Shown: piece by piece, positions 1 through 64,000 of the stretch | Numbering within the stretch: the first letter of the stretch is position 1 | Layout of the letters: the number at the start of each line of letters is the position of its first letter | NCBI RefSeq assembly: GCF_000014225.1 | Contig: NC_008228.1 | Location: 1,798,001 to 1,862,000, forward strand | Direction: 5' to 3' | DNA from: Paraglaciecola sp. T6c | GTDB taxonomy: Bacteria > Pseudomonadota > Gammaproteobacteria > Enterobacterales > Alteromonadaceae | DNA: 64,000 nt | The notes under the pieces: generated by a model | Seen by the model: only the letters and a program-made list of their open reading frames with translations | Database searches by the model: none | Told to the model about the DNA's origin: nothing | Translations under genes and position numbers: made by a program

Positions 1-66
1 CTTGAAGTGATTAAAAAAACCAAATCTAGAAGTTACGTATACGACATGCTCGATAATAAGCGTTAG
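1..66 (+). CDS. 3' end of an unidentified gene (partial)
   Basis: An open frame enters from the left edge and ends in TAG at 64-66. The 21 visible residues end in ...YDMLDNKR, too little to identify; a Fic-family C-terminal wing is possible but is only a guess. The stop codon overlaps the integron core site GTTAGCA (62-68). If the cassette at 63-1014 is removed, the frame reads AAG CGT TAA, so the same last residue and a stop are restored. The gene therefore probably predates the cassette and was hit within its last codon without losing function. Confidence 0.45.
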   Translation, partial: LEVIKKTKSRSYVYDMLDNKR

Positions 67-1014
67 CATCAAAAATCAGTGGTTCATTGAATGGATAAAA
101 AAGAATACATAATTCGCCAACTCGGAAGGACGAAAAACAAAAAATATGAAGCATATGTTGTAACGAGAATAATTCACTTATTGAATGATTTCAGCATTAA
201 GTTTATCACCCAACAATATGTAACGCGCCCCAAAGGTAGAGCGCTAACTGATTTATATTTCCCTCAGTTTGCTTTTCATATTGAAGTTGATGAAGGCCAG
301 CATTTCAACCAAGCTAATATCGAAGCAGATAAAATTCGTGAAGCAGACATTATCAACGCAACTGGTCACGAAATATTGCGGATTGATGTAACAAAGTCAT
401 TTGATGACATAAATACCCAAATAGATGCCGCCGTAAATAAAATAAAAAGTATGAGGCAAGAAATCTCATTTATTCCGTGGGACATAGATTCTGAATTTGA
501 TTCGGCAACATACATAAAGCGCGGTTACATTGACATCAAAGATAACGTGGCATTCAAAACAATAAAAGATGCATGTAACTGTTTTGGTCATAATTACACC
601 GGATATCAACGGGCTGGAGCAGCGCATCCCGACCACTATATCATGCTATGGTTTCCAAAATTATTTCCCAACGGAGAATGGGATAATCAAATTAGCTCTG
701 ACGAAGAAGTAATAACCGAGCGAAACGAAGATGACAAAAAAGCAAAACAACATGTATCAAGTCACGTCAACAACAAAGAAAAGCACAAGCATCAGCGGAT
801 AGTGTTTGCAAAGGTAAGAGGAAACCTCGGGGACGTATTGTATCGTTTCAGAGGGCAGTACCAATTAGATGTAAAAGATAGCAATGAAAAAACTGGCCTG
901 ATTTGGCGACGAATTAAAACCCGAGTGAAAACATATGAACAAAACTAATGCTAACAATCAGCTCAAGTGGGACTGGTTTTCCGCTGCGCTCCAAACCAGC
1001 ACCTTAGCTGGGCG
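63..1014 (+). mobile_element. Single integron gene cassette
   Basis: The 952-bp unit starts just inside the core site GTTAGCA (62-68) and ends at the G of GTTAAAA (1014-1020). It carries one gene and one attC site (949-1020), which is cassette architecture. The R'' box TGCTAAC (949-955) is the exact reverse complement of GTTAGCA at the 5' junction. That is expected because the circular cassette joins its 3' G to its own first bases. No integrase gene and no second attC are visible, so it is a lone cassette here, although an array to the left cannot be excluded. Confidence 0.82.
91..948 (+). CDS. PvuRts1I/AbaSI-like modification-dependent restriction endonuclease (cassette-borne)
   Basis: 285 residues. 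The N-terminal half has a PD-(D/E)XK-type core: an acidic residue in ALTDLYFPQF (about 51-60), then HIEVDEGQH (about 63-71), followed by RIDVTKS. This resembles the Vsr-like nuclease domain of PvuRts1I/AbaSI enzymes, which cut DNA containing hydroxymethyl- or glucosylated cytosine. The C-terminal half contains RIVFAKVRGNLGDVLYRFRG and a WRRIKTRVKTY tail, compatible with the SRA-like base-reading domain of that family. The length also fits. Function is inferred from motif pattern only. It is the only gene of an integron cassette, consistent with a portable anti-phage role against modified-base phages. The preferred base modification cannot be read from the sequence. Confidence 0.62.
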   Translation: MDKKEYIIRQLGRTKNKKYEAYVVTRIIHLLNDFSIKFITQQYVTRPKGRALTDLYFPQFAFHIEVDEGQHFNQANIEADKIREADIINATGHEILRIDVTKSFDDINTQIDAAVNKIKSMRQEISFIPWDIDSEFDSATYIKRGYIDIKDNVAFKTIKDACNCFGHNYTGYQRAGAAHPDHYIMLWFPKLFPNGEWDNQISSDEEVITERNEDDKKAKQHVSSHVNNKEKHKHQRIVFAKVRGNLGDVLYRFRGQYQLDVKDSNEKTGLIWRRIKTRVKTYEQN

Positions 1015-1020
1015 TTAAAA
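949..1020 (+). repeat. Integron attC recombination site (72 bp)
   Basis: The boxes in order are R'' TGCTAAC, spacer, L'' AGCTCAAG, central stem CTGGTTT, loop with CGCTGCGC, AAACCAG, L' CTTAGCT, spacer GGGC, R' GTTAAAA. L'' and L' pair except for one extra C, the extrahelical base typical of attC sites and used by IntI to choose the bottom strand. Central pairing CTGGTTT/AAACCAG is perfect. The site starts one base after the TAA of the nuclease gene, the usual tight packing of a cassette. Confidence 0.88.
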
Positions 1021-1243
1021 TCATCAAGCTCGAACGGCTGCTTTTCGCTCATTACTGCCGTTTGGTATTTCACATCTGTACGACCGCTTTACGTACGGAG
1101 GAGCCTATGGGCGAGGTCTGACGGGCATTAATAGTCAAATACCGGAAGTTCATAGGTACTTAATTTGGCTTAGGTTTTATTATTTTCTAAACGCGAAGGT
1201 TTCTATCCATCAACACTAAACCATCATTCACTCTCAGAACATT

Positions 1244-1792
1244 TTAACTCACAGCCGTTCTGCCGTTCTTGAAGCGCAGAAATAGAGGTTTAATGCACTT
1301 GTGTGACAACAACGAGATAGGGGCGAACATCAATACACCGACAAATGGGATAGCAGGACCAAACACAAAGGTTGAGCCGATAACATGCCCAAGAATGCAT
1401 TCCATTCTGTATAGCGGTACAAATAAAGCTGAAACTAAAACGCCCAGAGCCAAATACATTGTTACGCTTGGAAAGCCATTTACAAAGGCAATTGATTGAA
1501 CTGTGCTTACCAGCAGCATGCTAAAGAATCCCAGTAATACCGACGGAGGAAGTGTTTTTGCATCCGACCCAGTTGATATTCTTTTTTTAATTACTGCAGC
1601 GGATAGCCACACCAGAAGTGGCAAAATCAGTAGTCCCCACCAATTCGACAATCCGGGAAGATCAGCACGCATGAAAAGGTGATGGGTAATTACTCCGCCG
1701 TTAAAGTATTCCCATGTTAAGTGACACACTTCGAAAAGTATTACTGCCAGTAACAGGCCATTTCTTATTTTATTGAATTGCTTCTCTTCCAT
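1244..1792 (-). CDS. Unknown multi-pass membrane protein
   Basis: 182 residues with about five hydrophobic segments (roughly 10-27, 50-68, 83-105, 112-128 and 137-163), a short charged N-terminus and a basic C-terminal tail (FLRFKNGRTA). I do not recognise the family. A weak GGGT ribosome site precedes the ATG. It stands alone on the minus strand between the cassette and a small lipoprotein gene, with no operon partner, so context gives no function. The protein is expected in the inner membrane. Confidence 0.6.
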   Translation of the reverse strand: MEEKQFNKIRNGLLLAVILFEVCHLTWEYFNGGVITHHLFMRADLPGLSNWWGLLILPLLVWLSAAVIKKRISTGSDAKTLPPSVLLGFFSMLLVSTVQSIAFVNGFPSVTMYLALGVLVSALFVPLYRMECILGHVIGSTFVFGPAIPFVGVLMFAPISLLSHKCIKPLFLRFKNGRTAVS

Positions 1793-2044
1793 TTCATTTT
1801 ACCCTAGATCGATCACAATATGCGTGTATCTAGCAACCGCCGTACCACAGATGAAAAACAAGTAAAATCAATGAATTACAATTTAGGCTTATTCTGAGCG
1901 TAGTTTGTTTGCTCAGATATTAGTGTTATTAGCTAATTTTACGTATTCAAGTAACACGTTCGCACAATCTAATCAGACTAAATGGCGAGGTTTGATATGT
2001 CCTAGACACTCTTGAGCATCTTTTCTGAATAACAGGACTTCACT

Positions 2045-2206
2045 ATGCGTCATGTACTTTGTCTCCTTGCAGAATTGTTATTGTTGAGCGGTTGCGCTGA
2101 TAACGTCTCTCTTATTGAAGCGGCCGCAAAAGACAAACAACAAATACTAATATTAATGTGGTTCACCGGCTGGTTTACGTACAGAGTAGTCGTTGACGTT
2201 TTTTAA
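2045..2206 (+). CDS. Small predicted lipoprotein (53 aa)
   Basis: ATG at 2045 is preceded by ACAGGA about 8 bases upstream. The 53-residue product has a short signal peptide ending in a lipobox (LLLLSGC, Cys at residue 17), a short polar stretch, then a hydrophobic Trp-rich C-terminus (residues about 34-53). The lipobox suggests lipidation and export. No family is recognised. The short length and lack of context leave some doubt that it is a real gene. Confidence 0.42.
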   Translation: MRHVLCLLAELLLLSGCADNVSLIEAAAKDKQQILILMWFTGWFTYRVVVDVF

Positions 2207-2288
2207 ACTCAACGACGGCTTTTGGCACAAAGCTATCTGTCTAACTTGGTCTGGCTCGCTATTCACAAAATGCAAAATGAAAGCCTGA

Positions 2289-2336
2289 TTAACGCATATA
2301 AGCGCTAATTCATATAAACGATAATTCACATAAACG
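2289..2336 (+). repeat. Three 16-bp direct repeats (iteron-like)
   Basis: Three consecutive 16-bp units follow the pattern (t/c/a)taa(t/c)(t/g)ca(t/c)ataa(a/g)cg at 2289-2304, 2305-2320 and 2321-2336. The last two differ at two positions. The AT-rich, one-and-a-half-turn spacing could serve as a multi-site operator for the downstream surface-protein gene; this is inference. Confidence 0.5.
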
Positions 2337-2540
2337 AGTAAGGCGTTATTTCGTCTGCTGAGTTAGGGGAAGATCAGGTATTGGTTTCACGCTGATTATG
2401 CGCCCTGATGTTTGGTTATGGATGTCAATCTTCACAATCTATTGATGTCTGTTTTTATTGCTGCGGACTACGCTCAAACCACTTTCAATTTATTTTTAAT
2501 CTATTCTCATTGCACGTCTAATCCCTAGGCCCTGAATGAC

Positions 2541-2608
2541 GAGTGAAACAGGCTGCGATCGGCAAATCCGCTTGCCGATACGGGATGAAAATTTCCATTG
2601 TTTCACTC
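2541..2608. promoter_or_regulatory. Nested inverted repeat / hairpin upstream of the surface-protein gene
   Basis: Outer arms GAGTGAAACA (2541-2550) and TGTTTCACTC (2599-2608) are perfect inverted repeats. Inside them ATCGGCAA (2558-2565) and TTGCCGAT (2572-2579) form a second perfect stem with a 6-base loop. No T-run follows, so it is not a simple terminator. It could be a structured leader RNA or a DNA-level operator about 270 bp before the start codon at 2877. Confidence 0.5.
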
Positions 2609-2876
2609 ATGCACGGTGCTTTCAGTTTTTCTCATTTGCGTTCATTTCCATTCATTTAAAACGACGAATGATTCAGTTTGCTTCACTTAAGGATTAGGTG
2701 TGTTTCTTAGGCGATTTATTTTGTGTCACTGTGTTAATTCGTGTTTAGTAAATTCTTGTAAATAGCAGAGGCTCAGAGCTAGCAGAGGGTAGCAGTCGTC
2801 TATCGCGTACACGAACACACTCGGTCACGCGCGTTGTACAGCGGAGCCACTCTAACAAACATGTAAAGGAAAGATC

Positions 2877-5800
2877 ATGGATACTAGAAACGTTACGTAC
2901 AATAAGCGAGGTCCTGATGCTCACATCGAACATGCTTCAGACTCCCTTTCTAACAGAGCTTCAAACAGCATTTTACCTCGCTCTTTACAGCACTATTGGT
3001 TGGTACTGTGCGGCTTACTTATGCTGTGCATGGGGGCGAGTCAAGTTCAGGCCGCAGATTTGGTTAACGGCGGCTCAGTATCTGGTGTTATTTCGGTAGC
3101 GGGTGAGGAAGATACCTGGACGTTCAACGCCACAGCGGGAGAGCGTATTAATATTCAGTTGGTAGATTTAGCCGCTGGTGATTTATTTCCTCAAATGACG
3201 CTCTATGCGCCAGATGGTACACGCGTTACTTCGGCGAGTAATTATACAGTGGCCAGTATTTATAATGCTGAAGCGCCTGAAACAGGTACCTATTCTCTAG
3301 TCGTTCAAGACGGCACCTCACGGCAGGATAATACAGGCGCTTATGCGCTTCATTTTGCTAAGTCTATCGGTGCCAATGAAAACGGCTCGTTGATTAACGG
3401 TAGCTCAGTCAGCGGTGATATCACCTTAGGCGATTTAGACACTTGGACGTTTGACGCCATCGAAGGTGAAAGACTGAATATTCAATTAGTGGACGTGGAT
3501 GAAGCTGGTTTTTTCCCGTTGATGATCCTTTACGCACCAGATGGCAGCCGAGTAGGGTCTGCTAGTAATTACACGGTGGCTAACTTATATAACGTTGCGG
3601 CCACACAGACAGGAACGTACATCTTGCTAGTGCAAGACGGTACGAGTCGACGTGAACAGGTAGGTAGTTATGAAGTGCACTTTGCTAAATCCGTTGGCGC
3701 AAATGAAAACGGCACGCTGAATAATGGCGGTGTAGTGAGCAGTGACATTGCGTTGGGTGATTTAGACACTTGGACATTTGAGGCTACGGCAGGTGAAAGA
3801 CTGAACATTCAAATAGCGGATGTGAACGAAGGCGACTTTTTCCCTTTCATGACGATTTATGGACCAGATGGAACTCGTGTGGGGTCTGCTAGTAATTACA
3901 CTGTGGCAAATTTATACAATGTTGCGGCCACACAGACAGGAACGTACATCTTGCTAGTGCAAGACGGCACAAGTCGACGTGAGCAGGTGGGTAATTATGA
4001 AGTGCACTTTGCTAAGTCCATTGGCGCTAACGAAAACGGCACGTTAAATAATGGCGGCGCGGTGAGCAGTGATATCACGTTAGGGGATTTAGATACCTGG
4101 ACGTTCGAGGCTACAACAGGTGAAAGACTGAACATTCAAATAGCGGATGTAGATGACGCTGGCTTCTTTCCGTTCATGACGCTTTATGCGCCTGATGGCA
4201 CCCGCGTAGGGTCTGCTAGTAATTATACGGTGGCAAATTTATACAATGTTGCGGCCACACAAACAGGAACGTACATCTTGCTAGTGCAAGACGGTACGAG
4301 TCGACGTGATGAGGTAGGTAGTTATGAAGTGCACTTTGCTAAATCCGTTGGCGCTAACGAAAACGGCCCACTGATTAATGGCGGTGCGGTGAGCAGTGAC
4401 ATTACGTTAGGGGATTTAGATACCTGGACGTTCGAGGCCACGGCAGGCGAAAACCTGAATATTCAAATAGCGGATGTGGATAACACTGGCTTCTTTCCGT
4501 TCATGACGCTTTATGCACCAGATGGCACCCGCGTAGGGTCTGCTAGTAATTACACTGTGGCTAACTTATACAACGTTTCGGCCACACAAACAGGAACGTT
4601 TACCTTGCTGGTGCAAGACGGCACAAGTCGTCGTGATCAGGTAGGTAATTATGAAGTGCACTTTGCTAAATCCGTTGGCGCTAACGAAAACGGCCCACTG
4701 ATTAACGGTGGCGTGGTGAGCAGTGACATTACGCTAGGGGATTTAGATACCTGGACATTTGAGGCGGTTGCCGGTGAACGTTTGCATATTCAGCTATCTG
4801 ATATCTTGCGTAATGTGTACTTCCCCTTAATGACGCTTTATGCACCGGACGGTAGTCGAGTCAGTAACGCCAGCAACTATTCTGTCGCTAATTTACGCAA
4901 TATTCTTGCAACACAAACCGGGACGTACATCTTATTAGTGCAGGACGGTACAGGCCGACGTGACCAAACTAGCGATTATGAAATTCACTTTGCTAAGTCT
5001 CTCGGTGCTAATGAACACGGAAAATTAAGCGGCGCTGGTTCTTATTTTGAAACGGTCACGCAAGGTGACATTGATACATTCACCTTTGATGGGGTGGTGG
5101 GTGATGAGGTGACACTAGTTATGCGAGAGCTGGAAGTCACTAATTTATCCCCCTTTATTACCTTGCATAATCCAGATGGGAGTTATTTCACTAACGCGAG
5201 CCATTACTCTGAGGCTGGGGTTTATAATTTAAGCCTACCGATGAATGGAACCTATACCATTGTGCTCAGTGATGGTACTTCAGGCAGAGACCAGATTGGC
5301 GACTACGTTCTTGAATATAACCTGCCAACGGCAGCGCCTGATCCGCAGAAACCGATAGCGTCTGCGTCTTCTGCGCCAACGTTATTTAAAGATCAAGTGA
5401 TTCAACTTAACGGTTCTGGCTCCTTCGACCCCGATGAAGCACCAGAGGCGCTCACGTATAGTTGGACATTGGTATCTGCACCAGATAGCAGCGCTGTAGC
5501 ACAGGCTGATATCGCTGAGCCGAATAGCGCGAATGCCAGCGTACAACCTGATGTATATGGCGAATACCGTTTCGAACTCACTGTCAGTGATGGTTTACTC
5601 AGTGACAGTGCGATTGTTACTGTAACGGTTATCAACCGCGCACCTAGCGCCCATGCCGGTGCAGATCAAAACGTCGAATTAAATGTGCCTACACAGCTCG
5701 ATGGCAGTGCATCAAACGATGCGGACGGTGATTTACTGACTTACGCTTGGACGGTGGTTTCTGTGCCCTCAGGCAGCGCGGTCACTGCACTGCAAAATAG

Positions 5801-7007
5801 CACAAGTGTTAACCCAAGCTTTACACCAGACGTCGCAGGGGATTATGTATTTACCCTTGTGGTTGATGACGGTGAAGACAGTAGCATTGGCGACTCAGTT
5901 GTGGTGCGCGTGGCCCAGGCGAATGTAGCGCCCCAGGCTGATATTCAAGTGAGCGGCGACATGCTAACCGGTACACAAGTCGCTCTAGATGGCAGTGCCA
6001 GTGTTGACAATGACAACGGCCCTCAAGCCCTAACATACGAGTGGCAGGTGATAAGTGCGCCAGCGGGTAGCACTATTAATACGGCAAGTCTTGTTAGCCA
6101 AGGAACAGCCACCACTAGCTTTACAGCTGATGTAGCGGGTACCTATCGTGTACAACTCGCTGTTTTCGATGGTGAGTTAACCGATGTGGTTGAGGCCAGT
6201 ATTGTGATAAACGAGGTGGTGGTCAACCAAGGGCCAGTGGCCGATGCAGGTGCTGACCAGCAACAGGAACTTGGCGACAGCGTTGAGGTTAATGCCTCAG
6301 CAAGCTTTGACCCAGACCAAAGCCCCGCGCCACTGACGTTCGAATGGGTGTTTGTGTCAGTGCCCCAGGGTAGCTTGCTGGTTAGCGCGAGTATTGAAAG
6401 CACGCCTGCGGGGTTAGCGATGTTTGTGCCAGACGTCGCAGGTACTTATACGCTCATGGTCACCGTTAGCGATAGCGAGCTAACCGACTCGGACTCCGTC
6501 ATGGTGACTGTCAGTGAAAATCAAATACCGGTTGCTGATGCCGGGAGTGACCAAACCGTTGATGCAGGCGAGCGCGTAGCGCTCGATGGCTCACTAAGTT
6601 ATGACCCTGACTCAGGCCCTCAAGCGCTCAGCTATTTATGGGAGGTGGCTTCTCGCCCCGAAAATAGCGTAGCTACCGTTATCAATAACAATAATGTGCT
6701 GGCGTTTATCGAGCCTGATTTGGCTGGGTTGTATACATTGCGGCTAGTGGTGAGTGACGGGCAAGCAACGGACGAGGATGAGGTACTCATTGATGTGATC
6801 AACGTGGTGCAACCAAGAATGTGCGATGTCGATGGCAATGATTTTGTGGATAGCCTAGATATTCGTGCTATAGCACGACTTCGCAATGCAACCGCAAGTG
6901 AAGGCGATGTGGCAGATTGGGATCAAAACGGTGTGATTAACGTGCTAGACGCCAGAGGTTGTGCACTTGAGTGTGACCTATCACGTTGCGCCTTAAAACC
7001 CGAGTAA
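2877..7007 (+). CDS. Secreted PPC-repeat / PKD-repeat protein with C-terminal dockerin
   Basis: 1376 residues. ATG at 2877 has a good AAAGGA site. A long basic N-region leads to a hydrophobic signal segment (about 41-58, cleavage near VQA-AD). Residues about 61-825 are seven PPC-like beta-sandwich repeats of about 109 residues (DTWTF...GE...NIQ...LYAPDG...GTY.LLVQDGTSR). Residues about 830-1305 are five PKD-like domains (GS.S.DPD..P..LTY.W ... Y.F.L.VSDG). The last 65 residues hold two calcium-loop repeats (CDVDGNDFVDSLDI and DWDQNGVINVLDA) as in type I dockerins. No catalytic domain is seen, so it is probably a structural adhesin or scaffold exported to the cell surface. The next gene encodes a cohesin-like protein, its likely partner. 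Confidence 0.8.
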   Translation: MDTRNVTYNKRGPDAHIEHASDSLSNRASNSILPRSLQHYWLVLCGLLMLCMGASQVQAADLVNGGSVSGVISVAGEEDTWTFNATAGERINIQLVDLAAGDLFPQMTLYAPDGTRVTSASNYTVASIYNAEAPETGTYSLVVQDGTSRQDNTGAYALHFAKSIGANENGSLINGSSVSGDITLGDLDTWTFDAIEGERLNIQLVDVDEAGFFPLMILYAPDGSRVGSASNYTVANLYNVAATQTGTYILLVQDGTSRREQVGSYEVHFAKSVGANENGTLNNGGVVSSDIALGDLDTWTFEATAGERLNIQIADVNEGDFFPFMTIYGPDGTRVGSASNYTVANLYNVAATQTGTYILLVQDGTSRREQVGNYEVHFAKSIGANENGTLNNGGAVSSDITLGDLDTWTFEATTGERLNIQIADVDDAGFFPFMTLYAPDGTRVGSASNYTVANLYNVAATQTGTYILLVQDGTSRRDEVGSYEVHFAKSVGANENGPLINGGAVSSDITLGDLDTWTFEATAGENLNIQIADVDNTGFFPFMTLYAPDGTRVGSASNYTVANLYNVSATQTGTFTLLVQDGTSRRDQVGNYEVHFAKSVGANENGPLINGGVVSSDITLGDLDTWTFEAVAGERLHIQLSDILRNVYFPLMTLYAPDGSRVSNASNYSVANLRNILATQTGTYILLVQDGTGRRDQTSDYEIHFAKSLGANEHGKLSGAGSYFETVTQGDIDTFTFDGVVGDEVTLVMRELEVTNLSPFITLHNPDGSYFTNASHYSEAGVYNLSLPMNGTYTIVLSDGTSGRDQIGDYVLEYNLPTAAPDPQKPIASASSAPTLFKDQVIQLNGSGSFDPDEAPEALTYSWTLVSAPDSSAVAQADIAEPNSANASVQPDVYGEYRFELTVSDGLLSDSAIVTVTVINRAPSAHAGADQNVELNVPTQLDGSASNDADGDLLTYAWTVVSVPSGSAVTALQNSTSVNPSFTPDVAGDYVFTLVVDDGEDSSIGDSVVVRVAQANVAPQADIQVSGDMLTGTQVALDGSASVDNDNGPQALTYEWQVISAPAGSTINTASLVSQGTATTSFTADVAGTYRVQLAVFDGELTDVVEASIVINEVVVNQGPVADAGADQQQELGDSVEVNASASFDPDQSPAPLTFEWVFVSVPQGSLLVSASIESTPAGLAMFVPDVAGTYTLMVTVSDSELTDSDSVMVTVSENQIPVADAGSDQTVDAGERVALDGSLSYDPDSGPQALSYLWEVASRPENSVATVINNNNVLAFIEPDLAGLYTLRLVVSDGQATDEDEVLIDVINVVQPRMCDVDGNDFVDSLDIRAIARLRNATASEGDVADWDQNGVINVLDARGCALECDLSRCALKPE
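3384..4691 (+). repeat. Near-identical 327-bp tandem repeats inside the surface-protein gene
   Basis: The word GGGTCTGCTAGTAATTA recurs at 3555, 3882, 4209 and 4536, exactly 327 bp apart. Long flanking stretches are identical or differ at only a few bases. The first, sixth and seventh protein repeats are more diverged. This points to recent in-frame duplication or gene conversion, so repeat number may vary between strains. The outer limits given are approximate. Confidence 0.85.
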
Positions 7008-7014
7008 TACCAGC

Positions 7015-7046
7015 GAGATAAGCACAAGGATGTGCTGCTTTATCTC
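7015..7046 (+). terminator. Hairpin after the dockerin protein gene
   Basis: GAGATAAGCACA and TGTGC-TGC-TTTATCTC pair around an AGGA loop with a small bulge. It lies 8 bases after the stop at 7007. There is no clear T-run, so termination may be partial, or the hairpin may protect an upstream mRNA end while the following gene is still read. Confidence 0.4.
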
Positions 7047-7124
7047 ATATGGTCAGCAAACTAACGTTTAGCACATGAGATGTAGAAAATAACTCGAATT
7101 CAATAGGTTAAATAAGGAATATTC

Positions 7125-7736
7125 ATGTTGAAAAATGCAAAAATCACTTTCATGCTCAAACACCTAATCCTCGGGGCGGTTTTGCTATCAGGAGTATGTA
7201 AAACAGCGAATGCTTTGCCCATCTTATCGTTTAACAACACACAAAGTAACGTAAATGAAACGGTTAATATCGGCGATACGATTATTTTCGAACTCTGGTT
7301 TTCAGGATTAGAAAACGTCGATGTAGGCGGGTTTGAATTTTTGCTTGGGTTCAACGATGCTGTCAGCTCCCTTAATTCCGCAGTGGGAAATGCGTCATTA
7401 GATGAGTTTGATATTTTTGATTTAGCAGGAAATTCAAATCACGTCGATGCCTACGCGGTATCATTTACGGCCGATTTATCCACTCAGGCTAATGAGTTTA
7501 TGTTTGCGACGCTATCGTTTATGGCCAGTGGTGCAGGCGTCAGCAATCTTACTTTTAATAATCTCATCGTGTCAGATTTAAACGCGTTGGCTATGGATAT
7601 CAGCGTGTTCGATGCACAAATTACGGTGGTCGATGATACAAACAACATGCCGGTGCCAACCCCGACATCGTGGGGTATATTCCTAATCGGAGTATTAGCC
7701 CTAGCGTGTCGATACAGACGGCATAAACCAAGCTGA
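7125..7736 (+). CDS. Cohesin-like protein with PEP-CTERM-like sorting signal
   Basis: 203 residues; AAGGA precedes the ATG. A signal peptide (about 12-31, ending ANA) is followed by a cohesin-like beta domain (about 34-170: VNIGDTIIFELWFSGLENVD, GGFEFLLGFND). The tail is VPTPTSWGIFLIGVLALACRYRR: a Pro-rich motif, one hydrophobic helix and an Arg cluster. This is the three-part layout of PEP-CTERM signals handled by exosortase, although the motif reads VPTP rather than VPEP. It lies 117 bp behind the dockerin-ended giant protein. I infer that it holds that protein at the surface through cohesin-dockerin binding. No exosortase gene is in the window. Confidence 0.68.
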   Translation: MLKNAKITFMLKHLILGAVLLSGVCKTANALPILSFNNTQSNVNETVNIGDTIIFELWFSGLENVDVGGFEFLLGFNDAVSSLNSAVGNASLDEFDIFDLAGNSNHVDAYAVSFTADLSTQANEFMFATLSFMASGAGVSNLTFNNLIVSDLNALAMDISVFDAQITVVDDTNNMPVPTPTSWGIFLIGVLALACRYRRHKPS

Positions 7737-7832
7737 TACGTTATTCGGCTTGGTTTATGACTTTAAGGAAACGCATGGGAACACAAGGCAAAACACCGCT
7801 TATTTCAGCAGGTTTAATTATGGATGAGATGA

Positions 7833-10088
7833 TTACATGGTGTGTGGCTCAAGTGCCTGAAAGTCAGGTGAAGCGGCGAACCCAGGGCAAATGGCCTTTA
7901 GTTTATCGCGGTAGTAGCGGGCTTTTTCTTCATTACCTAAGTGCAACCAACTTAAAGCAAGTTGATGTAACGATACTGGGTCCGCCGCGGCATTGAGTGC
8001 CTCAGCTTGTTTTTTTAAAGAGGCTAAGAGCTCTGTGGTTTGCAACTCGGGTGACAGTTCAGTGACCAAAATATACATAGCCAAACGAGACGCTTTTTGC
8101 ATCACATTGGCTTCCCCTTTACTTACTTCACGGTCAAGTTCGGACATAGCATTGTGATACGCCTGGAGTGCTTTTTCCGAGTTACCTTGGGTGCGATAAA
8201 CATCGGCGACATTAGACCAGAGTTGATATAACCCTGGGCCTCCCTCTTCGGTGATGCGCTTAATTTGCGGCTCAAAAATATCCAACGCCTGTTGGCTTTC
8301 ACCTAGGTAAAAGTGCAGTACTGCAATATTCGATAACAACACAGCATGCTGCGGTTTGAGAGTTAACGCTCGTTGATAATGCGTTTTGGCGTTTTGTAAA
8401 TCACCCACGCAAAACTGTAACGCCGCTAAGTTGTTTAAGGTTTGATAATTAACTGACAGTTCAGCTGCACGGGAAAAATATTCGATAGCGCCCAATTGAT
8501 CGCCTTTAAAATAATGAGCACGGCCTTGGGTATAAGGGATTTTCCAGTTGTCTGGCTCAAGCTCAGCTGCATGCGCTAGCTGAGATGAAATGCGCGAGAA
8601 AAGTTCAGGCTCGCGGCTTTTTAAGAAGATGCGCATTTGGCTTTCAGCCATCTTTTGCAAAGCGGTAATATCATTGGGGTCCGTATGTAAGGCTTGTTCA
8701 AAGTGTGCGTTAGCAATTAGGTAATCGCCCTTAACACGGGCAAGGTTACCCAATGCATTTTGAATAAAAACAGAATCTGGCTCTATTTCGAAGCCAGTTG
8801 AGCAATATCTGGATGCTTCTTCAAGGTTGTTTTTATCACTGGTTTCAAGGTTTTGTTCCACTAAAGCCGCGCACATGCCAGCGTATCCATGGACTAAATT
8901 TGGGGCGCTGCTAATCACCCGCTGAAAATCAGCCATTGCCCGCAAAATAACTTGCTCTGAGCGCTCACCTTCAAAATACTTCATGCCATTTAAGAACCGT
9001 TGCAGGCTATACCAATCGGCGATGTCTGCAATGGGACGTTTCGTGAGCAAGGTGTTCAAACCTTTTTTGAGCTGCAGTTCAATATACTGTTGTGAAGAAG
9101 ACTTGCTGAAAACCCCAGACCACACTTGCTGCATATCTTCATCTCGAGATAAAAATAAACGAACCGCGATGTAGCGGCCTATCTCAATCAGCTCTGCGCT
9201 AATCACCAAATCTGCTTTTTTATTGCGTAATAATTCTTGAGGGCTTTGCACGCCAGCATGGAGGGCTGAGCTACCTACAATTAGTTGAGTAGGGCCTGCC
9301 AGTAATTGCTCAATGCTACGGGTTATATCTGCTCCTCTGCGGCCTTTAATCGGGATCACAGCGACTACTTTATTATCGATATCAACAACACCCGCTAGTG
9401 TATTACCTGCAGAATTTAAATCGTCCATCGGCCAAAATCGGTCTATGACTAAGACGCCTAACAGCACTATTAGGGTGATTACCAAAAAGGGCAGGCGTTT
9501 ATTTTTTCGTTGTTCTTGTTCTTGCTCTTGTTCTTTCGGGGGCGCTTGATGCGTTCGCTCAGAAGCATGTGGTTGAGAAGGGCTGTTATCCCCATCACTG
9601 CGGCTGTCATCCGCTGAGGGCGCTTTGAAAGTAAACGGTTTGCTAAGGTTTTGTTCAGCCTGAGGGACTGACTGCATTTCACTGTTTATTGGTGTTTGCA
9701 TATGAGTGTGTTGCGCACTGAGCGAGGGAGGAACTTCATCGGTCTGAATACCAGATGTGTCATCACTCTCCAGCAAGCCGCCACTAGGCTGATGATCGAC
9801 TTCAGCTGAATCTAAATACAGCGCCCATGCTTGCACATCGAGCGCTTTTGCTACCCGCTCAATACTTAAGGGGTCGACTGATTCGCCACGAAATACGCGA
9901 CTTACCAGAGAGCGCGGTGCTTTCTTTAAGCCCTCTATTTGCTGTATTTTATCAACCACCTCCGCCTGAGACTTGAACCCAGCCGCTAACTGCGCTGTAC
10001 GCAATTTTTGCTGGGATGCTCGAATTCCCCGGGAGCGTGGTTTGTTAAAAGGGCTATCTGTGTGTTGTCCTTTTGTCACAGTTGTCAT
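7833..10088 (-). CDS. CadC-shaped membrane regulator: XRE-type HTH, one TM helix, TPR C-terminus
   Basis: 751 residues. Residues about 24-92 look like a Cro/C1-type helix-turn-helix (RASQQKLR..., SLVSRVFRGES, IERVAKALDV). A low-complexity polar linker (95-198, with an EQEQEQEQ run) precedes one membrane helix (about 199-218). Next come a CadC/TolB-like alpha-beta segment (VVAVIPIKG, about 236-345) and TPR-like helical repeats to the C-terminus. The arrangement matches one-component membrane regulators of the CadC/ToxR kind, except that those carry a winged OmpR-type HTH. It probably binds DNA in the cytoplasm and senses a periplasmic signal through the TPR part. Targets are unknown; the divergent operon from 10362 is a candidate. 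Confidence 0.68.
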   Translation of the reverse strand: MTTVTKGQHTDSPFNKPRSRGIRASQQKLRTAQLAAGFKSQAEVVDKIQQIEGLKKAPRSLVSRVFRGESVDPLSIERVAKALDVQAWALYLDSAEVDHQPSGGLLESDDTSGIQTDEVPPSLSAQHTHMQTPINSEMQSVPQAEQNLSKPFTFKAPSADDSRSDGDNSPSQPHASERTHQAPPKEQEQEQEQRKNKRLPFLVITLIVLLGVLVIDRFWPMDDLNSAGNTLAGVVDIDNKVVAVIPIKGRRGADITRSIEQLLAGPTQLIVGSSALHAGVQSPQELLRNKKADLVISAELIEIGRYIAVRLFLSRDEDMQQVWSGVFSKSSSQQYIELQLKKGLNTLLTKRPIADIADWYSLQRFLNGMKYFEGERSEQVILRAMADFQRVISSAPNLVHGYAGMCAALVEQNLETSDKNNLEEASRYCSTGFEIEPDSVFIQNALGNLARVKGDYLIANAHFEQALHTDPNDITALQKMAESQMRIFLKSREPELFSRISSQLAHAAELEPDNWKIPYTQGRAHYFKGDQLGAIEYFSRAAELSVNYQTLNNLAALQFCVGDLQNAKTHYQRALTLKPQHAVLLSNIAVLHFYLGESQQALDIFEPQIKRITEEGGPGLYQLWSNVADVYRTQGNSEKALQAYHNAMSELDREVSKGEANVMQKASRLAMYILVTELSPELQTTELLASLKKQAEALNAAADPVSLHQLALSWLHLGNEEKARYYRDKLKAICPGFAASPDFQALEPHTM

Positions 10089-10279
10089 CCACTTTGTTAA
10101 TGTTGTTTTAAGGGATTTGGCCCAGTCATTATTAAACTAAAGTGCTAGAAAGTTAATCGATTTATGAGTGTTTTTTGATCAATTTTTGAGGGTTACTGCT
10201 GCCGCATTCTCAGTAAAGCATGCATTAGCACCGCGGTTAGTGCTCACTTAAGTGCGATAACCATTGCCAAATATCAAAC

Positions 10280-10306
10280 AGTGAACGAACTAAAAGTTCT
10301 TTCACT
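10280..10306. promoter_or_regulatory. 27-bp imperfect palindrome upstream of the DUF1330 operon
   Basis: AGTGAACGAACT and AGTTCTTTCACT are inverted repeats with one mismatch around an AAA spacer. The site lies 56 bp before the ATG at 10362, in the divergent region shared with the HTH-TPR regulator gene. Symmetry and position suggest an operator; the regulator is not known. Confidence 0.45.
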
Positions 10307-10361
10307 TCAATATGTTGTGGCATTTGCTAAAGTAAGCGAAATTCAACAAAAGAGTTGTGCT

Positions 10362-10664
10362 ATGAGTGCGTATTTGATTATCCAAGCAACCGTTCATGAT
10401 TGGGATAAATTTAAGCTTTACACCCAAGCCGTTCCTCCATTGATTAAAAAGTTCGGCGGGCATTATATCGCGATGGGGGCACCGGAATTAATTGAAGGTA
10501 AGAGCGCGCCGAAAAGTATCGTGATGTCTCAATGGGCCAGTCGTGAAGCGGCGCACGCATTTTGGGACTCGCCAGAATACGCAGAAGCAAAAAAACACCG
10601 AGAAGGCACTGGTGAGTTCAACATCATGCTGATGGACGGCCTGTCACAAACCCCCTTGGAGTAG
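10362..10664 (+). CDS. DUF1330 family protein
   Basis: 100 residues from the ATG at 10362. The frame is open further upstream, but this start has an AAGAG site and begins at the conserved strand MSAYLIIQATVHDWDKF. The pattern G(G/A)HY.A.GAP.LIEG, VMSQW.S.EAA..FW.SPEY.EAK..R matches DUF1330 ferredoxin-fold proteins, small dimeric alpha-beta barrels of unsettled function often found in catabolic operons. The next gene starts 3 bp later, so it is the first gene of an operon with the nitrilase-fold protein and the aldehyde dehydrogenase. It may be an accessory isomerase or monooxygenase-like enzyme. Confidence 0.8.
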   Translation: MSAYLIIQATVHDWDKFKLYTQAVPPLIKKFGGHYIAMGAPELIEGKSAPKSIVMSQWASREAAHAFWDSPEYAEAKKHREGTGEFNIMLMDGLSQTPLE

Positions 10665-10667
10665 AAT

Positions 10668-11723
10668 ATGTCTATTGCTTATACCGCTGTTGCTTTGCAA
10701 ACCCGCTGTTTTGCCGTTAACAAATTGAACGTGGCTGATGCTCGTCAAAAAATATTCGATAATATTCGTCGTGTGGGTAGGCATGTTCAAGGCACAAAAG
10801 GCTTCGTTGGCCCCAGCGTCAAAATGGTTGTGCTGCCAGAGTATTTTCTCACGAGCTTCCCTATGGGGGAATCGTTGGCTCAATGGAAGGAGAAAGGCGC
10901 GATTGCTCAAGATGGCAAAGAATATGAGCTGCTGAGCGAAATTGCCCAAAAAAACCAAGTGTATTTGTCGGGCAATGTGTACGAGTTAGATCCACATTTT
11001 AAAGACTTGTATTTTCAAACCTCTTTTATTCTAGGCCCCAACGGTGATTGCATATTACGTTACCGCCGTTTGGTGTCCATGTTTGCGCCCACGCCCCACG
11101 ACGTGCTGGATAAATACTTAGACGTGTACGGCCAATCGTCCTTGTTTCCGGTGGCCAAAACAGAACTTGGTAATTTAGCTTGTGTGGCATCTGAAGAAAT
11201 TCTATATCCGGAAATTAGCCGCTGTTTGGTGATGAATGGAGCCGAGGTGTTGCTGCACAGTAGCTCAGAAGTCGGTTCGGTTGAATTAACCCCCAAAGAC
11301 ATCGCCAAACGAGCGCGAGCGGTGGAAAACTTAGCCTATGTGGTGTCGGCTAATTCAGCGGGCATTGCCGATATTGATTTTCCCGCTGAGTCCACTGATG
11401 GCATGTCTAAATTAGTCGATTTCAAAGGCAGAGTCATGGCTGAGGCGGGTATGGGCGAGAGCATGGTGGCGAATGCTGAGCTTGATATCACCGCCTTGCG
11501 TCGTTATCGCAACAAACCAGGCATGGGCAATATTCTGTCACGTCAACGTAATGAGTTGTTTAGCCAGCATTATAGCCAAGCGGTGTATCCGGCCAATACC
11601 ATGCTCAATGAAAAGCAGCAGGTGAATGTGCCGCAGCGGAGTCATTTTATTCAAACGCAAATGAGCAGCATTGCAAACCTGAAAAAAGCAGGGGTGATTT
11701 TACCGGAGCATTCAGATGAGTAA
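10668..11723 (+). CDS. Carbon-nitrogen hydrolase (nitrilase) family protein with altered catalytic triad
   Basis: 351 residues with the nitrilase fold. The Glu motif VVLPEYF is intact. In the Lys motif the usual YRK reads YRR (in ILRYRRLVSM). In the Cys motif the segment GNLACVASEEILYPE aligns with GxxxxxxCxDxxxPE so that Ser sits at the nucleophile position and the nearest Cys is three residues earlier. Glu is kept while Lys and Cys are replaced, so amide or nitrile hydrolysis by the standard mechanism is doubtful. The rest of the core (EVLLHSSSEVG, AKRARAVENLAYVVSAN) is well preserved and the reading frame is clean, so the gene is not decaying. It overlaps the next gene by 8 bp, implying coupled translation. 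Confidence 0.75.
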   Translation: MSIAYTAVALQTRCFAVNKLNVADARQKIFDNIRRVGRHVQGTKGFVGPSVKMVVLPEYFLTSFPMGESLAQWKEKGAIAQDGKEYELLSEIAQKNQVYLSGNVYELDPHFKDLYFQTSFILGPNGDCILRYRRLVSMFAPTPHDVLDKYLDVYGQSSLFPVAKTELGNLACVASEEILYPEISRCLVMNGAEVLLHSSSEVGSVELTPKDIAKRARAVENLAYVVSANSAGIADIDFPAESTDGMSKLVDFKGRVMAEAGMGESMVANAELDITALRRYRNKPGMGNILSRQRNELFSQHYSQAVYPANTMLNEKQQVNVPQRSHFIQTQMSSIANLKKAGVILPEHSDE

Positions 11724-13134
11724 CCGCATGCAAACCATGTCCGTGATTAATCCGCGCACTGGCCAAGAAGATTTTGAGTTAGCCGTGTTTAGTACTGAGC
11801 AGGTCGCGAGCATCGCCCTTCATTTAAAACAGCAACAAGTAGCGTGGTGGGAGAGCGGGCTAAGCGGGCGAATAACGGCACTAGAGCAATTGGCGAGTAA
11901 AATGGCCGAGCATAAAGCCAAACTAGTCGCTGCTCTTATTAACGACACAGGCCGTGCCAGTGAATCGGAACTGGAAGTAGATGTCACCATAAATGCGATA
12001 CATCGCTGGTGTAAGCAAGCCCCAACGCTTTTAGCAAAAGGCGAATCGTGGGCGGCAGAAATTCCCTTTATTGAATTACAACAAGATTATTTACCTTACC
12101 CGCTGGTAGGGGTCATTAGCCCGTGGAACTTTCCGCTGTTGCTATCACTCGTGGATGCCATACCCGCATTGCTGGCTGGCAGTGCTGTGTTAATTAAACC
12201 CAGTGAAGTCACGTCGCGTTTCGTCGCCCCTTTTAATGACGTACTTGAAAGCGTACCGGCTTTAGATAAGGTGCTTAGTTTCGTTACCGGTGCAGGGGAA
12301 ACAGGCCAAGGTGTTATTAATACCGTGGATTCACTGTGTTTCACCGGCAGCGTGGCCACTGGGCGTCATGTGGGCAAAGCATGTGCTGAGCGATTTATTC
12401 CCGCCTTTTTAGAGTTGGGCGGTAAAGACCCAGCTGTGGTATGCCATGACGCAGATCCTGCGCTCGCCGCTAAAGCACTGTGTTGGGGCAGCATGGTCAA
12501 TGCCGGGCAGTCTTGTATGTCACTTGAGCGGGTTTATGTGCACAAAGCGATCGCCGATGTGTTTTTAACGACGCTAGTGCAAAACGTCAACGCCCTTAAG
12601 CACAACTACCCTGATATTCAGCAAGGGCAAATCGGCCCTATCATTTCAGCTAAGCAGGTGGGCATTGTTGAGGCTCAGCTGCAAGACGCAAAAGATAAAG
12701 GCGCAACGATTTTATGTGGTGGTGAGGTGCTTAATTTAGGCGGCGGGCGTTACTGCGCACCTACAGTGCTAACTGACGTCACACCGGACATGGATATCGT
12801 AAGTCAGGAAACCTTCGCTGCTATTTTACCTGTGACCATAGTGGATAGCGACGAGCAGGGGATTGTGATGGCGAATGACTCCGAGTTTGGTTTATCGGCA
12901 GCGGTATTTAGCCAGAATGTGGACTATGCCAAGCAACTGGCCAGCCAATTAGAGGCAGGCGCTGTGAGCATTAACGATGCTTCATTAACAGCTTTGATCC
13001 ATGAAGCAGAAAAGCAATCGTTTAAATACTCAGGCTTAGGTGGCTCGCGTATGGGCGCTGAATCAATCAGGCGCTTTACCCGTAAAAAGGCCTATATTCG
13101 CAACACTGGCGTACCATCCCCTTGGTGGTTTTAG
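11716..13134 (+). CDS. NAD(P)-dependent aldehyde dehydrogenase
   Basis: 472 residues with the full ALDH signature: PWNFP (oxyanion Asn region), FTGSVATG (cofactor loop), LELGGKDP (general-base Glu), NAGQSCMS (catalytic Cys) and SQETFAAILPV. Expected to be cytoplasmic and to oxidise an aldehyde to the acid with NAD(P)+; the substrate cannot be read from sequence. It is last in the DUF1330/nitrilase-fold operon and is followed by a clear terminator at 13203. The context suggests that it removes an aldehyde intermediate of the catabolic island. Confidence 0.9.
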   Translation: MSNRMQTMSVINPRTGQEDFELAVFSTEQVASIALHLKQQQVAWWESGLSGRITALEQLASKMAEHKAKLVAALINDTGRASESELEVDVTINAIHRWCKQAPTLLAKGESWAAEIPFIELQQDYLPYPLVGVISPWNFPLLLSLVDAIPALLAGSAVLIKPSEVTSRFVAPFNDVLESVPALDKVLSFVTGAGETGQGVINTVDSLCFTGSVATGRHVGKACAERFIPAFLELGGKDPAVVCHDADPALAAKALCWGSMVNAGQSCMSLERVYVHKAIADVFLTTLVQNVNALKHNYPDIQQGQIGPIISAKQVGIVEAQLQDAKDKGATILCGGEVLNLGGGRYCAPTVLTDVTPDMDIVSQETFAAILPVTIVDSDEQGIVMANDSEFGLSAAVFSQNVDYAKQLASQLEAGAVSINDASLTALIHEAEKQSFKYSGLGGSRMGAESIRRFTRKKAYIRNTGVPSPWWF

Positions 13135-13202
13135 CGCAATCTTTGTAAAGTAACGCAATAAAGAAAAGCCATAAATGAAAGCAATAAAAATGAAAGCAAC
13201 GA

Positions 13203-13238
13203 GCGAGCCTAATATTCGAAATTAGGGTCGCTTTTTTT
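13203..13238 (+). terminator. Rho-independent terminator after the aldehyde dehydrogenase
   Basis: Stem GCGAGCCTAAT / ATTAGGGTCGC with one mismatch, followed by seven T residues (13232-13238). It closes the plus-strand operon 10362-13134. Confidence 0.85.
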
Positions 13239-13420
13239 ATGCTTGATACTTAGTCAATGACTGAAATTATGACGTTTTACCCAAGACGTGCGAACGGTGT
13301 GTTGCAGAGAGCGAACAAGAATAAAGCGTCAACGCGTATTCAAAAGGTGTAAGCACTTAAACGTTGGGGGGATGTATAGGTCGCGAGTATGTGGAGGTAG
13401 TGATTACAGAGGTAATAGTG

Positions 13421-13458
13421 AAAAATCCCCCAGCGCGATGGAGTAAAACGCTAGGGGG
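13421..13458 (-). terminator. Rho-independent terminator of the MFS operon
   Basis: Read on the minus strand, CCCCCTAGCG and CGCTGGGGG form a GC-rich stem followed by ATTTTT. It lies 12 bp beyond the end of the MFS gene at 13470. Together with the plus-strand terminator it separates two convergent operons. Confidence 0.85.
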
Positions 13459-13469
13459 TTGCAATGGGG

Positions 13470-14735
13470 CTAAACGTGTTTTTTTACTTGGCTGATAAGG
13501 ATCACAGACAAGGCAACCAATACGCAGAAGATCATAAAGGCATTTTGATAGCTACCGTAGGCATCGTATATTGCGCCTGTGGCATAAATGCCCAGTCCAC
13601 CACCGAATGCATCGAGCACGGTAATAGTTCCCAGCAATTTGCCTGAGGCTTTCAAACCGAAGTTATTCACGGCGTTTAATTGCAGCAAGGTGTAGAAACC
13701 ACCCCACATAAAGCCAATTAATCCAATGGCAATCAGCACGTTATCTTTATCCGCGAATAGCATGCCTATTAAGCCTGTTAGCATCAGTAGCAGGTTTGTA
13801 TAAAGCACACGCTTACCAGTAATTTTATCTGCCACTAAACCAAACAAAAACTTACCTATTAGTGCGGGGACAAATAATACGCTCAGGCCCGCTGCGGCAG
13901 ATTGCAAGGTAAAGCCTAAATCCATTAAGTGGAGCACCAAGTTCGCCTGAAACCCCATGATCGTATAAAAGGTAAACATGGCTATAAAGGCAATAGACCA
14001 AAACGAACGCGTTTTGATAGCCTCTTTGTAGGTTAACCCGTGCTGGGATAAATCAGCCCCAGGTGCACTCGCTTCACCTGAAAAGCCAAAAGGTTTTAGC
14101 CCAATGTCTGTCGGGCGATTACGCAGTAAGAACAGCGCCAGTAAGAACAATGCTGACGGAATCAGCGCGGCCAACTGCATGCCCTCACGCCATGTCATGC
14201 CATCAGCCAACCAAGAGCCAAACAAGGGGGCGAGTACGGCACCGCCAAGTGACGTCCCGACCACCGCAATGCCAATGGCAGTGCCGCGTAATTTTACGAA
14301 CCAGTTTGACACCAAGATAACGGCCACGTTTAGGCCACACGCCAGCAGCACAATCGAAAAGGCTGCGTGTATCAAATACAGATCAGAGATATCTCTGATA
14401 TTACCGTAAGCATAGAAGCACAGACTAAGCACGATAGCACCGACCATGACCAAAAATTTCACCCCAATTTTATCGATTAAAATACCAACAAAGGGCGCTA
14501 GCACGCCGGTGAGCGCTAATGTGATCAAGCCGCGCAGTTTCAAATCACCACGGGACCAATTGCTGAATTCAGTGAGCATGGCACTGTCGAATGCCGTAAT
14601 GCCGGTGATCACCATGCCGTTTGAAATTAACAAACACATCATGGCGATAAAAACGGTTATCCAGTGCATAGGATGTCCCATTCGTTTGCCCTCATTGGAT
14701 ATTGGGCTGTCACTTGATTCTGTTACTGATTGCAT
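13470..14735 (-). CDS. MFS transporter
   Basis: 421 residues with about 12 hydrophobic helices and the usual short cytoplasmic loop after helix 2 (GILIDKIGVKF). A central polar loop (about 205-235) divides the two halves. It resembles the monocarboxylate/oxalate-formate-like MFS branch, so an organic acid or amide substrate is plausible; specificity cannot be told. It lies 83 bp behind the YciI-like and GntR genes on the same strand and is probably co-transcribed with them, making it the likely uptake carrier of the island. Confidence 0.82.
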   Translation of the reverse strand: MQSVTESSDSPISNEGKRMGHPMHWITVFIAMMCLLISNGMVITGITAFDSAMLTEFSNWSRGDLKLRGLITLALTGVLAPFVGILIDKIGVKFLVMVGAIVLSLCFYAYGNIRDISDLYLIHAAFSIVLLACGLNVAVILVSNWFVKLRGTAIGIAVVGTSLGGAVLAPLFGSWLADGMTWREGMQLAALIPSALFLLALFLLRNRPTDIGLKPFGFSGEASAPGADLSQHGLTYKEAIKTRSFWSIAFIAMFTFYTIMGFQANLVLHLMDLGFTLQSAAAGLSVLFVPALIGKFLFGLVADKITGKRVLYTNLLLMLTGLIGMLFADKDNVLIAIGLIGFMWGGFYTLLQLNAVNNFGLKASGKLLGTITVLDAFGGGLGIYATGAIYDAYGSYQNAFMIFCVLVALSVILISQVKKHV

Positions 14736-14818
14736 GGGAACTCCTGGTTTTCTTGTTGTTATCTGGAAATGCTTTGGTTTCTTTTTATTAAACTAGGGTG
14801 CTTTCTAGGGAAAAGTGT

Positions 14819-15139
14819 TCATGTTGGCCAATTTTTACCGCCAACCCAATTACCTGCATACGCATTGAATTCATGTGTTTCTACTGACTGCCAAATGTTG
14901 GCTAGGTAATAAGGGTCACTGAATAAAATTGCTTTTGCTTCATCGATATCTTCTGTTTCAAGTACATAGAGCGAACCAATAATTTCACCGTCATCTTTCA
15001 ATGGGCCTGCGACACAAATGTTTGCCATATTCTGTTCGACCCAAGCAAGGTGTGCGCCTAACTGCGCAAGCCGTATATCTTGCATTGAAGGTAGGTGATC
15101 GATGCAGTTAAATTGCACTAACATGGCGTTTTTGCTCAC
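14819..15139 (-). CDS. YciI-like (YCII domain) protein
   Basis: 106 residues. The pattern L..RLAQLGAHLAWVE, CVAGPLKDDGEIIGSLYVLETEDIDEAKA.LFSDPYY fits YCII-related proteins: small dimeric alpha-beta barrels with a conserved His (HLAW) and Asp, related to muconolactone isomerases. The enzymatic role is unknown. Its ATG overlaps the stop of the GntR gene by 4 bp, so the two are coupled. In this setting it may be an isomerase or decarboxylase-like accessory enzyme of the pathway. Confidence 0.78.
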   Translation of the reverse strand: MSKNAMLVQFNCIDHLPSMQDIRLAQLGAHLAWVEQNMANICVAGPLKDDGEIIGSLYVLETEDIDEAKAILFSDPYYLANIWQSVETHEFNAYAGNWVGGKNWPT

Positions 15140-15891
15140 TTATTGGGATAAAGAACCGACGTGAAGCTAAAACGCTTCGCCGGATAAATACTTTGGGCAA
15201 CCAGAATTAAATCGTCGTCACTCAAAGAGTAGTAGCGGCGTGTAATTTTCATTGCGGCGGAATCTGCCGTGGCTCCCAATTGTGATGCGAGGGGCTCAGG
15301 TAGAAGACACGCTGAAATTTGCTGTTCGATTTTGCCAATTTTTTTATCATCTAAAGCTTCAATCACAGCGTAGATCGCTGTTTTGGTATCTTTGAGTTTT
15401 TCATCCACTTCATCTTGATGTGGTCGGCGGTAGATATTCGAATAACAGATGGGTTTCTTATCATGGGGCTCAAACCGCACACCGCCTATGTGTATGCATT
15501 CTTGCCCCGCTGTGCTATCGAGTAGCTCAGCCATTTGTTCGTCAAGGATGATCATGTCACTGACTTGCACTTCAAATCGGGTATTTTGGCCAAAAGCCAA
15601 CAAGTCTTTCACTGAGTTAATAAACTGATTAATTTGCTCGGGCATGGTGCTGCGTTTTACCAAGGTCCCTGAGCCTTGTTTGCGCTCCACTAGGCCTGTC
15701 TTTTCTACATGACGCAGGGCTTCACGAGCCGTATGGCGGCTGATTGAAAACTGCTCACAGAGTTGTTTTTCAGTTGGCAATAGCGAGTTGAGTGCATATT
15801 CACCGGCTAAAATTTGGCTGATCAACGTTTCCCCAATATCTTGATATTTAGGCAAAGTATGTTTAGTGGGTAGCGATTTGATTTTAGTCAT
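15136..15891 (-). CDS. GntR-family (HutC/UTRA) transcriptional repressor
   Basis: 251 residues. The N-terminal winged helix (about 12-80) has the GntR signature LPTEKQLCEQFSISRHTAREAL and GLVERKQGSGTLV. The C-terminal UTRA ligand domain (about 100-245) ends in RRYYSLSDDDLILVAQSIYPA. Such regulators usually repress adjacent catabolic genes until a pathway metabolite binds. It is transcribed divergently from the MmgE/PrpD-ligase-amidase operon, and two palindromes (15904-15917 and 15940-15949) lie between the two starts. I infer control of both directions. Confidence 0.88.
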   Translation of the reverse strand: MTKIKSLPTKHTLPKYQDIGETLISQILAGEYALNSLLPTEKQLCEQFSISRHTAREALRHVEKTGLVERKQGSGTLVKRSTMPEQINQFINSVKDLLAFGQNTRFEVQVSDMIILDEQMAELLDSTAGQECIHIGGVRFEPHDKKPICYSNIYRRPHQDEVDEKLKDTKTAIYAVIEALDDKKIGKIEQQISACLLPEPLASQLGATADSAAMKITRRYYSLSDDDLILVAQSIYPAKRFSFTSVLYPNK

Positions 15892-15903
15892 TTATCCTCA
15901 ATG

Positions 15904-15917
15904 GTTATTCGAATAAC
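15904..15917. promoter_or_regulatory. Candidate GntR operator, 14-bp perfect palindrome
   Basis: GTTATTCGAATAAC is a perfect palindrome 13 bp upstream of the GntR start codon. The position suits autorepression and control of the divergent operon. Confidence 0.55.
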
Positions 15918-15939
15918 GAAAAAATACCTGTTATAAATA

Positions 15940-15949
15940 TGTCCGGACA
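15940..15949. promoter_or_regulatory. Second candidate operator, 10-bp palindrome
   Basis: TGTCCGGACA is a perfect palindrome 30-40 bp upstream of the start of the first MmgE/PrpD gene. It differs from the 14-bp palindrome, so either the repressor reads only one of the two or a second regulator is involved. Confidence 0.45.
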
Positions 15950-15977
15950 AATCGAAGAGTATAGGAATTAAAGTAAC

Positions 15978-17333
15978 TTGCCAATGACACTTTCACTCAG
16001 CAAACAGCTATTAATTGACATTGATCAAATGCCTATCAACCAGCAAGACCTTGCCCGAGCAGGGGAACATGTGCTGGATTGGTTGGCGTGTGCCAACTTA
16101 GGTAAATTGTCTGATGCGGGGCGCGCTTATCAAGGCTTACTCGCCCTCGATGAAGGCGGCAAGTGCTCAGCGGTCGGTGAGCAAAAAACGACTATGCAAA
16201 ACGCAGCCCAGCACAACGGTGCCCTAGGTAATGTGCTGGAAATGGACGATATTCATCGCAGCTCAATATTGCATCCTGGGCCGGTCATTATCCCGGCGGC
16301 GTTGGCGGTTGCTGAGCAAATGGATTGCACACTGGAGTCTTTTTTAACGGCCATCATTAAGGGTTATGAGCTAACCATTCGCCTAGGCGAAGCCATTGGG
16401 CGTAGCCATTACCGTTATTTTCATAATACAGCCACCTGCGGTGCGCTTGGCGCCGCGCTTGCGTCGTCTACGATACTTAAATTATCTCAGCAACAAGCAC
16501 TTTGGGCGATAGGCAATGCGGGCAGTTCTACGGGCGGCTTGTGGCAAATGCGCAATGAGAAGGTCCTCACTAAGCAGTGGCATAATGCACAGGCGTGCCA
16601 CTCAGGTGTGATGGCGGCGTTTATGGCTAAGCAAAACTTATCTGGTCCTGAATATATTCTTGAAGGCCCTCAGGGGATTTTCAACGCGCTGTCTGATGAT
16701 GCGTCACCTAAGCGAATTCTCGCTAAGCAATCACGTTGGCGGATATACGATTGCAGCTTTAAGCCTTGGCCGGCGTGTCGCCATGCTCATGGTGCGATGG
16801 ACGTACTGCTGGAAATACTGAAAGAAGGCGCAATCGATATAAACGATATCGAGCGCGTTGATGTGGGGGTTTATCAAGACGCGCAAGTGTTTTGTGACCG
16901 GTTAACCCCACAAACCAGCCTGCAAGCAAAATTCAGCATCCAACACGCCTTGGCCGCTATTTTACTCTGGGGAGAACCTCAACTTGAGCATTACACGCAA
17001 ACAGCCTTTGAAGACAAACAATGCAGTATGCTGCGCGGGCTTATCAACGTGCGCGTGGATCAGCATATAGAATCGGCGTATCCCCAACATTTTGGCGCTA
17101 AGTGCACAGTGGCTTTCAAAAATGGCCAGCAGATTGTGCGCAGTCAGCAAGATACGTTAGGTGACCCCGAAAAGCCTTTGAGTCAAACCCAACGTCATAA
17201 AAAAGCGCATATGCTGCTTAGCCATTCTGGTATGACAGAGGACAACATTGCTAAGTTATGCACATTCGATTGGTCACAATCTGCGCCAATTTCCAGTCTT
17301 ACCGCGCTGCTGCGCCCATTACAGAGTCTTTAG
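15978..17333 (+). CDS. MmgE/PrpD family protein (copy 1)
   Basis: 451 residues if started at TTG 15978; ATG 15984 gives 449. An AGGA at 15963-15966 is 11 bp from the TTG and 17 bp from the ATG, so the TTG is slightly favoured. Family features include GNVLEMDDIHRSSILHPG (conserved Asp-Asp and His-Pro), GYELTIRLGEAIGRSHYR, FHNTATCGALGAA and KPWPACRHAHGAMD. Members include 2-methylcitrate dehydratase, cis-aconitate decarboxylase and imino-acid epimerase. The true reaction here is unknown. It is the first gene of the four-gene operon 15978-21581. Confidence 0.85.
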   Translation: MPMTLSLSKQLLIDIDQMPINQQDLARAGEHVLDWLACANLGKLSDAGRAYQGLLALDEGGKCSAVGEQKTTMQNAAQHNGALGNVLEMDDIHRSSILHPGPVIIPAALAVAEQMDCTLESFLTAIIKGYELTIRLGEAIGRSHYRYFHNTATCGALGAALASSTILKLSQQQALWAIGNAGSSTGGLWQMRNEKVLTKQWHNAQACHSGVMAAFMAKQNLSGPEYILEGPQGIFNALSDDASPKRILAKQSRWRIYDCSFKPWPACRHAHGAMDVLLEILKEGAIDINDIERVDVGVYQDAQVFCDRLTPQTSLQAKFSIQHALAAILLWGEPQLEHYTQTAFEDKQCSMLRGLINVRVDQHIESAYPQHFGAKCTVAFKNGQQIVRSQQDTLGDPEKPLSQTQRHKKAHMLLSHSGMTEDNIAKLCTFDWSQSAPISSLTALLRPLQSL

Positions 17334-17336
17334 TCT

Positions 17337-18755
17337 ATGAGCGATACGCCTGTTAATCCTCTTCCTATGAGCACCGCGTCTATAGAAAATGCTCCTGATG
17401 CCATTGAATTATTATTGCAACATATTGAAAGCACGGGCTTTGAAGACTTGCCTGCGTCAACTGTCAACGCGGCGAAGACCTTTATTTTGGACTCCATCGG
17501 AGTTGGGTTAAGTGGCTCGCGAGTGGAAAATGTCGCGAAGATAAAACAAGCGGTGAGCCAGTGGGGGCAGGGGCATCAAGCACAAGTGTGGGCCACAGGC
17601 GAATGGCTACCTGCGGTGTCAGCTGCAGCCGTAAATGGCTATCAAATTCATAATCAAGAATGGGACTGCGTGCATGAGCCGGCGGTAGTTCACCCAATGG
17701 CGGTGATTTTGTCATCACTGGTGGCGTATGCCCAGCAACATAATTTGTCTGGTAAGCAACTGATTTTAGGCGTGGTTATAGCGGTCGATGTGGCCACATT
17801 AATCGGTGAGTGTGTCACCTCGAGCTTGAAGTTTTTTCGCCCGTCGATTTGCGGCTGCTTAGGCGCCGCAGCTAGCATGAGTGCCATGCTGGGTATGAAA
17901 GGCGAAGCACTGCAAAACGCCCTTGGCATAGCGTACAGCCAAATGAGCGGCACCATGCAATCTCATGTGGAAGGCTCGCCTATGTTGGCTATGCAAATAG
18001 GAATCAATGCTTCAGCCGCTATTCGCGCAGTAGATATGGCGCAAGCAGGGTTTGCCGGCCCTAAAGATATTTTGCAAGGCCCCTATGGTTACTTTCGTTT
18101 ATTCGAAGACAGTTTTGATATCCAGCCTCTGGTGCAAAAACTTGGCCGCGAGTATCAAATAGAGCGTGTCAGTCATAAACCTTTCCCTACTGGGCGCGCC
18201 GGCCACGGCACCATTGATGGCTTGCAACAACTGCAAAAACAGCATGGTTTTTCAGCGCAAGATGTTGCCCGCGTTGATGTATACGGTACGCCTTTGATCA
18301 ACAAATTAGTCGGTCGGCCCATAAAAGAGGGGATGGACGCAAGCTACGCCAAATTGTGTAACGGCTATATTGCCGCCAGCGCATTACTCACCGGTGACAT
18401 TGGGGTAGTCGATTTTGAAGCTGAGTGTTTACAAAATGCAGAGCGTTTAGCGCTAGGCAGTAAAGTATATACCCACTTAAATGCTGTTAGTGACCCAAAT
18501 GCGTTAGCGCCTGTCAGTGTGTCAGTAACCTTAAATTCAGGGGTAAAGCACAGTGTTGAATTGCAACACGTATTGGGCAGCCCGCAAAATCCTCTGGGCC
18601 GTGAGGTGCAATTAATTAAATTTAGCGCCGCTTGCAACAGCGCCATTGTGCCTTTTAACGATGCTGATATTGGCTTTTTGATAAAACGCATAGACCAACT
18701 CGAGCAGATCACGAATATTAATAACTTAGTTGAAGCACTCGTCAGTAATAGGTAA
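17337..18755 (+). CDS. MmgE/PrpD family protein (copy 2)
   Basis: 472 residues; ATG three bases after the stop of copy 1. It shares the family landmarks (LDSIGVGLSGS, GYQIHNQEWDCVHEPAVVHPM, GCLGAAASMSAMLGM, SHKPFPTGRAGHGTIDG) but is clearly diverged from copy 1: the acidic pair before the conserved His-Pro is replaced by an E-W-D-C-V-H arrangement. Tandem unequal copies suggest two successive steps or a heteromeric lyase. Cytoplasmic. Confidence 0.83.
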   Translation: MSDTPVNPLPMSTASIENAPDAIELLLQHIESTGFEDLPASTVNAAKTFILDSIGVGLSGSRVENVAKIKQAVSQWGQGHQAQVWATGEWLPAVSAAAVNGYQIHNQEWDCVHEPAVVHPMAVILSSLVAYAQQHNLSGKQLILGVVIAVDVATLIGECVTSSLKFFRPSICGCLGAAASMSAMLGMKGEALQNALGIAYSQMSGTMQSHVEGSPMLAMQIGINASAAIRAVDMAQAGFAGPKDILQGPYGYFRLFEDSFDIQPLVQKLGREYQIERVSHKPFPTGRAGHGTIDGLQQLQKQHGFSAQDVARVDVYGTPLINKLVGRPIKEGMDASYAKLCNGYIAASALLTGDIGVVDFEAECLQNAERLALGSKVYTHLNAVSDPNALAPVSVSVTLNSGVKHSVELQHVLGSPQNPLGREVQLIKFSAACNSAIVPFNDADIGFLIKRIDQLEQITNINNLVEALVSNR

Positions 18756-18759
18756 TGAA

Positions 18760-20235
18760 ATGAATAATATGGTTGATACCGCACCAAGCACAGAAAACAA
18801 AGCCCCTAGTCGTTCTTCAGGGAAGATAAAAAAGGCCACATACCCAACCTATTTCGAATCATTCGATTACAACCAAATGCTGCGTGATTACCCATTGGGG
18901 GATGGCGTATTTGAGCAATTTGAAGGGATGAGTAAAAGCGCGCTCAAAGCACTGCAGAACGAGCGTTTTATGCACGTGGTGAAACGCGCCTGGGAGATCC
19001 CTTTCTATCAGCGCATTTGGGGCAATGCTGGCGTTAAACCAGAGGATATTCAAAGCCTTGATGATATTGAAAAGCTGCCGCTTATTTCAAAGTCAGACAT
19101 CATGGACAGTGTGGAGCAGTACCCCCCGATTGGTGATTTTCATGGGCTTGATGGCATACCGCCTGAGCAGCGCCCACCTTTGGTATTTCATACCACGAGC
19201 GGTACTACAGGTACGCCGCAACCTTTGTTGTTCGGGCCTAAAAGTCGAGAAATACAGTCTTTGTTAGTGGCGCGCTCGTACCGTTTTATGGGGTTAAAAC
19301 CCGCAGCTACGATTCAATCTTGCTACGGTCACGGCATGATCAACGGCGGTCACTACATTCGCGAAGCCGTCACTAAATACACTAACTCAATGTTTCTATC
19401 AGCTGGCACTGGGGTTGAAACACGCTCGGTACAACAAGTTAATTTAATGAAAACCTTTGGCGTAAACGTGCTGGTTGGGTTTGTTGATTATATAAAGCGC
19501 CTAGCAGATGTGGCCAAAGAAGAAGGCTTAATTCCTGGCAAAGACATTAAAATCGATATGATCATTGGTCATTTAGGCATGGAAAGCCGCGAGAGCATCG
19601 CTAAAACCTGGGGTAACCCTGAGCTATTCGATTGGTATGGGGTAGGTGACACAGGCACTATCGCCGCAGAGGGACCTGATCACAGCGGCATGTACGTGTG
19701 GGAAGATGCCCAGTACTTAGAACTGCTTGATACCGATAGCAACGAGCCGGTAGCGCCCGGTGAAACCGGCAACATGGTGGTAACGTGCCTTTATAAAGAC
19801 GATGTGTATCCAATTATCCGCTTTAACACCCACGACATCACCCAAGAAGTGGTAGGTGAAAATAGCCTCAATCTGCCGTTTAAGCGCATCAAAGGTTTTA
19901 TGGGTCGCTCTGACAATATGGTCAAGCTGCGTGGTATTAATATTTATCCTCAAGGCGTTGGACCAATGCTTGACGAGCGAGTTGAGTTTCTGGGGGAATT
20001 CATTTGCGAAGCTGTTCGCGATGCGAGCGGACGTGACGAGATGATTGTCACCGCTGAAGTGTCAACTCCCCTTGGTGAGCGAGATGCCTTGCTGCCTGCC
20101 TATGCTGATTTGCTGAAGCGTAAAATAGGCATTGAAGTGAAAGTGGCCTTGGTGGGGGAAGGGGAGCTGACCCCATTAACTCAAGTAGATATAAGACAGA
20201 AACCTATACGTTTAATCGACAGCAGGTTTAAGTAA
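18760..20235 (+). CDS. PaaK-like acyl-CoA ligase (AMP-binding family)
   Basis: 491 residues from the ATG at 18760, 4 bp after the previous stop. An in-frame TTG at 18730 would overlap that gene and is less likely. Motifs: HTTSGTTGTPQPLLFG (ATP-binding loop), YGVGDTG, IIRFNTHDI (ribose-binding Asp), GRSDNMVKLRGINIYPQGV (hinge), and a C-terminal Lys region. This is the layout of phenylacetate-CoA ligase-type enzymes, which activate a carboxylate to a CoA thioester through an acyl-adenylate. The substrate is unknown. It overlaps the amidase gene by one base. Confidence 0.85.
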   Translation: MNNMVDTAPSTENKAPSRSSGKIKKATYPTYFESFDYNQMLRDYPLGDGVFEQFEGMSKSALKALQNERFMHVVKRAWEIPFYQRIWGNAGVKPEDIQSLDDIEKLPLISKSDIMDSVEQYPPIGDFHGLDGIPPEQRPPLVFHTTSGTTGTPQPLLFGPKSREIQSLLVARSYRFMGLKPAATIQSCYGHGMINGGHYIREAVTKYTNSMFLSAGTGVETRSVQQVNLMKTFGVNVLVGFVDYIKRLADVAKEEGLIPGKDIKIDMIIGHLGMESRESIAKTWGNPELFDWYGVGDTGTIAAEGPDHSGMYVWEDAQYLELLDTDSNEPVAPGETGNMVVTCLYKDDVYPIIRFNTHDITQEVVGENSLNLPFKRIKGFMGRSDNMVKLRGINIYPQGVGPMLDERVEFLGEFICEAVRDASGRDEMIVTAEVSTPLGERDALLPAYADLLKRKIGIEVKVALVGEGELTPLTQVDIRQKPIRLIDSRFK

Positions 20236-21581
20236 TGGATATCGCACTGCTCAGCCAAGACGTGAGTACGCATATTGCGCTCATCAAAGATAAACAAATC
20301 TCAGCTCAAGAGTTAGCAACCGAGCAACATAGCTTCATCAAACGTGTCAATTCGTCGATAAATGCTTTTATCAGCTACGCCATGCCGAATGTTGAGCAAA
20401 GCGCTTCTTTCGATAAGTCCTTGTTTCAAGGGATTTGTATTGGCGTGAAAGACAATATTGATGTACGCGGCTTTGCTACTACAGCAGGCATGGCGACGCG
20501 AGTCGGGCGCCAAGCTAAACAAGATGCGTTTGTGGTCAGCCGTTTAAAGCAAACCGGCGTTCAGGTGATGGGCAAGCTTAATATGCACGAGGGCGCGCTT
20601 GGCGCCACCAATCAAAACGAGCATTTTGGAGATTGCCACAACCCCCATAAGCATGGCTATACCCCGGGCGGTTCATCTGGCGGTTCAGCCGCTGCGGTGG
20701 CCTCTGGTATGGTGGGATTGTCACTGGGTACTGATACCATGGGCTCGGTGCGTATTCCTGCGGCGTATTGCGGTATTTTTGGTTTCAAACCCAGTCGCGG
20801 AGCGGTGAGTAATCACGGCACTGTGACGTGCAGCCGAGTAATGGACAATATCGGCCCGCTAGCCCGCTCAGCAAAAGATTTAACCTTAGCGCTCAGTGTG
20901 ATGAAAGCCTTCGATGAGGGATGTGCGGCATCTATTGATTTCAGCGCATTTAATCGCCTGTCGTACACTGACAATAAAGTATTACTGGTACCTGAGAACT
21001 TAGAACAATTAGGCGTTGCACCAGACATCGCTGCTGACTTTGCCACTAATTTAACGGCGTTCACAGACTTAGGGTTTAGTATTCAGTATTTTGATTTTTC
21101 AGGATACGACTTTGGCGCAGCCCGCAGAGCGGGTTTGCTGCTGTGCGAAGCCGATATGCGTATTGAACACCAAGAGGATTGGGCCAACAACCAGCACAAA
21201 TTTTCAGGATATATGCGCGGCATGTTGTCCTATATCGAACGAAAATCTCCTATGGATATGATGCAGTCTGAACGGGTTCTGGATAACGCTAAAGTATTTG
21301 CGCGTCAATTGTTCAAACAAGGCTGCGCGATATTGATGCCTACTGTTTTACAACGGGCATTTGCGTTTGAAGAGCCCGTGCCAGCCAATCAAGCCGACTT
21401 AACCAGTTTTGCCAATCAAGCGGGCTTGCCGGCGGTGTCTTTACCCATGTTCAGTGATAATCCGTTACCCGCTGGAATGCAAATTGTCGGGCCTTTGGGC
21501 AGTGATAATCAACTATTGCAGTTAGCAGAGCGTTGGCAAGAACACACGCAATTTCGCTGTATCTTGCCTAGCGTGGACTAA
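20235..21581 (+). CDS. Amidase (amidase-signature family)
   Basis: 448 residues; ATG overlaps the ligase stop (TAATG). The Ser-cisSer-Lys triad is visible: Lys in GVKDNID, cis-Ser in GGSSGGSAAAVASG, nucleophile Ser in GTDTMGSVRIPA. It hydrolyses a carboxamide to acid plus ammonia. It is last in the operon. An economical reading is that the amidase makes a free acid and the preceding ligase turns that acid into a CoA thioester, so the pathway substrate probably contains an amide. Confidence 0.88.
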   Translation: MDIALLSQDVSTHIALIKDKQISAQELATEQHSFIKRVNSSINAFISYAMPNVEQSASFDKSLFQGICIGVKDNIDVRGFATTAGMATRVGRQAKQDAFVVSRLKQTGVQVMGKLNMHEGALGATNQNEHFGDCHNPHKHGYTPGGSSGGSAAAVASGMVGLSLGTDTMGSVRIPAAYCGIFGFKPSRGAVSNHGTVTCSRVMDNIGPLARSAKDLTLALSVMKAFDEGCAASIDFSAFNRLSYTDNKVLLVPENLEQLGVAPDIAADFATNLTAFTDLGFSIQYFDFSGYDFGAARRAGLLLCEADMRIEHQEDWANNQHKFSGYMRGMLSYIERKSPMDMMQSERVLDNAKVFARQLFKQGCAILMPTVLQRAFAFEEPVPANQADLTSFANQAGLPAVSLPMFSDNPLPAGMQIVGPLGSDNQLLQLAERWQEHTQFRCILPSVD

Positions 21582-21844
21582 CTGAAAGATAGGTGAAAAA
21601 CGCTCAGGTAAATGACCATCAGGAAAAAAGGGTAATCAACGATTAAGCGAATGCTTCATGCTTCAATAGATTAAATCTAACAAGTGGCAAAGCGCCACTT
21701 AAAGACATTGAATGCTTTTTTTCTGATGCGAAATTTTGACATTTAGGCGGCAAACCTATTGTGGTGATTGCCACGCTTTTCGGAAAGAGGGGATGCACGT
21801 AAAACTATATGCATAGCCCTTTTCCATTAATCAGCAACTAACGT

Positions 21845-22228
21845 CTAGGCGTAGTTATTATCCATGTCGAGTATCATTTTCCATGAGCCATCTTCCGTGC
21901 GACGATAAACTAGGACTAAGCGCCCTTCAGATTTTCCAATTTCTCCTGTGACTTTGTTTTTCACCTCACCATAAAAACGGCCAACAACAACGGCTACATC
22001 ACCAAAAACTTCTAGCTGCTCAATATCGTAACCAGACGTTATATCGGCCATTTCGATACGCGGCATATATTTATCTCTTATCGCTTGAGAGCCGACAGTG
22101 GCAGACTGGCGATTATTAACCGTTATGACCTTTGGATCACAGGTCGCAATCATACGCTCGATGTCGCCGCAGCCCAGGCCATTATTCCAAGTGCTTATGA
22201 CTTTTTTGATATCATTAATATCACTCAT
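21845..22228 (-). CDS. SnoaL/NTF2-like protein (DUF4440-like)
   Basis: 127 residues. The pattern I..V...WN.GL..GDIERMIA, D..VI.VN, DIEQLEVFGDVAVVVGRFYGEV, GRLVLVYRRTEDGSWKMILDMDNN is typical of NTF2-fold proteins (ketosteroid isomerase-like cone), often with unknown substrates. It overlaps the upstream gene by 4 bp, forming a two-gene operon divergent from a LysR regulator. It may be an isomerase or hydrolase or simply a ligand-binding protein. Confidence 0.75.
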   Translation of the reverse strand: MSDINDIKKVISTWNNGLGCGDIERMIATCDPKVITVNNRQSATVGSQAIRDKYMPRIEMADITSGYDIEQLEVFGDVAVVVGRFYGEVKNKVTGEIGKSEGRLVLVYRRTEDGSWKMILDMDNNYA

Positions 22229-22539
22229 TTGTTTTCTCCTGTGAGGGGCTGGTGCTCAGTGAAATACTGTCCAACAAGAATTTCTTCAATTTCACCTAGA
22301 AATGCTTTGGTTAGCTCACGTTTGGCAAATTGTGGTGTCACCTTTTTCGCGATTTTTTCATCAGCGAAGGTGTAAATTTCTGCAAATAGTGTTGGGCGAT
22401 CGGGGTTGATGGTGACGTAGGTTTTCCATGAATCAACACCTTCGACACTCAAAAAATCTTCCCGAGCTTTTTCTCGAATATCATTTGCACGGCCTGCGTC
22501 TTTCATTTTTAAAACAAATATTTCTGTAACTTCTGTCAT
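22225..22539 (-). CDS. ABM-like dimeric alpha-beta barrel protein
   Basis: 104 residues. Beta-alpha-beta-beta pattern: EIFVLKMKDAGRANDIREKARED, VDSWKTYVTINPDRPTLFAEIYTFADE, ending in a helix with FLGEIEEIL. It resembles antibiotic-biosynthesis-monooxygenase/REDY-like barrels, but similarity is only structural in style. It is the first gene of the operon controlled from the LysR divergent region. Function unknown. Confidence 0.6.
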   Translation of the reverse strand: MTEVTEIFVLKMKDAGRANDIREKAREDFLSVEGVDSWKTYVTINPDRPTLFAEIYTFADEKIAKKVTPQFAKRELTKAFLGEIEEILVGQYFTEHQPLTGENK

Positions 22540-22563
22540 GACATCCTCTTTGTAATTAATTAA

Positions 22564-22584
22564 AAGCGCTATTGAATAGCGCTT
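22564..22584. promoter_or_regulatory. Candidate LysR operator (9-bp inverted repeat)
   Basis: AAGCGCTAT-TGA-ATAGCGCTT is a perfect inverted repeat between the divergent starts at 22539 and 22659. Position and symmetry suit a LysR-type regulator site. Confidence 0.5.
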
Positions 22585-22594
22585 GCTTTTAAAT

Positions 22595-22608
22595 ATAAGG
22601 CGCCTTAT
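22595..22608. promoter_or_regulatory. Second palindrome in the LysR divergon
   Basis: ATAAGGCGCCTTAT is a perfect 14-bp palindrome 11 bp from the first inverted repeat. LysR tetramers usually touch two sites, a recognition and an activation site; these two may be that pair. Confidence 0.45.
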
Positions 22609-22658
22609 TGTTTATTTAAATCGTTAAATGAGTAACAGACTGTTAGGATTAATGAACA

Positions 22659-23555
22659 ATGAGAGGTGCAAACCTAAATGACATTTCGATATTCGTTGAA
22701 GTAGCTAAAGCTAATGGTTTTCGCGCAGCTGCTGCAAACCTGAATCTTGCTGCCGGCTCGGTGAGTGAAACCATACAACGACTTGAAGGAAAACTTGGCG
22801 TCCGCTTAATCGATAGAACCACACGTAAAATTGCGCTCACCAGCGCAGGGGAAAAGCTCTTTGAAAGGTCACTGCCAGCATTAAAAAATTTAGAAAGTGT
22901 TTTGGTTGATTTAAGCGATGATGAAAATATTATTTCAGGCACGTTACGCCTATCAGCCCCGCGAAGCAGCTCGCCGTTTTTCCTCGATGAGGTGATTGCT
23001 AAATACGGAAAAGCGTATCCTGCTGTGGCTGTTGCGATAATGTATGATGATAGCAAAGTTGATTTAGTGACATCAGGCATTGACGCTACGATACGCTCTC
23101 AAACTCTGCTTGAAAAAGAAACTCATGCAGTAGAAATAGGACCAAAACTAGACATGGCACTCGTCGCTTCTCCTGCTTATTTGGAAAAACATGGGCTGCC
23201 TAATAAGCCAATCGAGCTCACTAAACATGAAGGCATCCGTTTTGCGTTTGGCTCAACAGATAAGCTTGCTTCTTGGGAGTTTGTTGATGGGAAGGGCACT
23301 CCTTATTTGGTAGAGCCAAAACCTAGAATGATAGTGAATGACTTGGTTTCAATGATTAACTTTGCAAAAACGGGACTTGGTTTGGCGTATGTTTACAGAA
23401 AACCTGCGGAACCATTTATCATCTCTGGGGAGTTAGTGACACTTTTTGATGAATATGTCCGGCCGCTACCTCGATACACCATCAATTATTTAACTAAACG
23501 CCATATGCCAGCGAGACTTCGTGCGTTTATTGATATTGCTAAAACCATGTCCTGA
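22659..23555 (+). CDS. LysR-family transcriptional regulator
   Basis: 298 residues. The N-terminal winged helix (about 1-62: MRGANLNDISIFVEVAKANGF style, AAAANLNLAAGSVSETIQRLE, RLIDRTTRKIALTSAGEKL) is followed by a two-lobed effector domain (about 88-295) with VMPARLRAF-type tail features. It belongs to the CrgA/YafC-like branch by its LSAPRSSS and Y.R.. pattern. It is divergent from the ABM-like/NTF2-like operon, which it probably controls through the two palindromes in the 119-bp gap. Confidence 0.88.
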   Translation: MRGANLNDISIFVEVAKANGFRAAAANLNLAAGSVSETIQRLEGKLGVRLIDRTTRKIALTSAGEKLFERSLPALKNLESVLVDLSDDENIISGTLRLSAPRSSSPFFLDEVIAKYGKAYPAVAVAIMYDDSKVDLVTSGIDATIRSQTLLEKETHAVEIGPKLDMALVASPAYLEKHGLPNKPIELTKHEGIRFAFGSTDKLASWEFVDGKGTPYLVEPKPRMIVNDLVSMINFAKTGLGLAYVYRKPAEPFIISGELVTLFDEYVRPLPRYTINYLTKRHMPARLRAFIDIAKTMS

Positions 23556-23988
23556 ATGTGTGTTTTTTGAACATTGATTTGTAGTGACAAAAATGAATCT
23601 GATTTTAAGCAAGTGAAAACTTAAAAAGACAAAACTTAAAAAGACACCCACATTAAAGGTCGTATCAAAACTCTCTTGCTCATAGGGATAATTTTCCTCA
23701 ACTAGAGGTGATTTATTGCTAACCCTAACGATTGAGAATGATTACTGGAATATTGAGTGTTGACGGAGAATACGCAGCGTAAGGTCAACTTTTAGGCAAG
23801 GGAGTGGGCTACAGGGTATGCATGGTATGTACTGTTTGAAATTGTTTTAGGCGCGCTTTAACAACGCTTTCGCTTTGGTCCTTCCTAGCAGCTGTTAATG
23901 ATAAGTGTGGCGCTTGAAGGTATTCATCATTTGCTCCGCGCCTGCTGCGTAGTAGAAGTGTTTTTCTAAAGAGGGGATAAGAACAGCA
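23556..23988. other. 433-bp region without a recognised gene
   Basis: No supported coding frame. It contains a 15-bp tandem duplication (AAAACTTAAAAAGAC at 23616-23630 and 23631-23645). Nothing else is recognised. Confidence 0.4.
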
Positions 23989-24453
23989 TTAGCTTAAATC
24001 GCTAACCATATAAATGCAGTCTATTAGGGGCATATCAGTTGGGTATTCGCTTTGTTTGAAGCCTAACCTTTGATAAGCATGGATCGCGTTGGAATTGTCT
24101 TCAAAAACAAACAGTGAGCAGGTGTTTACCTGTAGATGCTCTTTTCCTTTTACCGTTAATTTCGCAATAAGCGTGGCCACAATGCCTTGTCCTCTTTTTA
24201 CGGGATTAACGACTAATCGTCCTAAGTGGCACCTTTTTTCACGCAAGTAATATTGACCAAATGCCAGCAACTCTCCTTGTGGTGATAACAATGAATAAGA
24301 TGAGAGCGTTGACAACTTCAAGTCTTTTTTGAAGGAGGATTCGGTAAACGGATAACGAAAGTTCGGTCCCGACCACATCGTTAGTTGCGCCTCGTTGTCA
24401 AACCAGCTCATCAATTGAACTAGGTGTACGTCACTCACTTCGGCTAATTTCAT
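23989..24453 (-). CDS. GNAT-family N-acetyltransferase
   Basis: 154 residues. Core GNAT landmarks: LGRLVVNPVKRGQGIVATLIAKL (strand 4 plus the acetyl-CoA-binding R/Q-x-x-G-x-A-like loop), LFVFEDNSNAIHAYQRLGF (motif B). It transfers an acetyl group from acetyl-CoA to an amine; the acceptor is unknown. It stands alone on the minus strand. Confidence 0.82.
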   Translation of the reverse strand: MKLAEVSDVHLVQLMSWFDNEAQLTMWSGPNFRYPFTESSFKKDLKLSTLSSYSLLSPQGELLAFGQYYLREKRCHLGRLVVNPVKRGQGIVATLIAKLTVKGKEHLQVNTCSLFVFEDNSNAIHAYQRLGFKQSEYPTDMPLIDCIYMVSDLS

Positions 24454-24627
24454 ACATTCTCTTTATAAATTAGTTATATATTCTTGATGCTCTCTTTATA
24501 TTGTTTCCTTAGTGTTTGTTGACCCACGCCTAATAGCACTCATGATTTGGCTGGCCTAGGCAACACTTAAATGGTACCCGGTCAGCCCAGCCGCTAGCAT
24601 ATTGCTAAAGGGTACTCAGTGCTTGCT

Positions 24628-26175
24628 TTATTTCGGCGTGATTGCCGGTGCGCGCTCGCCAATCTGAGATTGGTACCGCACATTTCCTACTCGTGTTTTC
24701 CACTCTGCTTTTGCTTTTTCTATCAGCGCGGGTTGTTGAAATAAGCGTATTGCACTTAGCGCGAGCGTCTTGCTGGCTAGGTGCATGCCTTTATGACCAA
24801 TACTCATGCCGCCAGCAGCAACCGCTTGCCAGGTGTGAGGCGCTGTACCTGGTACCCAAGTGGCGGCTACAAAGCCTGCCGTGGGCACGTTCCAGCTAAT
24901 ATCCCCCACATCGGTAGATGCGGTAGCGTGATAGATATCATCTGTATAGGGTTGAATGATTTGCTCGTTGCCGACTTGGTTCAATGCACGTTTACTGAGT
25001 GTTGGGCGCAACTCTTCAGCAAATGCTTGTTCTTTAGGAGAGTATGTAATACCACCAAAACGCTGCATAGCATCAAATGTCACTTTCGCTAGCGTGGCAT
25101 TTGGCAAGGTACTCCACACGCCTGACATAATTTCCCAATCGACCTTCGTTTGTGTACCCAGCGCGGCCGCTTGTGCGGTTTGCTCTAAGCGTTGCCATAA
25201 CTCGGGTAGCTCGCCGGCTGATGGGGTGCGCAGGAAGTAATAGACTTCAGCAAATTCAGGCACTATGTTGGGGGCTTCGCCGCCGCTGGTGATGACATAG
25301 TGAATGCGCGTGTTTGAGGGCACATGTTCACGCATCATATTTACCATGTAATTCATGGCTTCTACGGCATCGAGTGCTGAACGGCCTCGCTCCGGCGCTG
25401 CAGCGGCATGCGAGGCAATGCCATGAAAGCGAAATTTAGCCGTTTTGTTGGCCAGTGTTGTCATGGGCTGAGTCGTGTTTTGGCCACCAGGGTGCCAATG
25501 CAATACGCTATCGACATCATTGAACAAACCCTCTCGCACCATATACACCTTGCCTGAGCCACCTTCTTCCGCTGGTGTGCCGTACAAACGAATTTCGCCG
25601 CTTATCTTGTTCAGAACCAGCCAGTTTTTAACCGCTATTGCAGCGGCCAGCGAGCCTGCGCCGAATAAATGATGACCACACGCGTGGCCTGCGGCTTTAC
25701 CTGCAATGGGGGCTTGGTGAGGAACCGCTCCTTGAGATAAGCCGGGCAGGGCGTCCATTTCTGCTAAAATAGCAATCACTGGCCCTTGGCTTGCTGAGCG
25801 TTGATGCTTCGACGCGCTATCTGAGCGATAACGAGCGACAAATGCAGTGGGCATACCTGCTACGCCAACATCGACTTCAAAGCCATGCTCAATGAGGATA
25901 TCTTGCATGGCTTGACTGCTTTTTTGCTCGTGAAACCGAGTTTCGGCCCACTGCCACATATTGTCAGCGAGTGTGTTGCTCATTGCTTGCTGTTGGTTAA
26001 TCTGCTGTTCAACAAACGTCGCAGCATCGCCGTTCGGGTCTAACGGGTTAACTGCGGCCAAGGTTGCGCTTGAGTAGATATAACTCGTGGCGAGCAGCAA
26101 AACGTTGCTTACTGAATAAAAACGCTTTGAGTACGCGCGTAATAGCGCTGCTAGCCAGTTATTTTTTATCAACAT
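24628..26175 (-). CDS. Secreted M20-family amidohydrolase (AbgB-like)
   Basis: 515 residues from the ATG at 26175, which has an AGAAG site; an upstream TTG at 26193 is possible. Signal peptide about 20-41. M20 features: ACGHHLFGAGSLAAA (metal His), GTPAEEGGSGKVYM (catalytic and metal Glu), SHAAAAPERGRSALDA (dimerisation domain), and a late metal-ligand region with DVGDISW. Such enzymes cleave N-acyl or aminobenzoyl-type amide bonds of amino acids. The gene overlaps the M14 carboxypeptidase gene by 17 bp and ends the Fec-type operon, so it probably processes the ligand of the TonB receptor in the periplasm. Confidence 0.85.
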   Translation of the reverse strand: MLIKNNWLAALLRAYSKRFYSVSNVLLLATSYIYSSATLAAVNPLDPNGDAATFVEQQINQQQAMSNTLADNMWQWAETRFHEQKSSQAMQDILIEHGFEVDVGVAGMPTAFVARYRSDSASKHQRSASQGPVIAILAEMDALPGLSQGAVPHQAPIAGKAAGHACGHHLFGAGSLAAAIAVKNWLVLNKISGEIRLYGTPAEEGGSGKVYMVREGLFNDVDSVLHWHPGGQNTTQPMTTLANKTAKFRFHGIASHAAAAPERGRSALDAVEAMNYMVNMMREHVPSNTRIHYVITSGGEAPNIVPEFAEVYYFLRTPSAGELPELWQRLEQTAQAAALGTQTKVDWEIMSGVWSTLPNATLAKVTFDAMQRFGGITYSPKEQAFAEELRPTLSKRALNQVGNEQIIQPYTDDIYHATASTDVGDISWNVPTAGFVAATWVPGTAPHTWQAVAAGGMSIGHKGMHLASKTLALSAIRLFQQPALIEKAKAEWKTRVGNVRYQSQIGERAPAITPK

Positions 26176-27355
26176 AAAATGCTTCTGGTTCAACGTCTAA
26201 CAGGTTTTCTACCAAGGCTTTGGCAGCTTGCTTTGCAACATAAGGAATAAGTTGGCGATTGGTGTTATCACCCACTTCGTAGGTGACCCCGTGTACTTTA
26301 TAGTGATCGGCGATGTACTGCTTGAATATTCCGCGATCCGGTGATGAGGCTGACTTATTCACGGTTTTGAAAACCCAACCTGTCTCGGCATCTAAATCGG
26401 ATAACCAGCCGGCCATCAAAGGGATAGGTGCTAAATCATGATCATCTGGCATGGTGTAAAAAACATCATGAAAGGTTGAGTGAAAATCTACCGCAAATAC
26501 AATTTTACCGCCGCCTTGCACTATGCTGGTCATTTTGTCTCGTACCAGCCGCGTTTCTGCTTGAGCGAAGTTTTTCCAGTCTCGGTTAAGGTCAATGCCA
26601 TTGGCATTGTGTCGCCAGTTACCGGTTTCAACGCCGTCAGGGTTCAAATCTGGCACCATCAGAACGTTAAAGCGTTCAAAGAACGGGGTACTTAATGCCT
26701 CATCCAGTAATAGGGCTTCACTGAAAGCAAATAGCGCCATGGCCCCTGTCACTTCTGGCGGGTGTTGGCGTCCTATGATCACTAGCCATTCGTTATTCTT
26801 CGGCGACTGTTTAATCAACGCTTTGATTGGCCGGCCCTTTTCTGATTGCCCTAACGTTTCAACCTCAAGGGAGGGTTGCTGTTTTTTGAGACTGGCTAGC
26901 CAATCGTCATACTCTTGATTATCAATGGCTTCTTGGGCTGAAATCCAAATTGGCTCTTTGCCTGTGTTCAGGCTGATCCACATTTCTTTGCCTTTAGTGT
27001 TAAACGGAATGTTTTGCCACTGAGTGCCATCCGTACTGAGTTTTGGTAAATAGCGGGGGTTGTTGCCATTGAACGTCAGTTTAAGCGTTATCTGGGCATT
27101 TTGTTCTGACTGAACTTTAAAACCAAACCAAGGGCTAGGATTAACCGGCTCATTTTCTGGCAAAATACCAATATGGTATTCATGTTTAGCCAACCGTTCG
27201 CAGGTACTCAAACGGGCAGTGCTAAAGTCGCTATGAAAGGTGACATCGTCAAATTGGCAGTCTTTGGCCTGACTAAATGCTGAAAACGTGGCGAGTAATA
27301 CTAAGGGGAAAAAATATCTAAGCATGGTGATAGCATTCCATTCTTTATGGGTCAT
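26159..27355 (-). CDS. Secreted M14-family zinc carboxypeptidase
   Basis: 398 residues; ATG 27355, with ATG 27325 giving a tidier signal peptide (LRYFFPLVLLATFSAFSQA). An N-terminal beta domain (about 30-150) precedes the peptidase domain. Zinc ligands are the HPPE motif (H and E in IGRQHPPEVTG) and the His of VDFHSTFHDVF. Substrate Arg and Asn lie in NANGIDLNRDW. The catalytic Glu is in VTYEVGD. The N-domain plus M14 layout matches cytosolic-carboxypeptidase-like M14 members, here exported. It sits between the TonB receptor and the M20 amidohydrolase, suggesting peptide trimming in the periplasm. Confidence 0.87.
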   Translation of the reverse strand: MTHKEWNAITMLRYFFPLVLLATFSAFSQAKDCQFDDVTFHSDFSTARLSTCERLAKHEYHIGILPENEPVNPSPWFGFKVQSEQNAQITLKLTFNGNNPRYLPKLSTDGTQWQNIPFNTKGKEMWISLNTGKEPIWISAQEAIDNQEYDDWLASLKKQQPSLEVETLGQSEKGRPIKALIKQSPKNNEWLVIIGRQHPPEVTGAMALFAFSEALLLDEALSTPFFERFNVLMVPDLNPDGVETGNWRHNANGIDLNRDWKNFAQAETRLVRDKMTSIVQGGGKIVFAVDFHSTFHDVFYTMPDDHDLAPIPLMAGWLSDLDAETGWVFKTVNKSASSPDRGIFKQYIADHYKVHGVTYEVGDNTNRQLIPYVAKQAAKALVENLLDVEPEAFYVDKK

Positions 27356-27401
27356 AAAAAAGCCAATCAGCGTATCCGCGATTGGCTGTGTTGCTAAAGG
27401 G

Positions 27402-30400
27402 CTAAAACTTCTTGTTCAGAGTCATGTACAAGTAGCGGCCTGATGAAGAGTGAACACTGCTTTCGTAGCCAAATGTGCCAGAGGTGAAAGGTGGTTCTTT
27501 ATCACCAATATTACGTGCACCTAAGGTTAACTTGGTGTTCTCTAGTAAACTGTTTTGCTCTTTGAAGGAGTAGGAAGCGTAGGCATCAACCGTAGACCAA
27601 TCGTCGATTTGTTGATAAATCAGATCACCCGCATCATCAAAATAAGATAAAAAGACGTTTTCTAGCTCGCTGATGTATTTGTATTTAACCCCAGCACCCC
27701 AGCTGTCTTTTTGCCACTTAATGCCGATGTTGCTGCGCCATTCGGGGCGACCATTTTTAGTGAGTAAATCACCAGCGGCACCCGGAATACCAACAGCTTC
27801 ACCATTAAATAGTACCGCTTCATTACCGCTTTCTTGGGCAGTGACTACCTGCTGAGTGATGGAGTCCAAGCCCTGGTCAAATTGGGTTAAATTCGCCGCA
27901 TTAGCGGTGAAGGTGAAATCGCCTACTTCAGTACTCATTTTGTAAAAGATGCTGTAGTCGACGCCTTTAATTTCACGAGGCAAAAGGTTGGTGTAGTCGT
28001 TCGTCACATACAAGATTTCATTGTTTTCATCACGAATAACGTTGGCATTGCTGCCACCATCGGCACGTAGTAGCGTATCGTACAAAATCTGCGTTTGACT
28101 GCTTAGAATTCCCACCACGTCTTTTTGCTTTATGTGCCACCAATCAGCGGTTAACGTCAGGTTTTTCATAGGGGTAAACACAATGCCTGCAAAGGTGTTA
28201 GTGCTAGTTTCAGGTTTTAAATCATCGCTACCGTTACGAATTTCAAGGGTGCCTTGGCGAATGCCTGATATGGGATCAGAGCGGGTGTTTGAGCGTGACA
28301 CATCAACCGCGGTGGTTTGCGGTAATCCTGGTGCTTTAAAGCCTTCGGCATAAGCTGCACGAAGCTGAACTATGTCGTTGACTTGCCAAGCGAGGGATAT
28401 TTTGGGTTTGGTAATATCCCCCACATCTGAAAAACGCTCATAGCGAGCAGCCAATTGCATGTTTAAGCTTTTTACCAGAGGTAAATCAGCTAATAAAGGC
28501 ACTGCAAATTCCACGTAAGTGGAAAACACATTGCGACTACCTGAAGAGTCTGGCGTTGGGCTACTGCCCAGCACTGTACTGGCAAGCGCCGATGGGTTGC
28601 CGGTGACCACATCAATAAAACTATCAGTGCCATTTAACGCATCACTACGGGCATCAGAGAAACTTTCATAGCGATATTCAATACCCACTGCCATGCCCAC
28701 GTCCCCGGCGGGTAACTCGAAAATGTCTGGGCGGGATATTTTAAAGTCATACAGGGCGAGCTCGGTTTGGGATTCGCGCTCGATATTGAACATAAAGCCG
28801 TCGATAACGTCTTGGTCGTTACCTGTGTCATCGCCACTGTTTGGCGAAGTTAAGCTGCCACCGTTGAACAAGTTATAGGCTGTGCTTTGTTCTGTGCTGT
28901 TCACTGCTTGCTGAAACAAAGTAGTATTCACCCGATTCGCAGAGTCTAGGGTATGCGCTTTTGAATAAAGCAGTGCCGTGTCCCAGTCCCAATCTTGATA
29001 ATAACCTCGCAGACCAGTCAAAAAGCGGTAGGAGTAATCTTCAACATTAATTGCACGTGGGCCCGTATCAATAGGGCGATAGCGTCTAACTGTTACGTCT
29101 TCGCCGAATGGATTGTAAAATGCATCACTGGCGACAGTAAAGCGCTGAGCGGTTAAGTTTCCGCTTTGTTCGCGTAGGCGGTCAGCTTCTGCTCGGTAAT
29201 ACAGAGCTTCGCCATATAATTCAATTTCATCAGTCAGGTCATGGGTCAGCAATGCGTATAAATTTACGCGGCTTACTTCTGAGCTTAATGAACGTTCTGA
29301 GTTTGAATCGTAACGCAACTCACGATCTAAGCTGCCACCGTCTGCGCATATGCCATTGCCAAGGGCAACCTCACAACCATCGAATGTATCTGGTTGAATG
29401 TGAAATGTGCCTAGGCTGCCTGAGCTTAACTCTGCCCAAGGCGTTGAGGTAGTGCGACCATCTAATGAGGTGTTGCCGACAAATTCAGGGTTCAAACCTG
29501 GATAATTACGGGTATCTGAACTGGCTGCATATTCTCGCTCAGATGCCATGAGCATATCTTGCTCATACACGCTGGCGCTGAGTGTCAGGTGGGTTTGTTC
29601 ATTGTTAAAAAACCAACCGCCAGAGCCAGATAAACTGAAGGTGTCTTTGTCAGTGCCATCATTTTTACCGTATTGGAACTGCACGTCGCCACCGGTGTTT
29701 TTGTCTTTGAGAACATAATTAATAACACCCGCTATGGCATCTGTACCGTATATTGCAGCGGCACCGTCGCGTAACACTTCGACGCGTTTAAGGCCCCGTA
29801 CCGGTAGGGCATTTGAGTTGACTGTGGTCACGGGCACTAAGTCTTCTGCCTGGGTACCAGGGTGCAATACTAAGCGCCGTCCGTTAAGCAGCGTTAAGCT
29901 ATACCCTGTACCGATACCGCGCAGATTGACCGAGGACACATCGCCACGGGCATCGTTTACACCGCCCACCACGCGCTCGCTGTTGAAGCTGACTTCGCCC
30001 TGCTGGGGCAATTCAGCCAGCAAATCTGCACCGCTAGTAATGCCTAAATCTTCGAAGTCTTCGGCACTGAATGTGCTAATAGGCAATGCGCCAGAGTCTT
30101 GGTTGACGCGAATATTTGAGCCCACAACTTTGATGCGCTCAACACTGGCTTCGCCATCAGCCTTTTTTGCTGGTGTACCTGCAGCGCTTTTTACTGCCTC
30201 AACAGGCTCAATAGTCTCTGATGTATTGGAGCTTGATGAGGTGCTCTTGTTTTTTTCGCGAATGATAAACGTATCCGCAGAGCGCTTAACGAACTCTAAC
30301 GAGGTGTTTTCAAGTAAAATACGTAAGGCGTCGTCTACTGATAACGTGGCTGATATGCCACGAGTGGTAATATCTGGGGTAATGGCAGAAGAAAACAAAA

Positions 30401-30569
30401 TTTGCGTTTCACTTTCTTCGGCGAGTTCGAGCAATGCCGCATCGAGTTTTTGTGCGGGTATGTCTATGTTCTGTTGCTGTGTTTGAGCTGCAAAACTGTT
30501 CCCTGTTTGCAGCATGAGCATAATGCTGCAAGCAAGGGAGCTGAGTTTAAACGACTGATGTGATTTCAT
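27402..30569 (-). CDS. TonB-dependent receptor with STN signalling domain
   Basis: 1055 residues from the ATG at 30569, which has an AGAGG site; a longer frame to 30623 lacks a signal peptide start. Signal peptide about 1-28. The STN domain (IDIPAQKLDAALLELAEES, about 36-105) is the FecA-type extension that contacts a periplasmic anti-sigma partner. After a linker come the plug (GALPISTFSAEDFEDLGI) and a 22-strand barrel ending in MTLNKKF with terminal Phe. It imports a specific ligand across the outer membrane with TonB energy and reports its presence to the FecR-like protein encoded just upstream. The ligand is unknown; downstream peptidases suggest a peptide-like molecule. Confidence 0.92.
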   Translation of the reverse strand: MKSHQSFKLSSLACSIMLMLQTGNSFAAQTQQQNIDIPAQKLDAALLELAEESETQILFSSAITPDITTRGISATLSVDDALRILLENTSLEFVKRSADTFIIREKNKSTSSSSNTSETIEPVEAVKSAAGTPAKKADGEASVERIKVVGSNIRVNQDSGALPISTFSAEDFEDLGITSGADLLAELPQQGEVSFNSERVVGGVNDARGDVSSVNLRGIGTGYSLTLLNGRRLVLHPGTQAEDLVPVTTVNSNALPVRGLKRVEVLRDGAAAIYGTDAIAGVINYVLKDKNTGGDVQFQYGKNDGTDKDTFSLSGSGGWFFNNEQTHLTLSASVYEQDMLMASEREYAASSDTRNYPGLNPEFVGNTSLDGRTTSTPWAELSSGSLGTFHIQPDTFDGCEVALGNGICADGGSLDRELRYDSNSERSLSSEVSRVNLYALLTHDLTDEIELYGEALYYRAEADRLREQSGNLTAQRFTVASDAFYNPFGEDVTVRRYRPIDTGPRAINVEDYSYRFLTGLRGYYQDWDWDTALLYSKAHTLDSANRVNTTLFQQAVNSTEQSTAYNLFNGGSLTSPNSGDDTGNDQDVIDGFMFNIERESQTELALYDFKISRPDIFELPAGDVGMAVGIEYRYESFSDARSDALNGTDSFIDVVTGNPSALASTVLGSSPTPDSSGSRNVFSTYVEFAVPLLADLPLVKSLNMQLAARYERFSDVGDITKPKISLAWQVNDIVQLRAAYAEGFKAPGLPQTTAVDVSRSNTRSDPISGIRQGTLEIRNGSDDLKPETSTNTFAGIVFTPMKNLTLTADWWHIKQKDVVGILSSQTQILYDTLLRADGGSNANVIRDENNEILYVTNDYTNLLPREIKGVDYSIFYKMSTEVGDFTFTANAANLTQFDQGLDSITQQVVTAQESGNEAVLFNGEAVGIPGAAGDLLTKNGRPEWRSNIGIKWQKDSWGAGVKYKYISELENVFLSYFDDAGDLIYQQIDDWSTVDAYASYSFKEQNSLLENTKLTLGARNIGDKEPPFTSGTFGYESSVHSSSGRYLYMTLNKKF

Positions 30570-30655
30570 ATGTGTGCCTCTATTATTATTAGAAATGACT
30601 GTTCCTATTAGAGGTATACGCAAGGCACTAAATGATCCTCCACAAAAAGTGAAAA

Positions 30656-31666
30656 TTAGTTTCTTGCGCTCAATTCTATATACTCAGGGTAACGGTCAAT
30701 CTCAACAGGTAGCGCGGCTTCAAGGGCGGACAAAATACTGTCTCCGTCTTTTAACTTAAATACCCCACTTATTTTTAGTTTGCCAAGATCTCGATTTTGA
30801 AGAGTGATTTTCTTCAAGCGATAACGGTTAAATTCAGTGATAACGTTCGCCAGCGGCTCATTGTTGAAACGAAATATGCCTTGTCGCCATTGTTGGTTAG
30901 CCAGCACTTCCTTAGAGGTCACATGGGTAATCACTTCACTGGTGCCGTTAAAAGCGCCGACTGAGCCCGCGGGGAGTAGGGTTTCCGCTTCTTCAAAATC
31001 TATATGCTCACTCGAGGCCAACGCCGAGGGCTGTATTGCGACTAAACCTTCTGTTACCGATACTTTTAGCGTTGCATCAGACTTTCGCACATTAAATTTT
31101 GTACCAATGACACGAATGGTTTTCTCGCCGGTGTTAATGCTAAAGATCCGACTTTCGTCTTTCGCTACATCAAAAAATGCTTCGCCGCGCTCTAACCATA
31201 CTCGGCGCTGCTGACCCGTAAAATTTATTCTGATCGCACTGTCGGTGTTGAGTGTTACGGCACTGCCATCGGGCAAGCCGACCGTGCTTATTTCACCTAT
31301 GGCTGTGTGGTAGGTGTTCGGCTTAGGGATGGCCGCTTGATACAAAGGGGCGGGGCCGGGGAGCGTGAGATACCACATCACTAACACAGTACATACTAAG
31401 CTTGCAGCAACGCTCGTTAACCAGTAAGCGTTTTTCTTTTTCTTTTTCATTTTCTTATTTTTATTTGGTTGTGCAGTTTGAAACAGTTGATTGCTGGTGT
31501 CCCAAATAGCAAGCATGGAGTCAAACTCCTGCTGGTGCTCAGGAGACCTGTCGCACCAGACGTAAATTTGCATTTCTTCTTCCGCGCTAAGCTCACCTGA
31601 ATATAGACGCGCAACGTAAGTCGCCGCTTGCTGTTGTATTACTTCTTGATTCATATTGCTGCTCAT
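30656..31666 (-). CDS. FecR-like anti-sigma / sigma regulator
   Basis: 336 residues. The N-terminal cytoplasmic DUF4880-type segment (about 10-55, WCDRSPEHQQEFD) is followed by a Lys-rich run (KKMKKKKK), one membrane helix (about 83-101), the FecR domain (about 120-225, TVGLPDGSAVTLNTDS, RVWLERGEAFFDV) and a C-terminal STN-like/DUF4974 region. It couples the STN domain of the receptor to the ECF sigma factor. It overlaps the sigma gene by 4 bp. The A-rich DNA behind the Lys run (about 31433-31466) could slip in replication. Confidence 0.9.
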   Translation of the reverse strand: MSSNMNQEVIQQQAATYVARLYSGELSAEEEMQIYVWCDRSPEHQQEFDSMLAIWDTSNQLFQTAQPNKNKKMKKKKKNAYWLTSVAASLVCTVLVMWYLTLPGPAPLYQAAIPKPNTYHTAIGEISTVGLPDGSAVTLNTDSAIRINFTGQQRRVWLERGEAFFDVAKDESRIFSINTGEKTIRVIGTKFNVRKSDATLKVSVTEGLVAIQPSALASSEHIDFEEAETLLPAGSVGAFNGTSEVITHVTSKEVLANQQWRQGIFRFNNEPLANVITEFNRYRLKKITLQNRDLGKLKISGVFKLKDGDSILSALEAALPVEIDRYPEYIELSARN

Positions 31667-32232
31667 AGGGAAGACACCTTCGCTCTGATGGCAACCAAGG
31701 CCGCTGAAATATACTTTTCTACTGTGCTGACTGATACACCTAATGCGTCACTGATTTCCCGGTAACTCATGCCTTCTACTCTGTTTAACATAAATGCCTG
31801 TTTGTGGCTGGTTTTAATCTCTGCTAATGCCGTCTCTATTTCCCGTAACTGCTTTCTATTTTGCAGTGCTCGCTCGGGGGAAAATAAGGATGTAAATATA
31901 GCCGTATCTTGTTCGCTAACATGGGCGTCTTTGCAGCGCACTTTAGCACGGCGGTCACGGTCGATTAATATATGGGTGGCAATTTGAAATAGATAATTAC
32001 GAACTGTATCCATTCTACCTGACAGCTTTTGAGGTAAATCGTCGAGCTTCAACAGGCGCTCATATACCTCTTGCATCACATCTTCACAGTCGCTGTCGTT
32101 TAATCGTGAGCGCACGCGAATAAAACGGCGTAATGCACTGCCATATTCATCGTACAGCTGTTTTACTAACAGGCTGTTTTCATCTCTGGCAATGAGCTGT
32201 TTTTTTGCCCGATGTAGTTGGATGACTTTCAC
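31663..32232 (-). CDS. FecI-like ECF sigma factor
   Basis: 189 residues with sigma-70 region 2 (SDCEDVMQEVYERLLKL...YLFQIATHILIDRDRR, about 46-95) and region 4 (ALAEIKTSHKQAFMLNRVEGMSYREISDALGVSVSTVEKYI, about 132-180). No region 3, as in ECF factors. It probably drives its own receptor operon when the FecR-like partner is activated. It is first in the chain sigma, FecR, receptor, M14, M20. Confidence 0.92.
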   Translation of the reverse strand: MKVIQLHRAKKQLIARDENSLLVKQLYDEYGSALRRFIRVRSRLNDSDCEDVMQEVYERLLKLDDLPQKLSGRMDTVRNYLFQIATHILIDRDRRAKVRCKDAHVSEQDTAIFTSLFSPERALQNRKQLREIETALAEIKTSHKQAFMLNRVEGMSYREISDALGVSVSTVEKYISAALVAIRAKVSSL

Positions 32233-32403
32233 GCCTTACCCATTAAATAACCTCATGTTACTACGTATACGCAGCGAAATTAAAACCCCTCAATAAATCT
32301 CGGAATTACTTTTGTATGCAATGAGAAAATACTCATGCTTTTACGCTAGGATAGGTCGACTCAGTTTAGCGCGACCTAACAACTAATCTACTAGGATGAA
32401 AAA

Positions 32404-32946
32404 ATGAGCGATGAAATACAGACATTAACCAGCAAGGTTGTTTATGAAAACAAATGGATGCGCTTAAAAGAAGATAAAATTCGCCGCAGCAGTGGTAACG
32501 AAGGGATTTATAGCGTGGTTGAGAAACCCGACTTTGTGGTGATTTTAGCTGTGCAAGACGGGTGTATTCATTTGGTTGAACAATATCGCTATCCGATTAA
32601 AAAACGCTGTTGGGAATTACCCCAAGGCGCGTGGGAGGAAAACCCTGATGCTGATCACGCATTATTAGCCGCTGGAGAGTTAAAAGAGGAAACCGGGTTG
32701 GTTGCGAATAAAATGCATTATTTGGGAGAGCAATACCTAGCATACGGGTTTTGCAATCAGATGTACCATATTTACCTTGCCACTGAACTTACCTTTACCC
32801 AAATCAATTTGGATCCTGAGGAAGAGGGATTAATTACCAAAAAGGTACCGCTCACTGAGTTCGAGACAATGATTTTATCTGGTGATATTAAAGATGCCTC
32901 TACTGTGAATGCCTACGGGCTAGCAAAACTTAAAGGGATGCTTTAA
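32404..32946 (+). CDS. Nudix hydrolase (ADP-ribose pyrophosphatase-like)
   Basis: 180 residues; AGGA site 8 bp before the ATG. The Nudix segment PQGAWEENPDADHALLAAGELKEETGL keeps the EEx(T)G metal-binding core. The Arg of the classical REUXEE is Gly here, in a GELxEETG pattern I associate with a PQG(A/S)WE-type Nudix subgroup. Likely substrate class is nucleoside diphosphates linked to another moiety, such as ADP-ribose. Monocistronic. Confidence 0.85.
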   Translation: MSDEIQTLTSKVVYENKWMRLKEDKIRRSSGNEGIYSVVEKPDFVVILAVQDGCIHLVEQYRYPIKKRCWELPQGAWEENPDADHALLAAGELKEETGLVANKMHYLGEQYLAYGFCNQMYHIYLATELTFTQINLDPEEEGLITKKVPLTEFETMILSGDIKDASTVNAYGLAKLKGML

Positions 32947-33168
32947 ATGAAACTGGCTAACTAGCCTAGTTGTGTTCAGGTTTGAGATGTCTCGGTAAGC
33001 GCTTTGATTGAGTCAAAAAACCTTGACCTAAAGTGGACTTTAAGTGGCATGATGGTGTTTGTCGGTATTTATGAAGGGTCTATATAGGGTTTATATGGAT
33101 TTTATAAAGTCATTACCAAGTACGGATAAGAAGTCGCAATACTATTTAAGCGAAGTGATGGAGTAAAT

Positions 33169-33828
33169 ATGCAAGCGAGTTATTGGCATGAGAAGTGGCA
33201 AAAAGGGGAGACGGCTTTTCATCAATTTAAAGGGAGCCCTTTGTTAAAAGCGCACTTTGATGAATTAGGATTACCCCAGTCAAGCCGGCTATTGGTGCCT
33301 CTTTGCGGTAAAACCAGAGATATTGCTTGGCTGGTGGCGAATGGTCATCATGTGGTTGCCGCCGAGTTGCATGAGCCCGCTGTTATTCAACTGTTCAAAG
33401 ATATGGAAATAGAGCCCAAGGTCATGCATTTTGAAGAAATTGACCTAATTCATTACCAAGCAATGGTCGGTGGGTTGATGATTGACGCGTATGTAGGGGA
33501 TATTTTTCAACTAAACCCAGCGTTGGTTGGTCGGGTTGATGCGATTTATGATCGTGCAGCCTTAGTGGCATTACCTTTCGATATGCGTGAAAAGTATACC
33601 TTACACATGCGCGAATTGACCGGTGCAGCTCCGCAATTATTGATTAGCTTCGATTATGAACAACATTTGTTACCCGGCCCACCTTATTGTGTAAATGGCA
33701 ATGAAATTACTGGCCATTATGGCCAGCACTATGATATTTCGCAGCTGGCAAGCGAAGATGTAGTCGGGGGCCTAAAAGGTAAACTAAAGGCGAATGAAGA
33801 GGTTTGGCTGCTGAAATACAAAACCTGA
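33169..33828 (+). CDS. tpm: Thiopurine S-methyltransferase
   Basis: 219 residues, the usual bacterial Tpm length. Family hallmarks: N-terminal YWHEKWQKGETAFHQ, LLVPLCGKTRDIAWLVANGHHVVAAEL (SAM-binding motif I), DAIYDRAALVALPFDMREKY, LLISFDYEQ..LPGPPYCV. It methylates thiopurines and, in bacteria, selenium and tellurium oxyanions, using SAM. It stands alone; a 220-bp spacer separates it from the Nudix gene. Confidence 0.92.
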   Translation: MQASYWHEKWQKGETAFHQFKGSPLLKAHFDELGLPQSSRLLVPLCGKTRDIAWLVANGHHVVAAELHEPAVIQLFKDMEIEPKVMHFEEIDLIHYQAMVGGLMIDAYVGDIFQLNPALVGRVDAIYDRAALVALPFDMREKYTLHMRELTGAAPQLLISFDYEQHLLPGPPYCVNGNEITGHYGQHYDISQLASEDVVGGLKGKLKANEEVWLLKYKT

Positions 33829-33839
33829 AGGCGCGAAAA

Positions 33840-33863
33840 GGCGAGTCTTAATTCAGACTCGCC
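33840..33863. terminator. Convergent hairpin between tpm and the next minus-strand gene
   Basis: Perfect 9-bp stem GGCGAGTCT / AGACTCGCC with a 6-base loop. Four A residues to its left give a short T-run for minus-strand transcripts. There is no T-run for the plus strand, so it serves mainly the minus-strand gene at 33880. Confidence 0.6.
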
Positions 33864-33879
33864 GCAACTGACCGCTTAG

Positions 33880-34203
33880 TTAGTTTTCCAGCGGTTCGAG
33901 TACGATGGTTTTAATGGGCTGATTGCGCACACACATCTTAGTGTGCGATATCTTTTGGCAATATCCACTGTATAGCTTGGCGGATTTTTCGTCTATTTGC
34001 TTCATGTATTCACATGATTCACGCAAGGCTTTTTCGCTGCAAGCGAACTGAGCGTCTTTATCTACGTGGCCCTCATGCGCTAGGGCTGGTGTTGATATAG
34101 CGCATAGCAAAATGGATAAAACAGCGATTAACGGCCTTGAGACCAATGCTTTCAGATACAGAGCTTTTGCTTTTACCTTTATGTTTGCTACTGAATTAAT
34201 CAT
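33880..34203 (-). CDS. Small exported Cys-containing protein of unknown function
   Basis: 107 residues from the ATG at 34203, whose ATGA overlaps the stop of the YHYH gene. Signal peptide about 1-42 (AVLSILLCAISTPALA). The mature part starts AHEGHVDKDAQFAC and has four Cys, probably two disulfides, plus a His-rich start. Translation coupling implies that it works with the YHYH-domain lipoprotein. No family recognised; the His/Cys content could suit metal or redox chemistry. Confidence 0.65.
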   Translation of the reverse strand: MINSVANIKVKAKALYLKALVSRPLIAVLSILLCAISTPALAHEGHVDKDAQFACSEKALRESCEYMKQIDEKSAKLYSGYCQKISHTKMCVRNQPIKTIVLEPLEN

Positions 34204-35231
34204 TCGCTGCCCAACCATTCACCTTGTTCACCATGAAAACAACCGATAAACATATTCTCACCTGGGCTGGCTACGTGATAGTGATAACCTCGCGTGTTAT
34301 CGGTATGACCGCGGCACTCATCTAAGTCGGTTTCTTCGAATCCACTGGCGTCCAACATGGCGTAAATACTGTAACCGTCCAGTGCGTAACCAATCTGATT
34401 GGCGTGACCATCTTCTTGGTCAATACCTGTAGAGCACCCAGTGGCAGCATGATAATGATAGCCTTCAAATGGATTGATATGGCCACCACAATCGTCAAAC
34501 GCAGCGATAGTGTAATTGCTCAATATGGCATCCACGGGGGCTTGTGCCGCTAATATAACGCCGTTCAACGATACCCCCATATTGGCATTGACGTAACTGG
34601 GGTTAGATAACGGCACTGGTGTAACAGGCAGTAAAACGGTTTCACTCACACCACCGCCGTAATAATCCAAATCGCATTGCACGCAGTAATTTTGATATTC
34701 TGGGTCGACATTTGGTCGTGCAGCGGCTTCGCATGCCTCTTGAGTATCAGTGATGTTTACCTCCCCGGTGCTCAGGTCATATAACTGCCAGCCATCACCG
34801 TAAAGCTGATCTAAGTTACTGATAAATTCACCGTCTATGTCGTACACCTCGCCAGAGCCATCAAACCAAATTCCCCCTTGTGATGCGTCAGAGCTGATTG
34901 TTGGTGGGCAAAAAGGGCCTATTTCGTCATTCGCTGGCTCGCCCGCGAGGGTAATGCGATAACAGGTGGTTTGTGTACCGCCAGATAAAGTACAGCTTTG
35001 TGTTGTGATGGACTCAATGACCGCGTCGTCAAAGAAGAACAGGTCGCTAGCGTCAACGGTTGTCTCTGTTTGTGTTCCGCTATCGTTGTCAGTGTCAGTA
35101 TCCGAGCCGGAGTTAGCGGTTGCGCTATCGCTCGTTGTGTCCGTTTGTGTGTCGCTGCCGCCGCACGCGAAAAGTGTGAATGTTAAGGTCAGTAGCAAAA
35201 TGAAGTGGGAGTAATTTCGTATCGTATTCAT
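34200..35231 (-). CDS. YHYH-domain lipoprotein
   Basis: 343 residues. Signal peptide with lipobox LTFTLFACGG (Cys about 23), a Thr/Asp/Ser-rich linker (24-60), then a globular domain with the repeated signature EGYHYHAATGC and RGYHYHVASPGENMFIGCFHG, which defines YHYH proteins. Function of that family is not established; paired His residues suggest metal binding. Probably anchored to the outer membrane. First gene of a two-gene operon. Confidence 0.85.
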   Translation of the reverse strand: MNTIRNYSHFILLLTLTFTLFACGGSDTQTDTTSDSATANSGSDTDTDNDSGTQTETTVDASDLFFFDDAVIESITTQSCTLSGGTQTTCYRITLAGEPANDEIGPFCPPTISSDASQGGIWFDGSGEVYDIDGEFISNLDQLYGDGWQLYDLSTGEVNITDTQEACEAAARPNVDPEYQNYCVQCDLDYYGGGVSETVLLPVTPVPLSNPSYVNANMGVSLNGVILAAQAPVDAILSNYTIAAFDDCGGHINPFEGYHYHAATGCSTGIDQEDGHANQIGYALDGYSIYAMLDASGFEETDLDECRGHTDNTRGYHYHVASPGENMFIGCFHGEQGEWLGSE

Positions 35232-35367
35232 AGCGTATCTTTTTTTGTTAACCAGCTATCACTGTAAAAAAACAAAACGCAGAAACGGTGCAGTTATTAA
35301 GGATTTGGTGTGCAAAATAAGATGTTGCGTGCCAATAGGCTTTTACGCGTGCTCGGCAATATACCTG

Positions 35368-36060
35368 TTACATCAGTTTATAACCCACGCCATAAACAGA
35401 CTGCAAAATAGGTTGAGGATCATTTGTAAGTGCGACTTTATTGCGCAGATTTTTCATGTGGCTGTCGATAGTACGATTGCTCACAATTCTGGCGTCTTCA
35501 TAACAGCTCTGCATCAAGCTCTCTCTAGAAAAAACCGTTCCTGGTCGACTCATCAGTGTTTTGAGCAGGCGAAACTCGACAGGAGTAAGTTCGGTCACTT
35601 GTTTATTAATCTCACACTCAAAGCGCTCAGTATTTAAGCTGATATGTTTGAACGTTAAAATACAGGTTTCATCTGATGAAGGAGCTGCAAATGTGGCTCT
35701 GCGCAAAATGGCTTGTACTCGTGCGACCACTTCTCGGGGCGAAAAAGGTTTGCAAACGTAATCGTCAGCACCGAAACCCAAACCCATTAAGCGGTCAATT
35801 TCATCTACCCTTGCGGTAAGCATAATAATCGGCACTTGCGAAAATTTGCGCACATCCTTACATATACTCAAACCATCTTTACCCGGTAGCATTAAATCGA
35901 GGATGACACAGTCAGGCGTTTTGGTCCTGATGGCATCTTCTGCTTCATCACCATTATGGACGACTTGTGTAGCAAAGCCTTCAATGGTCAGAAAATCGAC
36001 CAATATTTGAGCGATTTTGGGCTCATCTTCCACAATCAGTATCTGTTGTTGATTGCTCAT
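35368..36060 (-). CDS. OmpR-family response regulator (BaeR-like)
   Basis: 230 residues. Receiver domain (about 7-117): acidic pair IVEDEP, phospho-acceptor Asp in VILDLMLPGKDG, Lys in VCKPFSP. C-terminal winged helix (about 135-228): LTPVEFRLLKTLMSRPGTVFSRESLM, RTIDSHMKNLRNKV, YGVGYKL. Overlaps the sensor kinase gene by 4 bp. BaeR-like by overall pattern; likely responds to envelope stress. Confidence 0.9.
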   Translation of the reverse strand: MSNQQQILIVEDEPKIAQILVDFLTIEGFATQVVHNGDEAEDAIRTKTPDCVILDLMLPGKDGLSICKDVRKFSQVPIIMLTARVDEIDRLMGLGFGADDYVCKPFSPREVVARVQAILRRATFAAPSSDETCILTFKHISLNTERFECEINKQVTELTPVEFRLLKTLMSRPGTVFSRESLMQSCYEDARIVSNRTIDSHMKNLRNKVALTNDPQPILQSVYGVGYKLM

Positions 36061-37508
36061 ATTTTATCCTTAGTTAACGTAAGCTCCACGCGCACACATA
36101 ACCCCCCTAGGGTTGATGGTGAGGCAACAATGCTGCCTTTGTGGGCAATTACGATATTTTTGCATATGGTTAGGCCTAATCCGGCACCTGCAGCAGAGCG
36201 ATTTCGTGAGGCGCTTTGGCGGTATAAAGGGTCGAATAATTTTTCACAATCCTCAGCAGGTACACCGGGTAACGTATCATTGATTTCGAAGACTGCCGAG
36301 TGGGCATGATGGGACAGTGACACTTGTATTTTTCCGCCTTGTTGAGTGTACAAAATGGCGTTGTTTAACAGGTTGATAAATAATTGCTCAATTCGTTGAA
36401 GATCCGCTAGGCAGATGACCTTATCTTGGATTTGAGTCGTTACCTGTAAGCCTTTTTGCTGAGCTTTGCTTGTTAGAGCACTGCACACGTTATGACAAAT
36501 TTTGCTGATGTCGATTTGGTTAAAGTGGTACTTCAAGCCGCCCACATCAGACATAGAGAGTTGGTAGAGATCGTCCACCAAACGGTGTAATAGCAACGCT
36601 TCTTGTTGTAAGGATTCAATTTGCTCAGGCCCAAATGGTCGAATACCTGCTTCCAAGGCATCTAACTCGCCGAGTAAAATAGTTAAGGGGGTGCGTAATT
36701 CGTGGGATATATCGGCAAACCATCGATTCTTTGCACTGCGGTTTTCATTTAATATATGGCTTAAGCCATTTAGGTTTCGCATGAGAATACCCAATTCATC
36801 AGCTCTTACCGGGTTTAGCGATAAGTCATAGTGACCTCGACTTAAACGCTCAACACCGTGAATGACGTCGTTGACTGGCGAAGTGAGCTTTCTAGCCAGT
36901 AGCCAAGATGCGATCCCTGCCAAAAGCAGGCATAACAGACCAATAGCAATGCTCGCATACCTTTGCTGCATGGAAAATGATGAGGCGAGCTCGCTCTGGG
37001 GCACCGAGTCTAACCAGCTACGTAATTCACCGATTTTCTCATCTTGTAAATAAATGCTGAAACTGACCATATCGTTTGTATCTGAATGAGGTTTTGCCCC
37101 TACTAACCATTTACCTTGGGGGTCAAATAAAGCCGTTGGCGGCGCCGCATCTTGCCCGTTACGCCTAGGGGGAGGAGGAGCAGTCCGATTGCCTGGAGAG
37201 CCCGGACCTTTGCCTTGTTGCCTTAGGGGGCGGGGTTGATTCAACGCGGGTGGGCGACCTCTAAAATGGATTGGAGGAGTACTCGCATAGTACTCCAAGC
37301 CGGATTCAATCACGGTGCTCCATGTTTTATCACGAGAGTAAGCTGCGCTAAGGGCTACGCTCAGTTCTCCCAGCCGTTGCTGCTCTAGGCCTGCTACAAA
37401 ATCAAGAAACCCTTGGTCAAAGCTCCAACGAGCAAGTCCTAAGGTGATCAGAAGAGTGAAGGCAGTCAAGCCTAAAAAAGATAAGAAAACTTTACGGAAT
37501 ATATTCAT
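36057..37508 (-). CDS. Membrane sensor histidine kinase (BaeS-like)
   Basis: 483 residues. TM1 about 7-29, periplasmic sensor about 30-182, TM2 about 185-207, HAMP, HisKA (WFADISHELRTPLT, His about 269) and HATPase (NLLNNAILYT, GAGLGLTICKNIV). The periplasmic part has a Pro/Arg-rich stretch (about 82-128, with PPPPRRNG). The gene is transcribed divergently from two small proteins that also carry proline runs, hinting at a shared sensing function. Partner of the adjacent OmpR-type regulator. Confidence 0.88.
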   Translation of the reverse strand: MNIFRKVFLSFLGLTAFTLLITLGLARWSFDQGFLDFVAGLEQQRLGELSVALSAAYSRDKTWSTVIESGLEYYASTPPIHFRGRPPALNQPRPLRQQGKGPGSPGNRTAPPPPRRNGQDAAPPTALFDPQGKWLVGAKPHSDTNDMVSFSIYLQDEKIGELRSWLDSVPQSELASSFSMQQRYASIAIGLLCLLLAGIASWLLARKLTSPVNDVIHGVERLSRGHYDLSLNPVRADELGILMRNLNGLSHILNENRSAKNRWFADISHELRTPLTILLGELDALEAGIRPFGPEQIESLQQEALLLHRLVDDLYQLSMSDVGGLKYHFNQIDISKICHNVCSALTSKAQQKGLQVTTQIQDKVICLADLQRIEQLFINLLNNAILYTQQGGKIQVSLSHHAHSAVFEINDTLPGVPAEDCEKLFDPLYRQSASRNRSAAGAGLGLTICKNIVIAHKGSIVASPSTLGGLCVRVELTLTKDKI

Positions 37509-37645
37509 CGCTCAAGTATACCTGTACAAAAGTTCGCTTAACCAGTCAGGGGCAGCAATTTAACCGACTTCTCCATGCAATCTCCACTGTTTCTGCACAT
37601 TTGCTTGATAGTATTTGTTGTAGACTAAATCTGGAGTAAAAAAAT

Positions 37646-37894
37646 ATGCCAATATCAAAAATGTTTATCGTCGCTAGTGTTTTCGCACTTAGCAGTCTTA
37701 CAGCATGTGCACAAGAAGGTCGCGGGCAAGGCGGCGAGCGCCGACCGCCTCCTGAAGCATTTGAAGCCTGTGAAGGTCAATCAGAGGGGGATTTTGTCAA
37801 CGTAGAAACTAGACGAGGAGACTCAATGAGTGCGACTTGTCAGATGATTGATGACACCTTGGTTGCTGTACCTGAGATGGGCAAAAGAGACTAG
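37646..37894 (+). CDS. Small predicted lipoprotein with proline motif
   Basis: 82 residues. Signal peptide with lipobox-like LSSLTAC (Cys about 21), then EGRGQGGERRPPPEAFEACEGQSEGDFV and a second Cys in SATCQM. The mature part is a compact domain with two Cys, likely exported. It is divergent from the BaeS-like kinase and a likely target or ligand-binding partner of that system. Family not recognised by name. Confidence 0.65.
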   Translation: MPISKMFIVASVFALSSLTACAQEGRGQGGERRPPPEAFEACEGQSEGDFVNVETRRGDSMSATCQMIDDTLVAVPEMGKRD

Positions 37895-38010
37895 GCCGGC
37901 AGGACTGTTTCGCGATTAAAACGTTTCGATGTAGACCAAATTGCGTACAGCAAAGATCAACGCGCCCTAGCGTCGACGCTAAATTATCACCCTAAAAAAG
38001 GATAACTGAA

Positions 38011-38355
38011 ATGCAAATAAATGCTGCTAACCAATCCATGAATCCATTGGCTTCGTCAGACGTTGGTCGCCCAAAGAGCCCACCTCCACCGCCGCCTGAG
38101 GGAGGAATACCACCAGGCATAGAGTCTGCGGTGTCGACCCTATCGAGTGAAGAGCAAAGTGCTGTTACTGATATGTTGTCCAGCTTGAGTAAGGATCAAC
38201 AGTCATCTTTAAAGTCACAGTTAGATAGTTTACGTGATAACGCCAGCAGTATGTCTGAAGATGAACTTGGTGCAGTATTTAAAGATATGCTGACGTCGTT
38301 AACCGGCAGCCAGTCAAGTACGTCGTCAGTTAATCAGGTTGATACCTACGCGTAA
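38011..38355 (+). CDS. Unknown Ser/Pro-rich small protein
   Basis: 114 residues; AAGGAT site before the ATG. No signal peptide. An N-terminal polar part has a six-proline run (PPPPPPEGGIPPG), then an amphipathic helical region rich in Ser, Asp and Gln (SSEEQSAVTDMLSSLSKDQQ...). The proline run would need elongation factor P for efficient translation. It follows the small lipoprotein gene by 117 bp and is closed by a terminator. Function unknown. Confidence 0.65.
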   Translation: MQINAANQSMNPLASSDVGRPKSPPPPPPEGGIPPGIESAVSTLSSEEQSAVTDMLSSLSKDQQSSLKSQLDSLRDNASSMSEDELGAVFKDMLTSLTGSQSSTSSVNQVDTYA

Positions 38356-38412
38356 GTATGGATATATAAGGCTCGCGTTCATACGCAGCGATTAATCTTA
38401 GTTTTATCATTT

Positions 38413-38462
38413 AAAAAGGCGCAAATAACGTCGGTTTTTCTCCGATTTGTTTGCGCCTTTTT
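38413..38462. terminator. Bidirectional rho-independent terminator
   Basis: GGCGCAAA (38418-38425) pairs with TTTGCGCC (38450-38457), with a second short stem TCGG/CCGA inside. An A-run on the left and T-run on the right allow use by both convergent genes. Confidence 0.85.
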
Positions 38463-38495
38463 CCGATTTTTAACTGGCTAATGGAAAATAAGTGC

Positions 38496-39269
38496 TTACC
38501 AGCTTATGCGCCTGATACTCGCTTTGAAACCGTTAAATAGTTGCTCGGTCATTTGACAACTCTGCTTGTCGATAAACTGGATGACTAATTGCGCGGGTTG
38601 ATAAAACTCTTTGATGCTGCGAGTAGTCTGGTTACCACTTTGCATTGACGTGACACCAAATGCTTCAGACACTTTTTTGCCACTTTGTTTTTCTAAGATG
38701 GGAATAAGCACATCCTTGACTATTTCCGATGCTAATTGTTGGCAGAAGACGATATTATGATAATGCTCTTTGTATCTCAGGCTCAGGCCAATCTGCTCGC
38801 AAATGATTTTGAGTTTATCAATACTGACGGAAGTCGTGCTGTCTGCATCGTCATTTACGTAGATCAGTGAATAATCAGAGCGTTTAACCGCATTAAAACC
38901 ATCGTCAGTTGCAACCAAGTTACAGAATGTACCGATTTGGGCCAGTAATTCGGGCAAACCATCTTCGTCTAAAAACGTTCGACCTTGATTGAGCGCGTTG
39001 ATGCGGCGCTGGTCTAAATCGACACCTATTACTTTGTGCCCAATGGCTGCCATGCAAATAGCCGACAGTGCGCCGTTATGGCCAAGACCAAACACACTAA
39101 TGCGCTTGCTATTGCGGCACTTTGGTAACTGGTAGCCTTGCGCGCTGCCGTCACTGAAGGCGACGATGCGATTAAAACCACGGGTATTGTCTACTGCAAG
39201 CTGTGGTTTGCTGCCATAAGCATAGGCATGGTGATCATGTGAATTATCGAACCGCTGAGAATCAAACAT
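38496..39269 (-). CDS. Truncated, degenerate AlgD/UDP-glucose dehydrogenase-like protein (NAD-binding domain only)
   Basis: 257 residues. After an unusual His/Tyr-rich N-terminal extension (about 1-55) comes a Rossmann start ISVFGLGHNGALSAICMAAIGHKVIGVDLDQRRINALNQG that closely follows GDP-mannose 6-dehydrogenase (AlgD) N-terminal domains. So does the rest (EDGLPELLAQ, VIPILEKQSGKK, FGVTSM..., PAQLVIQFIDKQ). The frame stops where the central helix and the sugar-binding domain with catalytic Cys should begin, and the NPEFLREG-type motif is lost. Real AlgD is about 435 residues. It cannot be an active dehydrogenase as seen; it may be a regulatory NAD(H)- or sugar-nucleotide-sensing relic. Divergent from the H-NOX gene. 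Confidence 0.72.
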   Translation of the reverse strand: MFDSQRFDNSHDHHAYAYGSKPQLAVDNTRGFNRIVAFSDGSAQGYQLPKCRNSKRISVFGLGHNGALSAICMAAIGHKVIGVDLDQRRINALNQGRTFLDEDGLPELLAQIGTFCNLVATDDGFNAVKRSDYSLIYVNDDADSTTSVSIDKLKIICEQIGLSLRYKEHYHNIVFCQQLASEIVKDVLIPILEKQSGKKVSEAFGVTSMQSGNQTTRSIKEFYQPAQLVIQFIDKQSCQMTEQLFNGFKASIRRISW

Positions 39270-39568
39270 TTAATTGTCCTTATATTAATAATGTTGGTCC
39301 CAAGTAAATTGTTAGGCACAACATTCATTTAATCTCAAGTTAGCAGTTCTTGTTCCAATTACTATATGTTTAGATATATCAATAGGTTAAGGTTTGATTG
39401 CGTTACGTGTAGGGGCTTGAATGTTGCATATTTAAGACAGAATTACACGCAAAGGTAGACTAATTTACGTTGAGGTTAGCGGTAAAAATCGACTATCTTG
39501 GAACTGAACATTACTTGTTAGTCAATGTTGGCTAGTTGTCGAGAGTGTAACGCAGCGGAGAATAGCTT

Positions 39569-40114
39569 ATGAAAGGCATTATTTTTGTAAAGTTGAATCA
39601 GTTTGTTGATGAATTATGGGGCGATGAGTTTTGGGACGAATTGTTGCAAGATGCAGAGTTACCCAGTGACGGCATATACACTTCAGTTGCGACTTATGAT
39701 GACGCAGAACTGTTTACCCTAGTGGGTTTAATCATGGGAAAGAAGGGCCTAACGGGTCAACAGGCTCAAATGGCGTTTGGCCAATGGATGTTCAAACAGT
39801 TGTTAGAAGCCGCTCCCCCTGAGGCGCATAAATTTACCGACGTATTCAGCTTTCTTTATGGGGTACAAGATGTTATCCATGTGGAAGTGAAAAAACTGAA
39901 TCCAGAAGCGATATTACCAGAATTCGAGTTTATAGAGGAAACAGAGAACTCTTTGAGTTTTCATTATCTCTCTCCGCGCAAGATGTGTTACTTCTGTGAA
40001 GGGATCATAGAGGGGCTGGCCGATCATACAGGTCAAAAAGTGGCAATTGAACAACCAGAATGTGAGCATGATGGCGACGCACGATGTGTGATAAAGGTTA
40101 CCAAAGTTGGCTAA
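39569..40114 (+). CDS. hnoX: H-NOX (heme NO-binding) sensor protein
   Basis: 181 residues, the size of stand-alone H-NOX proteins. Starts MKGIIFVKLNQFVDELWG. Proximal heme His in VIHVEVKKLNP (H104); heme propionate motif Y-x-S-x-R at 133-137 (YLSPR); Cys at 140, 143, 165 and 173 resemble the zinc/redox Cys site of H-NOX C-termini. It binds NO through ferrous heme and controls the kinase encoded next, whose start overlaps its end by 8 bp. This pairing is known in Shewanella and Vibrio. Confidence 0.93.
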   Translation: MKGIIFVKLNQFVDELWGDEFWDELLQDAELPSDGIYTSVATYDDAELFTLVGLIMGKKGLTGQQAQMAFGQWMFKQLLEAAPPEAHKFTDVFSFLYGVQDVIHVEVKKLNPEAILPEFEFIEETENSLSFHYLSPRKMCYFCEGIIEGLADHTGQKVAIEQPECEHDGDARCVIKVTKVG

Positions 40115-41600
40115 ATCGAACGAGGAATTAGAGGCAAGGATCGCCGTTTTAGAGCGTAAAGTCGAGCGAGAAAAGAAAGCCCGAGTGATGTCTGAACAGC
40201 ACTTAGAGGTGCACTCTCGCGCACTGTATGAAACCAATCAGTCGTTGCAGACTTCCTTGGCGATGGCTAAGAAAAAACAAGCTGAGCTAGAGTTTTTACG
40301 CCAAACCTCAGGTGACGTCTCCTCGGATATATCGTTGCAAGAGCTGATAACGAATACGGTGGAGTTGACTGGGCAATTTTTTTCGGTGGAATGTGGCATG
40401 TTTATCGTGACGCAAAATGGCCAAGCGTTAGAATCTAAAGTCGACAATATTTGGCGGGCGCCAAATGAGTGGGTCTCTGACAAAGCATTCTTACAGCAAG
40501 CAACACAGTTCTTACCCATTCAACAGCAAGAATGCCTGAGTATGTGGTTGGTCTCAGCTATCGATGAACAATCTAGCCAAGCATTAGCCGGATTCAAATG
40601 GATAGTGTTTGTTAACTTTGAATTACTCGGAAATAAAATTGCATGGTTAGCGTTTTTTAGCCGAGCGGAATATTTAGACGAAGAGGCGCTCTCTGTGCTC
40701 AGCACAGCCAGAGAACACCTGTTAAGCGGCATTACGCGGCGCATTACTGACGTAAGTATTCGAAAGCGTACGGTGGAACTGCAAGACACGGTGAACCGCT
40801 TAGAGCAGGCTAAACAGCAACTCATTCAATCAGAAAAAATGGCCTCTTTAGGGCAGCTTGCCGCTGGCGTTGCCCATGAAATTAATAACCCAGTGGGCTT
40901 TATTCGCTCAAATCTAGAGATGCTCGAAGAATACCTACAAGATTATCAGCAATTACATGCGTTAATTTTAAAGCAAATTGGTATCTCGGGGCAGTTGGAT
41001 GCAGCGCAATACAAGTCATTATGTGAAAACATTGATTTAGTCTACATACAACAGGATGCCAAAGATTTACTGGCATCGAATTTAGAAGGGTTAGACAGGG
41101 TAAAAGAGATCGTTGAGAACTTGAAAACCTTTTCTCACAGCGGTGATGGCAAACTAGACAAAATAGACATTAAAGCTTGCATCGAAGGGGCGCTAAAAAT
41201 CGCTTGGAATGCCCTTAAATATGAGCATGTAGTGGATAATTTGTTGCCGGAGGATTTACCAGAAGTACTTGGAAACATCGGGCAACTGCAACAAGTTTTT
41301 GTGAACTTATTTGTGAATGCCGCTTACGCCATGTCAAAGGGCGGCAAGCTAACGATTAAATCAAAACTGACCCCCAGGGTATTATTGATAGAGGTGATCG
41401 ATAATGGCTGTGGCATGGACAAAAAAACACTCGACCAGTTATTTACACCGTTTTTCACCACTAAGCCTGTAGGCGTAGGGACAGGTTTAGGGTTGTCGGT
41501 GTCATACGCTATTCTCGAGTCACATAACGTGCATACACAAGTGCAATCTACTGTAGGTAAAGGAACTCAATTCTCTCTTAGTTTTCCTCTACCTCAGTAG
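40107..41600 (+). CDS. H-NOX-associated histidine kinase (HnoK-like)
   Basis: 497 residues from TTG 40107 with AAGG upstream; the next ATG would cut into the N-terminal coiled coil. Coiled coil about 5-70, GAF-like sensory segment about 75-215, second coiled coil, HisKA (MASLGQLAAGVAHEINNPVGFIRSNL, His about 261), HATPase (NLFVNAAYAM, DNGCGMD, GVGTGLGLSVSY). No membrane helix, so cytoplasmic, as expected for a kinase inhibited by NO-bound H-NOX. Expected to phosphorylate the receiver domains encoded nearby. Its 3' end overlaps the convergent gene by 23 bp. Confidence 0.9.
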   Translation: MAKSNEELEARIAVLERKVEREKKARVMSEQHLEVHSRALYETNQSLQTSLAMAKKKQAELEFLRQTSGDVSSDISLQELITNTVELTGQFFSVECGMFIVTQNGQALESKVDNIWRAPNEWVSDKAFLQQATQFLPIQQQECLSMWLVSAIDEQSSQALAGFKWIVFVNFELLGNKIAWLAFFSRAEYLDEEALSVLSTAREHLLSGITRRITDVSIRKRTVELQDTVNRLEQAKQQLIQSEKMASLGQLAAGVAHEINNPVGFIRSNLEMLEEYLQDYQQLHALILKQIGISGQLDAAQYKSLCENIDLVYIQQDAKDLLASNLEGLDRVKEIVENLKTFSHSGDGKLDKIDIKACIEGALKIAWNALKYEHVVDNLLPEDLPEVLGNIGQLQQVFVNLFVNAAYAMSKGGKLTIKSKLTPRVLLIEVIDNGCGMDKKTLDQLFTPFFTTKPVGVGTGLGLSVSYAILESHNVHTQVQSTVGKGTQFSLSFPLPQ

Positions 41601-42897
41601 TGTCTGGCGCGGTTTCTGCTGGATGCACATGGATGGCAAAAGACTGGCTTTTTTGTTTTTCATAGTTGGCTAGTTGGCGAATGGAAGCATCAGAAAACAC
41701 ATGGCCTTTAGGCAGCACCAATATGTGATTTTCCGTCAGAATATCTTCTTTTAAACGCATACCATCACGCAGATCAACGACTTGTATTGCCGCGGCAATA
41801 AACTGGCCACTGATAAGATCTGGATTTTTGACCAAAATGTCTAGGACTTTGGCCGCGTATCGTAATCCTCGGTATTTCTTCAGCTCATTAATCGCTTCAC
41901 TATTGGATAGAGGGGTTTTGCCTATACGCCCTAATTTATAGCGCCAGAAATCCCTCGCGACCGCTAGAATTTGTGCACCTAATGGTATTTGCTCAAGGAA
42001 AAGCTTGTTAGGGCCTGTGCCGTCTACGTATTCAAACTGACACGTAATTATATCCAGTTCGTCGCGAAGATGAGTTGCAGGACTTAAAATTTGTTCAGCA
42101 AATTTAGTTTGATGCATAAAAATATCTTGCTGATTGTAGTTAAGCTCACTGAAAGGTTTAGCATACAGGGCGGTGTCTAACCCTAATAGGCCGATTTCAC
42201 AAAGCAGCGATGCAAAAGTAACATGGTTGTGTTCTTTTTCAGGCAAAGACATTTGGTCGGCAATTTTACCTGCTAGATGGCTCACACTTTGCGCAAACCC
42301 GCCATCAAGGTGGGGATTAATACTAATGAAATTATACAGTACGCGCTGGGTGGCAAGGGTATTGTGCTCTAGCTTGCGCATCGCGAGTACTATTTGTTTG
42401 CTGCGCAGTTTTACTTTTTCATCTAAGTTGTGATTCAAATCCTTCAACAAGGCATTTTGCTTATTAACTAAGTTACTCAGACGCTTATTCTCAAGCTTAA
42501 GTTTAATTTTCGCCAGACCATCGTTAACCGTGGTGATGAGCTCGTGGTTATCCCATGGCTTTTGTAAGTAACGGTCGATGTCTCCCTTGTTTACGGCATC
42601 AATGGTTGATGACATATCAGAATAACCAGTCAGCAGGATGCGATAGCAGTCGGGGATAATTTCAGTACTTTTCTGCAAAAACTCAGCGCCTGACATATTT
42701 GGCATTCTCATGTCTGAAACGATGACCTGAACGGATTCTTGCTTTAGAATCTCTAATGCTTGTGCACCACTTTCAGCTGTGATCAGTTTAAAATCTTGCC
42801 TGTGAAGAACTCGTTTGATGGCTTTGAGAATATTGACTTCATCATCGACACATAAAACCGTAAACGTGGTCGTTTCGTTTTCTGATAACGTGTTCAT
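41578..42897 (-). CDS. Response regulator with degenerate HD-GYP domain (HnoD-like)
   Basis: 439 residues. Receiver domain about 12-130 (Asp62 in IVSDMRMPNMSG, Lys113 in LQKPWD), coiled coil about 130-175, then an HD-GYP-like domain about 185-370. The HD pair is replaced by Cys-Glu (LLCEIG, 233-234), the HHE segment by QFE, and the GYP triad by GPN (DGTGPN). It therefore should not hydrolyse c-di-GMP. In the Shewanella NO network HnoD has this architecture and tunes the EAL phosphodiesterase HnoB allosterically. The REC-EAL gene at 47413 is the matching partner. Confidence 0.87.
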   Translation of the reverse strand: MNTLSENETTTFTVLCVDDEVNILKAIKRVLHRQDFKLITAESGAQALEILKQESVQVIVSDMRMPNMSGAEFLQKSTEIIPDCYRILLTGYSDMSSTIDAVNKGDIDRYLQKPWDNHELITTVNDGLAKIKLKLENKRLSNLVNKQNALLKDLNHNLDEKVKLRSKQIVLAMRKLEHNTLATQRVLYNFISINPHLDGGFAQSVSHLAGKIADQMSLPEKEHNHVTFASLLCEIGLLGLDTALYAKPFSELNYNQQDIFMHQTKFAEQILSPATHLRDELDIITCQFEYVDGTGPNKLFLEQIPLGAQILAVARDFWRYKLGRIGKTPLSNSEAINELKKYRGLRYAAKVLDILVKNPDLISGQFIAAAIQVVDLRDGMRLKEDILTENHILVLPKGHVFSDASIRQLANYEKQKSQSFAIHVHPAETAPDTTEVEEN

Positions 42898-42934
42898 ATA
42901 CTGACTCCTATTTTATGAGTTGTAAGGCTCATTA

Positions 42935-44635
42935 TTAGACGGTTTCTGTGGGTAAAGTGGTTACGGGCAAGCTTAAGGTAAAGCGACTGCCTTTGTGTTC
43001 TTCGCTGAACACGCTCAGATCGCCACCATGTTCTTGGGCAATACCAAAAGAAATAGCCAAACCAAGTCCCGTGCCTTGCCCTTCTGGCTTAGTGGTAAAG
43101 AAAGGGTCAAACAGGCGCTTTAGATTCTCAGCTGGAATACCATGACCAGTATCACTGACCACCACATATACCAATTCATGATGAGAATAGGTTTCAATAG
43201 TGATGACGCCTTGTGGGGCAATACTTTGTGGGGCAATACTTTGTGGGGCAATACTTTGTCGGGAAGTATTTTGCGAACCAATTGCTTGACCTGCATTGAT
43301 GAATAAATTGGTTAGTACCTGACAAATTTTGCCTACATTGATGTTAACTTGAGGGACATCTTGCAGGTGCGTGACGATGTCACAGTGGTATTTAAGTTCG
43401 TTGCTGACCATACTCAACGTGGTTTTAACACAGTCATTGATATCAAAGTATTGACTCTCTTTACTGTCAGCTCGGGAAAATTGTTTCAGTCCTGATACGA
43501 TATCTTTAACCCGTATTAGGCCTTCATTCGATTCATTGATTAACGCTTGAATGTCTTCTTGCATAAACGCAAGATTTTCACTTTGAATAAATTCAATTAG
43601 GCTGTTTTCGTACTTTTTGCGGTCTTCTGGTGTTTCGCTCGATTGCCAATCGGTGATATGTTGCCCCAGCTTAACGTACACATCTGCATACTCTGAAAGA
43701 GATGTTAGGTTACTGCTAACAAAGCCTATTGGATTATTTATTTCGTGGGCAACCCCAGCTGCTAATTGCCCAAGAGAGGCCATTTTTTCAGCCTGTACAA
43801 GTTGTTCCTGTGTGCTCTTTAATTCAAAGTTGATAAGGCTTAATTGTGCGTTTTTATCTTCAAGTAGTTGCGTTCTTGCCACTACACGCTTTTCCAAAGT
43901 TTGATTTAGATGCTCTAGTTCTTCTTGATATTTTTTAACCCGAACGCATTCCGCTTCTAAGGTTTCGACCATTTGGTTAAAGGCGTGGGCAACTTCTCCG
44001 AGTTCATCCTTAGTTTTTATCGCAATGCGGGTGTCATTAAAATCACCCGAGAGTACGCTATAGGATATCTTTTTCGCCCCAGCCCTTAGCAAACCAAGTT
44101 GGCGGGTTAAATAATGACCCAAAGCATATGAAAATAAAGCCACGAGAATTAACTCTACAACTGCAATGGAGGTGGTCCATTGTTTTATTTTGGCGATAGA
44201 AGTGACGGCCTGCTCTGTGCTCATGCCTATTTCCACGCGACCATAAACAGTATCCCCTTCAATGATATCGGCGTAGGTGTCAAAGATGCCATCGGTGACG
44301 TCGGACATATGCATATCGGCGTTAAATGCACGGGCCAATGCTGAAGCAGAGCCTTTTTGCGATAAAATGCCCTCAGTGCTACTAATGACTCGAGCGTATT
44401 CTATACCGGGGTTTTTAAGCGCTTCAGAGACAAAATCATCCAGTGACGCAAGATCGTACGAAAGGACAGCATCTTTGGTGGTGGTTGAGAACAAAGTCGC
44501 AGTGGTAGAGGCATGTTTAATCAAGTCTTTGTTCACAGATTGACTTAAAAACGTCACGGCGGTAATGATTAACGAAAGCAACAGCACGGCTTCTATGCTG
44601 GCAATACCTATTATTGTTTTTCGACGCAAAGACAT
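42935..44635 (-). CDS. Membrane sensor histidine kinase
   Basis: 566 residues. TM1 about 9-32, periplasmic sensor about 33-150, TM2 about 155-176, HAMP about 176-232, coiled coil, HisKA (MASLGQLAAGVAHEINNPIGFVSSNL) and HATPase (NLFINAGQAIG, DTGHGIP, GQGTGLGLAISFG). HisKA and HATPase closely resemble those of the H-NOX kinase, implying shared receivers. Between the N-box and G1 box lies a QSIAP repeat (three copies). It is followed upstream on the same strand by a PhnD-like binding protein, a probable ligand-delivery partner. Confidence 0.9.
   Translation of the reverse strand: MSLRRKTIIGIASIEAVLLLSLIITAVTFLSQSVNKDLIKHASTTATLFSTTTKDAVLSYDLASLDDFVSEALKNPGIEYARVISSTEGILSQKGSASALARAFNADMHMSDVTDGIFDTYADIIEGDTVYGRVEIGMSTEQAVTSIAKIKQWTTSIAVVELILVALFSYALGHYLTRQLGLLRAGAKKISYSVLSGDFNDTRIAIKTKDELGEVAHAFNQMVETLEAECVRVKKYQEELEHLNQTLEKRVVARTQLLEDKNAQLSLINFELKSTQEQLVQAEKMASLGQLAAGVAHEINNPIGFVSSNLTSLSEYADVYVKLGQHITDWQSSETPEDRKKYENSLIEFIQSENLAFMQEDIQALINESNEGLIRVKDIVSGLKQFSRADSKESQYFDINDCVKTTLSMVSNELKYHCDIVTHLQDVPQVNINVGKICQVLTNLFINAGQAIGSQNTSRQSIAPQSIAPQSIAPQGVITIETYSHHELVYVVVSDTGHGIPAENLKRLFDPFFTTKPEGQGTGLGLAISFGIAQEHGGDLSVFSEEHKGSRFTLSLPVTTLPTETV
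43211..43255 (-). repeat. Three perfect 15-bp repeats inside the kinase gene
   Basis: TTGTGGGGCAATACT occurs three times head to tail, with two degenerate copies behind (43256-43285). It encodes the pentapeptide QSIAP on the minus strand. Changes in copy number keep the frame. Confidence 0.85.
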
Positions 44636-44673
44636 GTGAGACTCCCGTTAAAATATTCTAAGCATGACGCGTA

Positions 44674-45498
44674 TTAAAGCGTTTTAATGCCCAAGGCCCG
44701 AATGTCATCCCAGTCATTATCTTCTGCGCTTTCAAAAGCGCTAAAGTTAATGGTTTTTAGCAGACCCTTTCCTTGTTTTGTTTTGTCTAGGCTAAGTAAA
44801 CTTTGTAGTACTCGTTCACGAACCTCCAACGGGACACTCATGTGGCTAGCAATGGCGTGAGGCGTGTGCGCTTTGGTTTTCCAAAGGACTCGCAGGCTAT
44901 CTCTGACTTGCTCTGGTGCATTATTGAACGTACGCATAATGCCGCCTCCTGCAGGCAGCAAACCTCTTGCGACAGCAAGGTAAACAGAGTCGTGAGAGGA
45001 TACGTAGCGGCTTTCAATCAGTATATTTTGAGCTTGTAAGTCAGCTTTAGGCAAAAGCGTGGCAGCAAATGCCGCAGGAGCAGGAAATGCCAAGGTCAGG
45101 TTTTCTAATTGCTGCAGGGTTGTGATGGGGGAGTCTTGTTTGACCACGATGATCCCCTGAATAGATTTATTTCTTTGCTTTGCTAGCGCGTGGTAGCCTG
45201 CCGTTTGGTTGAACACAGTAAAATGGTACGGGTTCATATAAGCAAAGTCGTATTCACCACGCTCTAAACGTTGTTCAAATATGGGGATATTGGGTGCCGT
45301 AGTAAATACAAGTTCAACCCCACTAGTTGCACTTATTTCCTTTAATAGTGGGGTCCACAACTTGGCTAGTTTTTTCGCTGATTGTTGAGGCACAACAGCA
45401 AAGGTTAATGCTTGCTGTGACTGCTTTTCAGCGGCCAAAGCTGGCAATGTGGTTAAAGCGCAGAATAAAAAAATACAGCCTAGAAAACGTTTTTTCAT
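44674..45498 (-). CDS. PhnD-like periplasmic substrate-binding protein
   Basis: 274 residues. Signal peptide about 1-22 (ALTTLPALA). The PhnD/SsuA-type fold is indicated by LTFAVVPQQSAKKLAKLWTPLLKEIS, FEQRLERGEYDFAYMNPYHFTVF, GIIVVKQDSPITTLQQLENLTLAFPAPAAFAATLLPKA and an RVLWKT... tail. There is no ABC permease or ATPase gene next to it, so a sensing role with the adjacent membrane kinase is more likely than transport. Ligand unknown (phosphonate-like or other oxyanion by family). Confidence 0.85.
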   Translation of the reverse strand: MKKRFLGCIFLFCALTTLPALAAEKQSQQALTFAVVPQQSAKKLAKLWTPLLKEISATSGVELVFTTAPNIPIFEQRLERGEYDFAYMNPYHFTVFNQTAGYHALAKQRNKSIQGIIVVKQDSPITTLQQLENLTLAFPAPAAFAATLLPKADLQAQNILIESRYVSSHDSVYLAVARGLLPAGGGIMRTFNNAPEQVRDSLRVLWKTKAHTPHAIASHMSVPLEVRERVLQSLLSLDKTKQGKGLLKTINFSAFESAEDNDWDDIRALGIKTL

Positions 45499-45572
45499 CT
45501 TGTACTCCTATCATCGTTCGAAAGTGAACAAAAAAACAATCAAAAAGAGACCAACACGTGTGTAGCCAAAAA

Positions 45573-46130
45573 TTATTTAACCAGCAGGCTTTCAATCGTG
45601 TTTAGTAATTCTTTGTTTGAAAATGGTTTAGACAGTGACATATCAGCGCCCAAATCGACTGCCTGTTGTCGTTGCTCTTCTCCTAGGGCTGAAATAATTA
45701 GTATTTTCAACGATTTATCGTCGTAATCATGGCGGGCAAATTTAACGATGTCATAACCGTTAACCCCAGGCATGCTTAAATCGAGTGTCATTAACTGCGG
45801 TTTGAAACTGGTCAACAACGCACCTGCCATAAAAGGGTCTGTCGCTATAACACTTTTGAAGCCGGCGCGAGTGGTTACTCGGCTTATGGCTTTTGCCACT
45901 TGCAATTCATCGTCAACTATCAACACACGTGTCTCTTTTGTTTGAAACTCAGTAGGGATAGGTAGCTCGTTATCTTGCAAAAATGCGAGAAAATCTTCTT
46001 CTTTCACACGGTTATTACCACCACCAGGCAACTTGTAGCCTTTGAGTCTGCCACTATCAATCCAGCGGATAACCGTGCGCAAATTAACGTCACAGTACTT
46101 CGCTATTTCACCGGAGGTTAATGTTTTCAT
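45573..46130 (-). CDS. HTH-receiver response regulator (HnoC-like)
   Basis: 185 residues from the ATG at 46130 with AAGAGA upstream; a longer frame to 46403 is noncoding in character. The N-terminal excisionase/MerR-type helix-turn-helix (about 3-52: LTSGEIAKYCDVNLRTVIRWIDSGRLKGYKLPGGGNNRV) is joined to a C-terminal receiver (about 67-183; Asp117 in LMTLDLSMPG, Lys in LSKPFSNKEL). DNA-binding first and receiver last is an uncommon order, shared with HnoC of the Shewanella NO network. It probably regulates the divergent porin gene and its own locus. Confidence 0.85.
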   Translation of the reverse strand: MKTLTSGEIAKYCDVNLRTVIRWIDSGRLKGYKLPGGGNNRVKEEDFLAFLQDNELPIPTEFQTKETRVLIVDDELQVAKAISRVTTRAGFKSVIATDPFMAGALLTSFKPQLMTLDLSMPGVNGYDIVKFARHDYDDKSLKILIISALGEEQRQQAVDLGADMSLSKPFSNKELLNTIESLLVK

Positions 46131-46283
46131 TGATTTCTCTTGGCTGTCATTACGTATGATTAGTTTATACCATTTATGACTAAAATGACAAATAGGACTA
46201 AAGTGTAATATGTGACAATAGTGACATTGTGTAATTATTAGTCTCACGAATTTAATGTTATCTGTGATGGCAAGGAGTTTTCG
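46131..46283. promoter_or_regulatory. Divergent promoter region with GTGACA direct repeats
   Basis: GTGACA occurs at 46212-46217 and 46221-46226 (start-to-start spacing 9 bp), with a related ATGACA near 46184. The region separates the HTH-receiver gene and the porin-like gene. The repeats are a weak candidate for the binding site of that regulator. Confidence 0.35.
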
Positions 46284-47333
46284 ATGGAGAAGTTTATGTT
46301 GCGAGTACTCATAGCGCTCAGTGCAGTACCCAGTGCAGCGATTGCGAGTGATCTTGATGTATTTGGCAATATGATTCTGAGATACGAACATGAAAGCCAG
46401 CACAATAATTTGCCAGACCGGGAGCGTCTTCGCTTGATTGCCCGTTTAGGGCTCAAGGCTGACATCAATAATAATTGGTCTGCACAGGGACGTTTAAGTA
46501 CGGGGTTGAAAAATAAGCAAAATGTACCAGCCATTACTGTCGCTAGATTTAATACACAGCCTCAGCCAGATAACGATGTGTATGTAGAACGCCTATTTAT
46601 GACTGGAAAATTTAATTCAGGAAAATCCAGCCAAGCTCAGCTTTATATCGGCAAAATTCCGTGGCAATCGAAGCAAGTCACTGACATATTTTGGGATAGA
46701 AATTTGCACCCTATTGGCGTTCACCTGAATTATCAGTTCAATGAACAGCATCAACTGCAACTCGCATCACTGAAACCTCTGGATGGAAACAGCGATGTAA
46801 TAGGTCTGATGCACATCATACAGTTGAATATGAACTATGATTTTAAGGGGATAAAGCTGAGGGTTTCACCTTGGCTGGTGGATTACCACGGTCAGCAGGG
46901 CGCAAGGTATGCGAAAAAAGACACTGAGCTAGATAACCGTTCGATACGCCTGTCCACGAGTGTTGACTATCAAGGATATAAATTGGGCGTAGATATAGGG
47001 CATTCGTTGGAAAGCTTCTCACAGTTCGACCAATTTAATGATCAGAAAACCAGCCTTGCTGTGCAGTTTAGCCAAGGTACCTTAAAGCAAGTGGGCAATT
47101 ATGCTTGGCATATAAGGTACCTGCGGGTCGAACGTTTTGGTGTGATTAATGAATTTGCGCAAAACGGCACCGCTAGGTTTGCTACCTCGAATTTGCAGGG
47201 GGTTGATATTAGATTGCGCCGGAAAATGAACCATAACTGGTGGTTAGGTGCCCGCGTCAGCGACATTAGAACTATTAAAGGGAAAGACGAACAAGGTGTT
47301 CGAGTGCGAATTGAAGGGCAGTATCAGTTTTGA
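46284..47333 (+). CDS. Porin-like outer-membrane beta-barrel protein
   Basis: 349 residues. Signal peptide about 1-21 (LIALSAVPSAAIAS). The mature part begins DLDVFGNMILRYEHES and is made of alternating amphipathic strands with aromatic girdles, ending in EGQYQF with the terminal Phe needed for barrel assembly. It resembles alginate-type or polysaccharide porin barrels only in general style; specificity unknown. It lies between the HTH-receiver regulator and the REC-EAL gene and may be an output of this signalling locus. Confidence 0.72.
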   Translation: MEKFMLRVLIALSAVPSAAIASDLDVFGNMILRYEHESQHNNLPDRERLRLIARLGLKADINNNWSAQGRLSTGLKNKQNVPAITVARFNTQPQPDNDVYVERLFMTGKFNSGKSSQAQLYIGKIPWQSKQVTDIFWDRNLHPIGVHLNYQFNEQHQLQLASLKPLDGNSDVIGLMHIIQLNMNYDFKGIKLRVSPWLVDYHGQQGARYAKKDTELDNRSIRLSTSVDYQGYKLGVDIGHSLESFSQFDQFNDQKTSLAVQFSQGTLKQVGNYAWHIRYLRVERFGVINEFAQNGTARFATSNLQGVDIRLRRKMNHNWWLGARVSDIRTIKGKDEQGVRVRIEGQYQF

Positions 47334-47412
47334 ACATCAACATACTAAAAATCAGTGCTCTGTTACTTAACACTGTCTTAATTAACATAATAATGCTTAG
47401 GGGCTAACGCAA

Positions 47413-49104
47413 ATGAACAGCCAGCAATTACATGCCACTCCGGCGACAGGTAAGCTTTTAGTTGTGGACGATGAACCGAATATTTTATCGTCATTAAAAC
47501 GCTGTTTAGTGAAAACACCATTTGAAGTCTTTATGGCCAATAGTGCCCAAGAGGGGCTTGCCATAATGCAAGAGCACAACATTCAAGTGGTGCTGTCGGA
47601 TTTTCGTATGCCACAGATGTCAGGTGCTGAGTTTCTCGAGCAAATTAAGCAACATCACCCTGATGTGATATCCATGGTACTGAGTGGTTTTGCAGATTTT
47701 GATTCAGCCATCGGTTTATTAAACAGCGGTGCGGCGCATAAATTTTTGCGTAAGCCTTGGAATAATCAACAGTTAATAGAAGAAGTCGACGGCGCGTTTG
47801 TTGAATATCACGCCAGAATAATGAATCGGCGCGTATTAGAAGGCGAGCACAATCCTGAGTATTACGCATTTGAGCAAGCGGTGCGCGACCAGTTTGAGAT
47901 GCAACAAGAGTTTTGCCTCGTTTCGCTTAAAATTAAGGACTACGACTACTTAGAACAGCATGCTGGGCCGGGTATTTTCACTGGACTGTTAACTGAAATT
48001 AGAGGATTAGTCAGTAGCGAACTGCCACAAGGCAGTAAAACGTTTGCCTTTGACAGCGGCAAAATTTTCATCATCATTCCTGATTTTGAAAGTGAAGAGG
48101 TGATCCGTCGTCGCTTATCAGCCATTAACCACAAATTAAACGAGCCCAATACACAGCGCAAAGGCTGCGTTAAAATAAACTGTGTGATGGGGTATGCATT
48201 GGCTCCCACTGATGGCGAAGACCCAAGTAGTTTGATGGAAAACTTACGTTGTGCGTTTTCAGTCGATAATTCAGACAGAGAAAGGTTGTGCCGTTTTGAT
48301 TCAGCCTTGCGTGACTTGCAGCAACGCCAGCTTAAGATTAAAAACTCCATTAATGGTGCGCTACGTGATAATCAATTCTTCTTGCATTTTCAGCCGAAAG
48401 TGCACTTACCCGATCAGCAAATTGATAGCGCGGAGATCCTTATCCGTTGGCAACACAATGAATTAGGGTGGATCCCGCCCAATGAGTTTATCAATTTGAG
48501 CGAACTAGATGGTCAAATTGAGCAAATCGGCGAATGGCTGATAGATCAAAGCGTAAAGAAAATTGCTGAGCTTCACCATTTCACTCCTGACTTAAAGCGT
48601 GTCGCGATAAACATTTCCTCAAGACAGCTAGCTAATCACAGCGTAGTGGAGCAATTCGAACACCTGTTGGATAAATACGCATTGCCGCCGTCACTCATTG
48701 AGCTGGAAATTACTGAGTCTTGCCTGATCCAAGATTTTGAGCAAACGTTGGCGATCTTATGGGAGCTTAAAGAGCTTGGGGTGAGCATCGCTATGGATGA
48801 TTTTGGCACTGGGTACTCGTCTTTCGCTTATCTGGCAAAATTACCTATTGATGTGCTGAAACTAGATAAAGTGCTGGTGGACGGCATTGAAGGCTGCAAG
48901 GAAATTCAGAGCATGATTGGTGGATTGATTGCTATGTGTCATGAATTAGGCATTGATGTGGTTGCTGAAGGGGTTGAACTAGAAGGGCAGGTTGCGCTAT
49001 TGAAGCAACTCAACTGCGACTACATTCAAGGGTATTATTTTAGTAAAGCACTGCCTAAGCCTGAGTTTGAAAAACTGTTATTACAACAGCCGTTTATGCA
49101 CTAA
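47413..49104 (+). CDS. REC-EAL c-di-GMP phosphodiesterase response regulator (HnoB-like)
   Basis: 563 residues. Receiver about 14-128 (Asp63 in VVLSDFRMPQMSG, Lys in LRKPWN). The middle segment about 150-305 looks like a GGDEF remnant without the GGDEF signature. EAL domain about 312-560: SAEILIRW (EIL for EAL, catalytic Glu kept), INISSRQL, ELEITES, AMDDFGTGYSS, VLKLDKVLV, VVAEGVE, QGYYFSKALP. Key acidic residues are present, so hydrolysis of c-di-GMP is expected. In Shewanella the equivalent HnoB is activated by phosphorylation from the H-NOX kinase, linking NO to biofilm control. Confidence 0.9.
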   Translation: MNSQQLHATPATGKLLVVDDEPNILSSLKRCLVKTPFEVFMANSAQEGLAIMQEHNIQVVLSDFRMPQMSGAEFLEQIKQHHPDVISMVLSGFADFDSAIGLLNSGAAHKFLRKPWNNQQLIEEVDGAFVEYHARIMNRRVLEGEHNPEYYAFEQAVRDQFEMQQEFCLVSLKIKDYDYLEQHAGPGIFTGLLTEIRGLVSSELPQGSKTFAFDSGKIFIIIPDFESEEVIRRRLSAINHKLNEPNTQRKGCVKINCVMGYALAPTDGEDPSSLMENLRCAFSVDNSDRERLCRFDSALRDLQQRQLKIKNSINGALRDNQFFLHFQPKVHLPDQQIDSAEILIRWQHNELGWIPPNEFINLSELDGQIEQIGEWLIDQSVKKIAELHHFTPDLKRVAINISSRQLANHSVVEQFEHLLDKYALPPSLIELEITESCLIQDFEQTLAILWELKELGVSIAMDDFGTGYSSFAYLAKLPIDVLKLDKVLVDGIEGCKEIQSMIGGLIAMCHELGIDVVAEGVELEGQVALLKQLNCDYIQGYYFSKALPKPEFEKLLLQQPFMH

Positions 49105-49661
49105 TACTTGCTGTGCACTTGGGGGAGGTCTATCAGTACTAATACGGCGCCTTGACCGCCCCATTCCAGTGGGGCCTGGTGAAAGCCTTTTACGCTGGGG
49201 TGCTGAATTAACCAGTTTGGTACATTCTTTTTCAGCACATAACTGCCGATACCATGGATGATACAGACACAGTGGTAATGCTGTTTTTGCGCTGCGTAAA
49301 TGAGCGCGGCAATTTCCAATTTCGCCTGTTCTTTGTTCAACCCATGTAGATCCAAAATGAGGTCAGGTGGGTACTCACCGCGACGTAAACGTTTCACTTC
49401 GAAAGAGTCGGCCCCGGGCTGAACGTATTTGAGTGGCTGGTGGCTATCAAAGTGTCCTTCAAATCCGTCCGAGAATTGAAAAGTTGCATTTCGCTGCTTA
49501 ACGTCATTGAGGCGATCAAGCTTTTTAGCTAAATCCGCGGATTTATGCTTGCTGGAAAGGCGTTGAGGCGGTATTTTGTCCTGCTTTATTGGCTTTACAT
49601 CAGTAAACTCACTTCGAAATAGTGCCGTGTCAGATGGTTCGAGGGGGGGCGTTTTTTTCAT
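49101..49661 (-). CDS. smrB: SmrB-like ribosome-rescue endonuclease
   Basis: 186 residues. N-terminal basic extension (about 1-90), then the Smr domain with LDLHGLNKEQAK and CIIHGIGSYVLKKNVPNWL, ending GGQGAVLVLI. SmrB cleaves mRNA between collided ribosomes. It is divergent from prmB, the same neighbourhood as in Escherichia coli (smrB, prmB, aroC), which supports the assignment. Its 3' end overlaps the REC-EAL gene by 4 bp tail to tail. Confidence 0.92.
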   Translation of the reverse strand: MKKTPPLEPSDTALFRSEFTDVKPIKQDKIPPQRLSSKHKSADLAKKLDRLNDVKQRNATFQFSDGFEGHFDSHQPLKYVQPGADSFEVKRLRRGEYPPDLILDLHGLNKEQAKLEIAALIYAAQKQHYHCVCIIHGIGSYVLKKNVPNWLIQHPSVKGFHQAPLEWGGQGAVLVLIDLPQVHSKY

Positions 49662-49773
49662 AGCGTTGAATAGCGGGCTTGATGTAAGGCATTTATTCCG
49701 CTTAGTTTAGCAAAATCTGGGTAGTGAAACTACGAAGAGCCGTTGATTAAGCAAAACAAATTTTAGGGTGAAA

Positions 49774-50703
49774 ATGAATAACCGCGTGGATACAGAACAA
49801 GCCGTGAATGATTTGCATACAATGCTGGATATGGTGCGTTGGTCGGTCAGTCAATTTAATCAAGCCGGTTTGTTTTATGGCCATGGTACTGATAACCCCT
49901 GGGACGAAGCGGTGTGTTTAGTGCTACATACCTTAAATTTGCCTCAAGATATGCTGGAGCAAACAGGTGAACAGTTGTTTCAAGCTCGCCTAACCCAGAT
50001 TGAAAAACGTGATATCGCCGCACTGGTTCAGCGCCGCGCAGAAGAGCGGATACCGTTACCGTATTTAATGCACCAAGCGTGGTTCTGCGGCTTACCATTT
50101 TATGTTGATGAGCGCGTATTAATACCGCGTTCGCCTATTGCTGAGCTGATTGATGATAAATTTGCGAACTGGGTGTCAACACCCCCTACGCATATTCTTG
50201 ATCTATGTACCGGCGGTGGCTGCATCGCTATCGCGTTGGCGTACGCGTTTGAAAGCGCAACGGTTGACGCGGTTGATATCAGTCCTGAAGCGCTTGAAGT
50301 GGCTGAAATGAATATTCACGAGCATCAATTGAGCGATAGAGTATACCCTATTCAATCCGATTTAATGGCTGCGCTAGAAGGGCAAAAATACGACTTAATT
50401 ATCAGCAATCCGCCCTATGTGGACGCGGAAGATATGGCTGACTTGCCCGAAGAATTTCATCATGAGCCAGAGCTTGCATTAGCGGCAGGCGATGATGGAT
50501 TGGACTTAGTGCATAAGATGTTGCGCCAAGCACCAGCGCATCTAACTGACGATGGTTGGTTGTTTGTTGAAGTGGGTAATAGCCAGTTCCATATGGAGCA
50601 TATATACCCTGATTTAGCGTTGCAATGGGTGGAGTTTAATCGAGGTGGTCATGGTGTGTTTGCAATCAGTAAAAGCGATTTAGAGGCATATTTTGCCCGA
50701 TAA
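49774..50703 (+). CDS. prmB: Ribosomal protein uL3 glutamine methyltransferase
   Basis: 309 residues from the ATG at 49774 (TAGGG upstream; a GTG at 49768 is also in frame). SAM-binding ILDLCTGGGCIAIALAYAF and catalytic NPPYVD (in DLIISNPPYVDAEDMADLP) are typical of the HemK/PrmB family. VDERVLIPRSPIAELI is specific to PrmB. It methylates a glutamine of ribosomal protein L3 and lies directly before aroC as in other gammaproteobacteria. Confidence 0.94.
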   Translation: MNNRVDTEQAVNDLHTMLDMVRWSVSQFNQAGLFYGHGTDNPWDEAVCLVLHTLNLPQDMLEQTGEQLFQARLTQIEKRDIAALVQRRAEERIPLPYLMHQAWFCGLPFYVDERVLIPRSPIAELIDDKFANWVSTPPTHILDLCTGGGCIAIALAYAFESATVDAVDISPEALEVAEMNIHEHQLSDRVYPIQSDLMAALEGQKYDLIISNPPYVDAEDMADLPEEFHHEPELALAAGDDGLDLVHKMLRQAPAHLTDDGWLFVEVGNSQFHMEHIYPDLALQWVEFNRGGHGVFAISKSDLEAYFAR

Positions 50704-50773
50704 GTGACGCAAGCATCTCTTAAGCAATTATTATTAAGCATTAGAAACTACCGAATACGAGGAATATAACACT

Positions 50774-51874
50774 ATGGCTGGCAATACCTTTGGCAAGCTT
50801 TTTACTTTAAGTACCTTTGGCGAGAGTCATGGCATTGCTATTGGCGGTGTTATCGATGGTTGTCCTCCAGGTTTAGAAATCAGTGAAGCGGACTTGCAAG
50901 TAGATTTAGATCGTCGTAAACCAGGTACCTCACGCTACACCACAGCACGACGTGAAGAAGACGAAGTGCAAATTCTCTCTGGTGTGTTTGAAGGCAAAAC
51001 CACGGGTACCAGTATTGGTTTGCTGATTAAGAATACCGATCAGCGCAGTAATGATTATTCAAAAATTAAAGATACCTTTAGACCTGGTCATGCTGATTAC
51101 ACCTATCAGCAAAAGTACGGGCTACGCGATTATCGCGGAGGAGGTCGTTCTTCTGCACGTGAAACCGCAATTCGAGTGGCCGCAGGTGGGGTAGCAAAAA
51201 AATTCCTTAAGACCCATTTAGGCATTGAGGTGCGGGGATATTTGTCAAAGCTCGGTCCGATTAAAATCGACAAGGTTGATCACAGTGTGACTAACACGAA
51301 TGCGTTCTTTTGCCCTGATGAGAGCAAGTTAGAAGCGTTAGATGACTATATGCGTGACCTTAAAAAACAAGGTGATTCGATTGGTGCTAAGGTTTCTGTT
51401 GTTGCGACCAATATGCCTGTTGGACTCGGTGAGCCTATATTTGACCGGCTAGATGCTGATTTAGCCCATGCCATGATGGGCATTAATGCGGTAAAAGGCG
51501 TTGAAGTGGGGGATGGGTTTGACACCGTCGAACAAAAGGGCAGTGAGCATCGTGATTTAATGTCCGCTGATGGGTTTAAATCAAACCGTTCAGGGGGCGT
51601 TTTAGGCGGTATTTCAAGCGGCCAGGATTTAGTGGTGCATATGGCGCTTAAACCTACTTCAAGTATCAGCGTGCCGGGAGAAAGCATTGACATCAATGGC
51701 GAAACAGCAGAGGTCGTCACCAAAGGTCGTCACGATCCGTGCGTGGGCATCCGAGCGGTTCCCATTGCAGAAGCCATGATGGCCCTAGTGTTGATGGACC
51801 ATTATTTGCGTCACCGCGGCCAAAACGCGGATGTGCAATCTATCACGCCCGTTATTCCTGCCCAAAGTAAATAA
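50774..51874 (+). CDS. aroC: Chorismate synthase
   Basis: 366 residues, normal length. Starts [20 protein letters not shown] with the GESHG signature. [25 protein letters not shown]-type FMN-binding region and [19 protein letters not shown] are present (key residues only listed). It converts EPSP to chorismate with reduced FMN, the last shared step of aromatic amino-acid synthesis. Good GAGG site before the ATG. Confidence 0.97.
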
Positions 51875-51882
51875 GCGTTTAC

Positions 51883-53061
51883 GTGGTAGCGACTCAGGCA
51901 GCATTTTCCAGAGGCAATCTGGTGATGCTGTCTTTAACTTTCTTTTTGTATTTTGGTCAACTCGGGGTACTGGTCCCTTATCTGGGCGTGTTCCTTGACG
52001 GTCGAGGATTTAGCTCCCAAGAGATAGGTGAGTTATTTGCGCTTATTACCCTGATGCGCATTATTGGGCCGAATTTGTTTGCTGCTTTTGCTGACAAGTC
52101 AGGCAAGTCTCTGCGCATTCTGCAGTTCGGGGCGTTTCTTACTTTTGCTACATTTTGTTCCATCTTTTGGTTAAACAGCTTTTGGGGACTCACCGTCGCG
52201 TTTGGTTTGATGATGCTGTTTTTTACCGCGATTGCGCCACAAACTGAAGTGATTACCCTTGGCAGCGTGCGTGGAGACGCGACTAAATATAGTCATGTGC
52301 GCTTATGGGGAAGCATAGGCTTTATTGTACTGACAGTGTTGGCGGGTAAACTTATTGATGTGTTCTCGAGTGAGGCGCCTATCTATCTGAGTGGTGCTGT
52401 GCTGCTAGGATTGTTTTTGATCACGCTTGGCTTAAAGGAAGCTAGCGCCAGCGACCGCACACTGACTAGCGGTGAATCGATTTGGAAAAAAGTGCGCACA
52501 AAAGTGTTTGTTGGCTTTATTGTGTCCTCGACATTGATCCAAGTAAGCTTTGGCCCTTATTACGGTTTCTTTGCATTGTACGCGAGAGATTTAGCTTACA
52601 CTGGCCAAGAAACGGGAGCCTTGATCGCCTTGGGTGTTGCGGCAGAAGTAATCATATTTTTACTCGCTGGGAAGCTGATTAGTCGCTTTGGTGTTAAGTG
52701 GACATTGTTAGTCAGTATGCTTCTTACTGCATTACGCTGGTATCTGTTGGCTGTTGCTGCGCAGCATTGGCCTGCATTGGTCGTCAGTCAGATGCTCCAC
52801 GCATTTAGTTTTGGGTTGATTCACGCCGCTTCAATTAACTTTATTCACCATTATTTTGGCCATCAGTTTCGTAGCCAAGGACAAGCTTTATACACCAGCA
52901 TCGGATTTGGTGTAGGGGGAGCGGCAGGCAACTTCGGCGCTGGATTGATATGGGATCAGGGGCAGGGGGCGGAAATCGCTTTTACAATCGCTACCGTATT
53001 CGCGTTATTAGGCGCTGCTATGGTCGCCTGTATTCCTAGCCGATATATGCCGAAACAGTGA
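51883..53061 (+). CDS. MFS transporter (HcaT/PhpP-like)
   Basis: 392 residues from GTG 51883, 8 bp after aroC; start uncertain because the next Met is residue 15. About 12 membrane helices; PYLGVFLDGRGFSSQEIGELFAL and HVRLWGSIGFIVLT resemble the MFS subfamily of 3-phenylpropionate/nucleoside-type porters. Often placed directly after aroC in this group. Substrate unknown. Confidence 0.82.
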   Translation: MVATQAAFSRGNLVMLSLTFFLYFGQLGVLVPYLGVFLDGRGFSSQEIGELFALITLMRIIGPNLFAAFADKSGKSLRILQFGAFLTFATFCSIFWLNSFWGLTVAFGLMMLFFTAIAPQTEVITLGSVRGDATKYSHVRLWGSIGFIVLTVLAGKLIDVFSSEAPIYLSGAVLLGLFLITLGLKEASASDRTLTSGESIWKKVRTKVFVGFIVSSTLIQVSFGPYYGFFALYARDLAYTGQETGALIALGVAAEVIIFLLAGKLISRFGVKWTLLVSMLLTALRWYLLAVAAQHWPALVVSQMLHAFSFGLIHAASINFIHHYFGHQFRSQGQALYTSIGFGVGGAAGNFGAGLIWDQGQGAEIAFTIATVFALLGAAMVACIPSRYMPKQ

Positions 53062-53380
53062 CTTTCTAGGCGTAGTAATCTGCGCTGTTCTAAGCCTTGT
53101 TATTAACATGCTTTTTACATGTGCGTGAGAGCGTATGTATTTGATTTCATATCGATAAAGAAGAGCTCGTAAGACCAGTGAAATTGATAATAATGGTTGA
53201 CGTTACTGTGAGGGGTGTTATTCTAATCGCGCTTGAAAGTACGTTTGATATTTATGCACACTGTTTCGATGTTCCATTGTAGTACCTCGTCTTGTATATC
53301 ATAAGTAATAGCAACACGCTTCAGCAAACCTCGCCTTGAAAAAGGTTTTTTTATTACTCTTGAAAATTATAGGAAAGACT
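53062..53380. other. Long leader region of the cold-shock gene
   Basis: No gene is seen in these 319 bp. An AT-rich, potentially structured leader of this length before a csp gene is common, and such leaders can fold as RNA thermosensors. I cannot point to a specific cold box. Confidence 0.35.
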
Positions 53381-53587
53381 ATGTCTACTACTACTGGTAC
53401 AGTTAAATGGTTCAACGAATCTAAAGGTTTTGGTTTCATTCAGCAAGAAAATGGTCCTGACGTATTTGCTCACTTCCGTGCAATTACTGGTACTGGCTTC
53501 AAAACACTAGCTGAAGGCCAAAAAGTTGAGTTCACTGTAACTCAAGGCCAAAAAGGTCCTCAAGCAGAGAATATCGTAGTACTTTAA
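53381..53587 (+). CDS. Cold-shock domain protein (CspA family)
   Basis: 68 residues from the ATG at 53381 with AGGA 6 bp upstream; an open frame further upstream is not part of the conserved protein. [18 protein letters not shown] contains RNP1 (KGFGFI), and DVFAHF is RNP2. A single OB-fold RNA chaperone that melts mRNA structure at low temperature. Closed by a strong terminator. Confidence 0.95.
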
Positions 53588-53617
53588 TTCAAGCTTGCTT
53601 GATTAAATACGAATTCC

Positions 53618-53650
53618 AAAAAAAGGCAAACTTCTAGTTTGCCTTTTTTT
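53618..53650. terminator. Bidirectional rho-independent terminator after the csp gene
   Basis: A-run, GGCAAAC-TTCTA-GTTTGCC, then seven T. Usable from both sides between the csp gene and the convergent asparaginase gene. Confidence 0.92.
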
Positions 53651-53713
53651 ATGCTTGAAATTCAGTCTTTTGGTATAGGTCAGGCCTCAATAGAATCGAC
53701 CCATGCATGGCTG

Positions 53714-54721
53714 TTAGACAGTCAGCTCACCCTTAAGGTTACTGGTGAGTCTTTGTTTCATTTCTGACACACTTAAAGTTTTGCTCAGAAGGTAATGCAG
53801 TTTCGCGAGTGCAGCTTCTGGTGTCATGTCTCCTCCTGAAAGTACCCCCACATCCTGTAGAACATTACCATTGGCATAACCGGACATATTGACTTTGCCG
53901 CGCAGGCATTGGGTACAGTTAACGATTAAAATGCCGTTGTCATTGGCTTGCTTGAGTTCATTCAACAACGCTGGGTTTTGCGGCGCGTTCCCTACACCGT
54001 AACTAAGTAAAATAAGGGCTTTCACTGGCTGTTGCAGAATGTTGCGTATCACTTCTGCGCTGATCCCTGGATATAAGCTAACCACGCCCACCGGTTGAGG
54101 TGTAACGCTGCTCACGACCAGAGGTTGCTGATCAATCGGTGTGACTTTCCCTGCTTTTACCTCAATGTTAATACCAGCTTTAAGCAGCATCGGAAAATTG
54201 GGTGAGCCAAATGCATCGAAACCGTCAGCGTCTAATTTTCGACTCCGATTACCGCGAAATAGCTTATTGTTGAAGTACAAGCTCACTTCAGGAATAGGGT
54301 AGTTAGCCGCCAAATAAAGGGCGTTTAGTAAGTTCTCTTGGCCATCAGATCGTAATTGCGCTAACGGTATTTGCGAGCCAGTGACAATAACCGGTTTACC
54401 TAGGTTTTCCAGCATAAACGACAGCACGGACGCGGTGTATGCCATGGTATCAGTGCCGTGTAGAATGATAAAACCGTCATAATCTTGATAATTTTGCTTT
54501 ATGTCATCCGCTATTTGTTGCCAATCTTTTGGACTCATATCCGCAGAATCGATCAAGCTATGATATTCATTGATGGTGAAATCAGGCATTTCTTGACGAT
54601 GAAATTCAGGCATCTTTGCAATAGTTTCAGACAAGAACCCAGCTGCGGGCACATAACCTTTTGATGAGGGGCGCATGCCGATAGTGCCGCCCGTATAAGC
54701 AACATAGATTTGTTTTTTCAC
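53714..54721 (-). CDS. ansA: Cytoplasmic type I L-asparaginase
   Basis: 335 residues from GTG 54721 (VKKQIYVAYTGGTIGM); E. coli AnsA is of similar size, so an upstream TTG at 54763 is unlikely. First active-site Thr in YTGGTIGM, second in FIILHGTDTMAYTASVLSF, then GSQIPLAQLRSDGQENLLNA. Hydrolyses asparagine to aspartate and ammonia. No signal peptide, consistent with the low-affinity cytosolic type. Confidence 0.93.
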   Translation of the reverse strand: MKKQIYVAYTGGTIGMRPSSKGYVPAAGFLSETIAKMPEFHRQEMPDFTINEYHSLIDSADMSPKDWQQIADDIKQNYQDYDGFIILHGTDTMAYTASVLSFMLENLGKPVIVTGSQIPLAQLRSDGQENLLNALYLAANYPIPEVSLYFNNKLFRGNRSRKLDADGFDAFGSPNFPMLLKAGINIEVKAGKVTPIDQQPLVVSSVTPQPVGVVSLYPGISAEVIRNILQQPVKALILLSYGVGNAPQNPALLNELKQANDNGILIVNCTQCLRGKVNMSGYANGNVLQDVGVLSGGDMTPEAALAKLHYLLSKTLSVSEMKQRLTSNLKGELTV

Positions 54722-54836
54722 TTTAAAACTCGTAAGACTTAATTTAAGCGAATTGTAACCCAATAACTGGGCAAAAACCCTCTGAGAAAAGCGCTTAGCA
54801 CAAACCGCTTAACATAAACCGCTTAATGCAAAGTGG

Positions 54837-55823
54837 TTAGGGTAAGGCCTTAACGCCCTCTGTTGGCGTGACATTGTTTGCAAACGCTTGGGGATAGAGC
54901 TGACGAGCTGGCAGGTTTTCAAATGAGGCAAGCAGCTCCGTGAAAACAGGTGCCCCGAGTAATCCATCTAGGTCATTCATTACTTGCGCAGCACTAGCGT
55001 ATTGCTCATTACAGCAGAATTGATACTGGCTAATCAATTTGCTGAGCCGAGTATGGTGTTGTTCAGCCAATGCTTTATCTGCAAGTATGAAAAAATAAGC
55101 ACTGCCCCAATAAGCGGCAGGGTATTGTTTTTGGCTCATTAATCGCCTAGCAATAGAGGCTGGCGTTAAGTCGCTGTTGAACCATTTCAAATGAGGGGCT
55201 ATTTTATTTTGGTAATTTTGCTCCAACGAACCCTCAAGTATCCCTGCGTTCGCCATGATTTGATACTGCATAAAACTAGCGAATCCCTCGGCAAGCCAAG
55301 CATAGTTTCCGCCCAGATAGGGAAGCGCTAAATGGCTTATTTCGTGATAAATCGTCCAATCGCGAATGAATTTATCTTGCTGAAAACGGCTGTCCACGTG
55401 TAAATAGATACGCTGAGGTTTATCCCGTCGCGTGTAAGCCCAAGGTACAGGTTGATTAGATTTTTTAGGCACCAGATGAAATATTAAGCGTGATGGGTAC
55501 ACCCCTAAGGTATCTCGGGTGGCATTGACGCCTGTTTTCACCCATTGCTTTAATTTTTCTTTATCAGCGGCATTGAAACGCTTAAATCCGTGGATCTCAA
55601 ACTGATCGAACTGCCCTGCATTTATTTGTCTTATTCTGCTTTCAACACGCTCTACTCGCGCGCTCTGGGTGTCTTCAAGCAAGGGGGCAGTCATTGCTTG
55701 GGTATCGAACAAAACAGCCAATAAGAGCAAATTAAAGCACAAAGAGCGGCGTCGAGGACTGCGGATAACCCGCGTGGAGTTGGGGGCGAGGCCCCCTGAA
55801 ATTAGCTTTGCAGCGGATAGCAT
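54837..55823 (-). CDS. Exported gluzincin-type metallopeptidase
   Basis: 328 residues. A basic N-region leads to a hydrophobic signal segment (about 28-45). The zinc site is IYHEISHLALPYLGGNYAWLAEGFASFM: HExxH plus the downstream Glu (AEG), the gluzincin pattern seen in M1/M61-like enzymes. The domain is shorter than full M1 peptidases. Six bp separate it from the dienelactone hydrolase gene upstream, so the two are likely co-transcribed. Substrate unknown. Confidence 0.78.
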   Translation of the reverse strand: MLSAAKLISGGLAPNSTRVIRSPRRRSLCFNLLLLAVLFDTQAMTAPLLEDTQSARVERVESRIRQINAGQFDQFEIHGFKRFNAADKEKLKQWVKTGVNATRDTLGVYPSRLIFHLVPKKSNQPVPWAYTRRDKPQRIYLHVDSRFQQDKFIRDWTIYHEISHLALPYLGGNYAWLAEGFASFMQYQIMANAGILEGSLEQNYQNKIAPHLKWFNSDLTPASIARRLMSQKQYPAAYWGSAYFFILADKALAEQHHTRLSKLISQYQFCCNEQYASAAQVMNDLDGLLGAPVFTELLASFENLPARQLYPQAFANNVTPTEGVKALP

Positions 55824-55829
55824 TGAAGA

Positions 55830-56567
55830 TCAACTCAGGCAGCGGTTGAACATCTGTATCGCCATTTGGTAACACTCAAGAGCTAGAGCAGGATCGTATC
55901 TGTCACCTTCATCGCGCATAAATGCATGCTGGGCATTGAGCTCATGCCAAGTGAAGTTGAGGTTGTGATCTTGCATAGTGGCGTTGATCAGTTCTCTGCC
56001 TTCTCGGGATACGTGTGGGTCTTGTTTGCCAAAAATCATACACAGCTCAGCTTTAATTTTGGGGCATTGGCTCAAGGAGTCATTGCCATGAGCACAGGGT
56101 AAGGTGTTGGAGTGAATGTCTGTTGGGTATAAACAAAAGGCGCCGTCTACTCTTGGGTTCAAAGCAGCCCTAAAGGCAAGATGGCCACCAATACACACGC
56201 CCATAGAGCCCACCTTTGCATTGCAGTAGGTCTGTGAATCGATGAAGTTGAGCATGCTTTGGGTGTCGCTGTCGTGTTGCTCCAAAGGCTTGGCGAATTT
56301 ATCCGCATTGCCTTTGTCTTTACCTATATCATCATAGGCAAGTACGGTCCCGGCTGGATTTAGCTCATGAAACACCTCGGGTACTAACACAACAAATCCG
56401 TGTCCTGCTAGCAGTTTGGCGCTGCGCGTTATTGGTGCTGTTTCTTGAAATATCTCAGAATAAAAGATAATGCTAGGATAAGCGCCAGCACTGACAGGTC
56501 GGTAAATTGACGTTTGCATATTGCCACTTGGCGTAGAAATAACGGCTTGATGAGATTGAATGATCAT
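55830..56567 (-). CDS. Dienelactone hydrolase family protein
   Basis: 245 residues, alpha/beta hydrolase. Nucleophile elbow GSMGVCIGGHLAF with Cys as in dienelactone hydrolases; acid residue region FGKQDPHVS; His in LNAQHAFMRDEGDRYDP. Cytoplasmic. Substrates of this family range from dienelactone to other esters; the context with a metallopeptidase does not narrow it. Confidence 0.88.
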   Translation of the reverse strand: MIIQSHQAVISTPSGNMQTSIYRPVSAGAYPSIIFYSEIFQETAPITRSAKLLAGHGFVVLVPEVFHELNPAGTVLAYDDIGKDKGNADKFAKPLEQHDSDTQSMLNFIDSQTYCNAKVGSMGVCIGGHLAFRAALNPRVDGAFCLYPTDIHSNTLPCAHGNDSLSQCPKIKAELCMIFGKQDPHVSREGRELINATMQDHNLNFTWHELNAQHAFMRDEGDRYDPALALECYQMAIQMFNRCLS

Positions 56568-56713
56568 AGCTGATTGAAGTCACTGAATAAGGGTAGGCCT
56601 AAGAGTAAATCAAGGAAGGCTATCTTTGAAGAAAAAGATAGTATCGGCTGTGCAGGTGACCAGTAAAGCTGCTACATTAACGCCCGCAAAAATAATCTAA
56701 CTGGAGTGGAACG

Positions 56714-56995
56714 ATGTTTAACGTAAATGAATATTTTGAAGGTAACGTAAAATCTATCGCATTTGACACAGCAGTGGGTAACTCTACGTTAGGTGTTATG
56801 GCGCCTGGTGAGTATGAGTTTGCCACCTCACAGCATGAAACCATGAGCGTAGTCAGCGGTGCAATGACCGTTTTATTACCAGGCGAAAGTGAGTGGAAAA
56901 CCCTTACCGCCGGTCAAGTGTTCACAGTAGATGCTAACGTGAAATTCAAAGCGCAAGTGTCAGTGAATACTGCTTACCTTTGTGACTATGTATAG
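56714..56995 (+). CDS. ppnP: Pyrimidine/purine nucleoside phosphorylase
   Basis: 93 residues, matching PpnP (YaiE) of about 94. Single cupin: [58 protein letters not shown], ending AYLCDYV. It splits several nucleosides with phosphate to base and ribose-1-phosphate. Confidence 0.94.
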
Positions 56996-57035
56996 TTGCT
57001 AAGAAACTAACTGTCGGTAAAGGCGAATAACGAAC

Positions 57036-57383
57036 ATGCAAAAAACGGTTAAGAAGCTCGATAACAATGTGATAAAAGCGTTGACCATTGTTTGTGAGCA
57101 AGCCAAACGAGAGGTGCCGGGCTTTGAATGGATTACCCATACAGCTAGCTACGACCGCTTCCCTGGTAGTTTAGCGGTCATTTGCGTGTTCAATACTCAG
57201 GCCTCGTTAGAACAAGCACAAATGCATGAACAGGATGTGTATTTGCGCCGCCAAATCCAAGCGCAATTGCTCAAGGTGGGGATTAAGTTGAAAGATGCTC
57301 GTCATCATGTGCGTTATGACACTGAGCAAGCATGTGAAGCGCAGAACAATGGCAATTGGCAGCTGCGTTTAAAGCAACACTGA
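57036..57383 (+). CDS. Conserved hypothetical protein
   Basis: 115 residues, no signal peptide. NNVIKALTIVCEQAKREVPGFEWITHTASYDRFPGSLAVICVF followed by a helical, basic second half. It looks like a compact alpha-beta protein conserved in marine gammaproteobacteria, but I cannot name a function. It follows ppnP by 40 bp on the same strand. Confidence 0.7.
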   Translation: MQKTVKKLDNNVIKALTIVCEQAKREVPGFEWITHTASYDRFPGSLAVICVFNTQASLEQAQMHEQDVYLRRQIQAQLLKVGIKLKDARHHVRYDTEQACEAQNNGNWQLRLKQH

Positions 57384-57461
57384 CAGATTCGGTTTTATGT
57401 TTAGGTAGTCTTGCCTAGGCCATATATTTATACCCAACTATGACATGATAAGAGCTTCCCT

Positions 57462-57803
57462 TTGAATAAAAACGTACCCGGTGCAACGGTGACATTTCGT
57501 TTTTTGAACCTGGACAAGATGCAAGCGTTTACCTTGGTAAGAGAAGTTGAGGGGGCTCACTATGTCGCCGCAGATGTTGCAGGTAAATATGTTGGAAGCG
57601 TGGAACTTGCAGAGCAACGATTTGATGAATTAAACATATTTTTTGTTCGTCAGCAGATAAATATTGCCGAGTGCGATATTCATATTGCTGCGGTGTTAAA
57701 CCATAATGACCAGCAAGTAGCCGCGCCGCCGATGGTGAACAAGTTGCTAAAACACATCGACTGTCAATTGACGTTTTCTGTTATTAAAGGCGACCCAGTG
57801 TAA
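57462..57803 (+). CDS. Hypothetical protein
   Basis: 113 residues if started at TTG 57462; no ATG occurs until residue 21, and no strong ribosome site is seen, so the start is unsure. No signal peptide or known motif. Pattern of alternating strands (VTFRFLNLDKMQAFTLVREVEGAHYVAADV, CDIHIAAVLNH) suggests a small alpha-beta domain. Function unknown. Confidence 0.55.
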   Translation: MNKNVPGATVTFRFLNLDKMQAFTLVREVEGAHYVAADVAGKYVGSVELAEQRFDELNIFFVRQQINIAECDIHIAAVLNHNDQQVAAPPMVNKLLKHIDCQLTFSVIKGDPV

Positions 57804-57821
57804 AGTCGCCTTCTATTGTCG

Positions 57822-58454
57822 CTAGTGCTTATTCTTATTCGCCAAGCGGTCTATTATCGTTTTATGTTGGGGGAATTTTTCGAGTAGTGCTTCACGGTTT
57901 ATTTCTATCATATCTTCTTTTTCCCAACCGGGGGCTACCGCTTCACTGACCAAACCGTATGTGCCAGCAAGCAATTCAGCCGCTTTATAGGTTCCACCAG
58001 GAACGGCGAGTTGTAGTTGCTGACCGTTTTGGATATCAGGCCCAACGACCACTTTCTCGTATCGCCCATCAGGATAAATCATGTGATACGTGATTGGCGC
58101 ACCCATATGATAAAACTCAATGCCATCAGAGTGCTTGGTGTGAAAATGATCAATGTTGTTGTCGTCGGTCAGCATGTAGAAAATAGCCGTCATAGTGGTT
58201 CTGTCACCTCGAGGGGTCGTGACTTTGTCTCTGTGATTGGCTTTGAATGTTTGGCGAAAATATCCTCCTTCAAAATGATGAGATAACTTGAGCTGAGATA
58301 TGACTTGCTCTTTGCTCAGCTGGGGTACGGGGGGATTTGCTGCCATAAGCTCAGTGGTAAACATTGCGCTGCTTACTAGGCTAAGTGCTACCAGCGTTTT
58401 TTTAATCCTGAGAATAGCTGTTGATTTCGTTTTAGACGTTGCGTTGCGCTGCAT
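57822..58454 (-). CDS. Exported DUF985 cupin protein
   Basis: 210 residues. Signal peptide about 1-38 (LVALSLVSSAMFTTELMA). The remainder fits DUF985/cupin-5: LKLSHHFEGGYFRQTFKA, TAIFYMLTDDNNIDHFHTKHSDGIEFYHMG, LLAGTYGLVSEAVAPGWEKEDMIEI. The cluster of His in HFHTKHSD suits metal binding. Most DUF985 proteins are cytosolic, so the signal peptide is a variation. Enzymatic role unknown. Confidence 0.84.
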   Translation of the reverse strand: MQRNATSKTKSTAILRIKKTLVALSLVSSAMFTTELMAANPPVPQLSKEQVISQLKLSHHFEGGYFRQTFKANHRDKVTTPRGDRTTMTAIFYMLTDDNNIDHFHTKHSDGIEFYHMGAPITYHMIYPDGRYEKVVVGPDIQNGQQLQLAVPGGTYKAAELLAGTYGLVSEAVAPGWEKEDMIEINREALLEKFPQHKTIIDRLANKNKH

Positions 58455-58533
58455 GTTATCGTTTTTACCCTTGCTAGATGCGGTTTTTGTGTTGAGTATC
58501 TGAGGGAGCAGCTTAAATCTCGCGCCTGTCAGG

Positions 58534-58818
58534 TTATGATAGAGGTTGGACTGTTTCGTCCAAGGTTACTGTTTTGGCATCGACTCGATCAATTATTTTG
58601 ATTATGGTGGTTTGTACGGTTTCATCTTTGCGAATATCGTTGTCGCTACTGAAACTTTCCGTCATTGGCGCGGCGTCTTCTTGCTCTATAAAGCTCACTT
58701 CCACTTTACTTGCTAGCGCACTCGTTTCACCAAAATACTGAATACTGATTATAGGGTACCCGTGAAAGCCACGTTTGACCCGTTTCTCGATACGTTTTTG
58801 CGCTTTATCTAGGTTCAT
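58534..58818 (-). CDS. Hypothetical small protein
   Basis: 94 residues. Basic N-terminus (LDKAQKRIEKRVKRGFHGYPIISIQYFGET), then strands ending in a Thr/Asp-rich tail. No signal peptide or known motif. It looks like a compact beta protein conserved among related bacteria, but I cannot assign a function. Confidence 0.6.
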   Translation of the reverse strand: MNLDKAQKRIEKRVKRGFHGYPIISIQYFGETSALASKVEVSFIEQEDAAPMTESFSSDNDIRKDETVQTTIIKIIDRVDAKTVTLDETVQPLS

Positions 58819-58917
58819 TTTTTATCATCCGATAGGTAGATAGATTTTAAAATAGGCGTCACTAGTGTGATGTAGTTACTGCATTTGATGCTGCCATAAA
58901 TACTATAGCAATGTGTA

Positions 58918-59676
58918 TTATTCTACTATTCGAGTTTTCAAGTTGTAATAACACACATCTACATTGCCATTACCTTTGTAATGAAAAAATTCATTCTCCA
59001 ATGTGCGTCCGAGCGCTATGCGAGTGGTAACGGCGTCAGAGTGTTCATCTTGCACCTGAACGTCAACACGCTGCTGCGCCGGAATATCATTGGCAAGCCT
59101 AGCCCAGACTATTTTGGTGCGCTTTGTTGGGTCTTCAATTACCCCGCTGGGGACATTCATTGAGGCGCGTTTAATACGTTGTACATGGTGCATACCGTAA
59201 ATCACTTTTCCCAGCACACTCATGTTCCTATCAAGATGCCTTGGGGCTTGTCCGATGGCGATATAAAACTCGGAACTCGCGGTGTTAAGTCCATTGTTAC
59301 GGCCAAATGCAACCACACCCGGGCAGTGCAATAACCACTCTTGGTGAATTGATGGGTCGCGACCTGCAGCAAAACCGTTTAAGAAACCTGTTTGCGGAGC
59401 CATAAACTCGCCAGTTTGCACCAACACGAACGGGTCATCGTCAGCGTTGCCTAAGCCATTATAACTACGAGTTAGTTCCGCTGGCAGCTGTTTAGTGTGT
59501 TCATGAGGCCTACTTTCTGTAACATCTCCCCCTTGAGCTACAAAGCCGTCAATCACGCGATAGAAGTCTAAACCATCGTAAAAGCCGTCTTTGATGAGCC
59601 CCTTAAACTGCGCAACATTGATAGGGGACATGAACGGTGCCAGCTCCATAATAACGAGCCCTGAGTCCAGCTGCAT
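58918..59676 (-). CDS. Cyclophilin-type peptidyl-prolyl isomerase, 5' end cut off by a MITE-like insertion
   Basis: The first usable ATG (59676) gives 252 residues with the cyclophilin core: VIMELAPFMSPINVAQFKGLIKDGFYDGLDFYRVIDGFVAQGGD, CPGVVAFGRNNGLNTASSEFYIA. Coding clearly continues upstream to 59841 without a start codon. It encodes KYTFTAITLSIFTLFVSLFA (a signal peptide) and PQWRTPESINLVY, the conserved lead-in of secreted bacterial cyclophilins. At 59841 the frame meets a 265-bp element; an ATG lies just beyond it (60113). Removing the element and a TA duplication gives ATG CTT AAA TAC ACC in frame. The present product would lack export and its first strand, so the gene is probably impaired. 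Confidence 0.82.
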   Translation of the reverse strand: MQLDSGLVIMELAPFMSPINVAQFKGLIKDGFYDGLDFYRVIDGFVAQGGDVTESRPHEHTKQLPAELTRSYNGLGNADDDPFVLVQTGEFMAPQTGFLNGFAAGRDPSIHQEWLLHCPGVVAFGRNNGLNTASSEFYIAIGQAPRHLDRNMSVLGKVIYGMHHVQRIKRASMNVPSGVIEDPTKRTKIVWARLANDIPAQQRVDVQVQDEHSDAVTTRIALGRTLENEFFHYKGNGNVDVCYYNLKTRIVE

Positions 59677-59841
59677 ATAAACCAGATTTATTGATTCAGG
59701 TGTTCGCCATTGAGGTACGACGCGAGTTGAATTTTCTGTCTTGGCTACGCTGGCTACAGGGCTATTCGTTTGTGAGGACGTCGCAAATAGTGAAACGAAT
59801 AGAGTGAAAATACTAAGTGTGATGGCGGTGAAGGTGTATTT

Positions 59842-60106
59842 ATACCAACTCCATTAAATAATTAGCCACTCAGCGAAAATTTAAAGGGACTTAATCAAGG
59901 CGCTTGAATGAAGTAATAGTGGTTCTCTTTCGAGTTCGAGCAACGCTGAGAAAGTCCCTTTAAAATTCGCCCGGAGGGAATCCCCCTGCGGGTTCTGTAC
60001 TGCGTTCTCGGTATTTGAAAGGGAACAGCCATTACTGCACACCGACACCTTGTCCAAAACCCGCAGGATGAATTCTGAGAGGGCAATTATTTAATGGAAT
60101 TGGTAT
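59842..60106. mobile_element. MITE-like element, 265 bp
   Basis: Ends are imperfect terminal inverted repeats of about 26 bp: ATACCAACTCCATTAAATAA at the left and the reverse complement of ATACCAATTCCATTAAATAA at the right. Inside are two more perfect inverted pairs: AAAGGGACTT/AAGTCCCTTT (about 59884-59963) and CCTGCGGGTT/AACCCGCAGG. There is no transposase. A TA target duplication is compatible with both ends. Short AT-bounded termini and strong secondary structure are typical of non-autonomous elements mobilised in trans. Confidence 0.82.
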
Positions 60107-60151
60107 TAAGCATTGTTAAATTTATCTATTGGCGCAACAAGTTACGTTATA

Positions 60152-60181
60152 GAAACAAAAAACTCGCCGATTGGCGAGTTT
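60152..60181 (-). terminator. Terminator of the lip operon
   Basis: Perfect stem AACTCGCC / GGCGAGTT with a 4-base loop. On the minus strand it is followed by a T-rich tail; a T-run is also present on the plus side. It lies 30 bp after the end of lipA. Confidence 0.88.
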
Positions 60182-60211
60182 TGTTTTTATATGCAAACAG
60201 TAGCGTGATAA

Positions 60212-61174
60212 TTACTTAACTTCTACACCGGCTGCTTGCTTATCAGCATGGTAGCTTGAACGCACCATAGGGCCACATGCTGCGTGAGTAAAGCCGATCT
60301 CTTTCGCGATCACGCCAAGCTCGTCAAACTCCGTAGGATGCACATAACGCTTTAATGGGAAGTGGTGCTTACTCGGTTGTAGGTACTGACCAAGGGTAAG
60401 CATCTCAACATTGTGTGCGCGTAAGTCTTTAAGTACTTCTGCGATTTCTTCTTTGTTTTCGCCCATGCCCATCATTAAGCCTGATTTGGTGGGGATATCA
60501 GGATGTTGTTCTTTGAATTTCTTAAGCAAATCAAGTGACCACTGATAGTTTGCCCCAGGGCGACATTCACGGTAAAGGCGAGGGATGGTTTCCAAATTAT
60601 GATTAAACACATCTGGCACGCCGTTTTTAAGGATCTCTAATGCTTTGTCCATACGACCGCGAAAATCGGGTACAAGTACTTCAATTTTAGTCGTTGGACT
60701 GTGCTCGCGAATAGCGTTTATGCAATCAACAAAGTGTTGGGCGCCACCGTCACGTAAATCATCGCGATCCACAGAGGTGATAACCACATACTTAAGTTGC
60801 ATTTCAGCGATGGTCTTGGCTAATTTGACAGGCTCTTCTGCACTTGGAGGCAGTGGCTTGCCATGAGCAACATCACAAAACGGGCAGCGACGGGTGCATA
60901 TATCGCCCAAAATCATAAAGGTCGCAGTACCATGGTTAAAACATTCAGCAAGGTTGGGGCAACTTGCTTCTTCGCACACCGAGTGCAAATTGTTTTTACG
61001 CAATGTCTTTTTAATATGATCGATACGATCCGTGGTGCGCGGTAAGCGAATTTTAATCCACTCTGGTTTGCGCAACATCTCTGCCTTTTCAGTGGGCATG
61101 ATAGTGATCGGAATATGTTTAACTTTTTCATCATCCCGGAGTTTTTCTCCGGCTTGTGGACGTGCGTTACTCAT
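60212..61174 (-). CDS. lipA: Lipoyl synthase
   Basis: 320 residues from the ATG at 61174 (AAGG upstream), overlapping lipB by 8 bp; an in-frame upstream extension is not conserved. Two iron-sulfur clusters: [12 protein letters not shown] (auxiliary) and CTRRCPFC (radical-SAM). C-terminal RSSYHAD contains the Ser ligand. It inserts two sulfurs into octanoyl groups on carrier domains. Confidence 0.97.
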
Positions 61175-61820
61175 CAAAACCTTCTTTGTTTTCGACGCTT
61201 GCAATACCAAGCAATGAACATAATTTTTCGGCGATAGCTGGGCCAGCAACCGCGAGTGAATCTGGCCCGCCTAATTGGGTGCAATCTACCATTTCTAGGC
61301 CGGCATAACCACAAGGATTAATTCGTTGAAAGGGTGCTAAGTCCATATTAACGTTCAGGGCAAGGCCATGAAAGGAACATCCTCGACGAATACGTAAGCC
61401 AATTGAACAGACCTTTTTGTTATCAACATACACACCAGGGGCATCTGCCTTCGGGTAAGCGTCTACCTTGTACTCTTTTAATGTATCAACAATGCAGCTC
61501 TCTAATGCGCTAACCAAGGTGCGTACACCTAAGCCGTGTCGCTTTAAGTTTAACAGCACATACATCATTTGTTGGCCAGGGCCGTGATAGGTGACTTGAC
61601 CACCTCGGTCGACTTTTACGACTGGGATATCCCCTGGGGCAAGAAGGTGCTCTTCTTTACCGGCTTGGCCTTGTGTAAATACAGGGTCGTGTTCAACTAG
61701 CCATATTTCGTCTTGGCTGCTGCTGTCCCGCGAATCGGTAAAATCTTGCATCGCTTGCCAAATCGGAAAATACGCTTGGCGGCCGAGCTGGCGAATAATG
61801 ACAGGGGTTGTGTCGTTCAA
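61167..61820 (-). CDS. lipB: Octanoyltransferase
   Basis: 217 residues. [58 protein letters not shown] (catalytic Lys), NPCGYAG (catalytic Cys). It moves octanoyl from acyl-carrier protein to lipoyl domains, the step before LipA. Coupled to lipA by overlap. Confidence 0.96.
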
Positions 61821-61881
61821 ACCTTAGTGGTGTCCTATAGAAGAATAGCGCACAGACAGGTGCGCTATATATAGCTTGCTT

Positions 61882-62145
61882 TTAGAGAACTACACGAACC
61901 AATTCAAGCTTAGAAAGCTCAGTATAGATGGTTTCCATGTGCTCTTTGCTCGTTACACGCACGCTGATAGACAACGAATGGTAAGTGCCTTTTGAGCTCG
62001 GTTTTACACTGGGGGAATAGTCACCAGGTGCATGGTTTTGCAAGCAGTTGATGACATGATCCGGTAACCGTTCATCCGCTACACCCATGACCTTGAAGGT
62101 TTGGTGGCAAGGGAAGTCGAGTAATTTATCAAATTGGGTTTGCAT
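61882..62145 (-). CDS. ybeD: YbeD-like protein (DUF493)
   Basis: 87 residues. FDKLLDFPCHQTFKVMGVADERLPDHVINCLQNHAPGDY and YHSLSISVRVTSKEHMETIYTELSKLELVRVVL match the ferredoxin-like YbeD family. It lies between dacA and lipB as in E. coli. Biochemical role unknown; a regulatory ACT-like role has been suggested for the fold. Confidence 0.94.
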   Translation of the reverse strand: MQTQFDKLLDFPCHQTFKVMGVADERLPDHVINCLQNHAPGDYSPSVKPSSKGTYHSLSISVRVTSKEHMETIYTELSKLELVRVVL

Positions 62146-62165
62146 AATATTCTGCTCAATTGGTC

Positions 62166-63338
62166 TTAGCTATCAAAGCCAAGTTGCAGTTTAACGAAGT
62201 CTACAAGGCGGTCAATCATACCGCCTTCTTTTACTTCTTGTAATGTAACCAAAGGATATTCGGCTACGTCTTCACCGTCTAATTGCAAGAATAACTTTCC
62301 AACTACTTCACCTTTAGCCAAAGGTGCTTCTAACTTCTTATCTAGCTCGAAGTTGGCTTCTAAATTTTTGCTCTGACCGCGAGGAATAGTAATGGGGGTG
62401 TCTTGTGAAATACCAAGATCTACAGTCTCTTTGTCGCCCATAAATATGCGGTGTGATACAAAGCTTTCGCCTGCCTGATACGGGGTGATAGTTTCATAGA
62501 ATCTAAACCCATACTTAAGGAGCTTTTTGTTTTCAACTTTACGTGCACGCTCGCTATCAGCGCCCATGACCACCGCGATTAAACGCATATCGCCTTGGGT
62601 CGCTGAGGACACCAAGCTATAACCTGCATCTGAGGTGTGGCCCGTCTTTATGCCATCCACATTCAGGCTTTTATCCCACAATAAACCGTTACGGTTATAT
62701 TGCTTGATGTTGTTGTAGGTAAACTCTTTTTCGCTATAAACCTTATACTCATTTGGCACATCTGTGATCAATGCGCGGGCTAAGGTCGCCATATCCCGAG
62801 GGGTCGTGTAATGGTCGGCATCTTGTAAGCCATGGCTGTTTACAAAGTGCGTTGACGTCATGCCTAACTTTTCAGCGTGCAAATTCATCATGCTGGCAAA
62901 CGCATCTTCACTACCGGCAATGTGCTCTGCCATCGCCACGCATGCATCATTTCCCGACTGTACAATGATGCCGCGATTTAAGTCGCCCACCGAAATTTGT
63001 GTACCCACTTCGATAAACATCTTAGATGAATCAGGAAAGTTCTTGGCCCAAGCATTTTCTGAAATCGTGACCATGTCAGTGTCTTTAATATTGCCATTGG
63101 CGATCTCTTTGCCGATCACGTAGCTTGTCATCATTTTAGTCAAGCTTGCTGGCGGTATCTGAATATCAGAATTTTGCTCAGCAATCACCTTGCCGGTTTG
63201 AAAGTCGACTAAAATAAAGCCTTTAGCCGATACGGAAGGCGCGTCAGGTATGATGACCGCTGCACTCGCCGCATGAGAGAAAAAGGAAAGGGAGAAGCAG
63301 CTAAAGATGGCTAATATGAATGTCTTGGTGTTTCGCAT
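62166..63338 (-). CDS. dacA: D-alanyl-D-alanine carboxypeptidase (PBP5/6 type)
   Basis: 390 residues. Signal peptide about 1-27 (HAASAA). Active-site motifs in order: SLTK (in PPASLTKMMTSY), SGN (VQSGNDACVAMAEHIAGS), KTG (DGIKTGHTSDAGYSL). C-terminal beta domain and an amphipathic anchor (MIDRLVDFVKLQLG). It removes the terminal D-Ala of peptidoglycan stem peptides at the periplasmic face of the inner membrane. Confidence 0.95.
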   Translation of the reverse strand: MRNTKTFILAIFSCFSLSFFSHAASAAVIIPDAPSVSAKGFILVDFQTGKVIAEQNSDIQIPPASLTKMMTSYVIGKEIANGNIKDTDMVTISENAWAKNFPDSSKMFIEVGTQISVGDLNRGIIVQSGNDACVAMAEHIAGSEDAFASMMNLHAEKLGMTSTHFVNSHGLQDADHYTTPRDMATLARALITDVPNEYKVYSEKEFTYNNIKQYNRNGLLWDKSLNVDGIKTGHTSDAGYSLVSSATQGDMRLIAVVMGADSERARKVENKKLLKYGFRFYETITPYQAGESFVSHRIFMGDKETVDLGISQDTPITIPRGQSKNLEANFELDKKLEAPLAKGEVVGKLFLQLDGEDVAEYPLVTLQEVKEGGMIDRLVDFVKLQLGFDS

Positions 63339-63514
63339 GGACCTACCGTAATGTGATATTTGTTAAGAAAGTGGTGTTTGACGTGTCGCGCCTAAAACGA
63401 TGGCTAATATATCAGTTTTTCAATAACTTTGCTGCGCTGACAACAAAAATTGTTACACAAAACAAAATCGTTAAAAAGCGCTCATAAGACAATCTTTTGG
63501 ACGGAAAGTTTAAC

Positions 63515-64000
63515 CTAGGGCTCATTCGAAGGATAAAACTTGTAAGCGTCGCTATATCCGCTTTTACGCAGCTGATTTAAGATCCCCAATGCTTCGTGCT
63601 CGGACGTAAATGGCCCAAGTCTTAAGCGATATAATCCTTCTTCAAGTGGTGCAACAAAAGGCACTTGATACAAATTTGCCAGGGCGTTACCAATTTTGGT
63701 AATTCGCTGATCGTTACTCAGGGCTGCTATTTGAATGAATACCTTTTCTTGGGTGGGTATTTCTGTAGGTGTCGCTATAGGCGGCGCAGATGCGACACTG
63801 GCTGAGTTTGGTGATGTAGCCGATGTTGTACCTAAAGCCGGTACGCGGGGCACTTGGGCGATTTGTACATTGTCGTTACGCATAGCATCATCTTTTAACG
63901 GAGTAGGTGGCTCAGATAAACCGTCACCCACTGTCTGCATACCTGCTTCGTCAATATGAATGACCTCTAGTTTAACTTGGGTAGTGCCTGTACTTAACAT
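63515..64000 (-). CDS. rlpA: RlpA, C-terminal part with SPOR domain (runs off the window)
   Basis: 161 residues are visible; the frame continues past the right edge. The visible start (STGTTQVKLEVIHID) fits the end of the RlpA double-psi beta-barrel domain, followed by a Pro/Ser/Thr linker and a SPOR domain (about 85-158: VFIQIAALSN, LYRLRLGPFTSEHEALGILNQLRKSGYSDAY). RlpA is an outer-membrane lytic transglycosylase acting on denuded glycans at septa. Next to dacA, the usual order. Confidence 0.9.
   Translation of the reverse strand: MLSTGTTQVKLEVIHIDEAGMQTVGDGLSEPPTPLKDDAMRNDNVQIAQVPRVPALGTTSATSPNSASVASAPPIATPTEIPTQEKVFIQIAALSNDQRITKIGNALANLYQVPFVAPLEEGLYRLRLGPFTSEHEALGILNQLRKSGYSDAYKFYPSNEP

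Follow-up and report, generated by a model that had tools for sequence, protein, structure and literature searches.

The gene at positions 91-948 of Paraglaciecola sp. T6c lies at the left edge of the window, i.e., the 64,000-nucleotide stretch of DNA analysed here, which corresponds to bases 1798001-1862000 of the complete 5.19-Mb chromosome. The locus raises the question of whether this gene is an integron cassette and, if so, what it encodes and whether it can still move. We consider it very likely that it is a single-gene cassette occupying the attI of a chromosomal integron with a truncated intI, that it is probably immobile, and that it encodes an endonuclease of the PvuRts1I/AbaSI type (type IV). 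The features on which the analysis rests are listed below, where L006 designates the locus to the left of the window, and L007 and L008 designate loci with other arrays.

L006:14537-14695, strand opposite to the leader: truncated intI, left of the window, matching residues 4-56 of TIGR02249
L006:14705-15061, forward strand: continuation of the attI leader to the left of the window, delimited by comparing the left flank with congener integrons
1-62, forward strand: right-hand end of the attI leader, which stops at the crossover G62^T63; 18 of 22 congeners have the same leader, with alignments that end at the crossover
63-1014, forward strand: integron cassette as excised, 952 bp, one gene, with the R-box pair GTTAGCA (62-68) and TGCTAAC (949-955)
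91-948, forward strand: modification-dependent endonuclease of the PvuRts1I/AbaSI family, 285 aa, assigned from Pfam, AbaSI (4.3e-75), an AlphaFold model and PADLOC
949-1020, forward strand: attC, arm pairing 8/8, covariance model R1 at 27.6 bits (E 0.0018)
1014-1100, forward strand: right end of the array, 87 bp, with 98% identity at L007:9570-9656, and 39 bp with 87% identity at L008

Cassette boundaries and the attC site

The 5' junction of the cassette carries the R box GTTAGCA at 62-68, with the crossover between G62 and T63. Its exact complement, the R'' box TGCTAAC (949-955), directly follows the stop codon of the open reading frame, and the complementarity between junction and R'' extends to 8 nt (GTTAGCAT / ATGCTAAC). 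R'' is followed by L'' (959-967), a central stem, L' (1003-1010) and R' (GTTAAAA, 1014-1020). L'' (CAGCTcAAG, with C964 extrahelical) pairs with L' (CTTAGCTG) at 8/8 positions, and neither strand of the 64 kb has another 8/8 pattern site. The G+C content of the cassette is 0.386, versus 0.453 for the window. The preliminary description had placed the cassette at 63-1020: the start is retained, while the excised form ends at 1014.

Taken individually, these features are weak. The simple attC pattern has a background of 35 occurrences, counting true sites, in 1.97 Mb of strand, or approximately two expected per window, which is too high for a pattern match to serve as proof. A matching R-box pair arises by chance at one other of 80 open reading frames. 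The stability of the bottom-strand fold was likewise discarded as proof, given its z of -1.33 is not significant and 21 of 200 shuffled sequences fold equally well. With the R-box pair and the arm pairing each having about one to two chance occurrences per window, and a fold z this modest, it might be argued that the likeness to an attC is accidental and that the gene is merely an islet beside the remains of an old integron. The site was therefore evaluated with a model built from other sites of the genus.

The training arrays were identified in the same genus by following successive R boxes outward from attI. At the 6-pair level, some of the chains obtained in this way are false; the model sites are well-paired only, save one or two 6-pair sites with clear R-box chains. 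Covariance model R1 was built from an alignment (A2) of 25 attC sites of the genus, with the window's own site excluded. The arm pairs covary in this alignment, with 35 cells in which both sides have changed (mean after shuffling, 10.1), and a covariation score of 0.337 against at most 0.074 when the alignment is slid. On 95 kb, R1 recognises the attC at 949-1020 with the score listed above, the next match in the window having 15.4 bits; genome-wide, the same match has an E-value of 0.099 and is one of 34 matches at E <= 1, all these E-values being rough because calibration was short. A search of the window and its left flank with such a model, as had been suggested earlier, thus yields 949-1020 as the only credible match in the 64 kb. 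Given a model trained without this attC finds it to be the only good site in the window, and the gene begins exactly at an attI crossover common to intact integrons, an accidental likeness is extremely improbable. The R-box pair, the fully paired arms and the covariance match bear out the original claim of a complete attC with one extrahelical base and an R'' complementary to the 5' junction, and the integron cassette remains the reading adopted here.

The decayed integron and the mobility of its cassette

Over 535 bp, the left flank shares 90% identity with the intI 5' end and attI of an intact integron of a congener (G252), and a second congener (G118) gives nearly the same result. T6c shares with these two chromosomal integrons the intI 5' end, the leader and the attI crossover. 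In both of them, however, intI is full-length, points away from the cassettes and starts approximately 365 bp from the crossover, whereas the T6c stub, with the same spacing of approximately 365 bp, has only about 55 codons and one stop. This flank is the decisive evidence for the integron cassette, since the attI is shared with intact integrons and the cassette starts at its crossover. On the right side, the 87-bp end of the array also closes another array of the same genome (L007), and positions 1014-1100 are probably the right half of the ancestral attI. Given the left flank matches an intact intI-attI region and the right end is shared, the locus corresponds to an integron with one remaining cassette at attI; as no intact intI adjoins this attI, the integron is classed as decayed and not as complete. 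The cassette is accordingly not "lone", as first described, but occupies the attI of a decayed integron as its only cassette.

A LexA-type box, CTGTATTTATATACAG, is kept in the leader at L006:14744; such boxes are common upstream of intI (PMC3108266). Two ATTACATAGACACCC repeats (L006:14494-14530) directly adjoin the point at which intI is truncated, and L023 has five copies of this repeat, close to a gene resembling REP-type transposases (327 aa). To the right of the array, outside the cassette, lies an open reading frame of 182 aa (1244-1792, reverse strand) with no Pfam match.

No intact integron integrase was found in the T6c genome. The best other intI, at G000:C1:2231947-2232967, needs two reading frames, with its C-terminal part in the second, and a third copy, at G000:C1:1664675-1665445, is in four pieces. 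Hence, unless the assembly is wrong at the broken copies, the cassette looks fixed and is most likely an immobile resident at present. With both other intI copies appearing frame-broken, the whole set of T6c cassette clusters, represented by the 34 attC-model matches at E <= 1, may be frozen.

In the 18 genomes that have it, the attI leader is present in one to several copies each, and a comparison of leader and intI positions in seven genomes shows intI or its remains beside few leaders only. Many leaders, mostly without an adjoining intI, nevertheless precede cassettes whose start coincides with the crossover, and cassette loading in trans may have been normal in this genus. An integron integrase acting in trans, encoded elsewhere in the genome, on a plasmid or by a copy that was wrongly assembled at this locus, could still excise and move the T6c cassette. 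This would be in line with an attC and an attI crossover that are intact at the locus, and with the fact that most leaders of the genus lack an adjoining intI yet carry cassettes. Against it stands the condition of the two other T6c copies, one in two reading frames and one in four pieces, and we consider continued mobility quite improbable; an immobile cassette is the preferred interpretation.

Further observations concern attI and attC sites elsewhere in the genus. Several of the leader copies without intI share a left boundary at approximately 427 bp from the crossover, beyond which the DNA is unrelated. An empty attI, in which the flanks are joined, was not seen in the 22 congeneric genomes, though the leader is common in them. 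When the locus was compared with congeners, only the leader aligned, except for one gene in L174, and for this reason no syntenic site can be named. The last attC of the L008 array (6592-6668, reverse strand) has C in place of G at the R' crossover (AAGCTTAAAA) and is perhaps a dead site. An element starting with CAAGAGACTATGGCGTC and carrying a 318-aa transposase, which we take to be IS110/IS1111-like, is inserted in attC sites just after R'', from 6254 on in L007, from 11690 and 14680 on in L023, and from 13313 on in L024.

Family, fold and predicted function of the nuclease

The 285-aa protein consists of a Vsr-like nuclease domain (residues 1-125, approximately) and an SRA-like domain (approximately 136-285), matching PF21598 (PvuRts1I-like_N, 1.1e-37) and PF18491 (SRA, 6e-43), respectively. 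AbaSI is the closest solved structure by sequence, followed by PvuRts1I (4e-43). The PADLOC model it matches is named mREase_II (2.5e-124), and no NCBIfam family was found for it.

An AlphaFold model, for which 25 sequences from the window and the homologue loci served as input, has a mean pLDDT of 90.3. It aligns to AbaSI with a Z of 28.3 (2.8 A over 270 residues) and to PvuRts1I with a Z of 24.6. Residues 17-122 of the model align to Vsr with a Z of 8.2, as expected of a Vsr-like PD-(D/E)XK domain, and residues 135-285 align to the SRA-like domains of AspBHI, LpnPI, MspJI and SUVH5; the Foldseek and VIA rows ranking under AbaSI and PvuRts1I served for domain assignment only. The comparison by structure prediction proposed in the preliminary description thus yields a model that holds both a Vsr-like nuclease and an SRA-like domain.

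The residues point the same way. The catalytic set K17, E20, D54, E65, E68 and H71 corresponds to K17, E20, D57, E68, E71 and H74 of PvuRts1I, and the pocket set W187, P189, W197, N199 and E210 corresponds to its W205, P207, W215, N217 and E228. The PvuRts1I active-site and pocket residues were taken from two structure papers, in which several of them were mutated (PMC4027163, PMC4157451). Among 25 relatives, all six catalytic residues, as well as W197, N199 and E210, are invariant, while W187 and P189 are nearly so. With both Pfam domains, the AbaSI match and these residues in place, the assignment to the PvuRts1I/AbaSI type made from the sequence at first sight is well founded.

In this family, the SRA domain probably flips 5-hydroxymethylcytosine (5hmC) or glucosyl-5hmC, and cleavage occurs 11-13 nt away, leaving 2-nt 3' overhangs (PMC4027163). 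By analogy, the T6c protein is predicted to be an active endonuclease with 5hmC or glucosyl-5hmC as its substrate. It would act as a dimer, as its homologues do; its SRA-like domain would flip out and read the modified base, and its Vsr-like PD-(D/E)XK domains would cut both strands approximately 11-13 nt from it. Phages using hydroxymethylcytosine would be restricted and unmodified host DNA spared, and protection against such phages is the predicted defence role. Expression of 91-948 is presumed and uncertain, since a search of the coding strand across the leader and cassette gave no sigma-70-like promoter.

The main targets might also be other than 5hmC phages, with the enzyme reading another cytosine modification or acting on other incoming DNA. 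PvuRts1I retains some activity towards 5mC and C (PMC4157451), and the T6c protein differs from it at two positions of the pocket edge: F192 is found at the position of Tyr210, and N194 at that of Ala212, where AbaSI also has Asn. In PvuRts1I, changing Tyr210 to Phe raised selectivity for 5hmC, and changing Ala212 to Asn lowered selectivity (PMC4157451), so these two residues would represent a small testable point on selectivity and not a conclusion. However, the residues needed for 5hmC recognition are all present, and AbaSI, the closest solved relative, is 5hmC-specific. Other main targets are therefore unlikely, and hydroxymethylcytosine phages remain the more probable ones.

Relatives, cassette-like arrays and known systems

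None of the 14 congeners listed has the nuclease gene, which fits a gene gained by acquisition. Its nearest homologues belong to a Colwellia MAG (73% identity), a Cycloclasticus sponge symbiont (with a broken frame) and Zhongshania (62%), and no attC of the T6c type was found at these loci. The Cycloclasticus homologue (L043:4001-4905) is frameshifted and lies between core genes, without an attC. Over 573 kb from 73 loci, no R1-type attC was found near nuclease homologues at E <= 1. A matched 8-nt GTT-box pair surrounds the gene at 6 of 104 homologue loci, window included. Besides the window, two of these hold up, namely Aquimarina longa (L042) and an uncultured Bacteroidetes bin (L044), both amid further cassette-like units; the pair in L042 is GTTAGCTTG / CAAGCTAAC, followed by a site of approximately 190 nt. 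The nuclease of L062 may be another cassette, and L041 has a 3' half-site only. In a tree of the family, the cassette-borne genes do not cluster together, and a minimum of two changes is required by well-supported branches, which suggests the family became a cassette more than once.

A homologue with 53% identity is present in large viral contigs (L125-L128, up to 373 kb), near a phage-type tRNA nucleotidyltransferase gene; these contigs are possibly from a jumbo phage carrying the nuclease.

Similar arrays were found in other Bacteroidetes sequences. In another flavobacterium, Bacteroidetes MedPE-SWsnd-G2 (L204, G298:C1:268000-284000), nine consecutive cassette-like units are delimited by exact 9-nt GTT.../...AAC complements, and the opposite strand has a single such pair. 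Two Aquimarina longa contigs (L205 and L208) present 11 and 12 exact 9-nt units on one strand, compared with one on the opposite strand. One strand of these arrays thus carries 9 to 12 units, and most other strands carry zero or one. The attC-like sites of L204, L205, L208, L042 and L044 are unusually long, at roughly 118-190 nt. The array of L204 is headed by a 386-aa tyrosine recombinase, which passes the cut-off of XerA-like NF040815 (223.4, cut-off 220) and falls below that of the TIGR02249 integron integrase (204.5, cut-off 265). In the IntegronFinder 2 survey, Bacteroidetes proper had earlier yielded only In0 elements and one complete integron, in Salinibacter (PMC9024848).

These results raise the possibility, on which we are evenly divided, that PvuRts1I-type nucleases were packaged as cassettes more than once and in two systems: an IntI integron, and Bacteroidetes arrays with attC-like sites of approximately 118-190 nt and a XerA-like tyrosine recombinase that is not a classical IntI. 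If this is true, cassette packaging is a recurrent route of spread for the enzyme family, and the Bacteroidetes arrays are a little-described integron-like system. The T6c locus itself provides a clear and testable case of a putative 5hmC-directed nuclease as an integron cassette, and its relatives point to repeated recruitment of the family by cassette systems, including Bacteroidetes arrays that are rarely reported by the standard survey. For arrays without an integrase, IntegronFinder 2 applies a default threshold of two attC sites (PMC9024848). Once intI is lost, a platform with a single attC does not reach this value, hence the defence cassettes of decayed platforms are probably under-counted.

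In comparison with AbaSI of Acinetobacter baumannii (PDB 4par, 4pba, 4pbb), the T6c nuclease has the same two-domain architecture, 45-50% identity, the same catalytic and pocket residues and the high structural similarity given above. However, AbaSI is longer, due to an insert after the active-site histidine, and no attC of the T6c type was found at the Acinetobacter loci examined. PvuRts1I, from Proteus vulgaris plasmid Rts1 (PDB 4oq2, 4oky), is the prototype of the family and has the same domains and active site. It differs in having only 32% identity, in Tyr210 and Ala212, which are Phe and Asn in T6c, and in being carried on a conjugative plasmid and not on a cassette.

Integron cassettes for phage defence, type IV restriction included, have been published by Darracq 2025, Kieffer 2025 and Getz 2025, according to a review (PMC12409362). 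The T6c cassette resembles them in that an attC cassette carries one small gene, here with a predicted defence function. The published cassettes were tested with phages, whereas the defence role of the T6c cassette is predicted; its protein has the normal length of its family (285 aa), and its integron has lost the integrase. The cassette had been described as a neat delivery route for defence; as the published cassettes precede it, this is no novelty, and the route here looks closed, with the integrase gene gone. The general principle of integron-borne phage defence is already known; the T6c cassette shows the PvuRts1I/AbaSI family to be one that travels as integron cassettes.

Follow-up and report, generated by a model that had tools for sequence, protein, structure and literature searches.

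The surface anchors of cellulosome bacteria include proteins with a single cohesin, such as OlpA of Clostridium thermocellum, which is attached through an SLH anchor, and ScaE of Ruminococcus flavefaciens, which is attached through a sortase anchor. Another C-terminal device is found with nucleases of the ExeM type, which carry a GlyGly-CTERM/rhombosortase tail. Sorting of the PEP-CTERM/exosortase (EpsH/XrtA) type was described by Haft in 2006 (PMC1569441), where the PEP-CTERM proteins are mostly without recognisable domains; that paper, the table of which includes Pseudoalteromonas atlantica T6C, mentions neither cohesin nor dockerin. Non-cellulosomal cohesins and dockerins are themselves known, including those of the ANME archaea, whose tabulated genomes reach 80 cohesin and 149 dockerin domains; some such genomes also hold archaeosortases, and the role of cohesin-dockerin pairs outside cellulosomes is called unknown (PMC5244752). 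Within the open-access literature searched, no description was found of a dockerin-cohesin/PEP-CTERM arrangement, nor any paper that pairs a dockerin with PEP-CTERM or PEP-CTERM with a cohesin domain; a single paper mentions both dockerin and exosortase.

The genes considered here lie in a window of 64,000 nucleotides (the whole stretch of DNA analysed) from Paraglaciecola sp. T6c. A long gene for a dockerin-bearing repeat protein, the cargo, is followed on the same strand, after 117 bases, by a short gene for a cohesin protein with a PEP-CTERM-type tail, the anchor (Table 1). The likeness to OlpA and ScaE is that one cohesin on a cell-surface anchor would receive a dockerin protein. Unlike in those systems, the anchor has a tail of PEP-CTERM/exosortase type and the host is Gram-negative, every anchor gene adjoins the gene of its own cargo with no scaffoldin seen, the dockerin has a C-terminal tail with two cysteines, and the cargo goes beyond plant-wall enzymes. 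The ExeM-type nucleases are similar in that an extracellular nuclease is tethered by a C-terminal device, whereas in the present arrangement it is a dockerin that terminates the nuclease, and the neighbouring cohesin protein bears the sorting tail. With PEP-CTERM/exosortase sorting as described (PMC1569441) the system shares a signal peptide, a PEP-CTERM-type tail and an exosortase within an exopolysaccharide (EPS) locus, but here sorting would act on a cohesin, which in turn would bear another, larger protein. The occurrence of cohesin and dockerin outside cellulosomes is shared with the ANME archaea, although cognate gene pairs with a sorting tail are not proposed in that paper (PMC5244752). 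The best reading of the sequences is a one-cargo, one-anchor form of surface display, with an exosortase in place of a scaffoldin, and the two-gene arrangement, which is found dozens of times in marine bacteria, looks like a way of holding enzymes and adhesins on the surface.

Table 1. Features of the dockerin-cohesin gene pair, in window coordinates.
Feature	Position	Strand	Basis
Dockerin-bearing PPC/PKD repeat protein, 1376 aa (cargo)	2877..7007	+	ORF; Pfam PPC x7, K319L-like_PKD x5, Dockerin_1
Probable signal peptide, about residues 37-60 of the cargo	2985..3056	+	Translation read by eye
Seven PPC repeats	3057..5366 (limits approximate)	+	Pfam PF04151, 7 stretches, E 4e-34
Five PKD-type repeats	5385..6797 (limits approximate)	+	Pfam PF22352, 5 stretches, E 1.6e-47
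C-terminal two-loop dockerin, residues 1315-1374, four-cysteine subfamily	6819..6998	+	HMM matches; cysteine pattern
Cohesin protein with PEP-CTERM-type tail, 203 aa (anchor)	7125..7736	+	ORF; leave-out profile; fold matches to cohesins
Probable signal peptide, residues 1-30 of the anchor	7125..7214	+	Translation read by eye
Cohesin domain, residues 33-168	7221..7628	+	Profile alignment
PEP-CTERM-type sorting tail: VPTP, hydrophobic stretch, basic cluster	7650..7721	+	Sub-threshold Pfam/TIGR matches; layout

The domain at the end of the large protein, the true start of which may lie downstream of position 2877, has the two calcium-loop repeats, the Asp/Asn ligands and the PF00404 match that define a type I dockerin at the level of sequence. 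The Dockerin_1 model (PF00404, cut-off 22.9 bits) scores 24.5 bits with the isolated last 70 residues and 19.4 bits, below the cut-off, with the whole protein, while the domain reaches 23.9 bits, above the cut-off, in the genome search. A PDB sequence search with the single large protein gave only weak dockerin matches; a dockerin profile built without the domain's own subfamily recovers it at E 1e-6, and the preliminary description of a PPC/PKD repeat protein ending in a two-loop dockerin is borne out. Of 125 dockerin sequences, 113-114 have two cysteines close to the C-terminus. Two additional cysteines, the one located ahead of the first loop and the other behind the second, occur together in 30 of the 125 and singly in 2. 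The window dockerin has all four. From this covariation a C-terminal disulfide is predicted for the dockerins, with a second disulfide, predicted for the four-cysteine subfamily, that would join both ends of the domain. This end of the large gene is under purifying selection, with a dN/dS of 0.06-0.10 among orthologues.

The cohesin of the small protein is less easily recognised by standard means, and neither a Pfam scan, which returned no cohesin match, nor a PDB sequence search with the protein alone, which returned no match, identifies it. It is recovered at E 5e-12 by a cohesin profile from which it and its close relatives had been excluded, and a profile built from 37 neighbouring cohesins, 23 of which match Pfam Cohesin individually, finds solved cohesins, the best being 3l8q at E 8e-16. 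The AlphaFold2 model of the protein has a low confidence (pLDDT 53), its alignment having two rows. When that model was used in a Foldseek search the first 29 rows were all cohesin structures, and structural re-alignment gave a top Z of 9.6, to cohesin 2 of CipA; a Z of 7-8 is common for any model in the method used, so weight is placed on the fact that cohesins consistently head the list and not on Z alone. The protein thus combines a cohesin sequence match with a predicted jelly-roll fold, and its gene has a dN/dS of about 0.11-0.12 among orthologues, which indicates purifying selection.

The tail of the small protein falls short of the curated PEP-CTERM cut-offs, scoring 11.5 bits (whole protein) or 15.8 bits (tail alone) against the 20.7 required by PF07589, and 13.2 bits against the 16 required by TIGR02595. 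The PEP-CTERM layout is nevertheless present, with VPTP, a hydrophobic stretch and RYRRH, together with the probable signal peptide read by eye, and the VPTP variant is common to orthologues of the same genus. More broadly, the combination of proline motif, hydrophobic stretch and C-terminal basic cluster is found in 84 of 85 neighbouring cohesins; of the 85, 62 match the Pfam PEP-CTERM model and 64 match TIGR02595 (at E 0.1). The earlier call of a cohesin-like protein with a PEP-CTERM-like tail therefore claimed more for the 203-aa protein than the standard models support, with no Pfam cohesin and only a sub-threshold tail, and is upheld by the leave-out profile, the fold matches and the layout of the tail.

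The source genome is a single contig of 5,187,005 bp. It encodes five such dockerins and four such cohesins, and each cohesin gene comes immediately after a dockerin gene. Their paired cargoes are an endonuclease-I nuclease (read as ExeM-type), a porphyranase-type GH, an IgGFc-binding-like protein and the repeat protein of the window; the fifth dockerin belongs to an S8 protease, encoded by the gene after the nuclease pair. A cellulosome was considered for this genome and rejected because multi-cohesin proteins are absent: the four cohesin matches fall in open frames of 179-206 aa with one cohesin each, leaving no scaffoldin, and in place of many plant-wall enzymes only one of the five dockerins is on a GH, that of the porphyranase type. 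Both the exosortase and the other dockerin proteins for which the preliminary description proposed a search are thus encoded. The exosortase, whose absence would have counted against the preliminary description, is the only one in the genome and is XrtA (1414765-1415514; 293.7 bits against a cut-off of 208), and its gene sits among genes that read as exopolysaccharide biosynthesis. A GspD-type secretin is also encoded. Taken together, the two genes of the window quite probably form a cognate pair, in which a secreted dockerin cargo would be matched with a single-cohesin anchor sorted by XrtA to the surface or EPS layer. With respect to regulation, no sigma-54 site of the kind reported for proteobacterial PEP-CTERM genes was found in the short flanks upstream of the pair loci or near the genome's other PEP-CTERM genes, and in promoter and terminator scans the counts differed from those of shuffles by no more than about 1.5 standard deviations.

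The pairing recurs well beyond this genome. In a set of 118 Alteromonadaceae genomes, in which the surroundings of most dockerin matches were examined, 63 contain a dockerin of this type. The distinct dockerin ORFs number 109. In 79 of them the dockerin is C-terminal and a cohesin gene follows directly on the same strand, a cohesin is upstream at short range in six more, 20 are without a neighbouring cohesin, and a partner on the opposite strand is seen in none. For the N-terminal dockerins the order is inverted, all four having a cohesin gene directly upstream (loci L139, L094 and L106), and most of these preceding cohesins have a sorting-type tail. The dockerin is therefore found, at most loci, at the end of the gene that faces the cohesin gene. 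Whole-genome searches blind to position place 86 of 96 cohesin matches within 1.2 kb of a dockerin match, where chance would give about 0.1%; of the other ten, four are separated from a dockerin by roughly a single gene, and six, which are weaker, lie elsewhere. Presence by genome follows the same pattern, with a dockerin in 53 of the 56 cohesin genomes (odds ratio 92, p 2e-19) and an exosortase in 61 of the 63 dockerin genomes (odds ratio 24, p 6e-8), p-values that assume independent genomes and are weakened by relatedness. One further dockerin-like match, in a TonB-receptor-like ORF of the source genome (L005/L027), has an E of 0.115 and was set aside as chance.

The partners also diverge together. 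Distances among dockerins and among their cohesins are correlated (Mantel r 0.547; 79 pairs, 50 genomes), whereas swapping partners within genomes gives a mean r of 0.221 and a maximum of 0.427, with none of 5000 swaps reaching the observed value, and the effect persists when the comparison is limited to diverged pairs. This shows that the dockerin-cohesin pairs descend as units. Such co-divergence fits cognate binding, and linked inheritance alone could also yield it, in which case the genes would be a cassette whose mature proteins do not bind, the cohesin-like protein being either a PEP-CTERM matrix protein in its own right or a helper that acts transiently in periplasmic sorting. This alternative, which also accommodates the dockerin ORFs without a neighbouring cohesin and the ten genomes without any, is considered unlikely: the two domain types are precisely those known to bind each other, the dockerin faces the cohesin gene whether it is N- or C-terminal, cohesins hardly ever occur away from a dockerin, and the pair is kept while the cargo bodies differ widely.

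The ten genomes just mentioned carry a dockerin, mostly on an ExeM-type nuclease, and lack a cohesin even at loose thresholds; two of them (G018 and G077) are also without an exosortase. Their dockerin loci include L141, L118, L092, L101, L152, L140 and L103. In these genomes the partner may have diverged beyond recognition, the dockerin may have another partner or use, or it may be a remnant. The same ten genomes, and the two without exosortase in particular, would also suit a dockerin that acts mainly as a calcium-stabilised terminal cap or secretion signal, with cohesin docking secondary or lost in many lineages. That explanation is judged quite improbable, given that N-terminal dockerins exist and still adjoin a cohesin, and that 53 of the 63 dockerin genomes carry a cohesin.

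Outside the Alteromonadaceae the same arrangement is sporadic in other Gammaproteobacteria, and in a phylum-wide sample the dockerin is nearly confined to the Alteromonadaceae. A genome scan with a second dockerin alignment found matches only in Bowmanella pacifica and a planctomycete, and two scans of viral contigs gave no matches. At one locus of another gammaproteobacterial family (L159:4828-14993) a cohesin gene lies between a gene with a C-terminal dockerin and a gene with a near-N-terminal dockerin, such that both dockerins face the cohesin. Elsewhere, a short protein with two tandem dockerin-like modules adjoins a cohesin gene (L086:3902-5092, minus strand).

Variations of this kind bear on whether several dockerin enzymes might be gathered on shared cohesins, in the manner of a cellulosome-like multi-enzyme scaffold. 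At two loci (L023:10392-14816 and L121:3453-7880) a gene for an S8 protease with a dockerin follows a nuclease-dockerin/cohesin pair and has no cohesin of its own downstream, so that two cargoes may share one anchor; the cohesin gene between two dockerin genes at L159 can be read in the same way. Against this, the neighbouring cohesin genes encode single-cohesin proteins of about 150-245 aa with no multi-cohesin protein among them, the source genome has only its five dockerins and four cohesins, and the paired co-divergence points to dedicated partners. A shared scaffold therefore appears very unlikely.

The cargoes of the pairs are mostly enzymes, as judged from clusters of the dockerin proteins in which domain scans were run on representatives only. 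The largest cluster has 45 proteins, with an endonuclease I domain in the member checked, and a cluster of 11 yielded two M9 collagenases from the two members checked. Nine proteins resemble the window repeat protein, eight are of unknown type, and there are seven members each in a porphyranase-like group and in a group with M43 metalloprotease and PKD domains. Smaller groups and single proteins include S8, GH98, lambda-carrageenase, M4 protease, glucuronyl esterase and VWA domains. The preliminary statement that neither protein has an enzyme domain holds for the window pair and fails for related pairs, most of which carry enzymes. Likewise, its two-part surface or matrix assembly stays a prediction, one that genomics strongly supports through pair recurrence, exosortase co-occurrence, co-divergence and XrtA, whereas its restriction to a non-enzymatic assembly was too narrow for a device that mostly carries nucleases, proteases and polysaccharidases. 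A prediction of the dockerin, linker and cohesin as one chain, a fusion made by reading through the intergenic stops, gave a pLDDT of 40 from a three-row alignment.

On the one-cargo, one-anchor reading, both proteins would be exported through Sec. According to the PEP-CTERM/exosortase model, the tail would then hold the cohesin protein in the inner membrane until XrtA cleaves it and it is passed to the envelope or EPS. The cargo would cross the outer membrane, perhaps by type II secretion in view of the GspD present, and its calcium-loaded dockerin would dock on the cohesin encoded next door. Once docked, the PPC/PKD rod could be displayed as an adhesin or matrix component, and at the sister loci the same device would hold nucleases, collagenases, other proteases and enzymes acting on algal polysaccharides. 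It seems fairly likely, as a joint reading of these gene pairs, that they represent a widespread and apparently undescribed form of Gram-negative surface display, in which each dockerin cargo is held by its own exosortase-sorted single cohesin from the adjacent gene; the system would then amount to a split sorted protein, the anchor of which is a separate small protein.

If this is true, a recurrent set of PEP-CTERM proteins gains a definite task, and cohesin-dockerin pairs that are not part of cellulosomes gain a function. The arrangement also suggests how marine bacteria that degrade agar, carrageenan or collagen could retain large enzymes at their surface. The two-gene unit offers a testable system for the study of exosortase action, and the naturally paired, diverged cohesin-dockerin modules constitute a set for engineering. 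Upstream of the pair, near the start of the window, lies a gene for a PvuRts1I-like modification-dependent restriction endonuclease with an SRA domain (91-948, plus strand).
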